Shown here one piece after another: positions 1 through 64,000 of a DNA stretch of 64,000 nucleotides. The translations under genes were made by a program, and so were the position numbers. The DNA is taken from positions 45,691,678 to 45,755,677 of the forward strand of contig CM049307.1 of the NCBI GenBank assembly GCA_026874595.1, in the 5' to 3' direction. The notes under the pieces are model-generated. The model ran no database searches. It was not told the DNA's origin and saw only the letters and a program-made list of their open reading frames with translations. Each line of letters begins with the position of its first letter. Position 1 is the first letter of the stretch. Source of the DNA: Sipunculus nudus. Taxonomy: Eukaryota; Annelida; Sipuncula; Golfingiida; Sipunculidae.

Positions 1-2563
1 GAGGTCACTTTGCTCTTTCAGCTTGATTCAAAATAACAAACAGACACATTGATCACACAAAGAAAGGACACTTTCCTTCAAGCAAGAGACCAACAGCAGG
101 CGGCCATACTGCACTGATTAATCAGGTTTACTGTAAAGATCCTAGTGGGCGATTTCAGAAACAAACTCGTTTATGCAGCGACCATGATCAAAGTTAAGAT
201 GGGCTCACGGGGTGTGATGTTTACTCCTGCTACAAACACAAGATGTGGCATTTCATCATTGATTTCCCATATTTGAACTCCTCGGACTGTGCATTGCCTG
301 ATATTCCCACAATCCTCCTGTTTTTTTCTGAAGCGTCATGCTCCCCATAAGACCTATAGGTCAAGTAAGCATGTACTTGTGTTATATCTGTGCCAGAAAC
401 CTCGTCAGATGTCAGATGCGATTTTAAAGATTCCAATGAGAGTACACTTATAGCTCACATCATAACAACTTGTATGAATCATTCATTTACAACATCTCTT
501 TCTAGTATTATCATGCACTACAAATCTGACACATGAAAGAAACAGGACTGACAAAAAGAAATACACATCCTTCTACAAACATCTGAGAAAAAAATGTTTG
601 ACAAAAAATCAGATAAGTAAAAATTCAAAATAAACGCACCTAAAAATTAAAGGAAACTATTGATATTACTTAACTCTGAAATATTTTTCCAAGCTCTGAC
701 TGAATAATCTTTTGCTATGATCAAGAGTATAGCTTGGGACCCTAAAACTTATATTGACATAATGACATAAAAGTGAAATAAAAAAATAAATTTGCTCTAA
801 AGCTAGAGCTAGTCTGCATCTGGATCCAGATCAACACTTAAATTTAAATGTTTCTTTGAAAATGACTATCAAATTCATCCTGGGAAGTTTCATGAAGTTC
901 ATTATTGACTTTTCAAGTATTCCTGTCCACAGAGCAAAAAACCAACTAACATAAATTTACAAAACTGGTAAAAAATAACCCTTAATCCACACTGGTGAAA
1001 ATGACAAGTATATTCTAGGAATGCCAGGAAATGAGATGTGGGGAAAACAAACAAGGGAGGCTTTTATAAAAGTGCTTCCCTCAATTTCTATTAAGTGAAG
1101 AGCTGCCATTTTATGAATATCTGATGTCTATATTTGTCCTGTGTCACCCTACATAGCATGACAATAATCATCTACACCAAGCTGTGCTTCAAATAATGAC
1201 ATTTTCTTCTTTGTAACAATTAATTTACTACCAGTCTATAAATAAACTAGAATGAGACAAGTGCAGTTCAGGGACCGAGATTTTTACATTCTGATGCTGA
1301 GATTAAATAACACAGCACTCATAATAATAATAAATCACGGCTGTTACTATTATCAATACTTTTTATATGAATGATTCATGCTCTAATCTATGTGTGTCTG
1401 CGAATATTTTCCAGTGTGCATTCATCAAGTCGGTAAGCACCTGGTATGTTATGGAATGCAATTAATGTCAGGTATTGCCGTAGTGATAAATGACTCCACA
1501 ACACCCCCAACTGTGCACACAGCAGGGGCCAACAAAACACTTCTGTTCTGAAGAAGCACCAGTGCTTGTGTATCTATTAAGTACAAGTGTATTTAAAAAT
1601 GACAGTTGAAAAACACAACAGGAAATCACTCTTAGAGTACTGGCACAACACATGTAATGTTAAAGGCTCAATATGATTTTTAAGTGCTGGAATTAAGAAA
1701 AGAGTGCAATGTCATGTCCACTGTTATAACTAGGGAGGTCATGTTTTCTCCCTAGTCTACTTATTTGTTTTGTTTTTGTTTGATTGCAGAATATCACCAA
1801 AACTACAAAACAGATTTCTATGAAACAATGTGGATGAGTACAGAGCATATTTAATTTTGGTGCCTATCTGAATAAAAGGGCAGTTCCAGCTTGAATGTTT
1901 TGCCCTTGCTAGAATCTAAATTACTCAAGTAAACTAACTCCTGCTGCCACCTGCCAGTTGATTTTAACACTGAGTGGAGGGTGATCTGCCAGGGAAGAAC
2001 ACACTAAAGGGACATATTCGGATACCTGATGTGTATTTATTAGAGATAATCCCTTGAACCTTTTATAATATTATCTCAGAAAACACCAATAGCACTGCAA
2101 ACAACCTGTTTGTTTTGATTATATCCACATGTTTATAACATGTGGGGGACTGCAAAAATAATACATGGTGACCTTTCAACTATTACCTTGGGTCATATGG
2201 TTTTTCAGGCAAGCCTCACACTATCTTAGTTATCACAGCCAATCAAATGAATGTGAATAATAGTGAGCCTAACAATGCACAAGCAGGCTTTACACAGGAT
2301 GTATTTGTTTATGATTAAATACTGTTATTTTGGGCCCTGGTAGAGCTAACATACATATGACCAAGTAATATGAACTCATTTCTTTAACATTCACATTTAT
2401 CCAGCACACAGGTAAAGAACATCCTACAGCTGAAAAAAAGACACAAGAAGCATCATGTTGCCCTGCCTGTTGCCTAGCAATTGCCTCCATTATTCAAACC
2501 TAACTGCATCCCTCCAGGTGTGGCTGGGCTCAGGTTTAAGCATCAGGTAACAAGTCTCCTTAC
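1..2563 (-). other. Intron (partial), mostly unique AT-rich DNA
   Basis: No exon can be supported here. An open frame of 68 codons at 230-436 (minus) contains coding-like pieces such as SDEVSGTDITQVHAYLTY but lacks convincing splice sites in the needed phase 0. No transposon ends or long tandem repeats were seen. Confidence 0.5.
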
Positions 2564-2631
2564 CTGTCCTGGAAACGGAAGCTGAGGATGAGGTTGCTGT
2601 GGTGATATACCGCTGTCCCAGGAGTCTGATT
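2564..2631 (-). CDS. CASKIN: CASKIN-like exon: Ser/Pro linker
   Basis: A 68-nt exon with a strong acceptor (long T tract, then TTTTTTTACAG) and a donor CAG|GTAAGG. With the G from the 17.2-kb exon it reads ESDSWDSGISPQQPHPQLPF and PGQ, leaving in phase 0. SDSWDSGISP is a serine/acid-rich motif such as kinases target and is flanked by a Gln/Pro/His stretch. The next exon is not in the window with confidence; in the family two SAM domains follow. Splice sites and phase are the main support; the sequence is too short and simple for homology by eye. Confidence 0.82.
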
Positions 2632-2937
2632 CTGTAAAAAAAAATAAAATAATGAAATATACTAATACGAGAGGCAAGATGTACACAGACTGACAGATAA
2701 AGTAAGGAGTGTGTGAGGTTATTAAATAAGATGTCAATGAATTTCTTATGCATGTGCATGGTAATTCTGAATGTTATCTGAATTAAATCTAATTTTGTAT
2801 TAAAAGGAAATACGGTGACAAAGGACCATCTTAATTCTAGACTTTGGCAGAATCTGGGGTTTTGCCTGTAACAGATAGGAGTCCATTTCAGTAAGATAGC
2901 AAACTACCATTAACTGGACTACCACAATGTCTGTAGT

Positions 2938-3090
2938 ACACAGGTATCTGTAATAGAGAGAGGTGCCTGTAATAGAGAGGAACCTGTGTACATAATAAAT
3001 AGGTGCCTGTATTAGAGAGGTACCTGTATTAGACAGGTGTCTGTAATAGAAATGTGTCTGTAACAGAGAGGTGCCTGTATAAGAAAAGAA
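2938..3090. repeat. Minisatellite, GTGCCTGTAATAGAGAG-like units
   Basis: About six imperfect units of roughly 20-25 bp (for example GGTGCCTGTAATAGAGAG, GGTACCTGTATTAGACAG). The reverse complement, CTCTATTACAGGCACC, is the unit of the array at 16.3-16.6 kb, so both belong to one dispersed family in opposite orientation. Confidence 0.75.
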
Positions 3091-5286
3091 TTATCATTTC
3101 CATATTATGTACATATATATTCATGTGGAATGTACATAGAGAAACAAAGGAGCACATCATTAATGTTACACAATTAAAAAATGTGTTAAAGAAATGTGTT
3201 ATAAGCAACTGACTGCCTGCTTTGAATGTCTCTGTCTATTACATGTATGGTATTTGTAATATGAGAAGCAAACACCATTAACTCCAGTCAGTAGGCTGAT
3301 AAGTAAGTAGATGGCTGGATCATGTGACTGTCTTGTGAAGATCTTGGAGGATCATGGGATTTCCATTGGTGCATCTTGAGGGTAATGTGATTGTCATATG
3401 AGAAACAATGTGTATCATGTGACAGTAATGAAAGCCCTTGAACATATGTATGAATACCTGAGAAAATTATGTTTTTAATGAAATATTATTGTTTATCAAA
3501 CCCTAATGTGTCAAACAGAGCAAAAATAATACTATAATATCCAGATATAAAGAGTGACACAGATAATCACTAAGTACTGCACACTGAGTGTAAGACCATA
3601 CAATTATTGTAAAAATAAATCCAATAATAAGTTAACACTAAAAGCAATGAACCTGAAACCCAGTTGGTTTGGTAATTTGCTGAATTCACTGCAGCATAAA
3701 AGAAATTATTGAAAGAGTGCTGTAACTGTGCAGTCCTGCAACTACTGGCTGTCTTCCTTGTAAGCATTCTGTCTCAGGCTGAAGGTACTAAAAAAAAACT
3801 CAAGCTGATGACGTCTCAGTATGGATGGCTGTCAGATTTGTATTCTATTTTCAGAAACTGACAATCCGTTTACCAGGCATACAATTTCAAAGCTAACATC
3901 ATAAGAAAAAGATCTTTTGAAGAGGTTTCTACCTTGCAGACTGACTTCCATTACAAAGGTAAAATAAACAAGGGAAAAACAATAAAAAAATCTCTTAAAA
4001 ATACTGCAGTTATGCTATGAATACACAGAGAAAATAAAAACAGACCTGAATAAAATTAAATTATATGAATATTCAACTGAAAACAAAAACCACTGACAAT
4101 TCAATGTATCCTTCACTGTGTCAACTAACACAGATATAATAGGAAAATACCTTTCCATTTCCACGGGCACTTGCCAATCTTGCTTTACCTTTGACCTTTA
4201 ACCTTGGAATCTTTTTTTTTTAAACTGGATGTGTTTTAAGATGGAAGCAAATATGGAGAGTATATTTCAGTCTCCACTTTTCCAGCTTGCTTTACCTTTC
4301 ATCCCTTTTACTATGATGGACACCTATAGATGGTGATACTCTGTGTTCTCCAGTTAATATTTACCTTAATGAATCTGGAGATAAAAACCATAGTATCCCG
4401 ACTTTGTCTGGGGATACAATAATTTGAGGATAAACTATCAGAAATCACAGAGAATTAACTTCAATTTGTTTCTTACACTATCAGCTTACCATATTTCTAA
4501 GCAAGAACCAGGCTCAGTATAACTTGTGAAAGCACTTGCCCAGTAGGACAAGTAACAACTGCCTTACATGAATTTTTACTTGTCCAACAATAATCAGTGA
4601 TCACAACCACAAACACAAAAAGTGTGTTCCACATATTATTTTGCAACAATAAACATGTTTTTTGTCAATAATATTTCTCATTAGCATTTGCACAGATAAA
4701 CATACAAGTAATTTAAGATAAATTTATTACAACTTTGATTCAGACCTTGGTTCAAAATTAAGGTTTATATTTGACTGACTTGGACATTCAGACAAGTAGG
4801 AGCCCACTTTAAGTTGTCCTACCACCATTTATTGAAACTAATACTTGCTCTGGGCAAGCAGTTAACCATTAATGTCGAGCCCTGATAAACACAACATAAC
4901 AACCTAACTTCAATAATATATGAAGAAAATGCTGTCTGAGCCATCACATTGCTAATATACATATTAGTTATTGAGTTGATCTAGTTCGCTTGTACCAGGC
5001 ACCTGGGTGAACAATTATAGCATGTTATGACTGATATGCCTTAGATAATGCTGAGGCAAACATCAGCATGTCTATATACCAGAAATAGATGGTAAAATAA
5101 ACAACTTCCCCAGCTACTCAAACAGCAAATAGCTCCATCATCAACACTTTATACATTGTATATCACCATTCCATGCTCCCCCTCTATTCAAGAGGGATAT
5201 ACCTCTGAGATTAAGTTAACATGTTCAGTGTTCCCTTATCCAATGTGCCTCTGTAGTGTGTATGTTTTTTTTTTTTGTTTTTTTTT

Positions 5287-5301
5287 GGGGGGGGGGGGGG
5301 G
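5287..5301. repeat. G homopolymer after a T tract
   Basis: A run of 15 G directly after a long T-rich run. Similar G/C runs occur at 6605-6617, 7990-8002, 9697-9710, 26804-26818 and 36089-36100. Confidence 0.85.
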
Positions 5302-7138
5302 AGGGGGTGAGTACTAGGAGACATCACACTTAAGCCACTATGTAAAGCTTTAAACCCATGCAAGTGTTTATGCACAGATGTATGTAAAACTGCTTCAACA
5401 TCCATGTGTGCATATATTAGGACATTAGGTCTGAAACGATCCATTATCTCCCAATATGTATGACAATACTTCACTCTCAATATGATATATTATATGTTAG
5501 GTATAATGGAGTAGCAGATAATTTGGTAATAGATCTACTGTCCACTAATGAGGGCCATCTGGCAGCTCAAGCCTGCTGGTGGTACAAACAGTGCCTGCTC
5601 CAGCACTCACTGGTCATGTTATATAGCATTTAACCTGTTTATAAAAGTCCGCTGCATTCTGTGAAATCACCCCTTTTACACATTAATTTTTTTCAAAAGA
5701 AGGAGTTAAGGAATTCCTGGATTATCTGTAAGCAGATGGATTGCCTCTTTGTTGGAAAAGCCTGTTTATAAACAAGGGACCCATGGGTCACAGCGCTCAG
5801 CTGATCATGATTGGACTATAAATGTATCACCATTGTTACACTATATTGAGTAGAAAAAGCTTATGAATATCATGGTCATGTTGGGCTTTTATAAAGGAAT
5901 ATAATGTAATATGTGAGAAAATGATATATGAAATAATGTGACTGATGGATTAATATGGAGTAAAATATAGTGGTTTATTTTTTATTTATTTGGAAGGGGT
6001 TGAAAAAAAACAATTTATTTGAGCAAATATGAATGCAATGACAGTATACTAAGCAGTGGTATAATGATGATAAGGCTATTTGTTGAATGATCTATAGTGT
6101 ATGGAAAACTGCGAGATTTCAATTTGACAGATACAAGGTTATGATTAACTATGCTGATGAGGGGATTTATGAATTTGTGACTGTATGACATGATATCTTG
6201 ACAAGATCGGTCTTGACAAGGTACATTATTTTGATGACCCTCACAAATACATATTACACAATATTGACATAATTTCTGGCATGTACATAGGTACCTATGG
6301 ACAAATGGTCAACAGTACTGAACCACCAAGAAGGTTAAAATATGATGAAATGTAGATAAAGTTTGAGAGGAAGAGGTAATTTGGGCAATGGTGGGTTTAT
6401 TTGATTGAAGAAAATGTTGCAAATAATATTTGAGATCTGACCATGCCTTTCCATTGGTTACATTTTTGATAAGCTGTTGACAGTTCAACAGTTTACACAT
6501 TTGTCTGATGAGATCCAATTTATTTGGTAAACCTTTTTCATCAATTTTATGATATGTATACAGTTGCCATAACGTCCCCACTCCACAGGTGCAATGACTT
6601 GATGGGGGGGGGGGGGGTGTTGTGTTGTGTTATGATCAGAGTTACAACGCCTCTGTCTCTCTGTAGATATTTTCTTAAATTATTAAATTTTATGCTATAG
6701 CCATAGAACTATTGTTCACAGTGCCAAGGAGCAAAGCCTCAGTGGGATGAAGAAGGGGATGGTGAGAGTTACAACACCCTTGCATATACATACAGGATAT
6801 GAAATTTAATTCAACAGTGCTTATAAAAAAAAAATTATTCATGAACATTAAATATTTAAAAAAGGCAGAAAGATGGAGAAACAAAGCAAACCATTTTTTT
6901 CCCCATTCTACTGAGCCAATAAAAAATTAACAATATTTGCATTTATTCCTTTTTATCATTACATAATTTTTATCCAGGTTTACGAATGTTACTATAAATT
7001 TACAGTATAACATACATGTGATTGTGAAAATATCAGTTGATGCACATTTCTAAATTGCTTCAACATTTATAGCTAATGTATCTAGTTTATAGTACCTGTC
7101 AACAGGATGGGATGGAGGGAGGAAGGGAGGCCATTAGG

Positions 7139-7140
<2 letters not shown>

Positions 7141-7174
<34 letters not shown>

Positions 7175-7195
7175 TGGAGAGAGAAAGAGAAAAAG

Positions 7196-7259
<64 letters not shown>

Positions 7260-7277
7260 CTGGACTGCCAGAGAGAA

Positions 7278-7308
<31 letters not shown>

Positions 7309-7312
7309 GAGG
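7141..7312. repeat. GA microsatellite
   Basis: An imperfect (GA)n tract of about 170 bp, broken by GAAAG and a short unique insert. It creates long Arg/Glu or Ser/Leu open frames on both strands that are not genes. Confidence 0.95.
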
Positions 7313-7408
7313 CTCTCTGGTAATTACTGCCTCACAGACACTCACAGTGGCATAGGTCAGACCTGAAGGTGTTATGTAACTGCCCAGTACACTGCATTTA
7401 TACTGACC

Positions 7409-8257
7409 TGATGTAAACAATGAAGACTTGGTACCTGGAAACTTGAATAAAATCTACAGTTTTTGATCAATTAGTTTCAAATTTCAGATTTTAACAGATG
7501 AAATGCTAATGTGTACATGCTGTGAAAATTAAATCCACAGCACTAACAGGAAAAATTTAAATATTTATATTTTTTTAAATGGTATCAGGAAAAAAGAAAA
7601 GTATTCTCAACTATGAAACTAATACATGTGTTAAAATTAATCCAAGGATCAAAACACCCAATATATTATACCAGGAGCAAACTCAAGTTGGGAATGTTTA
7701 ATTTTATGAACTGAAATAATGGATCAGCAATATAAATTTTGATTTTAGCCAGCATCATGTAACAACTGATACAACCATGAGTTATAAGTCAAACAAATTA
7801 AAATCTTTAATGAGCACTCTGATGAACATCCACACTTTCATTGAAATACATCACTTTGTGGACACAATTAAATGTGCACTTTAATCATTGTAACCCTGGT
7901 GGTTCAATACAAAATCTAAAATGTAGCATAGCCAAAAATAAAATAAAATACAGAAAATTATAACATTCATCTGGTTTATGCACCAGCTGGGGGGGGGGGG
8001 GGTGCAGGGCAGAGGGGAAGCCTGCTAGTAGTGGCCAAGCTTAGCCAAGGCAAGCTGCCTGGGGTGGGTTACATAATGCAAGTGAAGACTGTATTACTAG
8101 GTGGGCCAGATGTAAACATCACTTGATATGGTGTATGAAAACTTGAATAAAAGCTACTCTTTTCAAACAATTCCTTTGAAATTTCAGGTTTTAAAAGATT
8201 AAATCCTTATGTATATATGCTGTGAAAATTAAATCAACAGTGCTTACAGGGAAAAAA
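7409..8257 (+). repeat. Pair of ~150-bp direct repeats
   Basis: 7409-7557 and 8104-8257 match along their length (GATGTAAACA, GAAACTTGAATAAAA-CTAC, GTGAAAATTAAATC-ACAG) with many substitutions. They are about 695 bp apart. They are either two copies of a dispersed element or an old local duplication. Confidence 0.6.
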
Positions 8258-8259
8258 CG

Positions 8260-8842
8260 TGCCATTGCCAAAGTTGGACAAAATTTAAGGTATTGATTTT
8301 TTATTTATGCTAATAACTTGAAAAATTTGCAAAATTCAGATCTAATTTTGGGTAAACAATTGAATCTTGATTAAATTAAGTTATATTCCTGAAAAAAAGT
8401 CTCCAGCATCAGCAATTCTCATGTTAAGTGAGCAAATATATTTCCTGATTTTTAAGAAACTGCATTATATTTGGGCCCATAACTTCAAAATAATACCCAA
8501 TACTAACCTAATTTTTGGTATGTGCACAGAAAATGTATGGAAAAATATGAATACTAAAAATGATCAAAAACAGATCAGTGGTTTTGATATTAGGCAGCTT
8601 TGAAGTGTAACAATGGCTTTTTTATGGAAAACGGAGGTTTTTCCTTAATATCTCGAAGGAACAAAGTCCTAATGACCCAATTTTCGGTATGGTAGGAGAT
8701 TTTGGGGACATCTATTGGTATGCAGAATTTTGGATTCGTAGGTCCAACGGTTTTAAAATGTGCTCTGTTAACGGCCGGACGGACAAAGGACAAAGGACCA
8801 CGACTATAGCTCAGATGACTTATAGTCAGCTGAGCTAAAAAA
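8260..8842 (+). mobile_element. Degenerate non-autonomous element with terminal hairpin
   Basis: Three degenerate stretches share an ATAACTT/ATCTCGAA ... ACC-AATTTT-GGTATG pattern, spaced by about 150-180 bp. The end (8808-8836) is a near-perfect hairpin with arms AGCTCAG and CTGAGCT, preceded by a CGGACGGAC-rich tract. This layout (core repeats, GC-rich tail, hairpin) resembles the element at 17649-19366. The left end is uncertain. Confidence 0.4.
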
Positions 8843-9547
8843 GGCCTGTGAGTCATTTTTCATGGCTGGTGTACTACAAAAACTTGTTGAATTACAATTT
8901 ATATTTAAAATCTGCCAATCAGTATGATTTAAACCAGGTATTTCTTCAATCTCAGAGTGTGAGGAGCCAACACATTAGGAACAACCCCATCAGAGATTGA
9001 GTTACATTTGAATATTTTACATATGAAATATATATTACATTTGAAATATCTGTGGTCTGTCCATATGGTGCCATCATGTGACCCAAAGTTAACACTGGTG
9101 TATAGCCCTTATTAATTTGTTTTGTCAATGTAAATGTAGGAAATGGAGCTAAGCTGTTTCATATATAATTAAATCTTAACTAATTGTTAAATTTATTTTT
9201 CACTATGACTTGATAAATTTAACTTCATTTTGTGGACTATTATTTTTTTTATCTTAAATTATGCCAATGCCAGGGTGTCAATATAGGGGTGGGTGGGGGT
9301 GAGGAGTATACATTTTTTGGAAGGGGGGGGGATTGTCAATGTAATCATCCCCACTATCCAGAGAATATATTTATATATATTACAAATGAAATATATGAAT
9401 AAACAGAATTATAGACTTTGGTTTCATTTATGAGTTAACTATGGAATATTTTATATCTCAAAATAGTTTAGAATTAACATATACCTATTTTTTTTTAATC
9501 TTATACTTACTTGAAAAATATTTGAAATGTGTCACAAAGACAATAAC

Positions 9548-9550
<3 letters not shown>

Positions 9551-9597
<47 letters not shown>
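9551..9597. repeat. AT microsatellite
   Basis: Uninterrupted (TA)n of about 47 bp followed by AT-rich imperfect repeats to about 9629. Confidence 0.95.
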
Positions 9598-9603
<6 letters not shown>

Positions 9604-10893
9604 TATATATATAAATATATACATATATGTTTTGTCCCAACTCTGATTACCTTCCCATGCCTGTCATCCCCCATCCCCTCCCACGTGTGAGTCAACCCCC
9701 CCCCCCCCCCCACCCCACTCAACAATGCAACTCTATGATAACTAAAACATAGCGTACAAACTTGAAGTATTATATCTATATTCTAATTCTGTTTATTTAT
9801 ATTTAAGTTCTGTATTATGAAATATTATGATTATGTACTCATCATTATTAGAGGAAATAAGGAATCAAACAATCATTTGCAATACTTTTACAACTAGTGG
9901 TTCATAATCCAGTGTTAAAAGCCCTACATGTGTTGTGAAATTAATCTTTAGAAGTCATTATTTTTTAAAGATATAATTGATATTTTCCAAAATACTATCA
10001 TTAATCCTGATAACACCTTAATTGATAGATACAAAAATTAGTTAAAAATGAGGCATGATATAAACACTGTCTCTGTCTTATTTACATTCAAGAGGTTATT
10101 GGCACTTGTAACCAGTCTTATCTATTTCTCCTTTGATCTTAATTTGGGTTATTTATAAATCTCAAGGTTTCTATGTGTAGCTTCAGTAGCTGCCTATGTT
10201 ATCCATATGGTAGCATTTGATTCTAATTACCCATGGTCATTTACAGATAAATCTAAGTGATAGGGACCCTAGATTATACACACAGCCCTGTGTCCAGCTT
10301 ACTGCTGTGAATCACTGCCTCTGGTCACCAGACACTGTTTGTACCACCTGCAGGTCTGTGGTCAGCTTACAGGGAGTTCCAGATAAGGTCTATTTAGGAT
10401 TGTCCAGTGGTTTTACAATCAGATGCCAATTAACTAATTTCTTGCATCTCAATTTTATATTTCATGCTTTGGGCCGCTGACTCTTATTAAGTGCTAGGGG
10501 TTGCCAGACAAATGCAAGACTTTCTTAACCTATATCACCAACATAGTTGTGTTTATGATCCTGAATGGAGGCCTCAGCAAAAAGGGATAATTTGAACAGA
10601 TTACAACCATATGTAGCCCTTTTCTTACAAATCTATTAAACCTTGTGTAAATCTTAACACTAATCTTATCTTTAAAAACAGGTGTACTCAAGATCTCAAC
10701 AGAACACCTTTAAGCAGATGAGATAAGTTACCTCAGTCATAGATATGACAGAACAAGCTCAGCATTTTACAGATATTTCCTATTTTTCTTCTTTTATAAG
10801 TTAAGGTGAACACCTTGACCTTCAGTCTACATACCTCCTGAATAACAATGAAGACAGATACAAAATGAAAAAATTAATAAGTCCTTTCATATA

Positions 10894-11291
10894 CTGTGGT
10901 TGGCTTTATTTTCACAAGGCTGAAATTTCCCGATTTCTTCATTTTGGACGTTTCGCAAGGTTTTCATTTTCGAGATTAAATCTTATAGCAGTATAGCAGG
11001 ATCTGTATTGATTTAAAGTTTTAAAAAAATCCTACAATATCTAACTAATTTCAAGTTCAGTCATTAAATCAGGACTTGTATAACAGTCGATATGTATCAC
11101 AGTCTGTGTGTACGGCTAATGCATGGGTCAGTTTCGAAACCAGGCACAAATTAGGGTGCTGATGAGGTTGTTTTCAGAGGTCATTTAAGTTGTTGGGGCA
11201 TCTTATCCCCTGGGGGTTTCATTTTTGTGATTATTTCACATTTGCGAATATCATAAGATTAAAACCCTTGCAAATAAAAAGGCAACCACAG
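10894..11291. mobile_element. MITE, TA-flanked, family A copy 1
   Basis: The ends are inverted: CTGTGGTTGGCTTTATTTTC at left and, reverse complemented, CTGTGGTTGCCTTTTTATTT at right. TA lies on both sides (10892-10893, 11292-11293). The body of 398 bp has no ORF. The same ends occur at 16674-17104. A TA target suggests a Tc1/mariner-type helper, but I cannot assign the family. Confidence 0.85.
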
Positions 11292-12188
11292 TATATATTT
11301 TTACTTTAATATATACATGCATGATTCCTTTACCTAGGCCTGGTTCCTGAATCATCCTGGCAATTAGTTATTCCTTTCACAATACCAGTTAGACTCTGGA
11401 ATTGCAAGTACCACAATGGAACATGTATCTGGAGTTCTCCATGAATTAAAAAAAAACACACACACAACACACACAATCAATACCTGGCCCGAGTCTCAAT
11501 GCGACTCACTGGGAGCAAATCTGCTGTCATGTACAGGTGGTATTTTTTTGCTTTATTTATTAAAGGTCATTTGTTTTTATCACTAGATTTCCCATTAAAT
11601 GTTCTGGTAAAGGAAAACGTAACTCAAAAGTAGTCGTTCTATTTTCAGGACCCCTGTGATTATAGAACCGCTCAAGTGTTGAGACATTCAAAAGCCAACA
11701 AAATTACCCTGAGTGGAATGGGTAGAAGGTACCAGACTACATTGATGATACACAAATTAGGTAATATAAAAGAACCAATATATACATGTAGGCTTGGTCA
11801 GCTCCAGGTGAGTAAGGTGCTATATAAACAAACTGTCTTCAACATAAACATCTCCATTTTCCATTACGGAGGGAATGTCTGCTTTATCTGTAAAGTGCCG
11901 CCAGACAATAAATGATTAATTGGCAACAGCTGAAAAGAAGAACAGGCATTTCCCCTCAGACCAGCTCCTCTGATGGCCATGTTTGTGTACCTGTACTCTG
12001 TGTGACTTTAAATTAACAAGGATCAGGTTGTGTTATTTCTCTGTTTTCATAATCTTCATGGCCTCTGGTCTTCAAATGTGTTCATTTTTTTTTTCAATTA
12101 ACAGTAATACTGAAACAATTGTCTTTAACAAAGTGATTAAATGGAATTCATCAAAACTCTTTCTTCATTCCTGGATTTTGAACCATTG

Positions 12189-12331
12189 TACAGTGAAACC
12201 TTGAAATTATGACCACCAACAGGACCTTTAGAAGTCTGATATGAAGTGCTAAAATGAACTGGGACCGTAAAAAGTGGTCGTTATTTTAAGGTGGTCTCTA
12301 AACTGAGGTACTTGTTAGGTGAGGTTTTACC
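12189..12331. mobile_element. Small MITE, CAGTRAAAYCT family, copy 1
   Basis: The left end is TACAGTGAAACCTTG; the right end GTGAGGTTTTACC is roughly its inverse complement. Inside are GACCACC and GGTGGTC motifs that recur in the copies at 51273-51455 and 60458-60633. Confidence 0.6.
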
Positions 12332-12774
12332 AAATTATTTTTAATTTAAGCTGTCCGTCCTTCAAAAACAGCAAATACCTATCATATATTCAACACAAAA
12401 TGAACAATTTTCCTATCAGCTCAGATTAATTATTACTGAAGTCTAAGAAGCATATTTTTAGACATCTGTTGGTAGGGAACTTGGGCTCTCCCGGTTTGAA
12501 CCCAGCCAGTGGTTCAAAAGCAAAATGGTGTAACCTTACAAGAACCTAAGAAATTTGCTCTAAAGTCTCAATGACAGTTTTTGACTTCTGGATTATTCCT
12601 GGCCACATGCAGATAAAAAACTTGATATCAGCTGATTACCAAGTTATTTTTCACCATCTTACAATAGGCTATGCCAAAAACAAGACATGAACTTATCTTA
12701 CACCTCCCCTGATAGGATGGGGAGGCTAACAGAGGTTTATGAGTTTATTTCTATATTGACTCTTTATTCATATT

Positions 12775-12985
12775 TGGGCACAAAATTATTTTGGGAAGAC
12801 CTACTTAACTAAGGTGTCCCTTAGTGCAAAACCATACAATTTCAAAATTGATTTTATTAATTTTTTTTCTTCTGTCAATTCTCTTTGCACCAGATCCCTA
12901 ATACGGCTGATTTTCAAATGCTGAGATTTGAGCACAATATTAGTCTTAGGTCACAGATTTGCAGCTAATACTACTTTTTTACCTT
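12775..12985 (+). repeat. Dispersed repeat, copy 1 of 2
   Basis: Shares an order of motifs (GGAAGACCTA, TTGGCATTAGATC/ TTTGCACCAGATC, GGCTGATTTTCAAA, GCACAATATT-GTC) with 38355-38560 in the same orientation. No ends or coding content were recognised. Confidence 0.55.
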
Positions 12986-14983
12986 GACCTTATTCCAATG
13001 GTCATATACTCCATAGCTAATTCCCAATTTTCACTAACCTGTAGGCATGGGGAGTGGGCCTTCCAGTGTTTGCTTGGTGATTGCATACATCTCGTAAGAT
13101 ATTTTTGTTGATGACTGATAATGCAGGCCATATCACTACCATGTAATATTCTTTTTATTTATTTTTGAGAAAATACTTGTTGCAGAAACAATAAACCTGC
13201 CATGCAGAATTGGCCGAGGTTATTGTAAACATAATCAATATAAAATTCTCAGGCATGTTACAAATGTCATTAAATACTAACAAGGGCCATAAATAAACAC
13301 ATAGCTTACAGCAAATCCTGGTGAAGACGAAAGCTTTAAATACTCCGGATTCAGCTCATAGCAATGCCTAGCTGTTAGTAAGTTCTGCGAGTATAATACA
13401 ACAAGGAGCTAACTACCCACAGGGGTAAAAAAAAGTCTCACTGGGAGATGGTATATCTCTGAAGCACTACTACTTCTTCTTCTGTCGGATATAATGGGAT
13501 AATTGAAGTCACATGTATCTTGTACACCTTGCATGTGTTAGTACCAGCAGGAACACTATGTTAACATGCTAGCATAGAGCCATCATCTCAATGAAATGGC
13601 TATATTAATGTTTGATACACCTGCATCTAATATTATCCAAAGTTATATAAACTATGTTTGTGTATGCTGAAGTATGATGTACATTTAACTATTAATATAT
13701 TATTGTGTGGGCTGAAATATGTAAATATAACTATAAATAAATAATTCTAATTATGCAGCAATATGTACATATAACTGTTAATAATATAATTATGTGTCAA
13801 TGTATAAATTTACATTTATAACAGCCAGTTTGGAAATATGTAGCCTTACAGTACAGCATACATTATAATGATACAAAACTTGATCTCGTCAAGTTTTTAT
13901 ATTTTTCTAACTTTAACTTAATAGTTTGACCTTTCTGCTGTAAAGAAAGTTAACAATTGGCTGTATGTAATAATAAAGTGTTTTATATAGTATATAAGAG
14001 GCTAAAAATGGACATACTTAAAATGTCATCACAGCTGAGAAAGGATTTGTTTCATGAAGCTCTGTGGTTTAATGATTGATACAGAATGCTATATTTAGCT
14101 TTCCTGTCAATATCTGCATCAGAACTATTAAGGTCTAAGAGCACGTCTGGCTGAAAGTAAATGGTATTTTAAACATTAATTAACACAAATATGTTATCCT
14201 GGCAATACAATTAATAATAATATTATGTTATGAAGTTTGTTATTAAGAGATTTCATCCTAATATATAAATATACATATAACATGTCAATATTGATGACAA
14301 ATTTATATACTTATCAAAATTAAAGATTGTTACAAATCTGAGTTATATATAGAAATTACGTGTGATATACACTAAAACAATATATTCATCCAGTGGTTCA
14401 TACCAGTTTATTTTGGCATTATCACTAGTCATACTTAGCTAGAATGTAAAGCTATTAATGTAAAGTCACTATTATTTATTTGTTAACTTATAAATGAAAC
14501 TTCAAACACTACGGTGATGCCATGTAAAGGAAATATTCTGTACACATGTGACCATTCCATGAATAATTCATAGACAAGTCCAACAAAATTTGTCACATAC
14601 AACTTGAACCTGCATCATCATAAGAAATGCTCCTCCACAAAAGAAATTCTTCATCTATTTTCATTATTCATGTTGTCATATTTACATTCTGTTCACCCAT
14701 TCTGTGTCTAAATAAATGTTGATGCCAGTATTAAAAATTTCACACAGTGATGTTAATAAATGACAAAGCAGCTGAACACAGAAAAGCACTCACTTGGACC
14801 ATGTTTCCATTCATAAATCAAAGATGTACAACTAAGTCTAAGCCCCAAACCTACTTTACACCTGGTATGTATATAACATGATGTATCTATTTCAGGATTA
14901 ACACGGTTCTCAGTCACTCCCTGCTAACCCTCGGGATGTAATTTACCTGTTTGTTTGTTATCCAATCAATCTTCATCAGCTAC

Positions 14984-15188
14984 CTGTAGATAATACAGAA
15001 TCCGGAGTCTGTGGATCATGTATGCTGTCCCTACAGGGTATACGCTGACCTTCCTTCAGCACCAAGCTAAGGTCAGAGTTGCAGGGCCAGGCCAGGCACT
15101 GCATCGACTGGCACAGGTCCAGTGCTTTACCAATAACAGTTCTCGCAAATGGTCCACTCTCACACTTTACAAATCTCCAAACGGTCAC
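14984..15188 (-). CDS. Possible alternative first exon (internal promoter)
   Basis: In a GC-raised block (about 14.98-15.7 kb) the minus strand has an ATG at 15188 and an open frame of 68 codons plus one base ending at a donor TCTACAG|GTAGCT. The end includes KEGQRIPCRDSIHDPQTPDS. That single leftover base is what the 2564-2631 exon needs, so translation from this ATG would join in frame and give a form without ankyrin repeats and SH3 domain. I see no good acceptor in the phase required from the 17.2-kb exon, which favours a first exon over an internal one. No clear TATA box is visible. The plus strand is also open here. Start, promoter and even exon status are inference. Confidence 0.22.
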
Positions 15189-16299
15189 ATGATTAAGACA
15201 GCTCCGTTTGAATGGCTATAGCAAGCAGGTACCACTGGTGACTGCTAAAATACTGCTGGTTGCTAAATCCCTGCTTGAAATACTGTAGATATGCTGTTTC
15301 TAAGAACCTGCGCTGCTTTCTAGGCTTATGCAGCAAGGAGGATGCACTGAATCCTTATCCCAACATCTTCAGGTGCTGGTGCAGCCCTGCTCAGTCTTAG
15401 GACAACACAAAAGCAGCACAGCCACAGGCTATAGTCTCCACTGGGCTAGATATCTGTGAATTCAATGCAGTTAGAGCTGCAATTCATTTCTGGTGTCTCT
15501 CCGCTCAGATACATCACTATCTGATTACAGTATTGGTCCCCCTAGCATCACAGCCTGTGGCGTCATTCTATATATCTCCCATGGATATCGGTCCATTACG
15601 AGTGATGCGGCACCACTTTGTCACCAGAAGGATCCGCTAAATGTTTCTGCTCGGAGCCTGGCCGGCACTGACTTAATCCAATCACATCCTCTCCGCTCAC
15701 TCTGTTTACTCTGTTTTTTCTTGCACATTTTTGTTCATTTGCACGATCTCTGGGGAGTTAGTGAGACTATCACATTAACTTGTGTCAAGATTACCCGGAC
15801 AGACTGAGACAGAATGCAAACATTTCCTCAAATTACCTTTCTTTCACCCAGATTAGGCCTATACTGACTGTATGGAACTGTTCTTTAGAAACCACTGTTA
15901 TAACATTGACCAAGAGGCTTCATTTACTGATTCATGTTTTATTTTCTCATAAAATATTAAATAACACTGGAAGATACAGTCTAGCAATAAAACAGGCACA
16001 TCCTGTCTGGTTAAAGAAGTGACGGCATCAATTTCTGTGAAATATCAGCCAACAGGTATTTCATATAGTTCATTGATTAGTATATATGTAAAATTGTGTG
16101 AAAATTATCATACACATCAGCTACTCCTAATTTTGTTGAGCATGTTCAAAGTAATAGGTTTTATTATTCAACACTGACTTTGCATTTGATTAAATTAAAT
16201 TATAATAAATTACACCATTATATACACACATGCAAAAAAATGGGACCAAGCCCAGAAAAAAAAACCCTCTCCTTATGGGCACATCTCCATTATGGCTTC

Positions 16300-17216
16300 C
16301 TCTCTAATATGAACATATTTCTATTACGGGTGCCAATGTACTACTGGCACCTCTATTTTATGGATACCCCTCTATTGTGGGGACCACTCTCTTACAGGTA
16401 CCCCTCTATTACAGGCACCCCTAAATTATATCCACCTCTCTATTACAGACACTTCTCTATTAGAGACAAACCTCTTTCACAGACACCCCTTTATAACAGG
16501 CACCTCTATTATGAACATTTGAAGCAATCTCATGAGAAACATAATGAGAGGCTATTTAATGAAATATTGAATGAGAGGTCAAAAACCTCTCTAATATGTG
16601 AACCCCTCTATTATGTTCACCTCTCTTTTACAGACAACCCACTATAATGAACATCTCTTAATACAAGTAACTACTGTGGTTGGCTTTATATTCGCGAGGC
16701 TGAAATTTCGCGATTTCTCAATTTTGAATGTTTCGCGAGGGTTTCATTTTTGCGATTTCACCAGAAACTATATCAAATCTTAGGTAAAGCCATACCTGTG
16801 TGTATTATAAAATGAGAATAATTCATGAGTTTGTGCTATTCTGCTTATATAACGATGGTCTCATACACACAGCACGGGTAGTGTAGTTCAAATTCAAGGG
16901 AACGTTTACCCTATACCTGCTTGAATGTAATTAATTATTAAATTTCTCACTGTTCTAAACTATTTACATACAAGTATTGGTTTCACTGAACAAGAAGAAC
17001 ATACTCAACTGGCCAATTATTCCCGAGGGTTTCATTTTCGCGATTATTTCCCATTCGCGAATATCGCGAAATTAAAACCCTCGCGAACAAAAAGGCAACC
17101 ACAGTATATCATGGACACTTAAAGCAATCTCATAAGAAACTTAGTAAGAGGTCAGTAACCTCTCTAATATAGATAACTCTCTATTGTGGACAAAATGTGT
17201 CTTTAACTGGGAGGGT
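16300..17216. mobile_element. Minisatellite-bearing repeat element interrupted by a MITE
   Basis: Units like CTCTATTACAGRCACCCCT repeat from 16.3 to 16.64 kb. After the MITE at 16674-17104 the same element resumes: both flanks contain AAGCAATCTCATRAGAAAC and ACCTCTCTAATAT. The distal end reads GGGAGGGTCTACTGTA. The left boundary is not clear. The 155-codon open frame here is a repeat artefact. Confidence 0.6.
16674..17104. mobile_element. MITE, TA-flanked, family A copy 2
   Basis: Inverted ends CTGTGGTTGGCTTTATATTC and (reverse complement of right end) CTGTGGTTGCCTTTTTGTTC, flanked by TA at 16672-16673 and 17105-17106. Subterminal TTCGCGA and TCGCGAT motifs repeat and make the ends strongly self-complementary. 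It retains CpG-rich motifs that copy 1 has mostly lost (CGCGA to CACAA or CGCAA), so it looks younger. Confidence 0.88.
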
Positions 17217-17246
17217 CTACTGTATATACATTTAAAAATTACTCAC

Positions 17247-17435
17247 CATGTGATGAACTCTTGCTCATTGGAAGAGGAGATGGCGGTGGAGGAAACTGGT
17301 CGTCCCTGCCTGCCCTGATGTAGTGGCCATTATTTAACTGAGCATGCGAGTGATAGTAGGTAGGTTCCTCATGTAGTTGATGGTCAGGGGATAGCGGGGA
17401 TATTGCTGGGCTCTTCAGACCCCGGTTAAGCACCG
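17247..17435 (-). CDS. CASKIN: CASKIN-like exon: post-SH3 linker with proline-rich stretch
   Basis: A 189-nt exon with acceptor CTGATTACAG and donor CATG|GTGAGT. It continues the frame from the SH3 exon: VLNRGLKSPAISPLSPDH, then EEPTYYHSHAQLNNGHYIR and DDQFPPPPSPLPMSKSSSH, leaving one base (G). It enters with two bases and leaves with one, so its length is a multiple of three and it could be skipped without a frame change. The FPPPPSPLP stretch could be a ligand for SH3 or EVH1 domains. Its sequence is low in complexity and not conserved with vertebrates at sight. Its place after the SH3 domain and exact phase match on both sides support it as the linker that precedes the SAM domains in this family. 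Confidence 0.88.
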
Positions 17436-17648
17436 CTGTAATCAGAGCATTCATCAGTATACACAGTGACCCGGTAGAACGTTGTAATTACATTTGCCAT
17501 GATGTGGTTTGTCTGATCACAACTCCAGATTATATTACATATCATCTAAAGATAAAATTCTGTGTATTTCCCCTTTTGTCGGATGAAGGTTGTTAGACAC
17601 AACATGATTATGTAAACTAGAATACGGGTAGTCGACAAGCGACTACGT

Positions 17649-19366
17649 GTATCCACCAAAATCAGAGAAGGACGGGTGAAGAGAGGCATTGATTGAGTGG
17701 CAAGGGGATATAGAGTTACATGTGTTAAATATTAGAATGGATCTCTGCCACATAAACATGATTGTAGGTGGCGCCACCTGTTATTTGAACGAGAAACTAT
17801 CCAAGATATATACACATATATTTCATGTGGAAAAGTCAAACCACTGCAGAGATATGAGTAATTTTATCCCACAGCAGACAAACAGATGGACACTGTGAAA
17901 AAATGGCTGCAGGTGGCGCCACCATTTTTGTTCATGTTATAAAGCTATCCAAGGGCTACATTTGTGTAAAGTTTTTTTCCTGATTGGTCAAACGGTTCCC
18001 GAGATATGAGCTTGGATGCCTGCAGCATAAACGTGAATGTAGGTGGTGCCACCTGTCATAAAATCAAGAAAGCTATCTAGGATGTATACACATGCCGAAT
18101 TTTAGGTGAATTAGTCAAACCACTGCAGAGATATGAGTGATTTTAACCCAAGGCAGATTAACAAATGGACACTGTGCAAACATGGTTGCAGGTGGCGCCA
18201 CCTTTTGTTGTGTATGTAATAAAGCTATCCCAGGGCTACATTTGTGTAAAAAATTTTTCCGGATCGGTCAAACGGTTCCTGAGATATATGGATTTATGTC
18301 TGGAGTGTTAACGTGAATGTAGGTGGCGCCACCTGTCATTAAATCAAGAAAGCTATCTAGGATGTATATGCATGCTGATTTTTAGGTGAATTAGTCAAAC
18401 CGCTGCAGAGATATGAGTGATTTTAACCCCAGGCAGATGAACAAATGGACACTGTGCAAACATGGTTGCAGGTGGCGCCACCTTTTGTTGTGTATGTAAT
18501 AAAGCTATCCCAGGGCTACATTTGTGTAAAAAATTTTTCCGGATCGGTCAAACGGTTCCCGAGATATATGGGATTATAAGTGGAGCGTTAACATGAATGT
18601 AGGTGGCACCACCTGTCCCAAAATGGAGAAAGCTATCTAGGATGTATATGCATGCCGAATTTTAGGTGAATAAGTCAAACCACTGCAGAGATATGAGTGA
18701 TTTTAACCCCAGGCAGATGAACAGATGGACACTGTGCAAACATGGTTGCAGGTGGCGCCACCTTTTGTTGTGTATGTTATAAAGCTATCCCAGGGCTACA
18801 TTTGTGTAAAATTTTTTTCCGGATCGGTCAAACGGTTCCCGAGATATATGGGATTATGTGTGGAGCATTAACGTGAATGTAGGTGGCGCCACCTGTCACA
18901 AAATCGAGAAAGCTATCTAGGATGTATATGCATGCCGAATTTTAGGTGAATTAGTCGAATCACTGCAGAGATATGAGTGATTTTAACCCAAGGCAGATTA
19001 ACAAATGGACACTGTGCAAACATGGTTGCAGGTGGCGCCACCTTTTGTTGTGTATGTTATAAAGCTTTCCCAGGGCTACATTTGTGTAAAATTTTTTTCC
19101 GGATCGGTCAAACGGTTCCCGAGATATATGGGTTTATGTGTGGAAACAGACGCACAAACGGACGCTGGGCAGAGACGAAAGGTCAGAGGTCAAGGTCACT
19201 TGGTTAGGCACCAGTTCACATGTGACCCGATAATTTGTGTAAGTTTCGGAAAAATCTGTCCAGTAGTCTCAGAGGAGTTCTCCGGAAACGAACGCGGAGG
19301 CGGCGGCGGCGGCGGCGGAACCCGGTCAAAAACATAGTATCCGCAAAACTTCGTTTTGGCGGATAC
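17649..19366. mobile_element. Non-autonomous element carrying a tandem core array
   Basis: Short inverted ends bound the array: GTATCCACCAAAA at 17649-17661 and TTTTGGCGGATAC at 19354-19366. The right end folds on itself (GTATCCGC at 19337 with GCGGATAC). A hairpin GTAGTCG/CGACTAC lies just outside the left end. Inside are about five ~280-bp units and a CGG tract (about 19290-19318). No transposase is seen. The architecture is like bivalve pearl/Helentron-type non-autonomous elements with ~150-bp core repeats. The family assignment is an inference. Confidence 0.65.
17765..19140. repeat. ~280-bp tandem array made of two diverged ~140-bp halves
   Basis: The sequence AGGTGGCGCC recurs at 17911, 18190, 18470, 18750 and 19030 (spacing 279-280) and again in the other half-unit at 17766, 18044, 18321, 18601 and 18881. 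Both halves share the frame AGGTGGCGCCACC ... AAGCTATC ... GAGATAT. GGTGGCGCCACC is a perfect palindrome, intact in eight of ten half-units. Confidence 0.92.
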
Positions 19367-20472
19367 AATTAAGCACTGAGGTACATATTGAAAGAAGGGA
19401 GAACTCAAATTCATTCATAACAGTTTAAAACAGTGAAAGGAAATTTGTCCTTGCACTGTATTAAAGCATATACTGTCTGCCTGCTGGTGCCATTCAAAGA
19501 GCTGACTTTATTCAGTTGTAAAATGTCTTGTGAAATAAGCTGAAAGGATTACCACAAATCTACATTCATATCTACAGTGTATCAGTTTGTGAAGTATCTT
19601 ATATTTTCCATTTAGTGTCAGGTTTTCTCATTTTGATATACCTTTGACATATAGATGTATTTTGTTGAATCAACAAATATATATACAAAAGAAGAGGGCA
19701 ATACACTTGAAGGAGTGCACCCCAGAGTTTTATATAAAATTTGCAGATGAAGTAAAATAAAATATGATCTAGGGAGGTAGATCTAGAACAAAGATTTAAA
19801 TAACAAAAATATCCCAAAATTTCCTCATTCTTTAGCCAAGAAAAAGTAGACCACAGAATAAACTTGATAAATGGGGTCACAGTGACCTATTTTCTAGTTT
19901 GAAAGCAAATGAAAGCCAGCTATCTATACAGAAAATATCATGAGTATATAAACAATAAAGTAAAAGTCTGTAGCAAGATTAAGTATGATAATGAATTGAT
20001 AGATTAATGGATGGACAAAGAAAGGATTATTAGAATGAACATAGCTAATGTATATAGATTGCAAGTGAGCTTGCATGAAACCAGGTATCTATGTGATTAA
20101 ATGTCTGTTCAATACAGGTGTGGACTAAAATGTCAAGTTAATGGAGACCAGCTTTTGAAGGATGTGACCTCTAGCACTATTGTGGGATAGGAGTAGAATA
20201 TTGTGCAGGGTGTATTTGCTGGTCAGGTTAAACTTTCCGGTCAACGTGCCCGTCTGACTAGAACAATATGTACAGGCATCTCGTCACTGACCACCCACTA
20301 ACACTGACCCAACACCACAACAAACGCTGGCAATTTAAAGATATTGATTCAGTCAATGAAGCCATATTCAACTACATTTGTGGCTGATAACTTTGATTAG
20401 CAATCCCTCTACCAACGCTGGGGGTCAACCCACAAACCCTTGCCTGTGAGAGTTCAAGCCTCAAGTCATCAG

Positions 20473-20513
20473 ATTGCCATGGAAACGCTAGCCAGCATGA
20501 GTACCACGGCAAC
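20473..20513. promoter_or_regulatory. Two X-box-like motifs in an intron
   Basis: ATTGCCATGGAAAC (20473-20486) and GTACCACGGCAAC (20501-20513) resemble RFX X-boxes (imperfect palindrome of GTNRCC and RGYAAC). They are 15 bp apart in a stretch richer in GC than its surroundings. The second lacks one base in its left half. The function is inferred. Confidence 0.25.
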
Positions 20514-22774
20514 TATTATTATCATTTTTTTCGAGAGCAGATACAACACTGTACGAGATTAACTGAAATTGCTGGTTTCATCGCGGATTTCACAAGTAGC
20601 TGCCACGTCCACGCATCAACTGGTCAGTTTCCGTGAACAATACGTGGGATTCTGATTAAGTCCTCCCCCACCTAGTTCTATCAGGGCTGTTTCCACTGCC
20701 ATTGTGACAGTGACATGAAATCAATGTTTATTATAGATCATGAATATGTAATACATTGATCTATTGGAACATTCACAACATGAGGTCCCTGTATTGATGA
20801 TTTTGAGGAAGGATACTGAAAGACTTAATGTCATCAAAGACTGAATAACTGAACAAATGACTAGACTGTATCACAATCTAAAATCAATTTGCTCACTGAA
20901 TAGAAATAATAAAATAGAGGCCACAGTTAAAAGCAGTAATTAATAATTAATGAACAGTACAGATGATTGTATTAATTAATAAATTAATAACATAGTTTAT
21001 TAATAAATTAATCAAAATGAATTTAGTTTCATCCAAATGTGACAATGTAATTGTGAAATTTTTACTTGGCACTATTTAAAGAATACTTTAAAGTGACTTA
21101 TACTCCATACTAATGGAGAAATGTTTGAGATAATTGCACTTTTATGACAATATTAAACTTGTTAATTGCACCTAATGTGACCAAAAGTCATCAAATGACC
21201 TCCTATATCAGTTGTAACAGCAGTTTTGACCTGTCATCCAATAATCATCTAATATTTTACCTCTCATCCAATCACCATCCAATCTGCTTTAAACTAGCTT
21301 TAATGTTGACAAAACATCCCACTGGTACTAATTTGAAATGTTAAAACAAGTGCTGATATATGCTGTCTGAATCCCAAATTTTGTTAAGTTAGTGTCACAA
21401 GGACATGCTGTCTCTGAAACTCTCTGATACAGTCCATTTTTCAAAGATCATTTAAAAGCAAGGAGATATAAGAATTATAGTCTATTATTGATATAAAGCT
21501 TTCTATTGTCCTTGTGATCATTCCAAAAGATAAAATAGTATTTATTATACATTTAACATTTTGTTCTTAGTTTAAAAACACTGAAGGTAGAGGACACAGC
21601 CTTTATTATGTGAAAAGATGTAGCTAACAATATGACAGTGGGTATCTTACTCTTGGCAGACTCTTAGTAGTTAATGATGAAGTTATATAATCAAGGAAAA
21701 ATTGTAATGTTAGAGAGTTTCACCCTGTAAATTATATATTGTTATTACCAGTACCATAGGCCTGTATACCTTTAGACAAGGGTAATATCATATCTGATTA
21801 ATACTAACCTAATTATTTAATATTCAAGGATAACTCTCTGTGAATAAGGTTTCTATAAGATATGCAGTTGCATGCTCAGTATCATTTCCAGCCTTTTATA
21901 GGATATGAAAAGAACACATCTCTTCCTCTGCATGTGTACAAATGAATACAAGTGTATGTGGGAAAGTGCAAGTTTGTTTATGTTTGTGTGTTATTATATA
22001 AATATACAGTGATCTGTTATTCCAATATATACACACAGATAAACACAAAATCTACATGAATTGTATTAGTTCTTTCTACAAGTATATTTCCTGAATAAAA
22101 GTAAAGATAAGATGTTTTAAAGAAATAAAAAGACTGATAAAATGTAAAACAAATTATAAAGAATCTTGTAATAAAAGTACTGACAGTATTTTACCCCTTG
22201 CATTACGTATACTCTATTCCACAACCTGTCTGTCCATTGATGTTTCTGATATATTACATTAATTGTTGTCAAACATCATGTGATCCATAATTGTTATAAT
22301 TAATGGAAATTGGACAATTATTAGAATAATGGGAAATGGTAACCCTGAATTATTTCAATAACAATAAAATAAACATTATAACAATAATAACTGATGATTA
22401 TGACTCATAAAGACAAATGCTGCATTCAACATATGACAAAACATAAGATTTCCTTTATATTTGTAATACTGACTTTTTAGCTAGTGAGCCAAATATTTAA
22501 AGCACTTAATGTGCTTGCTAACTTTAATTGGACCACAGAGGGGTATTTTCATTACTCTCAACTGGAAAATAATTTCAATTTCCAATGGACATTCTGTTAT
22601 GGAATTTAGCATTTTGACCTGATGCACATCTGGTGTACAGAAAACATGAGCCAGATCTAGTCAATAAATGATCCTCTGTAATACACCAGAATTTCCTCTA
22701 CGAAGCCGCCATCACCGCAAGCTATTAACAGCGGTGCTAGAGCAAATGCACAGCCAATATGTCTGCCAACTTAC

Positions 22775-22822
22775 ACCGGGGCATGTATGGTCTCCACTGG
22801 TTTTTAGGCCAAGTTTGTCGTC
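22775..22822 (-). CDS. Candidate 48-nt microexon between SH3 domain and linker
   Basis: A 48-nt segment is bounded by a strong acceptor (TTGTTTTCAG) and a perfect donor (GTAAGT). Its length is a multiple of 3 and it is open in the phase set by its neighbours: A|GA gives Arg, then RQTWPKNQWRPYMPR, and the last T joins CG as Ser. Skipping it gives DRQ-T-VLNRG; including it adds 16 residues. The peptide is strongly basic with two Trp. Neuronal scaffolds often carry such microexons. It does not match the vertebrate CASK-binding motif. The evidence is splice-site quality plus phase only. Confidence 0.42.
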
Positions 22823-23216
22823 CTGAAAACAATATGTGATTGATTATACCTACAGCACTCTCATAAGGCATATAATGACCCCACCACTTGTGCAAAGCCT
22901 GGTATGTTTTTTAAGTTTTATTTGATGAATCAAAAATGCAATTAACCACCATGATAAAAATAATCATCCTGGGACATGCTGACACAATTTTTTTTCAATA
23001 TTTAGGAAACACGGGTTGTTTTATAAATTGAGCCACTGGCAAATAATTTTTTTCTGGCATGTAATGCTCACCTTCATCAAAATAAAAATTTAAGTACTTT
23101 TGCCATTAGCTTTTGTTGAATCAATTTTATTATATTCAGCTGTTACACTTATATGCTACCAAACCTTGTACTTTACAGAATCAAGGAAACAAGGTTCTAT
23201 AGTCAAAATTCTGCTC

Positions 23217-23242
23217 ATATATATATATATATATATATATAT
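23217..23242. repeat. AT microsatellite
   Basis: (AT)13. Confidence 0.95.
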
Positions 23243-25266
23243 GCGCCACATTCATCACTGATTATTAGACATATTACCAAATTTCCCCTGTAAAAGTTTG
23301 GACAGAAAAAAAGGGTGCTCCCAGTCACTAAGTGTATACTTTCAGCAGAGCTTTAATTAATGACTTTACCACAGATTTTGCCTCCAAAATTTAGTCCACA
23401 AGGATGAGCCCATTTTTGTGTTTATAAAACCCCCAAACTATAAATTTTAAATTTATAAAAAAAAATTTTCAATGTTTCATATTTTCCAATGATATATGTA
23501 TTCCCCTGGCTTCACACAACTGATGAAGACAACATGCAGCAAAGCAACATAAAGCATCTAACTATAATACTTATCACACATCAACCTTAAGGTAACTAAA
23601 TAAAACCAATAAAAGCTCAATAAACTAAACACAAAACAGGGACTTTTACATTTATGCCAAAATAGGGAGAGCTTTGAGACCTTTCCTGACCTGCTTGTGT
23701 AAACTGGTTGTTAACATTATGATTAATGGTAGCATTACAAATAAAGCACTATAAACCACAGTGTATTTACAGTAACATGTACCTCACACTGGTTACAGTG
23801 CCATCTGGTGCCTTTGCTATAAACTAACATTTATAACTCACTGTCATGTAATACTCTAAATCAGGACTAATACAAAGTGTTAATTGTTATAACAATTATC
23901 AGTAAAGGTTTGGCAATAAATTATTGATCAATACTGATATTTTATTTGTACAGAAAAAAATTCAGTAAATTAATGTAAAAGCAGGAAAAGTGATAACAGA
24001 TGATGTCTAAAAACAATAAAGTGAGCATTTTTGAATGAGATTTCTAGATATAATAATTATATGTTTACAATTTTGATCTGAACTCATTCTGTCAAGGATA
24101 TCAGTCTACACACAAAATTCATAAGGCCACGCCAAGAAAACTAACTGAATCACTATACCTATTTTTCAATGAATTTTTTTATTTTATGAATAAGCACTAA
24201 GTCACCGGTGCTCTTTTCTCTAATCCTTGACATATTTCATGAAAATATAATCTTCATGGATTCTATCAAACATACAAAAGTCATTGACACGCACCACTTC
24301 AAGAATTGAGGCACATTTTTTAAGGTACTCAAATTCCATAAATTTTGTTTCAAAAAATGTTCCGGCAAAAAAAATCACTCGAGCACACCGAATAGCTTAT
24401 ATTACTGTGTGGTATATAGTATCTACCACTGTCAGAGCCCTAACTTAAATGCTTTCCTTATGTTTACAGAAAAAATGAAGTTAAGATTTGCATCAAATAC
24501 AAACACCAGATGGCACTGATTGTCAAGGAACACTTTACTGTAAATACACAGCAGTTTTAAAGCACCATATTACATAAATGTGTTGATTAAAGCAAATAAT
24601 ACGTGATTATATTTCTATATTAATGGGGAATTATCTATTCATATGAATGCACATTAAAACTGGTAACTATAGTAAGGGTAGGTGATCTATATATGAGCAA
24701 GTGCTTTAAGGTTACTGCCAGTTAATTACAACATATTCTAGAAAACACGTTTTGAGCTTGCACAGGCTGAAGCAGGCTTTACTAATTAATGGTAATTGAT
24801 GAATACATAATAATTATGAATGCAACATCGAAGTTTTTTACCATTTATTCTTATCAAGAAAAAAAATACAATACAATGTGACTTATCCAATATCAAGTTA
24901 CTCTAATTCACTTTCAAATAAGAACCTGATAGGACTTTGAAAGATCATTTGGGAGGATTTGAAAGAATAATTCCAGATAATGTGTCTCTCCCATCAACAA
25001 TACATGTGTGCTTGTCATGGAAAGGTGCATCCCACCATCAAACTGTAGCACAGGTAGAGACATCTGGTGGCAAAGAAAGAAATTAATTTTCATGGGGTAG
25101 GGGACTTCAGTTGTAACAAATTCCCCAATCATGCAGAGAAATTTACGGACTACACTAACACCAGGACTATTAACCAGTCAGCCTACACATTTCAAAGAAT
25201 AATTAAATTAAAGGGCACTACCACAGTAACATGCAGGGGATGTTACAGGTGTGTTTAGTGGCTTAC

Positions 25267-25378
25267 TTTGTCTGTCCACCAGCATCACTGCACTGGCAGG
25301 GAAATATCCAGTCTTGGCCATCTGTCCCTCAGCGTTTACATATCCCCGCCATATACCGTCTGGCCTCTGCTCCAGAAC
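25267..25378 (-). CDS. CASKIN: CASKIN-like exon: C-terminal half of SH3 domain
   Basis: A 112-nt exon with acceptor TGTTTAAG and donor CAAA|GTAAGC. It reads VLEQRPDGIWRGYVNAEG then QMAKTGYFPASAVMLVDRQ, entering in phase 0 and leaving one base (A). It supplies the n-Src loop, the conserved Trp (IWRGY), the distal loop and the GYFPASAV strand of the SH3 domain begun at 36136-36230. Mammalian CASKIN has VLEQHPDGRWKG and VGYFPSSL at the same positions. The Tyr of the usual FPxxYV motif is replaced by Ala, a second missing peptide-binding aromatic. The A joins CG of the 17247-17435 exon to make Thr, or GA of the candidate microexon to make Arg. Confidence 0.95.
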
Positions 25379-25890
25379 CTTAAACAGGAAACAAACCATC
25401 GGTCACATAACAAAAGAAGGAAATACATTACTAAGGTGTCCACCCTGATTAGCATACTGAAATATATACAGAACAAACAAAGTCGTTGCAAATTTCTGGA
25501 TTACAGTGGAATTTAAAGCTACATTGTTGTATATTGACAGAGCACCTGCTGATCTATGCAAAAATGAAAATAAATCAGACAATTAGGTTTGAAAGATGAT
25601 TATGACTGATTTTGACCAATGTTAGAGGTTTAGACATCCTGGAAGGTGCTGATGATGACTCTGGTATATTTAAATGTATATTTTTATATATTTTAATATA
25701 GGCCTTATTAATTTAAAATGAAATCAGGTTATCTTTGGCTCACCAACAACTACACTGAAACCCTAATCTGTTACTGAGAGAGTCCTCATCAAATAATCAG
25801 TGAACCTGCTGTTCAAATATTCCACATGATATTTCTGAAGTTTATAAGAATAACCTCTTTGTCAATGAAATAATAAAAGTTTCTGAAGGG

Positions 25891-25893
<3 letters not shown>

Positions 25894-25944
<51 letters not shown>
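25894..25944. repeat. AT microsatellite
   Basis: (AT)n of about 51 bp, giving an Ile/Tyr open frame that is not a gene. Confidence 0.95.
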
Positions 25945-25949
<5 letters not shown>

Positions 25950-27916
25950 GTATTATAAGTGAATGTTTCAAATGAATGAGGAATGTCAAAAGCACATGAC
26001 CGTGTGTACTCATTCATACAACTCTGAAAGGAATATGAAGCTAACCCGTTCAAACTCTTATTCTAAATTGATGAAAATGTAAAAAAAAAAATCATGATGT
26101 TCATTTTATACCCCTTTCAGTAGGCAAATGAATAACAGTTTCAAACCATCCTGAATGCAATCTGAGCATTCACACAGCATTCCAAAGTGTTTTCAAATCA
26201 TTTCCAATGCAAATCAATTTATCTGCTTCTTGAAATTTCTAAAGCACCGAATGGGCAAGAGAGCAAGCGATAATGCTTGTGTCACCATGCTGTTAAATCA
26301 TTGTTTCAGATATGAAATGCACATCTCCTGCCCTTGTGATGAAAGTTTGAAACAGATTTGATCAATCCACATTGCCCAAAATGTTTTAAAACCTTTTTTG
26401 TGTGTAAAAAGGGGAACTAAACTCCCTCTCTCTTGACTGACCATGTATTAATGACCGTGTGTGTACATTAGGTAAGAGTGTGCTTGACTACCACTGAGAT
26501 GACCGATCACCAGATGACCAACAGATGGTCAGATGTACCCAACACACAGCGGATGGTTCACAGGTGAGGACACAGGCAGGTGAAGCCACAAATAAAGGTG
26601 TAGTTTATATGTTTGTGTGCCAGGTATATGACACAGTCATGCATATAGATGGAGTTTTGTTCCATTTTACATGATTGGATTGAACATTTTTATTGCTTTT
26701 AACAGGAGGGTATGCCTGCATCCAAGTTTGTGTGTGGATGTTTGTGTGTTTGTATACAACATAGCTCACACAATCACAATTTTGGGAGCATCCTACATCA
26801 GAGCCCCCCCCCCCCCCCACATGGTGGAGTCTTGCATTCCTTGAAATGTAGATTTTTAGTCCTGACATTGTGTTTGTGTTCACTCTATGTCAACAGACCA
26901 TTATCTTTTTTCTCTGTTGATACTACTATGTTCTTAGATAATACAATCAATAATTATTGGTTTAATGATAATTATTATCAAGATGTACTGCTAGTAATAT
27001 TAGTTTGGCACATAGTAAATTAAAAGAAAAGCCTTGTGGAGCTGTTGATAGTAAACATTACATTATCCAAATAATTACACACTATGAAGACCCCATTTAC
27101 CCAACAACAAAAGCCTCCAGCCACTAAATAACTACTGAGTCATGTCTAAACAGCACAGCGGGTCCACCCAGCCCAGCAGTAACAGCTTATCTATCATCCT
27201 GTTCTAACAACAACCCCTAATCTCACCCCCCTCCCCCCCTCAAAGAGTGAGCAACATGTAAAACACTTGGTTTGTAAAGATATGTAATGCCATGTCACCT
27301 AAGGATGGCCAAACTTTACATACTATTTGAAAATACAAGACTGATTTTCCCCAAGTGTTATATGAACTTTCACCATTGTTTAAATATTATTACGTGTTCC
27401 GTTACTTTATAAAGGTTCCGTCAATTATTCCAAGCTCACATTTTGTTCTTCATTTTCAGTTTCCTAGATATCTTCTTCCACTAATGTATGCACAATGAAT
27501 TTACATTCCTAATATTTAGGTTAACTCACACAATCCTGTATAAATGAATGGTTTGATAATTGTTCTATTAATAATTGTGCTTTAATGATGTTCCTATATC
27601 AGAAATGCAAATTTTAACTGGGCAGATTTAGGACATAAAACTTGCGGTTGTGTACACCAAATAACCCAAAACACTGCCAATTCAAAGTTCACACTTTTGT
27701 TATAATCAACAAGAAATATCCACACCTCTCATGATGATTATATTATAAATATTATATATTATATTAAATGCATAGTTTGCATGAAATAAATGATAAAATT
27801 TATAAAACTGATAAATTTTGACCCCAAGTAACAATTGGTGTCCAGAAACTTCATCATAATGACCTTACTGACCACCGACCCAAAATTACGAAAAAACAAA
27901 GAATCTAAATTATTAC

Positions 27917-27997
27917 CTGTTCCACTGAAAACTCAGAGGGGCCCGTGTTACTAACATATCCATCCTGAGTAAAGTCAACCAACTTGTAACACTTTTC
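27917..27997 (-). CDS. Candidate 81-nt cassette exon inside the SH3 domain
   Basis: In the intron that splits the SH3 domain, an 81-nt segment has an acceptor-like GGCTTACAG and a donor ACAG|GTAATA. It is open in the phase required by both neighbours (0 in, 0 out). It would insert 27 residues, including KLVDFTQDGYVSNTGP, between GDYIT and VLEQ. It lies in a block of raised GC (about 27.9-28.3 kb) that is also open in another frame, so open reading alone is weak evidence. The insert would fall within an SH3 beta strand and would probably disrupt or remodel the domain. I do not recognise the peptide. Alternatives: a chance ORF in a conserved regulatory block, or part of another transcript. Confidence 0.3.
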
Positions 27998-29458
27998 CTG
28001 TAAGCCAGAGAACCTGTGGATGGAGCCTGAAAGCCTGATGGCATAAAACCCGAGGATGCGGGATGCACAGCACACAGGAGGCTGGATGTGACGGCGGTGA
28101 TTAAAGCATAGACACCGTGATGGAACTGTGTCGACTCCCCTGTTGGGCCTCCCAAATATTAGTGGACTAACCTAATCAAGCATTGTGACTGAGCAACTGG
28201 CATTAACCACTGATGTATGCTGAAGCAGGGCGATCAGCGGTCCGGAGGGATTTGCTTAGTGCAGTTCACTTGCGGAATCCAATTAGAAACCTCCTAACAG
28301 ATGTCAGTTCTCCTGAGCAACCACCATTCATTTACTGAACAAGAGTTCAACAAGCTTTATCCCTGGTGTTGTCTCAACATTAACACAACTGATGGAGTAA
28401 ACAGCTCTGGTGCATAAGGTCGTAACCTCTTAAACGAAATATCTACTGGTTCTTGTTTTTAATATTATCCCAGGATGGAAAGTGAAGCTTCCTGTATCAT
28501 CACTGTGGATGTTACTAACCTGGTATTAAAACCTTATGGTAAAGAGCAAGGGTTTAAACCTTGGGGAATTTACTGGGGGTGTGGGAGGGGAGGGTGGTTT
28601 AAGCTTCCCCCTACCTCTCTATCAGAGGTTAAACCTACCCCTGCCTTCTTTTGAAGAAAAACTACCTTTTTTGTATGGTTTTCAAAATAATGTTAATACT
28701 AAAATCTCGCCCCCCCCCCAAAAAAATGCACATTTCTTATGATAAAGAACTGGAAAATATTCTTACAAATATATGCATTTGTGTAAAAGGTCTGATCCAG
28801 TTGCTGGGGGGTTGGGGGGAGGGGGATCACTAAAGCTTTACTAAAAAAATATTTTAAAATGGTAAAAAAAATTGCTTAGGTTTTCACACTTATTGTTGAT
28901 TGCTGGTTTATCTTAAGCTGAATAACTTTCATGTTTTCTAAGTAATATGCAATTTTAATTGTTATATCTATTATTCATCCAGTCACAGCTACACTTACTA
29001 TCTCAGCTTTGCATGGGTTAATCAAATAATTACAAGTGACTATAAATTCTTCATCACGTCAAAAGGTCAAAATGATGCACATCTATACAGAAAACTGTGT
29101 GATGATGTCATCAGTGATGTGAGATTCACATTCTCTTAACATACACTCAGCTTCCTAACAACAAATGTTACAGTAATACAGGAAACCTGGGAAAAGCCAC
29201 ACCTCGCATTTGAGATCATGGTAAAATAAACAAGCCATCTCACTGAGGCTTAATGCTGTGTATTACAGATCCTAAACAAATCATCTAGGGTGGACCTCAT
29301 CCAGGGTTCATGATATATTGTACATTATACATGTATTATTGTTAGACTGTTAGCCCAAGTTATGTTTACCAGGACAGTGACTTTGCATTTATATTTACGA
29401 TAATTTTGTGAGTTCATAACTGAGGATATTCAGTGTCACACAATGTAGATGACAAATC

Positions 29459-29838
29459 TTAAAGGGGCCAAATCACCTATCTGACCTTTATAAACTTAAG
29501 GTAATCCCTTTGAGCTTTTATAAAAATAGGCCAGAAAAAATTGGATATCACGGATATCTGGCAGCAAGTCAGATAAACCAGAGCTTTGCAAATGGCATTT
29601 GCAACAAGACACCTTTTTACCTCTGTATAAATGCAACCTACCACCTTAGGATACATGTCAGCATTGCTGTGTTTACAAACATGTTGTTGATAAACAAGTT
29701 CATACAGCCATCATGAAAAGCTTAATAAGAACTTTTTTCACAACCAAAATTACCCTTAGATCATTAATATATATACACAGAGGAAGCCAGAAATCACATA
29801 AATTCTTTCTCAAAAAGTAGGTGAATGGGCACCTTTAA
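29459..29838. mobile_element. MITE with TTAA flanks (family B)
   Basis: TTAAAGGGGCCAAATCACCT at left faces, in inverse complement, TTAAAGGTGCCCATTCACCT at right; TTAA at both borders suggests a piggyBac-type target site. The 380-bp body is non-coding. A relative lies at 62880-63373. Confidence 0.75.
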
Positions 29839-32800
29839 CTTATAGATGTCATCTTTATATAAAGAAAACAATGGAGTAATAGGCCTGCATTGCTATCTAC
29901 CACATTGTTTACTGATCACTTTTTCTTATATATCCTAACAGTATTTTAAATACCACACAAATCAATAATGCATAAACATGACTATGGAGTTAAAGTTAAT
30001 ACAGCATACTGACACTGCATTCTTTCAAGCTGTATTGATTTTACTTTTTCTGCACTAGAAACACATTATGTTTACAACTATGTGTCATTCTGATATTTAT
30101 TATCATTGTTACATCAGGAAAGCTGGTCTTAAAACTTGGGGGACTGAATCCGTTATTATGTTAATTTAAATGTGAGTTAGCTACAATCTGAAGGTCAACA
30201 CAAGATTTAATCATTTAAATGTGCAATTAAGTTAGTTTTTACATTTGTCATTCTAAAGAACTGTACATATTAAAATATCAGTATGGCAAGTACATATTTC
30301 TGCCAAACTGAATAAAGATTTGCATAACAAGAATGTTAGGTTTATTAATTACTTGTTTTTTCAAACCACAGGTAAGTTCTTGTGTTACCTTTATACTGAA
30401 TTCAACAAATTAATAACACAAGAACGCAATCTAATGCACTGGGGGAAACCTTACACCAATACTCAGCTCACCCATACTGGTGCTCACCTTCAACACACAA
30501 TAGACTGGCTCCATGCACAAATTTATCAACTTACATGAAATGTTCAGATAACTCATCTTTCTTCCAAGTAATACTGGGCCAGATACCACAGATGTTAATG
30601 GACTGGCCTCATGTTTGATTTACAGAGCACGGAGCCTGATCAGATTGCTAATTTTGCTGACACTAAATACCAATTAGAACCCCTGTTTGTCAAAATCAAA
30701 ATTTGTATTCTGTAAGGGTTTGTCTGGGTATTGGATCAGCTGATGAAAACAAGACAATGGCCTGGATTGTAATCAATAAATATATGCCCGTACGTTTAAA
30801 CAGGAGCAACCAATCCAGATACTAATTGTACATCAGGGTACCAAAGCCAATGTGTGGTAGTCTGTGTGTTCTCTATTTTTTACTTGTTGGCTATGGATGT
30901 TGTAGTCTGAATATACCAGTATAGGGTTTAAGGTAAAATATTATTCATATTTACATGTTTTGCATTTTTGAATTTATATGATTAATGATCAATAACACAC
31001 ATGTAAATCATGATTTCACAAGTGAAAAAAGTGATTCTACACTATATAGTGGAACATGCAAATGATGACTTTAAAATTTATTTGCTTGGTTCTATTCAAT
31101 TTTAACATCTTAACTTTTTAGTTGAAATATACTTGTATCTTAAGTTTTTTGTAAAATGCATAAAATGCATTTGCAAACTTGGGGCTTAAATATTAATGTT
31201 TTCATAATAGTTAATAATTTCATTATAATAATGATGTTTTACGCCAACATTTATCTTAACACACCACCCAGTGGTAGCAGAACCCCTGACCAGTCTATAG
31301 ATCTCAGTAATTTGTGATAGGAACGCACTTTCCCAGAAGTCTTGGTATCTGTTCCCTGTAGTTAATGGTGGGGAGGGGTAAGGTGAGCAGGAAGTTCTGG
31401 GGTCCTACTATAAACATTATCCCAGGCCGGCCAACCCTGGCCACCCACTACACTCTATACTCCCATAGCCAGAGGCTGCCTTCAACACTAACAGTGAACC
31501 CAAAATGAGTGTTTACCATCAGTCCAGCCCTCTCTATTCCCTGTGTATTCTTGGAACGCTGTTACAGTTCAGCAGCACCTCTCTTGACCTGGCTACCCTG
31601 TTATCTGCCCACCTTGCCTGGTATCTGGTTATATGTACCTCGTAAGGTTACACACCCGGCAAGACCATGTAATATAACATTTCTATTGGCAGGTGTATAC
31701 ACATGTTGTAAGGCTTGCCGTCATTATTTCAATGATAAATTTATTTTAACCTACGGTAAAATTGTTTCATGTCCAATATAAAAACACACCAATTCTCCAA
31801 ATATTTGTTATCAGAAAGTTAAATTATCTCAATATTTAAATCTAAGATCAAGATAAGTTTAATTTAATCTAATTTAATTTTTATCAGAATTTTTAATTTG
31901 CAGCAATTTTTATCTAAATAAGTACACTTACTGATTTAGAGAACTGTGGTTTTACTGAAATTCACAATGACAAAATTAAATTTGAAGATAACATGTGCTG
32001 ATCATTACAGTTCTTTAAATGAGAAAGTTTTTCAACCAAAATAACATCAACATTTTTCATATACATAATTAAGGTGACAGCATTAAAGCACAATTTCCTA
32101 CACTGTCACATTCATTTCACTGAAAAATCAGTCAAAAACATACATAGCAGGTCACAGAAAATTAAGGGTCATTCCTTATTTTATGAATAAAATTTTGTAT
32201 TTCTAATAACAATTAAGAGTTGATGAAGACTTTAACTGCTTAAAGTCTGTGAAATATGGGAAAAAACATTATTTTGTATGTGGGTCAGTGTGTGGGGGTG
32301 TGTGTTCATCCCATGGATGAAATCATACCCCTTTGAATGTCACAGAGTCAGCAAACAACAAAGCTAGAAAAACCTGGAAGTGCTATGGGATTGGGAGTAA
32401 TCGCTCTGTTTAGATATCCTGTAATTAGGAAGTTAGGACAAGTACAAGCACTCAACCTTACCCAAAGCACCCAGCCGATGTTTATATAGCATTAAGCAAA
32501 AACATGTGAATTACAACCAGAGAGCAAGGGCGGCCAGTGTTTTCACTATCAAATAAAACAATATTTTGAGACAGGGCTGTCATAAGCCGGACCAGCTCCT
32601 GGAGCATTCTCCCACAGTGCTGGGTTCTTTATTTCTGTGACTGACACGTAAAACGCATCCAGCCATGGTTTTTCTGCTCTTATTTCACTCAAACGCAGCC
32701 TCAGAAAACTTGCTATGATTCATACTCACGAGATGCAATATTAAATTTCCTCTAACATTTTTCAGATTGATCAATTTCTCTACTTTTTGCAGCACCATGG

Positions 32801-35800
32801 CATTATATTCTATGGGAAAATACCATCCCTAAGCAACTAGATTTTAATGCAATATTGTATTCTCTTGTTTATTCTGACAGTGTTTGCTTTTTTAATAAGC
32901 GGTTTATTTATTGAAAGTTATGTTATAAGATTGTGTTATTTAAGTGAAACTAGAATTGTGATTTAAATAACTGTGTTTTTTTTAACATAAGTGAGTATGT
33001 TTTAGGTGAGAATGTAAATAGTAACTCTATATTTTCTTATTTGTAAAGGAAAGATTTTGCTACCCATACAAGAATTTTGAAAGTAAAACCTTTATTTGTA
33101 AAACAAAATAGCACAAAAATGTGTTACAAAAATGGAAAATACTTTAAAGATTCAAACTGTCAAGCTTATACGCATAACCTGAAATCTTATATGCATTCAT
33201 TATTTTATAATTTAACACATTTAGAAATATGACTCCTCTTATACAGAGTAATGATTTATCTACCGGTACATTTTTGCCGCCTTCTGAACATGATCCCATC
33301 AAACTTAACACGGCTAATAGGGAAATCTTGTTTCTTATTGTGAATATGATCCTTGCAAGATAAACGGTGTCAATATAAATGTAACACACATGATATTGCC
33401 TACTGGGGACAGGTTTAGATGGCACTATGACAATAAATCAATTGTGCGGCTTAGCTGACATGGGTTTCTGAAGCAGTGAGGAACATTTATGCTACAACTA
33501 AGCTGTTAATGGTTACGATAAAGAGCTTGGTGTAATTACATCTGGAAAAGAGAATATCTTTTCATAAGTGTCTGTCTTTCAGTAGCTAGGCTTTTCACTA
33601 TCTAGCACTTTCTTGGTATATAGTGTATTGTCCTTTAGTAAAGAAAGTTTTAGAAACTATTTTGGATCAAATATGATATGGCCTTTATTTACACCAACAG
33701 AAACAGTGACCTGGTTTCGAATCCCAATACAATTTGACTTTCCTGGATAACATTCCTATTTGATTACCTGTAACATAGATGTGAATGTGTGGACTTGCTG
33801 CAGACATCCACACTTTAACAAGTTTAGTTTTTAGAGGTTTATGGCAGTAAATGATTGAATCTGTGAGAATTACACAATATAATCCCTGGCTGGCTGTACA
33901 CTATTCAAAGTCATAGGGTTGTGAATAGTCGATCAAACTCATTTATTTTTGCTTGCTGAATGCTAAATTTGCAATGAAAACTGTTTCTGTAATTCTCTAG
34001 TTGTGTAGTAATATCGAATAAGGGACTGAACATGACTTTCAGAAAGGCAGGGTAAGCATCAGTGATGCTTGTAATGTCTTTTGAACTCTAGGTTCTGAGC
34101 ATCTAATGAGTAGTAATCAGATATGCAAAGTTCTGGCAGTGGGACCAAGAGATTGAAAGCTGGTCCCTGTAGCTATCACTGACCATTCCCAACTACCTCA
34201 CACTAACCAGTCAATTGTGTAAACTCAGCTAACCTATGTATTTCACTATAAATAACCAGATCATCATATAATGACACCATTTATTACCATAGAATGATGT
34301 GATAATTATGTGAAATAATTTATAAAATGATTCATTTTTACTTAACCCTTCATATTATAAAAAAATCACCTCCCTTTGGGATACTGCAAATTCCGATGGG
34401 ATACTCCAAATCCAAATATTTTGGCCCTAGTGTCACAGACTTTTCTTTGTATTGCAAGCCCTGCTAAACGTTTTTATCTGACGAATCATGATGATAATTA
34501 ATATCTTAACAAAGCAGCTGAAGATACCAGTAGCCTTGTACAATCAAAAAGCAGAAAGATAAAGTAACACAACACAGATATTGAGAGAGTGATAAAATTG
34601 AACTCGCACGAAACCTGAAAGCTCCCCAAAAATCAACTATTTTCCATGAAAAGCAAATAAAATGTGCTCTGCATATTCAATGAAATATAATAAAAGTAAA
34701 AAAAATCTGCACTATCTCTCATCCAACAGTTCAATCGAGTTACTGCCAGGTTGTGTTATATCTAACTTAGTAGCTAAGCTTTAGTTATTCACCAAAACTG
34801 TCCTAATATTGTTATAATAATTAAGACACTGACTCTGTTAATTTACTCCCTGGATATCAACATGAATTAACAAAGGCCAATGGAATAAATTTACACATTC
34901 AGCTGCTCTTATAAGACCTAAGTATTGGCATTTATTTATGTATTTACACATTTAGCAGGAAGAAACATATTCTTTACTAATCATGATTTTGCTTTTATTT
35001 ACATACACTATGATTCCAACACATCAAAGACACATTCACAGAATTGCAACTAACTCCAAACTGAAGGATAAGGTGTCACATTTTGTGCTGGGTAAAAGCC
35101 ACTCAGGTGCATTGACACTGATGTTTATCAGAATATAAACAGTTCATGTTTAACTGTTGCTAATATTCTTACCATAAGAACATCCTATTGTAGCAATAAG
35201 AAAGTGTAGGGTATATGTATAGGTAATATATAAAAGCATCTACACCTAGCAGTACACACAACTTACAGCATGATTCCATGAAAAGGTCTGACAGAAACCA
35301 GTATATGGTAAATGACTGCATAAATGATAAAATTAGAATATTTCTGTTGCAAATTTCAACCATTCAACGCCAAAATATTGACTTCTAAATAAAGTCTCAT
35401 GTAGGCCTTTTTAACAAATGTAATTCTGACATTACAGAAACACAAAAGCAAAACATATGCAATAGAGTAGATATGATTTAGAAAACAAGGGTTATTTTTT
35501 TCTATAAACTGAATAAGAACACACAGACAGGTCTGAAATAGTACAACTGCTATCTACAGGAATGTGCAATCTAAATGTTGTATACAAGATATTAATTTAC
35601 AAAAAAATCTTAAATACTCTGACTGATCATGATTTGAGCATCCAGACAAATTATTCATTGCCAGACCCTATGGTCATATTAACCAGGCATATTGTTTTGT
35701 GATAATGCTGACAAATAATGCATGTGTATTAAACTTTAATTCCCATTTGAATTATATTTAAATTAAATAGTATTTTTAACAATTTAAAAAACTTAAATTT

Positions 35801-36135
35801 TCTTAAATCCAATACATCCCATGAAACAAATTAGGAGGGGTATACAAATCATACCTGAATATTTTCCACTGTTCCATTTTTCCCATGTAGAGATATTTAT
35901 TGTGATGACACTTTTAAATATAAAAAAATTATGCCTGATTAAGATTAAATTGATATCTCCGAAGACATTCTGACATTTGAATCATAAACACTTAAAGTAA
36001 TTTTTAAAGTTTTATGGACATAATTGCTCTTCAACCAGCAATGTAACATATAAAGTATCCTAGCTGGTGGTGTCACATATAAAATAGGCCCCCCCCCCCC
36101 AATGGTGTCACATAAAAAATAGTCTTTGCACTTAC

Positions 36136-36230
36136 TGTAATGTAGTCACCTTCCCTGAAGGTGAGGAAGTTCTGATCGTCTAAGTTATTGTAATCCTCTA
36201 CTGCCTGAGCATGCACGGCATAACTGGCAT
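36136..36230 (-). CDS. CASKIN: CASKIN-like exon: N-terminal half of SH3 domain
   Basis: A 95-nt exon between the acceptor TTCTTTCAG and the donor ACA|GTAAGT. With the leading G from the previous exon it reads DASYAVHAQAVEDYNN followed by LDDQNFLTFREGDYIT. This is the first beta strand, RT loop and diverging turn of an SH3 domain (AVEDY in place of the usual ALYDY, LTFREGD in place of L-F-KGD). It ends in phase 0 inside the strand after GDYIT and splices to VLEQ of the next SH3 exon. The first Tyr of the ALYDY motif is Glu here, so the usual proline-peptide surface is incomplete, as in the mammalian CASKIN SH3 domain. A C-rich homopolymer lies just downstream in the intron (36089-36100). Confidence 0.94.
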
Positions 36231-38354
36231 CTGAAAGAACAAACATAGAGTAAGTATTAGTACTCTCCATTCAAATGTCATCACTCAAATTGAGTAGTCG
36301 TCATATGCTGTGCAAAAGACACTTAACACATATTCTTGTTGTTGATGTGTTGAGCTGACTCTCCTTAGTCATACATGGATTTCCACCATTTTTGCAAGAG
36401 ACTCTGAGGAAAATTTATAACATACATGCAATACTTATATACTGATACTGATACCAACTCGGACAAGACACTGGCCCAGTTAGGCTACACACACCTGTAA
36501 TACACTGACACAGAACTGTTCATATTTCCGTCACTTTTAAGTTGTACTCTTGATCATTTTAATATACAATACTTCATATATCAACAATGGTATATCACCT
36601 CCGACAGAACATTTACATAGTAATGTTGAAGAGACTTGGAACACACTGATGTAAAACTGAATGTTATCACTGCATGCACTCTCGAGCAATCAGATACAAT
36701 TGTGAATGGATCAGACATTGACTTTGTTTTTTACAGTTTTATGATCTTTCATGCACAAAACACTGGCTCTTTTTTTAATTTTTTTTATGATCTATTCTTC
36801 ATGCAGAAGTATGGGAAATCTTAACACTTGAATTCAATACAACCATAAAGATGCAAAGAAGGTGACGGCTACTACTGAAAGTCTTTCTTAACCACAAATG
36901 CAAAGAATAGCCAAGTTTGCAGAGACATCAAGCCCCAATATAAGCTCTCACCTGAATGAACCTCACAATTTCTCAAATGGCTCGCAAATTATAACGATGA
37001 GTAAAGCCATAAATTACTACACTTAATGGAGGTCTGTAAAGATACACTTAGTTTTTATCACACAAGTCTTGGCACACTGTCAAATGATGTCATGTTGGGA
37101 TATCACTGTTGAAAGTTTTTTAACTTTCCAGGGGGTATCTTAAGTTTATGGCTTAGCTAGTTTCACACTAAAGTAACATAGAGACTACTGGTTTAAGTTC
37201 AATGTAAACTAAATCATGTTTTATACAGCACATGTGTGTTATATATGTCTGCACTGTTTACACCATAAAGATAGAGTTGTTTACCCAATAAGTACTTACC
37301 TGAACCACACTTTTTCTATATATCCAACAGACAACTCTTGCATATGCTATTATGAACATATCCTGATGCCAATATAGGTACATATAACAATTATATATCC
37401 TTCTCTGGTGCATCTACATATAAATTAACTCTATAGATATGCAGCAAATTTTACATTAAACCATTGATTAACAGGTTAACACGACCTGTGCTTAACATAC
37501 TTGCATATGTGTTATAATTATATGCACATGTCAATCAGTTCTATGAACAGAAATTTCTCTATCCAGCCATCCATGATATCTGTTACAATTTAGCTGCATA
37601 CCAACACTACTCAGTGATTTATGATTGTAAAGTCATAAGTTTTATTGTCTACAAGCCTGGATATGCAAACACACTGTACGTGCCTCATTAGGTGCAACAC
37701 TAATACAAAAACAGAGCGAATATACCATTGCCAATTCACATACCGGTAGTTTTAGTAATATGCATGAACATGAATACAAATTTCATACATAAAGAGCATT
37801 TAGTATTAATTTATTTTCTCTCTAACGTCTCCACAAAGATCCAAATTATAACAAACACTGTCCACTATGTGACTGTTTATTAATTATTTATTACTTCTGC
37901 CTTTTTCTGATGTTATTGGTTGGACCCAGCCCATACTTTAAAATAAGTACAGGAACCTGAAACATAAATGTCCTGTCGTGAGCTAGCACATTAATCATAT
38001 ACACCCTTCACAAAGACAGATTATTTCCTTATATTTGGTGCTGCAATGTTTTTTTGTAACCACAGGGTTAGTGTGATGACCTCCTATCCACATATGGAAC
38101 CAATCTGAGCCACATGTAAGAAACACTGGGATCAGAAACCACAAGGGTTGATTATACTGTGGTTTGTAGAAAAAAAATAGCCCTCAGAGGGCACTTGTAC
38201 CAACCAATGTTACATTCTTATATAAAAACCATGCATCCATACTCCTTTCATTGTGTCTTTTTCAATAATGTCACCATTATTTCTGAGGATATGTTTATGA
38301 TAATGATACTATAATACTGATATTTTATTAAGATTCTACTTTTCATATTTAGGT

Positions 38355-38560
38355 ATAAAAAAAAATTTGTGGGAGGACCTATTTAGTCTCCCTACCCCCA
38401 CCAAAGCACGACCCTCAATTTCAACATTTTTTGGGGGTTTTTTTTCTTTCTTTTACCAATTTCTGTTGGCATTAGATCTCAAATATGGCTGATTTTCAAA
38501 GTTGAACTTATGGCACAATATTTGTCCCAAGACACATTTATGTACAAAAATATACATTTT
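38355..38560 (+). repeat. Dispersed repeat, copy 2 of 2
   Basis: Matches 12775-12985 in motif order (GGAGGACCTA, GGCATTAGATCTCAAATATG, GGCTGATTTTCAAA, GCACAATATTTGTC). Confidence 0.55.
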
Positions 38561-40489
38561 AAATATACATTTGCAAGCATAATTGTGATCTTGAAATAAA
38601 TATGTTCAAACCATACCTTAATGAACTCCATCAAGAAGAATATAGTATCATTGCAGTATATCTGACTTACTTCTATACATCACAAGGTCTGATGACACAG
38701 ACACTGTTGTAAACAAGTATATCAGACTTAGGACAGAGATGGGAGAATACATTATACAGTGACCCTTGTGTTCTGTACAAATGTAAACATCATGGATCTA
38801 CATACAATGACCTTGCAGTAAATGAAAAATTCAACAAAGTAACTTTCCAACAGAGAACAACAAATCTCACCATATGACATTAGATGACATCAGTGGGAAA
38901 TGTGGTATACCTTCAGATCACTTAATTTATTCAAAGGCTTCTTAATTTTTTAAATGTCAACAAAAAATCAAATATAAATATATCTATAACTTAAAATATA
39001 AAATAAGTTGAGATTAACAAAGCTCTGAATAACAATATGCCTAACTCTTATCTATTCATTTACCAGATGTTTCACCTGTACATCTTGTCATTCTTGAGGT
39101 GCAAAAACTACAAAAGAATGTGTCATAAAAATCTCCATGATGATTACCAGCAATAAAGTATAACATAATTAAGTTTAACATTAAACCAAACATTTTTTAA
39201 TCACCCCTATGATTCCATAGCCAAATGATTCCTGCAAAATTCCATTTAAGTATATGTACTCTTAGGTATACAATGTTTTCACTCATTTTTCCTATTTTTA
39301 GCTTAACTGCTTAATAAATATTTAATGGTGTATGTGGAAATACACAAGCATCAGCTGGGTACCAAATGCCCTCTGCATTTGACCCTATACAATTTATCAA
39401 ATCTCCTATTGCAAAGGATAATATTTTGTCAATTTCTAACAAATCTGTGTTGTCTAACAAATCTGTTTGGTTATTATAGAAATAAAAACGTAAAATATGT
39501 TCCAAATTCAGATTAATGGGCTTAATTTCAGAAAACTGATACACTGCAGGATGGATGGACATGCATAGAAAAATATAAGTCATATTATCATTTCTACTAT
39601 TCATAAAAATATATAAAATTCCAAGGGAACATTTTATAAATCATCAACTGTAGTAGTATTAATGAAAGGAAAATATAATGTTACCATGATACATTTACTT
39701 GTACTTTGAGATATTCACCCATAATTTTTAGTTTTTAATAGTGATTGAAATCTTTCTTCTTTATCATGAACCAGCTGTATTTGTGTAATGAGGAATTAAC
39801 CTACCCATATATCCAGACTATCAGAATTATAGCTCAAGTCCACTCCATGTCAATTTGTAGAGTGACCTATGACTGGTCATCTTGCCCTCTTTGACCTCTC
39901 AGGCACATGAGTGTTGTCCACTCTGATCTGACAAACCCCCACTCTTCCCACATGTAATATTCATTGAGCAAACATGTCCAACACTACAGCACTCATTAAT
40001 AACCAGGTGATGTGAACATGCCCTCCCCAGACAAACAATCATCCTGAATGCTTGGTTCTCCTAAACCCTTGTCAATCTCTCATTTTCCTACATGTGTGAT
40101 AAACACAACTTAAGAAATTTGTCTATGCCAGAGTTCAAGTGGCAATTCTGGAACAAAACTATTGTCTGCCTTCCTGAATGAAGTTCTCATATTCTTTGTG
40201 ATGTCAAGTTCCATAGGAAGTGGTAGTCTCTCACAAGGAGATTGTGCTTAATAGAAAAGTCTGATTTTAAAGTGTGGTATTCCCATTGCACCAAAAGGAA
40301 TGATTGTTCAATATCAAACAAAGGCATAAATCTATAAATCATGGATGTTCAATTCAAGCTGTCATGATGTGATCAACTTGGCACATCTCCAACTCAATTA
40401 TACAACTTTTTATATAGTTTCTTTTTAAGGATAGGTCCATGGCCTGTAGGTGACACTGTCTAATGAATGAGGCTAAAATCCATATAATA

Positions 40490-40703
40490 AGAATAATATA
40501 TTATTATTAAGCCTTCTGGATTTCAGGTTTTATATGCACGGGATTAGGAATAATCGAGAAGTCATAAACTCCCGTTAAGACAGAGCGAATCTCCTAGGTT
40601 CAACAAGATTTATCCATTATGCCATTGAGTTATCAGTGGGGTTCGAACCAGGGACCTACAGCTCTAAAGTCCAACGCCTTAACCACAAGGCTACATCCTA
40701 CCC
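40490..40703 (-). mobile_element. tRNA-derived SINE
   Basis: The minus strand starts GGATGTAGCCTTGTGGTTAA (A box, D-arm like) and carries a perfect B box, GGTTCGAACCC, about 40 nt later, with an unrelated body and an AAT-rich tail near 40485-40508. The T stem is mismatched and no acceptor stem closes, so it is not a functional tRNA. Confidence 0.75.
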
Positions 40704-41309
40704 TTATTATACAGAGTTCTTTGAAGAAAGTATCTTGTTAACTGAAGAAGACAGCTGGCACATTTTGGTGTGATAATATCATTATCAGAAACTTTGGAAA
40801 TGTGCAACTACTTGATTATAAAAAAAAATCCTGTATTTCTTTCACCATAGCATTTTAAAATAGAGAATCTCAAATGCCTTTGCATAATGGATTATTAACA
40901 AACAAACACATCTAATATTGTTTCAACAATCCAATGATAAAGTTTAATTAGTTGTTAAATACAGTATGCAGTTTATTTCTGCAGACATTTGATCTGAACA
41001 GCTTTAAGTTTCAAGATCTTTGTCCTAATGACCTGATCTGTATCAAAAACAAAGGCAAATATGTTTCAGTAATGACAAAACTTTACAAAAGGTCACAGGC
41101 TGACTTTAAAGTTCACAGAGCCTTTATGCAAAGACAGGATTACAGAGGTTAAACTGCCATTTCTATCACTCTTCTTCCCTTTCATGGATCCTGTTTCTGA
41201 GGACATACATTGTTAAAACTTCTATTTATTACTTGTATGGTATGATGCATGCATGAAAGGAAATGCAGATTAATTTGACAAGTAACCATAACATTTGGGG
41301 GACAAGTTA

Positions 41310-41450
41310 TAAGTTTGAAACTGTTTTTGACCTTTTGAACCCTCTTGGAAAGAGAAGTGACTTTTCTAGGACTGTCCTTGACCTTATGGACACAGGCCAT
41401 GGAGATAAGCAGAAACTTCCTAGCACTGTCCATGACCTTTGTGAACCTTG
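41310..41450. repeat. Three-copy ~52-bp degenerate repeat
   Basis: ACTGTTTTTGACCTTTTGAAC, ACTGTCCTTGACCTTATGG and ACTGTCCATGACCTTTGTG start near 41320, 41371 and 41424. Open frames over it exist on both strands but look like repeat artefacts. Confidence 0.6.
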
Positions 41451-42556
41451 GCTGTGAGGACATGAGGTAATCTGTTGTTTTGACACCAGATGTCAGCAGG
41501 CATGCCACATCATGTAAGCAGCTGACCTACTTCAGCAGCAGACCTTCGTTTACTTCAGGTAAGGTACAAACACAGGTGAGGGCTGCTTTAACAGCAGCTG
41601 CAGCCCCATCTGGGCCTATTTCTGCATGTGTTGTTACTACGGTAGGTATTTCTACTAACATGTGCTATTAAACACATTCCTAAGAAATAGCCACAGTAGT
41701 CAGCCAACAATAAGGTTATGTTAAGGTCACACTAGGAGAGAGGTCATACTGGGTCACAGAATTGTTGTCCTTAACTGTTGAACCATGAATAAACAATACA
41801 CGTAAAAATAAACAATGAATTTATCTGAATACCTTATGTAGGCACAAAATCTTATTTTTTTCATTGCAATGAACATATTAACATAAGTGATTTGATAGGT
41901 GTCAATAATCACAGCACGAATTTGGCCTTACCTCCTGAACAATAAAACTCAGTCAATAGAAAACTGATGACTTATCATTTTGTGGGATCAGCATAATATT
42001 TCTTTTTTTTTTTGTATATAAAATATCACAAGCTGTTTCATTCACTGGATTGTAAGAAATCAGACATGATCAATCATAAAATGGTTTTCCAAATCCACAT
42101 CAAATGACTATGAGTAAACATCCTGCCCCATTTCTTCATGACATGCAATATGTCAAATCCATGAAATCACAGTTATACTTAGTTACTTCTGTTTGCAACA
42201 ATGACTGAAGTGTTTTGAAACATGGAACCCTTATCTCAAACAGATATTTTTCATATTGCTGAAAATTTGTGAAGCAGCCTGAGCCCATATCATCTCGGGA
42301 ATTAATCCAACTCTTATTCATAATTAAATTCACTCATTACTCTTACCAGTAAAACTAAACTGTATCAATGGAAATACAGACATTTAAACTTCTGACCATC
42401 TTGATCTTACCACCAGGACATACCAGTTATCTGCTAAAACCAGCTGTATTTCATATGTAATATGATTAGTGATCTGTCACTATTTAGTTATTTAAGACAT
42501 CTCTTTACACAGCATCTTGTAGCACTGCTATCAAGGATTTAACAAACAGTACATAC

Positions 42557-42665
42557 CTTTCAACAACTGCTTTAATTCTTTAGCTGCTCGACTCCCTGTG
42601 AACTTGTTTACAATATCCAAAGCTGTTTGGTCATAGGAGTTGGGCCGATTTACATCTGCTCCACA
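42557..42665 (-). CDS. CASKIN: CASKIN-like exon: last ankyrin repeat and cap helix
   Basis: A 109-nt exon, acceptor TTTGTAG, donor AAAG|GTATGT. It enters in phase 0 and reads [20 protein letters not shown], then [16 protein letters not shown], and leaves one base (G). The N-terminal part completes the LLLE-CGADVN turn of the previous exon. [10 protein letters not shown] is a final ankyrin helix and KELKQLLK is the cap helix before the SH3 domain. The mammalian family has the same arrangement, with TYSQTALDIV and KEIKQLLR. The single leftover G joins AT of the next exon to give Asp. Confidence 0.94.
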
Positions 42666-45600
42666 CTACAAAGAAAATGAGAGTAACAAACGTGAGAAAC
42701 ATTAACCACGTACCCTAAACATTAACTGTGTCCTCATCCAACATGTGATGTGGGTTCCCTTGTTGCTTGTATTCTTTACTGACACACATTTAATTGCCAA
42801 AATATGTATCATATTGTTAAACAGTAAAAAGATGGAGAAAATCTGACAAAATAGAAACTTGATACATAACAACCATCCAAATTCTAAATTTGAGATTATG
42901 AGAGACATGTCACACATCACACATAGCACCAACAGTGGAGCCTTTCTATTATAGTCACCAGCAGGACCTGACAGTGATTACTGCTCATAATAGCAAGTGT
43001 CTACATTAGACTGCACTGAACTGCAGGTCTTCACCTAACAAGGGCAGATAGAAGAGGGGGGGTTGGAGGGGTAAATTATCTTTTTTGCAGTTTTCCCCAT
43101 ATGGCTTACCCTCGACCCATGCCCCTAAGGGAGTTGTTGGCCTTTATTTGGGGTATGAGTTCCATCCTGTAAATAGTTAACCCCCCTCCCCTTTCCAAAA
43201 ATACTGGATTTACCCTGCCCCAGCAGAGGTACAAGCCATGCAGTAAGTTAAGGTGTCCCTATATTGTTTTTTTAAATATCATCATCCCTATCAAGGAGGT
43301 TATGTTTCCTTACAGGTTATAAAATTTTTGCATAACCTGGTTCTGGGACCCTTGATAATCAAACAAACCACATAAATAATATTGCTGATCCTGAAATCAT
43401 TCAATAGTAATGTTATACCTCTGTCCCATTTTTGTATTAATACCATATAGATCTTTGATGACAGATTCCGCCAGTCTGACAATATCTCACTACACCATCA
43501 GTCTAATTTAATCACAGTGCCAACCTTTACTTGAGGATATTGTTCTACTCACTTCCCCATTCACAAGACTAAACTAAATCTATGTGACTTGTGATCTGCA
43601 GAGCACATACAGTTTTTTATTATATAAGATTTTCATTTTTACAATAATGAGATAATTGTAGTGGCATCGATGCAGTTAATCTGTATGACAGCAACGGTTT
43701 TCAAGGCTGCAGATCATTTACTCATGCCCTGCACATATGCTGCGGCTAATACCAGTACATGAAAAATTGAAAAATGTGAAGATAACCTCAGGGATCTGAA
43801 CAAAGTTAACAACTGCTTAATTATTCCTTGCCCTAAGGAAATAAAACTCAGAGTAAATCAATTTTCAAATATCAATATTAAATGAATTCAAGGTATGTAA
43901 AATGTAGTAAGTAATGTTCTATACTGAGACACATTTATAAGATTTAAACAAGACCAAAAGATATACTGGAATATACACTGTTCTTCTCATTCAAGCAATC
44001 ATATAATTCATTCCAATGCATTCTCTGATTACAATAATGGGTGCAGACTGTGCACAACATCAAAGGGAGGCCTTGTCTCAGGTCTGGGCTGTCAGACAAA
44101 TCACTTGTCCATGTAACACTATACCAGAGGTTTAAAGCTAACCTTACCATAAAAACAAACACATCTCCATAATACAGCAAACTGACGCTGATACCATTAA
44201 CACACAGCCCGAGCTGTCGATCTATTAAACCAATGGACTTGAACTAATGCAAACCAGGTTTTTTATGCCAAGGGTTCAATAAAGAAACAACTCCGCACCA
44301 TGTCTATGCTGTAACTTCACTCATCACACCGCACATCCTGAAAACCTGTTATCTATTGTTCTGGTAATGGCTTCTGTGACAGCCCTAGAACCTGAACCTA
44401 ATCACCCAACAGCAGTATCATAGGTTTATTTTAATGGCATGGTGACCAAAGCCTGACAATCTAATTAGCTGCACCTTAATTCTGATGCAAACTTTTATGC
44501 ATTCATTTTTTTTTCATTCACTCACTAATGAAGAATGACATATAAAGAAGTACAAAATAAAAATATTACCAGTAATCAAAATAGCATAAAAGTTCCAATA
44601 ATGGTTTTGGGTGACCCATACATAAAGTAGCATGGTATTTTTATTAATCAACAAAAATCCATATTTGTTTTTTTTTCATTTTCAATCAAATATCCATGTT
44701 TTACTTCAATAATATTCATAAATCAAATATCCATACCATTTTCCGAGTCAAATATCCATATTTTTTTTGTGCACCTGCTACTATTTTTACCTTAATATAT
44801 AAATTGCTAATGTCAGTAAATGGTAGCTCTATCTCGCTTACATAAATATAAAGAAGCAATAATACATGTCACTTCCTCCTAATTACCTGCAGTTAGCCAT
44901 AAACATTTGGAGATAATACACAGGCAGCAATTAAAACTGTTGAATTCTTTTAAAAAAGTTTGACTATTTCACTTAGACTTTATTTTCTGAGACTTGATTT
45001 TCATAAATACCAAACACCATTCAATTTCCTGTTACAAATACAAGAAAATATTAATATAAATATTGTAGTTAAGTAAATTAAGAAAGAAAGCAAATTGGAT
45101 GTGACATTGTTTATACATCCCTATCTGAGCTTCAAGCTGCTCATAAGTAATACACAACTCACTTTCACCCAAAGCTGACAGCACAGATGGTTAGAACTAC
45201 CTTCTGTCTCATTAATGCCACATGTTAATTGGATCAGTATGAAACCGGATATACAAACTCCTTGGGTGAGTGTTAACTGATTATCTCTTTAATTTGGCTT
45301 TATCTAAAAAGTCCAAGTACATGTCAAATCCAATTTTGAGGTAACAGCGGTGACCTATGGTTCTTAAATCGGTGGTCTGGTGAAATACCATTTAAATATT
45401 AAGTCATCAGTTATCACTGGTAATATTTTAAATACAAGGGTAACATGTCTATATCTATCAAGTAAATACAGTACTCCGTCATACTGTGACCCCTAACATG
45501 TTGTTTCACAACTCTACACTTTGCTATCCAATAAGTAGTTGTTATCAATTATTTATATTCAATAGAGAAATCACTCATACTTGAATATATATGTAATAAC

Positions 45601-45700
45601 TTAACAGTAATAAGTCTACCTTTTGCCCATTTATGATTATATTCAGAGAATGGTTATAAGTCAATTTCTATGCATTTCTACAAGTAGTTGATAGTAATTT

Positions 45701-45945
45701 ACTGAAATTCTAGCATAGTAAACAGTCATACACTCACTGACACCCATGATAAGTTTAAGAGAGAGGTAACAAGTCTATACCTCACTATCATCTGTGATAT
45801 ATTAAGAGAAGGGTAATAAATTTATAACTTGCTAATCTTCGAATAGCTGACAGTGACTTAGTGAAATTCAAGCACATCAGTCAGTCATACTTTACCACCT
45901 ATAATAAATTTAAGAGAAAGGTAACAAGTCTATACCTCAGTATCC
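45701..45945. repeat. Two-copy ~155-bp degenerate tandem repeat
   Basis: AGTCATAC-CTCAC ... ATAAGTTTAAGAGAGAGGTA and CAAGTCTATACCTCACTATC recur with small changes about 155 bp later. Weaker traces extend upstream to about 45.4 kb. Confidence 0.6.
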
Positions 45946-47361
45946 GGCCAGCAGCTGATATTGGTTTATCATCACCTGGGGTGTAATTAAGCTGGTATAC
46001 TTTTACGCACCTGTCACCATCACTCAGGATGAACCCACACTGACGGGGCAGAGTGCTCCAGACCTGGGCAAGCTCTGACCAATGGAGGAAGCAAAGTGTG
46101 ATGCCAAGTAGCCTCCTGATACTAACCAGACATACAAATCCCCGCCAGACGTATTCTGTGAGGGTATCATCCATTTTCATTACAGGGCATTTGGGGCCGA
46201 CCCCTGTCTCTTAACAAGTGGACTCCAAGGCTAAGAGGTGCAGGGGACCCTCACATTTCTTTCAGCAATAACAATTCTGATTATTTCTGTCTGCTTGCAC
46301 TTGAAGGTGCCAAGTGCGGTAGAGCTCACAGGGTCAAGTATAGAGCCTGGTGAAAATGGCAGGGGTAAAAATGCCCTGTACTTCAGTTAACTAGCTGTTA
46401 GCCACCCTGATATCTAGAGTTTATTGTAATGTAACAGACACAAGCTGATACCTATACTTACAAGGCACACTTGTCAATTATTTTTAAGAATATTTTCTTC
46501 AAGATCTCTATGTTTGTAAATTAGCTTCATGCATAAGTGCATGGTTTGCATCCATTTTCCCCACTGACTGACTCATGTTTTTAGTCCTTTCTTGTGGTAA
46601 CTCTGTTTCTGCTGTTATTCTCTGTAAAGTATTATGCTATTAAGTATTTTTATGTGCTTTTTACAGGCTGATTACATCTGGTGACAAGATTGAAAGATCA
46701 CACTACAATGTATATCAAAGTAAAGAATTGTCACATCGAAATGAGATTTACTAAGATTAAGCATCAATTGACTTAAAAGAAATTAATACAGGTTCTCTCT
46801 CTTTCTCTCTCCCTCTCAATTCTTTCAACACAAATGTGACCTATTTACACTATATAATTAAAACAATCTGTTACTTATGTTTTCTACAATTCATTGCATA
46901 TATTCCAATTAAATTATTTATACTAGGTTTACCAAATTACGGATAAGTGAATGTGTCAAAATCAATGTTTTATCAAAACTAATGCTTTAAACAAGTTTTC
47001 CTCTGCAATGTGTTATTTATTATTACCTTGCTAAAACAATAAATAATTATCTACAATGATTCAGCTGGGCAGGTTTGCTTCAGTACCTGACCTAATATTC
47101 ATTTAAAAAAAGGCACTGAAGAGCTTTTATTTCAATTAAATTAACAACCACTGACCTGTAATAATCCTCTGTTTTAATCTTTTTAATCCTTTCCCAAATA
47201 GTTAAGACCAGGTAGAATAGATTTTGTTTTATACAAATAGAACTATACTTGCTTCATTCCTCATAACACATCAGAATATCCTACTTCTCCAGCTGTTTTA
47301 TCCAATGTAAGCACCATCAGAGTCCACCAGTATTGATGGTGTGAGTACTTGTGTTGTGTGG

Positions 47362-47460
47362 AGTAATCTGCATGGAGGCTAGGCCAGAAAGTTATTCCTA
47401 ATCTGCTTGGAGGCTAGGGCAGAAGTGAGTGAATTTATAATCTGCAGGGAGGCTAGCTAG
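47362..47460. repeat. Three-copy short repeat
   Basis: TAATCTGCATGGAGGCTAG, TAATCTGCTTGGAGGCTAG and TAATCTGCAGGGAGGCTAG occur at spacings of about 35-50 bp. Confidence 0.6.
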
Positions 47461-49097
47461 AGCAGCCATGAATGAGACACTCTCCCTGCAAGGGCCATTT
47501 CTGGTGATGTATGGAGTGCAGGGTCAAATGGGCTTTAATCATCTAGCCCTGAGCTAACTCCTGCCAAATGTGCAAGCTACAGTGTCCCTGCCATGCTAGA
47601 TATTATGCACACTCACACTTTCCTCAGGTTTTTAGTGTACACCAAAGTCACAGCACACCTGTGCCTCAGTGAATCCAGTAACAGCTAACTCTATAGACTA
47701 TCAAGATAGGGTAGGATTTAATCAAGTTGGTCCCCCTGGGAACAATAGTGCCTGCTTCATATCTTACCCCACAGGTAAACAACAGCCTGATCCTGCATCA
47801 ACAAGACCTGGCCGACCTGCCAATCACCTCGCTCAGTCCAGGCAATGACCTCACTATCAGTCCTCAATGAGGTCTTGTTGTCTTGGTAACACCTGTCTCA
47901 GGTGATACTTCTCTGAAATCTAGTCAACCGTATCTTAATTGAAATCAAAAGAGCAGATTATAATTCCCGTTGAGTATGACATCATTTAATCAGATTAATG
48001 TGTCTCACATTGGAACATAAGAACAGGAAATATTAATGAAGTCTTGGGAAAGTGTCAGGAGTCATTACATCAGTCTAGTGTCTAAAAGGTTTTATGTATT
48101 TGTGTAGCTTATAATAGCACATCTTAATGACATACATGTAATTATTTCTTTAAATGAAGCATGCGCCTCGTTTTCTATTCAGCTATTCAGTAAAATAAAA
48201 ATTAAATTAAATCAATATAACCATAAAAACATTTTTTTTGGTTTCACTGACTGCACTCTGATTCAAAGAAAGTGTTTCAAACAGAATCAATGCCTGAAAT
48301 TTTGTCACTGTAACCTCGACTACAACTCACACCAGTAGTGTGTATGGATCATTGCTACTGCTACCTATACCACTGTACATATATGTTTACTATTACATAT
48401 TTAATAATTTCCTGGTTATCCTGATGCTTTTCCACTGGTTTACTTCATGGTATCAAGTTAAGGCTAACAAAATCATTAAATGTGAATGTGCTGGTCACAT
48501 TTACGAGGATTCTGATGTCACCCAAAATGCATCAGTGACATCTAGTGGTAAGTCTTTGAACGAATGTACACTGATAATATTATACTGACTAAGGCACAGG
48601 AGCAATGTGTAATTGAGTGAAACTGCACCATAACTTTTTGCAAATAAATGCTCTATATTGGATCTAAAACTGTCATCAACTAGATCCTCACTTCAAACAC
48701 ATCTGAAACATTCAAAAGAGGGTTAAGACATCTTTTCCATGGATGATAATTACTTTAATAACAAATACATTGCAATCTAAACTCACGTGTTTGTTTCATA
48801 TTCAAATTGTTTTGCTGATCTAGACCATAGAAAATTAACCATAAAGACCCTATTCAACAGACATTCATTAAATTTCAATAACCATATTCCTTTCTCCAAA
48901 ATCCAAGATTTCTTGCCATCTGGAATACTATATGTTCTCTCTAAAACACTTACTAAATTTTCCCTTTTACCATTGAGGTTGCTCCTTTGCAAGAGACAGA
49001 AGGAGAGAGACAATATTTGCAAGAGACAATATTTACAGAATATGTAAAGGTGCATGAACCTTAAAGGCTCTTACAAAATATTAAGATAATTTTACTC

Positions 49098-49520
49098 ATC
49101 AAGAACATGGTACAGAAAACTAAAATTCTTACTAATGATACTCAATCAAGACTCAACAATGAGTCATTGTTCAGAAGATACCAAGAGAGAAACAAATCAT
49201 ATATTGTACAAGCATCACTTGTAAAAATCAAAGACTACAAACAATTTTTTTTTCCTCCAGGATATAAATAATTGACAACAAACCAAAAAGTCTGAACAAT
49301 TGATAGATCCTGAGTGAAAAGCACAAATCCTCAAAGCAAATATTCAAATACAATTTGATGATGAATGGAAACAACAAACTTTACTCCAACACCCATCCTG
49401 GATTTCACATACCATGGAATGTTCCAATTTCAAAACACAGAAATGTCTGTGTACTGGTATCAGAAAAAAGACCATCCTGGTTCTAAACGCTCCAAAAGAT
49501 GCAATAAATTTGGTTTAGAC
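49098..49520 (+). pseudogene. Possible decayed coding sequence, unassigned
   Basis: Two coding-like pieces follow each other with a frame shift: 49098-49271 (57 residues, containing NDTQSRLNNESLFRRYQERN) and 49324-49518 (containing IQFDDEWKQQTLLQHPSW and SNFKTQKCLCTG). Residue composition is protein-like with charged and aromatic residues, but there are stops between and after them. Traces may continue to about 50.0 kb. I do not recognise a family. It could be an old retroelement or processed gene remnant, or chance. Confidence 0.25.
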
Positions 49521-51272
49521 ATCAAATCTGTTCACTGAACAGCAGATAGAGGTTTTCAAGCAATGTGCATCTCAGTCTTATCATATGAGTGATGGATCCT
49601 CCTTCACAAATCATGTATATCCATAAGTGCACAAAAACCTGTAGTTACACTTTATTACCTTTGCAAATCCACTTCATAATGAAGTCACAAAAGCACAATT
49701 TACTTTATCAACTGTGCAACTTCACAAGAATAGACTAGACTGGCTGGTTTAGCTTGTCCAACACTCCATGAAGTCAAGAAAACACTATTCTGGCACTGAA
49801 TAAAAGGGCAATCCTGAGGATTTTGTGCACACTATACTTATATACCTCATTTGTTAGACATCCATAGCTATGCTGGCACTGTAGGTCTTCACACATGTTA
49901 AATCTTGGCCTTTTTCACTGACATAGTAGATTTTTACCAGCTGCATGCACTCCCAGGCACAACTTGAACAATGAATCACCAGTTCTCTATGGCTAACAGA
50001 ACAGCACTTCCTAACCAAATAGCATAGCGTGCTAAAGTGATGTGTTTATGAACTGGTGCATACTCATCAAGCTGTTTAGATTGATAATGATTGATATTTG
50101 TTGTGCCATTACTCACCTGTGGTGACTGATACTGATTGATCATATGATTATGAAAAGTTACTCCTGCAGTTGTGTGTTATAACAAATCACCAGTGCTGTT
50201 CAACAAGCTGCAACAGCAAATTTCTCAGCAGCAGATGTCTTTTAGCAGTCAGCAATGATCATAGGAACAGTACATTAAATTGTAGCTGGCTCTTAGTGAC
50301 CTATAAATACTATAGAATCTGAGCAGAAGCCATAAACACAATCCAGCTTGGCACAAACATTGCAAGGGTTGTACATTACAATATTCACACTTTAGAAACA
50401 GCCTGATATCAAGTGTCTGCTGAGTTTTTTTACGAGTTCCTTGTGTGCTATCACCAGTTCTTCTTCAGGACACTCCCGGCATGTTCTGCACACGTGAACT
50501 GAGTTTGCTAGAACCCCCGAGCTTGGGTTTTGTTTATTCTGTTATATATGGCTGTCCCCCTTTCCTCTCCTGCCCTCTACAGACTCACTACAAATAGTTT
50601 CTGATGAAACAGAAACAATGTTTATACACAGCAGTATGTAACTTGTTTTACTCCTGTTACAGAGGGGACACAAAGTAATTTGTCTCGGGTGTATCCATAT
50701 CAGCAACATTTGTCTAGAGACTATTATGTTCGATAAGGATGAGCCAAAATATACATAATAAACAAATGAAAAACAATCACAGTTTATCTATGAAACATTT
50801 GTCTGGGAATATTGTTCCAGAAAATACTGGATGATCAAAAGTAAAGAAGTTTTAACAGGTATATATATAACTAAGTAATGAAAAACATCAAAGAAATGTA
50901 ATCTATGAAATATCTGTCTGAGAATATCGTTCCAAATACTGGATTATAAAAGAATAAGTAGTCCCCATGACATGGAGTCATAGTGGCCAAGCTTCACTTA
51001 TGAAGGTGAATTTTACTAAATAGTAAATACCTGTTTTCAGTTCATTTGTAACAATTACAAGACAATGATATGCCATGTTTATAGGTATATTTCCTCAATT
51101 TAATATTAACCAAAGGAAGGAAAAGACATCATGAACAAAAGAAAATACCACAGCATAGAGTAAATGTGTTCTGATCAGTCCAGTTTTTTTTTATATCTGT
51201 TGTTAATGCAAAGCACCATCATATTTCAGCAAATGAGCACAAGAACTCGTGCTAGGCATAAGATTCCACTGT

Positions 51273-51455
51273 ACAGTAAAATCTCATAATTAGGCCCACC
51301 AAAAGATTCTTATTTAAAGTTTTCACATTTTCTAGGTGGTTGTCTGAGCAAAGTCTCATTGAAAGAGCAAACAAAAAGAATCAGGACCATGATCAAGTGG
51401 TCATTATTTTCAGGTGGTTGCTAAACAGAGGTGGTCGTTAGGTGTGGTTTTACTG
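51273..51455. mobile_element. Small MITE, CAGTRAAAYCT family, copy 2
   Basis: Left end TACAGTAAAATCTCA; right end GTGTGGTTTTACTG is its near inverse complement. Internal GGTGGTTG and GGTGGTCG motifs match copy 1. Confidence 0.65.
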
Positions 51456-52403
51456 ACACTCTATAACAGTTATGCAGTGGGTATGTTTGCGCTCCTTAGA
51501 CCAAGATTATCAACCATTTCTCTTTCATATTATCTAGTCATCCACACATTCTTCATATACAAGCCACTGGTGATATGAATGGGTTATTGGAATGAGAGAA
51601 CTCTTTCCTACAAATAAGCTAACATAGCTACAAAGCTAAACAGCACAAGTTATTTAATAATACTGACATGAACTGTAACAAACCTATTTACAACTGTGTA
51701 TGGCCTGAATACTCTACAAATATGAGGTACCTTTGAATTATCTTATTTATTTGGTGTGAACAATATAATCTTTCTATGGGACACTGTTGTCTCCCACAAA
51801 TACCTCGCTATTAATTTCCTTCCTGGGATGTAGAAGAGGGTGTGATAGGGCTATTAGCGAGATAATATATCTGGCTGTATGAGCAGCGCTGTGTACCAGA
51901 GTATGGGCTGTCACCAGTCATCAACATACAGCCTGTAAATGGTCCCTGCATGCTTTGTATTATGGTAAACAACTCATTAATCACACACCTTATAAACAGG
52001 CGGATAAACACTACAAGACCTCCTAAATGTCCTTACAGTCATATCTTATCAAGAAGGCAGAATCAGAAAGCTTGAGACCCATACTCTATTAGTATTTTAT
52101 ACTTTTTCCTTTATATAATAATTAATAGAATATTGGGACACGGGTCATGTTGCAGCATATTGCCGCAGCCCTGTAAGGTAGTGAATTCCCCAGAACTGTA
52201 GGTAGGAAAGTTTGGTGGTTGATACGGAACCAATTATTTATGTTTTGTTGGTAATGGACCAAGGTGAAGGTCTACAATGGTACGGTGGAAAACAGTGTGA
52301 TGTTGAGCGAACAAGCTGGGATGTGATGCTGCCAGGAATTCAACTGTGTGCAAGTGGAAGGGCCAAATTGGTGTGCATTCTGTAAGTTAGATTACTGACT
52401 AAA

Positions 52404-52772
52404 GGTGCTTTTCCATGTACGCGTTTTGCAAGCGTTTGCCGCGCGGCTGCCGCTCGGCAAAAATCCAGCCAGTTAAAAAGTCATGTGCTATTTCCATGTA
52501 TGCGATTGCCGCGCGGCAAACGCACGCGTCAGTTTTGGAATCCAGCAGTGCTGGATTTCTGCGTTTGCCGCGCGGCAAATGCAGGGGAATTCCGCTTAAA
52601 TGATGTCACATGTGGGGTTTCTCCTTATTCGTATGTTTTAGTCCGTTCATATGTGACAGGAAGGCGGTTTTTGCCGCCCGGCAGCCGCGCGGCAAACGCT
52701 CACATGGAAAAGGACTGGCCGCGCGGCAACGCATGCGTTTGACGTAAACTGCCGCGCACATGGAATAGCACC
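52404..52772. mobile_element. GC-rich palindromic MITE
   Basis: GGTGCTTTTCCATGTACGCG at left faces, in inverse complement, GGTGCTATTCCATGTGCGCG at right. Inside, the 10-bp palindrome GCCGCGCGGC occurs five times (52438, 52508, 52567, 52684, 52718), usually in TTGCCGCGCGGCAA. The GC content is far above that of the flanks. Overlapping open frames on both strands are by-products of this composition. The target site duplication is unclear. Confidence 0.85.
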
Positions 52773-53238
52773 CTGATACAGATAGCAGAACTGGCCCACT
52801 GTCATGGCCCGTTTCTTCTGGAGTTCTTGGACAAACAAACATACAGACAGGACAATTTTTGTAGTTTATAGATTCATCACTGATTTTCGGCTATGATAAA
52901 ACATAAAACATATTTATCTTCAAAGGGAAACCTGTTTGAAAGACCACCTATCTAATAAGACCACCGGTGCAAAAAGACCACTTTTTTAAGGTCCCTCAGG
53001 TAATCTTATAAAACAGGTATCACTTACTGTATACATCAAGTGAAGATATCTCAGTGTAATCACAATCTAACTCCCACCTTAATCTTAGCCACATGTGGAA
53101 AATGTTAACTCAATTATATGATAGGCACATGGTTTCAACCTTTCAAGATCTTTAACAGAAAGTATGGGAAACACTTTTGGGGAATAACAATAGATAGGAA
53201 TGAATTTATCGGACCTCAGAGTATGGTTGATGACTTAC

Positions 53239-53322
53239 CTCCATTAATAATTGTACAACATCTAATTTTTCATGACTTACCTCCAGTAATAATCGAACAA
53301 CATCTAATTTTCCATACAAGGC
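53239..53322 (-). repeat. 42-bp tandem duplication of exon 3' end plus splice donor
   Basis: The last ~35 nt of the ankyrin exon and its donor (GGAG|GTAAGTCAT) recur exactly 42 nt downstream. The second copy, 53239-53280, differs at about 4 positions over the clearly matching part. Because 42 is a multiple of 3 and the copy has no stop, use of the second donor would add 14 residues ([14 protein letters not shown]) without changing frame. The copy repeats the KLDVV-LL-E ankyrin helix. Two identical GTAAGT donors therefore compete. Seen directly; use in mRNA is inference. Confidence 0.85.
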
Positions 53323-53389
53323 AGCTTCATGTAAACATGTACCCTGAGCAGTCTGTAGGTTGATGCTAACACCCGCTTGTAAAAGTAAC
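53281..53389 (-). CDS. CASKIN: CASKIN-like exon: ankyrin repeat segment with duplicated donor
   Basis: This 109-nt exon lies between an acceptor TTGTTGCAG and the donor CTGGAG|GTAAGT. It begins with one base that completes Arg, then 36 codons reading [15 protein letters not shown] and [21 protein letters not shown]. It holds the second helix of one ankyrin repeat, the beta-hairpin turn, and the LHEAALYGK helix pair of the next. Mammalian CASKIN has the closely similar order LLLQAG-IN-QT-GTALHEAALCGK-VVRLLL. It ends in phase 0 and joins CGADVN of the next exon. Its 3' end and splice donor are duplicated in tandem just downstream (53239-53280), giving a second in-frame donor 42 nt further on. 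The exon itself is intact. Confidence 0.94.
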
Positions 53390-56300
53390 CTGCAACAAAC
53401 ATAACATAAATATTACACATACTATACCACACCATTATAATGTGGCTGTTACTATAGTCGGGGTTTGGAGGGTTGGAAAGTTTAAGCATTCAATATGTAC
53501 TTAGTATTTTGTTCATGTGTTTAATGGTAGGAGGATATGCGTTCATTCCAATTCTTGTATGCGTTCATTCACAAAACATCCTGCAATCAAGGAAGGAATC
53601 TCATGAAATTTTCAGCACATTTTCCGTAATGAGTCTATGAAGAATCTTTTTGATTTTGGTGTGGATCTGGTACATGATCAAGATTCAGGAATGGCATTAA
53701 GGAATTTTCACAAAAACAGTCACTTAATGAACCTCGGAATATTGGCTGGATAAGTGAATGTTAACACCATCCCACGGACCCCCACATGGCAGAGGCCTGC
53801 ATTGCTTAGTATGTTTATTAATATTACATAAATTTACCTTTCGAGTTGGAATATTTGAAACCAGACAGCTTTCAATTCTCTGAGAAAATAAAGCATTTTC
53901 CAGACCTTGACAAACCCAGATTTCCTCCCCTAGATTTTCCAAGTTCTCCAGACACAACCATTCAGCAATAAAGAAATCTCTGCACTTAAGCTAAGATTCT
54001 GTTAACCCTAGTCAGAGACTGGAACTAACAGGGAGACCTGCCTCATAATTCACATGGTCAAGGCCAGCTCCCCCATCTGATCTTACACTGCGTGGTACAG
54101 TGGTACCGTCAAAAGCTACATCTAGGCCCAGAATCCTTGCCAAACTCATAACAATGTCTATGACCCTGTCCAGATTCCTTGCCAAATTTCTTCAGCTGGC
54201 ATTGAAAAAGCACCTTCAACAAACTATTCACTTCATGTTTGTGATAACTTTTAAGTTACAGGCCTAAGAAATACCTGCTGTTTACCCGAAGTGTGGAGAA
54301 TAATGCCTAATGTTTTCTAAGTGTTCATTTTCCATAATTTCTCATAAACCCTGTAGAATTTGACATTATTTAATGAAAGGACTATCACTGCAGCATCTAT
54401 CAGACGCTTTGGCAGTGTATCCAGCTGAGCCCATGAAAACCATGCCAGGTTTTAACTTAGTCCATGGAAAACCTTTACCAGACAGATTTGTGCTGATTTT
54501 TCCAATGTAAGATCAGGTAATATACTAGTGTCAATAAAAAAATTTGAAAACTGTCTGGGTGGAATTACAAAATCTTTCTCTGACCGCAGTCAATCTTTCA
54601 CATCAAATTATTTTCTATATCATCTGAATGTATATTACCATTCATTAAAGAGAGAGAGAATTAAAATGTTTTTGAAATCTTAAGAAGACTTCTGGATTTA
54701 CCTTGTTATACTGAAGCTTCAAAGTACAAATGTATAGATTTGTGGCTTGCTTGCCTTTCCTGATATTAGCAAGAATGAACATTTCTTTCAACTTGACAAG
54801 AACACTTTTGGGAATGTCAAGGTGAAATGCAATTGCCATCAGGCAGTGGGTGGGTCAACTTCACACCATGTGGATGCTTGAATGCAAAATTAGACTTTAA
54901 TAAAAGCCCAGACAAGGAATGTTGATTGGCCAGACTCCTCCACCCTCCAGAACAGAAGAGCCCTTCCATAACCATCGCCCACTCTGTGAACCCGAGATTT
55001 TATAACTGAACATAAGCACCGTCAAACATTAATCTGTTCCTTCAGACGTATCATGTCAGCAGTGGTATCAGTTTACTGTCACTGCACTTGATTCACTGTT
55101 TAAAGTCTTTCTCAGATTACATTAAATAAAACAGTTGACATGTTTTTTTTACCTAGACGACAGCTTCATTATTTAAGGCCTTAACCAGGTTTATTTAAAA
55201 CTCTCTCAAATTACATTAACTGGAACTCTCTAATGATTTATCTCTGGCTGACAGATGGAAATTATGAACTTCAGATGACAAAACCATATCCTTGACAAGA
55301 GGCTGTATGTGAAATAGCTTTTAAATAATACAATTATAGAAGTAATAAACTAATTAAATTGTAGTATGTGGGAAATAATGTACTGTCAAAGAATTTGGTG
55401 TTCAAATTTGAAGATATTTAGTTCAGTACCCACTACTTCCATCAAGGCAAGTAAGATTTAAAGAGCTTTAACTTTTAAATTGAAATGTCTTCACAACATT
55501 TACCTCATTATACCTCAATCAGCCAGGATGAATGATGCTTTTATTGCTGTTGGTTGGTTGGCTGATTGCATGGTTGGTTGTTTAGTTACTTGGTTGCTTC
55601 AATGAGCTATCCGTTAGCTACCTTATTCAAAAAGCTTTGAATGGATATGTTAAAATTTTATGGATGGTTAAGGAACAATCCAATAAGTTTTGGAGGAAAT
55701 CTGAATCACTATAATAATGGTTTTTTATAAAGAATACTTTTACAATTTAAATTTGTGTGAGAGACACATCCTTCAATACATATAATTATCTTCATCCTTA
55801 CTGAATAAACAGACCCAACAACCGGCCGTGGTTCTACATGCTAAAAAAAAAACAAATTAAATGATCTGCCAGCTGCCTATTTAAACACTGGTTCCCAGAC
55901 ATACAAAATTTGAAGAACAGGGGAACTGGGGTTCAAAGGACAGTAATAGACAGGTAATTGTAACTATCATGTTACGCAGCCTACTTTTCTATAATTCAAG
56001 TTCTTTAGCCGGAGGCGGCTGACCCGAAAAGGCAGCATACACAATATCGTGTGAACTATGCATGCGTGAACTTGGGCGACTAATAATAAAGATAAGAAAC
56101 AACTACATGACAGGCCTGTTATTTCTTATGACTATGTCAAAGTTGCCTACAGCAAGTCACTTCAGCCGATAGTAAAGTTAAATACAATGAATAGGCTGGC
56201 CTCTACTCATAAATCTGTAACATGACACAGTGGAAATATTTATATATATATATTTATCGTGATACCACCCACAGACATAAGTAAGAGAGTCATACATATT

Positions 56301-56783
56301 TCTCTCATAAAACTTTTGTTCACAAATTGAGGAATCATTTTCTACATAAACCTTTGGAATGTATCCTAAGATATCACTGCTCTAATGTATTTTTAATAGA
56401 AAGGACAAAATTTGTCTAAGATAATGTCACCCATGATATCAAGATGAGAAACCACTTGTCTCAGATATCATAAGATTGTATCAATAAATAAATTACATTT
56501 CACACAAATCTTTAGAAAGACACAGTGAGTAAATGCACTTGAAATTATGTCACCAACACATTCAGGGTTGAGGACTCTTTATCTCCATCTTGTTATTACA
56601 TCATCTAAGTTGCTTCATCAGGACACAGCATTATGAAACACTTTATTATGAATCATGTGGAACATTGTCATACAACAGAATTGCATTCTCAGCCAAGACC
56701 AGAATCATGCATAAGAATAAAGATGACATGAATAAACATATAATGGTGAGTAGAGCTGGCATGATGTAATGTTAGATCATGGA

Positions 56784-57062
56784 GCATGGCGGCATAATGG
56801 TTAGGGCACTGGACTTGTGACCATAAGGCTGTGGTTTTGCATCTTGTTCAAACTGCTATCTGTGCTAACCCTCATATGGTAAGGGAGCACTCTCTTGAAT
56901 TCCTGTTATGGCTGCTTGGGTTGTATGCTCCACAAGGAAGGGACTAGGGAGAGAATAGCTACAAGAATAAAGAGGCCCGAAACACCAGGAACGCAAAGTG
57001 TAGTCAGATGAGACTGACACTGTCAGTGATATCAGACTAGAAACCCACTAGCCTTACCTTTA
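56784..57062 (+). mobile_element. SINE-like element with degenerate Pol III boxes
   Basis: GGCGGCATAATGGTTAGGGC resembles an A box of a tRNA, and GTGGTTTTGCATC about 45 nt later a decayed B box. A non-tRNA body follows to about 57062, where a minisatellite begins. Confidence 0.45.
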
Positions 57063-57072
57063 TCAATAAATG

Positions 57073-57241
57073 TGAGAGGACTGATATGATAATCAATGGC
57101 CCTGACAAGAAATGATATGATTACTGATGGCTCTGACAAGAAATAATATGATTATTGATGGCTCTGACAAGAAATAATACGATTACTGATGGCTCTGACA
57201 GGAATTAATGATTATTGATCGCTCTGACAAGAAATGATATA
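57073..57241. repeat. 31-bp minisatellite, about five copies
   Basis: CTGACAAGAAATAATATGAT followed by TATTGATGGCT repeats with spacing 31, 31, 31 and 29 (CTGACA at 57102, 57133, 57164, 57195, 57224). It abuts the SINE-like element. Confidence 0.88.
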
Positions 57242-60038
57242 ATACATGCAACAACATGCATTAACCAGTTATAGTATAGAAAACTAACCAATTTTTCAGA
57301 CTTGTTACTCTTTCCTGATGATGTGTAATTACAAACAATCAGATGGTCCAACATTACATTCACTTACATGTAAATTTACAGCTATATTTTTATAGTATAG
57401 TAGCACAGATGATAAGTGGGCATACAGCACAGGTGGTAAAAAAGACATGTTGACTTGTTACCTTTTATTACAGGACTTTGTTATAACATAGCACTCACTA
57501 CAAAGGAACTTTATGAAACTTCCAGTTTCAAAGAAAATGTTCAGTATCTTACTCTAATATTACTCTAACCTATTCCTCACAAGTAACACCAGCTATGACT
57601 GTGACCGACACCACATGATAGTAACATCTGTGACCATGTTACAGTTTCAACATAAACCAGGGGGCAGGGTATAGCAACTCAAGACCACAAAATTGAAACA
57701 GCTCAGACACAAAGCCTTACAGGTCCCCAACCCCCCACTTATCCACTCCACACTTTATATATGGCCCGGGGGAATCTCGTAGGAATCCATGCTATGTCAT
57801 CACTCTGTCCACAATCTGTACAGCGACCTAGTACTTAACCTGTTATTGCCCTCTCAAGCCTCAGGGAGGGCTTCTTGCTGTAACAGCCTCTGTGGAGGAC
57901 ATATGGACACCAGAATAGCAGCACACTGATCCATATGAGCAATCACCAGTTGCTGGCCAGCCTGTATGAGCAGCCAGGAGATTGACCATATAGCACATGT
58001 GGTCTGGAGTCCACAATTAAGTCAGTGTTCAGTTTTACTTAATACATATTTCACCATTCCTTATTTTTAAGTGATGAATCTTGTCCTATCAGAGCAGCTT
58101 ATGGTCCCTTGTTTAAAATATAAGAAGATTAAATCTGGATATATTTATGGTGCTGAGTCTTAAATACACTTTCACACAGCACTTCAACAATGCACTTGTT
58201 CTAAATCTCCTTTGTGTAAACTGCTGCTTGGATAGCAAAATTCTCTCGGATCCATCACCAGGGCTGGCACATAAGCAAAGAATTGCAAACAGACCAATGA
58301 GAGTGGGTTTAAAATTGATGCTGCATGCACAATGCAATACCTCCCCTATTTAATATTTGCACACAATGAGTTAAGATATTTAAGCAGAACCATTTTATTT
58401 AATAGTTTCAAACAACATAATACATGTTCATCTGAACGCTCTGTGCTGGTCTAAGATAAAATATTAAAATATATTTGAAAGGTTTAAAACATGCAGTTTA
58501 ATGACCATATGGTTGACCTCCAGGACTAATTTATCACAGTATGAATCATCTGTGAACATCATTAAGAAGCAAAAGTACACAACTGAAGGGAAAATAAAGA
58601 AATAATGCATGACATTTATGATCAAAACATACCTTGTCCCTCCTTACTTAAACAGCTGAGACCAACAGTTATCCATACAAATTATTAAATATCCACAGGT
58701 GTTGCTCAGTGGCCAGAGAGTATAGGCTCTGTTGATGCTCCAACTGTTTAGATCTTTAACAACTCAGGGCAGCTGACCATGGATGGACCTGCAAAGCTCC
58801 AATCAGTGTTTACTCTATGCCTGTGTTTGGATGAATAACCTTGGAAGTGTCTAAGGTACGCTGTCTCTAACCTTGCTTTGTGCAGTCATGTGCGTACAGA
58901 CTTCACTCAATTTCGACCGGTGGAGGGCCTCACCATTAGGCCATGGACAGTGAAGCAAAATATTTGTTTAGGCAGTCGGTGGGGGATCTAGACCTGCCAG
59001 ATAAACTACAATGTGATGGATCAGGGGTGGGATCCGAAATAGTAATAATCTTTCAGTGCCGAGTGTAACACCAATAGGGCACGAATGTTTATAAACATTG
59101 TGTAAATTACTCCTGGCCGGGAAGAGAAATAGTCCATACTAACTGTTGCTCATATCATACTGATATATTGCTGGAATGTGGGTAAACACCCCAGATAAAC
59201 GCTCTCCCAGTGTCAATTTAAACAAACGTTCGGTCACTTGCATAAATAACCCCAAAACATTTATAAATGCTGTGTAAACTACTTTGTTATTTGATACCTA
59301 CTGGTGATATTTTGATATAAAACTGATACTTAGATAATTTAACACACTTTCTCTATCACAAAAAATGTGAACTTTATATACACTTTTGCTCTAACTCCCC
59401 TTGCCCACTGAATGAATAGAGATAAACAAAGATGCAGGGCAAAAATATTATTACGCATTCCTACAGGTACAGCTCCTTTGATCTCTCTCAGTCTTCAATT
59501 TACCTGTATGACTGTCTGGAAACCAGAACCCCTTGTTTAATTAATATTGCGTTAACCAGGAACTGTGACAGGGTTTGATGTTGTGATTAAGCTGGTCTGT
59601 ATTTAGTTTGAAATGTATGGAAATACCCAAATAAAAGGACACCCCTCAAGACTGATGGTAACCTCAGACCACCAGGTTTCAATACAAAATGGTGGTATGC
59701 TCATTAATCTAATGATTTTTAGACTGCACATTTTGTCAAGCCAAAATGGCATGCCCGGACCACTTCAAAAGTTTGATAAAATCATTTTGAAGAGACGATG
59801 ACATCATCAGATTTGATATTTTTAACAGTTCTGATGATGTCAACAGATTGTGTCTTTTTTTAGTGATGATGTCATCACCTGATTGGGGACACACTGAGAA
59901 GTCCAGCTGATTATTTCTCTCTGGCAGTTCTGCCAATGAATCAGTGATGGCACTTCACTGGCAGCCTTACCATGGTGATTAAAATGATGATGATGAAGGA
60001 GATGAAGAAACACAAAAAGTCAAATTGATCTGATTTAC

Positions 60039-60166
60039 CTGATTATGTCACTGTGACCGTTCTTGGCAGCTAAATGCAGGCAGCTTGTGCGACCATTGTC
60101 TAATAAGTTTCGACTGTCCGTCAGGAGTGCACCACAGCGATCTGTCTGTACCAGGAGTTCCACCAC
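60039..60166 (-). CDS. CASKIN: CASKIN-like exon: ankyrin repeat segment
   Basis: This 128-nt exon starts after an acceptor ending CTTCAG and ends at ATCAG|GTAAAT. It reads VVELLVQTDRCGALLTDS, then a short linker, then TSCLHLAAKNGHSDIIR, entering in phase 0 and leaving with two bases of an Arg codon. The first part closes one ankyrin repeat (second helix, VVELL). The insertion around GALLTDSRNLL is typical of CASKIN at this place. The second part is the start of the next repeat, with the T/S-x-LHLAA-NGH core. Mammalian CASKIN has the same segment order and almost the same LHLAAKNGH-DIIR ending. It follows on directly to the exon at 53281-53389 (AG|G gives Arg). Earlier ankyrin exons must lie upstream of 64000; I found none in 60167-64000. 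Confidence 0.93.
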
Positions 60167-60457
60167 CTGAAGACACACCCAAACAACACAATGACAATAA
60201 CATATACAGTTTAATAAAATCAAGCAATAATGCTGGCACCTTAGTGTTAAAGAACTTAAAGAACAAATGACATATATAATAAGTGGTCATACTTTCTTGT
60301 GAGTCAACCCTTTGTATAAGAAATAAAAGAAAAAGTTATGCACACTGTATTGTGTACATTACTTTATGTTCTGTTAGTACAAATACATAAACAAAGAATG
60401 TATGACTCTTTTTCCACATAATGAAAAAAAGATTAGTTGTACATAATTTTATATAAA

Positions 60458-60633
60458 CAGTGAAATCTTGCCTGACGACCACCTCACAACAGTGACCATT
60501 CTGCTGATATGACCACCTTTTTTTGTCCAGGACTTATGTATTTCATCATAAAAACCTCCAGCTAACAAGACCATCCACTAACATGACTATTTTGGCTGGT
60601 TCAGCAGGTGGTCATGTTTGTGAGATATCACTG
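60458..60633. mobile_element. Small MITE, CAGTRAAAYCT family, copy 3
   Basis: Left CAGTGAAATCTTGCCTG, right GTGAGATATCACTG in inverse orientation; internal GACCACC and GGTGGTC motifs as in copies 1 and 2. It lies just upstream of the first visible exon. Confidence 0.65.
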
Positions 60634-62879
60634 CTTTATTTTATAAACCTGTATATATTTTGTGTATATTTTACTGTATAAACAAATGAGCTGACAAATA
60701 TATTTTTTTTCAAAATCAGATTGACAGTAGACTCCTGGACACACATAAGCATGTGTGTGTGAGTGTGTGTGCACATTTATATTCACTTCTGCATATATCT
60801 TCATGTAAAAGCAAACATACTTATAGGCAGACATCATATGGAAATATTACAGGTATGTTAAGTATACATCACAAAAAACATGAAATATAGGCTTTACATG
60901 CTTGTTGAAGCATGTGACAGAATGCATGTAACTGCTAACGCACCATAGCTACAATTACCGGTACATAACAAGACTCAGAGGAGGCTGCAGGAGCAAAAAC
61001 TACAGCGACGGACAAAAGGACCAGCCACGCATGGCTGGATAAGAAACTCTCTGAGTGGTACTTCTAGTGACAGTTTATTACTGAGGTGTTTTCGTCAGTA
61101 AGCGCAGAACTCAGCTTCCCCCATCACCTTGACCCGAAGAGGTCACATTCTGTTACACTAATTTATCATTCAATCTGGGTGTGGCCAGATGATCTTTTCA
61201 TGATAATGGTTCAACTCTCACGTTCGGAAACTTGATGACATTAAAAGAGGATTATTTATCATGTCTGCTTGAATTGATGACACCATAACGACTTCACTTG
61301 TTTATTACAATGATTAAAATGAAGGGGAGGGTTAAACGTAAACATCAATCAACAAATTTCCGTACAGGGTAGCATGGTTCAATGGATACTCACAGTCCAA
61401 TGAATTTAGGCCACCTGGCATAATGGTGTTAAGGTAGCTCTGACCACAAACACAGACAGATAGATCTCTTGCAAACAGGTTTACTTTATAAACATAAAAA
61501 GGCAAGATTCATTATTATAATGCAATGCCTTACTTACACAGTCTAGATGGATTATTTCAATAATTGTTCTTTAAACTTTTACAAAACTTTATGTAAGACA
61601 CTTTTTTACCTTTAGTTTTAAATTACTTGTTCAATATGCCGAACTTGAAGACTAGTCTTATTCAAAATATCATAGACAGTACTGTATGTGATATACTGGC
61701 ATAGTGTCTGAAAGATGGCATTGCTAAACACCCTTTGCACAGTCTCCAAAATTATGTCAAATTCTAAAGGATTTAGGGGAAAATATGGAAAACAGCCCCC
61801 CTAAGGACACAATTGGCAATATTTCTGACACTTTCTTGACACAAAAGAGATGTGTGAAACAATTTTGTGCCCCAGTCAATTATAATATAAGATTATGATA
61901 AGCAAGAATGAAGCTAAGTTGAGTGTCCATTAGAAAATATAAATATTTGTTTATCATATACCCAATCCACACTTCTCCTGATGTCATCTGTATGAAGAGA
62001 TACAGAGATGAGAGTTTATAAATTTACGGCTCATCAGTGACATGGGTCAATGAACACTCAGATATGACCAGCTTTGAACCACCTGGCCTGGATTATTCCA
62101 CAATGTTGCACCTGTTAAAACTACACTCCTCTGTTCTAGTTAAGGCCTATAAGTTAAAGTAGCCTGCAGTAAAGTACAATTTTAATACACCAGTGTCAAT
62201 TTCCATCACAGGAGCTATGATTATACCAAGACAACTGGAAATAAAACAGCACAATATCCAACTTGGACTGTCTCAGTTATTCACCTGACGCGCCGTGTGA
62301 CTGTGTTATGGCCAGGGAAGAACTCCCCTAATTCCCCGTTGTAACAATTATGTGAAACAATTCCTATTAGAGTGCAATAAATGTTATACTGATTAATTTA
62401 TATTGATAGAAAATAACCTCAAGTTCAAACATAAGAATACATTTAATCATGTCACTCACATAAGGAGAGTTAACTGTAAGGGAAATTGTATCAGACCATA
62501 ATTTGGAGGCAGCCACTTCAGAGGACATTAACTAACGGTGCTAAGATTAATTGAAAATCAATGACATGCAATTAAGAGATAATGGTTTCCCATATAATGA
62601 TTCAGGCTTGCTGAATCAATATTTGAATTTTGCTTTAAATGCACCAAATAATTACTAGGCTGGCTTGATTACATCTCTATTTTAACCCAATATGAATTTT
62701 GGCACAATATGACCATGACAGTTAAGGCTGATCACTACCTTGCTTTGACTGACAACATTGGGAATATTTATTTAAATTTGGAAAATTATGGAAATTTGAT
62801 TAAACACTGATTTTGTGTCAAGGGAAAAGAATATTGTGAAATAAATTTTTAACCATTTTTAATATAAATTGGGAAACAC

Positions 62880-63373
62880 GTAAAGGGGCCCAATCACCTA
62901 TAAAGCATGTTGAATTGCCACAAAAAATAACTTCTTTCCTTTAAAATAAATTTGTACATACCAAAATATTGCCCTGAAACTGTTTGCTTACTTCTGTAAA
63001 CAAGTGTTAAAAACAGTGGACCAGGCACGATCACAGGTGTCAACATAAACACAGCGCGTGCATCATCTGGGCCATAACGTGTCAATCAAGAGATTGACTG
63101 ATTTGGACCAAAAATGCACCACATGTTCCCGCTGGCTGAAAAACTGCACGTTGTGGGTCACAATGGGACCTCCAGTGGAGTGGCCATGTTAACAGACACA
63201 CTTGGACTATGTTTACCAACATGCAGAACAATAACAAGCTGTTAAACAGCCATATACCAGGTACTGAGATTGTGTGCTTAGATGGTTTTTCTGGGAAACT
63301 TTTGTATAAAGCAAGACTGATCTGATAGTGTGAAGTAATAGGCACAATATTGCTCCTGATTATGTCCCTTTAA
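62880..63373. mobile_element. MITE related to family B
   Basis: The left end GTAAAGGGGCCCAATCACC matches the left end of 29459-29838. The right end, reverse complemented, is TTAAAGGGACATAATCAGG. The flanks are GTAA and TTAA, so one target copy seems mutated. Two open frames inside (62894-63085, 63082-63345) show no recognisable domain. Confidence 0.6.
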
Positions 63374-64000
63374 TATGGTTAAACACTTGACAAATCCTAT
63401 TAATTATCATAGATACTGACAACCCAAATGCATTGTAAATTAATCATAAGCCAAAACATCCATTAGGTTTAAACGTATCACTGGTAATTACTGGTTTATA
63501 ATATAATTCCCACTGCAAGGAAAGGCATTAAAATGTGTCCTCTACATACACAGGGCTGCAAGTTATGATGTCATCATAACTGTAAAATGTGAACATGTGA
63601 AATTATCAAACTTTCCTCTTATTTTCTGATGGTATTTATCATGTACTAATGGATGACATTATCACTTTATTTTAGTTTGGTGTATTTTGGGATATCATTA
63701 TAACTATCTGTGTGTGAAATGTATATGAAAGAAAACTGAGAAGCTGAGGAATCAAGAAGAGTGTATTACACAAAGTCAAAAAATTAAATAGAACATAAAG
63801 AAAATCAAAGTATATTGACCTCTTGCTATTGTATATTAAACTGAATATACTGTGGGAACATGTCACATTTATGTATTGTGTGGGGGGGTATTATTATTTT
63901 GTGTTCTGTTTTTTATAACTTTTATATTATTTGGCTCCCCATCATGATATAGCATGGGAAAGTGACATCAGTAGAAACAACAGTACAGACAGACAGATGT

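Follow-up and report, generated by a model that had tools for sequence, protein, structure and literature searches.

A 42-bp tandem duplication sets two identical 5' splice sites at the end of a Caskin ankyrin exon in Sipunculus nudus

Two identical 5' splice sites (donors) lie 42 nt apart at the end of one ankyrin exon in the window, the 64-kb stretch of Sipunculus nudus DNA that was analysed here. The locus raises the question of which donor is used, and whether the stretch between the two becomes part of a protein. A preliminary description had seen in it the recent origin of an alternative 5' splice site, lengthening an ankyrin repeat in a synaptic scaffold.

The gene and its exons

Exon ends were set by splice consensus and reading frame. 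The exons and domain pieces of the gene were located as follows.

60039..60166, minus strand: preceding ankyrin exon, with a length of 128 nt when spliced at the TTCAG acceptor before 60166
53389-53281, minus strand: ankyrin exon ending at donor 1, 109 nt (1 base of a split codon and 36 codons)
53389-53239, minus strand: the same exon ending at donor 2, 151 nt
42665-42557, minus strand: next exon, 109 nt, which begins CGADVN and completes the ankyrin repeat
36076..36270, minus strand: first SH3 exon, an open frame with exon ends not fixed
25211..25402, minus strand: second SH3 exon, an open frame with exon ends not fixed
L005:6140-7098, minus strand, about 23-24 kb past the low end of the window: tandem SAM pieces in two open frames

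The ankyrin exon with the two donors is preceded directly by the acceptor TTGCAG before base 53389. The intron in front of it measures 6649 nt and the one behind it 10,615 nt from donor 1 or 10,573 nt from donor 2. Splice consensus and frame (CGADVN...) agree on 42665 as the start of the next exon, where it had been placed before.

The gene is a Caskin; the window holds ankyrin and SH3 exons of it, and the SAM pieces lie beyond. The ankyrin block was recognized with a spliced three-exon piece, which matched Pfam ankyrin families (e.g. Ank_4, 5.4e-20). A PDB search with the same piece does not identify the gene, because none of the best 60 of its 459 matches was named Caskin; they were mostly designed ankyrins and ankyrin-1/2. 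The SH3 domain after the ankyrin block is of the Caskin type, with Caskin-2 (9.4e-12) and Caskin-1 (7.8e-10) as the best PDB matches and the next one at 2.5e-5. The top four of 7 matches to the first SAM piece, and all 4 to the second, were Caskin-1 or Caskin-2. It is these SH3 and SAM matches that identify the gene. The family carries ankyrin repeats, SH3 and two SAM domains in that order, and the same order was found here; what may set this gene apart is that one of its ankyrin exons ends in a duplicated donor. The N-terminal ankyrin repeats were not found when the adjoining 30 kb upstream were scanned for their signature. Mammalian Caskins are described in the available text as neuronal, synaptic scaffolds, and CASKIN2 as lacking the CASK-interaction region (PMC4994250).

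When the ankyrin piece was compared with the assembly, giving at least 172 matches from 150 of 830 candidates scored, the three best were the three ankyrin exons of the window and the others listed were at most 52% identical. This is apparently, among the matches listed, the only Caskin gene with these exons in the 1.43-Gb genome. Ankyrin matches of equal score and frame length also recurred on five contigs of the assembly G000 (C61, C62, C83, C89 and C90), one example scoring 49 bits in a frame of 352 residues; an ankyrin gene that multiplied recently, or stretches duplicated in the assembly, may lie behind this. Between the SH3 exons and the SAM pieces the Caskin span holds a tandem repeat at 17834-19144 (280-bp unit, 4.7 copies, 91% matches).

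Two donors from one duplication

The duplication and the donors that it carries are given below, the slash marking the splice point.

53315-53274, minus strand: copy 1, with 35 exonic and 7 intronic bases as counted by donor 1
53273-53232, minus strand: copy 2, 38 of 42 positions identical to copy 1
53272..53283, minus strand: donor 1, GAG/GTAAGTCAT, U1 duplex -10.7 kcal/mol
53230..53241, minus strand: donor 2, GAG/GTAAGTCAT, U1 duplex -10.7 kcal/mol
53280-53239, minus strand: stretch between the donors, 42 nt, exonic only upon use of donor 2

The 3' end of the exon and its donor are indeed repeated 42 bp downstream, as had been described: the unit of 42 bp occurs in two head-to-tail copies with a period of exactly 42. 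Tandem Repeats Finder reported it at 53230-53315 with 2.0 copies and a score of 144, so the repeat is not a chance match. The boundary of copy 1 can slide by 2, and the copied stretch thus takes in 33-35 bases from the end of the exon and 7-9 from the start of the intron. The interval originally given (53239..53322) is correct within the repeat, but its seven bases at 53316-53322 lie outside. The sequence GAGGTAAGT has no further occurrence on either strand of the 64-kb window. The unit begins with AT, and AT also follows copy 2 directly, a 2-bp microhomology; a single duplication through slippage or end joining at this match is probably the origin.

The two donors share every letter from -5 to +9 (TGGAG/GTAAGTCAT), which bears out the identity claimed for them, and no other GT site from 53450 to 52900 matches them in strength. 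The flanking exons have donors with weaker U1 duplexes (-8.3 and -7.9 kcal/mol); that of the preceding exon is CAG/GTAAAT at 60039.

An assembly error had been named as a finding that would overturn the duplication. The duplication comes from a single assembly, and it could in principle be such an error or a private allele of the sequenced individual. The error is unlikely because a doubled stretch would be expected to be identical, and the copies differ at four of 42 sites. A 301-bp query across the locus gave one match, at 100%, in the 1.43-Gb assembly of 153 contigs, and the locus sits on a contig of 98.5 Mb. A private allele is likewise unlikely, as the divergence of 10% speaks against it. 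Artefact and private allele together can be set aside almost entirely.

The four differences in 42 positions correspond to a Jukes-Cantor divergence of 0.10, with a 95% interval of 2.7-22.6% on the raw value. The duplication is thus not young enough for identical copies. Its recent origin is neither supported nor refuted by this divergence.

Zhuo et al. reportedly described, in 2007, how short tandem duplications reshape exon-intron structure, and the duplication found here is a further instance of this already known process. It spans the exon end with its donor and leaves both donors intact, as is expected of an alternative 5' site made by duplication. In the available text on short tandem duplications that alter exon-intron structure (PMC2812944, PMC2891723), splice signals are copied and in-frame variants are possible if the length is a multiple of three, both as here. 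The present duplication differs in that it straddles an existing donor, so that a new intron is not needed. A published acceptor-side case, as far as its available text goes, also has a tandem duplication that crosses an exon-intron boundary; that case gained a new intron, whereas the present one is on the donor side and has no plausible acceptor. A literature search limited to titles and the starts of abstracts found no case of this locus, and absence from print is not claimed.

Other small repeats were seen in the flanking introns. Two exact 13-bp copies of TATGCGTTCATTC lie at 53536-53570, 22 bp from start to start and some 150 bp ahead of the ankyrin exon, perhaps another small duplication nearby. 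A 31-bp unit is repeated 5.2 times at 57082-57240 (84% matches) in the intron before the ankyrin exon, and a 35-bp unit 2.5 times at 47364-47456 in the intron after the duplicated donor.

The insert encoded between the donors

Use of donor 2 would add 14 residues in frame and without a stop, as had been stated. The first three of them (VSH) come from former intron and the copied exonic part gives the other 11 codons. The described likeness to a helix also held, the second half of the insert repeating the second helix of the ankyrin repeat. The 14 residues would enter after this second helix, just before the CGADVN loop. The long form could carry them as an extension, or copy 2 could take the place of copy 1 in the fold.

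The four differences between the copies fall on codon positions 2, 3, 2 and 1. Three of them alter a residue (G/E, R/Q and L/M) and the fourth, in a valine codon, is silent, in agreement with the earlier count. Judged by ankyrin alignments, copy 1 keeps the ankyrin-like G and L and copy 2 departs with E and M, the E standing in place of the turn glycine. The R of copy 1 is presumably also the ankyrin-like residue and the Q of copy 2 the departure.

The donor 1 exon joined to the exon at 42665 gives a complete canonical ankyrin repeat. The 50-residue exon of the long form alone still matched Pfam Ank (1.3e-6). Of the six Pfam models that listed both forms, four gave the short one the higher score (Ank_4, 71.5 vs 60.2; Ank, 66.9 vs 64.8; Ank_5, 64.1 vs 60.9; Ank_3, 54 vs 51.7). 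In the other two the long form was slightly ahead (Ank_2, 59.9 vs 59.1; Ank_KRIT1, 29 vs 27.5, a match below the cut-off of that model). AlphaFold, run on one sequence with the 50-residue long exon alone, predicted one continuous helix in which the ankyrin turn was not kept; the best model had a pLDDT of 73.9 and a pTM of 0.41, and the other four had a pLDDT of 50-63. We give this prediction no weight. Viral contigs were also scanned with the long exon. One locus (L001) was found, an ankyrin gene with 49% identity across residues 1-36, and it was taken as unrelated because its frame passes the insert position without anything similar.

We simulated neutral decay of the copy with four random substitutions, scoring the nine donor bases and the openness of the insert in 200,000 draws. 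The donor was kept in 36.5% of draws (exact probability 0.366), the frame in 78.4% and both in 27.8%; the simulation had no indels, and the true value for both would be somewhat lower. Among the survivors three residue changes occurred in 36% and four in 10%. The three changes observed are thus an ordinary outcome of drift, because three or more have a probability of 0.46 given survival. Copy 2 carries no sign of protein constraint, with four differences being too few to prove its absence.

Competition between the donors

Published work on competing donors gives an expectation for this exon. The available text of PMC9225289 describes five minigenes whose exon-defined internal exon carried a pair of identical strong donors (CAG/guaagu), and in all five the upstream donor was used exclusively. 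According to the same text, human near-equal donors between long introns prefer the upstream site (725 such events), and shorter exons are favoured in human transcript data. About 60% of all counted human alternative 5' events are given there as preferring the downstream donor, and the introduction recalls the older rule of Reed and Maniatis, by which proximity to the intron, where it is decisive, gives the advantage to the downstream donor. All of these data are from human cells, not from this animal. With 109 or 151 nt between long introns, the present exon fits the exon-definition class, and by analogy donor 1 is predicted to be used and to give the canonical protein, with donor 2 silent or of minor use.

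On balance we favour a single duplication after which donor 1 makes the normal protein and donor 2 stays unused or yields a minor by-product. Slippage or end joining would have copied the end of the Caskin ankyrin exon with the start of the intron, so that the transcript now carries a pair of strong, identical donors separated by 42 nt. For a short exon between long introns, exon definition, which we infer for this species, would favour the site nearer to the upstream acceptor. Donor 1 would then give an ordinary, uninterrupted ankyrin repeat, and copy 2 would be mostly intronic and drifting, its donor silent or the source of a minor in-frame isoform. Against this reading stand the older proximity rule and the downstream preference among human events, the human origin of the minigene and transcript data, the two Pfam models that slightly favour the long form, the somewhat more open predicted pairing of donor 2, and the survival of both the frame and donor 2 through about 10% divergence.

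In the opposite reading donor 2 is used regularly, alternatively or even mostly, as a young alternative 5' site that gives a Caskin isoform with a copy of the second helix. Donor 2 is undamaged and matches donor 1 in strength, the insert has a length divisible by three and has gained no stop through four substitutions, and an intron-proximal donor would win an intron-defined competition as described in the available text of PMC9225289. On the other hand, donor and frame are retained together by chance in more than a quarter of the simulated copies, purifying selection is not visible, the ankyrin turn glycine has become glutamate, and in the comparable minigenes the upstream donor was exclusive. 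We consider regular use of donor 2 rather unlikely. Slightly more doubtful still is the stronger version, that the duplication made a working, regulated 5' site and with it a neural Caskin isoform that has a doubled helix with one copy diverging. A long isoform through donor 2 is possible, with the balance tipped against it by the closest published experiment. Of the alternative 5' site first proposed, the duplicated donor, the frame, the equal strength and the Caskin scaffold thus stand, but the use of donor 2 is only possible.

Two further readings would leave the protein unchanged or assign donor 2 another role. Intronic U1 sites can take part in exon recognition or guard long introns. Donor 2, with its strong U1 complementarity just inside the long intron, could be such an extra binding site, strengthening recognition of the exon or guarding the start of the 10.6-kb intron; this we regard as quite improbable. 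Alternatively, the stretch of 42 nt could be spliced out as a miniature intron, a zero-length exon in a recursive step that rebuilds GAG/GTAAGT and leaves the mRNA unchanged. The stretch at 53280-53239 (minus strand) does open with GT and close with AG directly before GTAAGT. For an animal intron 42 nt would be a very small size, which counts against this reading, and the AG at 53239 has no preceding pyrimidine tract (ACAATTATTAATGGAG). AG/GT is duplicated as in the model of intron gain by AGGT duplication, in the available text of PMC4974935. By eye, the pyrimidine run that this model places before the second GT is absent from ACAATTATTAATGGAG, and with it a usable acceptor. We consider the zero-length exon very improbable.

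If both donors are used, the locus would be a natural minigene with two identical donors and the frame kept, in which site order is nearly the sole difference. The preference seen under exon definition could then be tested in another animal, and the long form would reveal how a repeat fold copes with a second copy of a helix. Should donor 2 be silent, the locus illustrates how a consensus donor can go unused next to a genuine one.

We also considered and rejected a special RNA fold that would conceal one of the donors, as the 191-nt region proved less stable than the great majority of its shuffled versions (at least as stable in 189 of 200, z 1.55). In the predicted pairing donor 2 was slightly more open than donor 1, with a mean unpaired probability of 0.48 vs 0.34.
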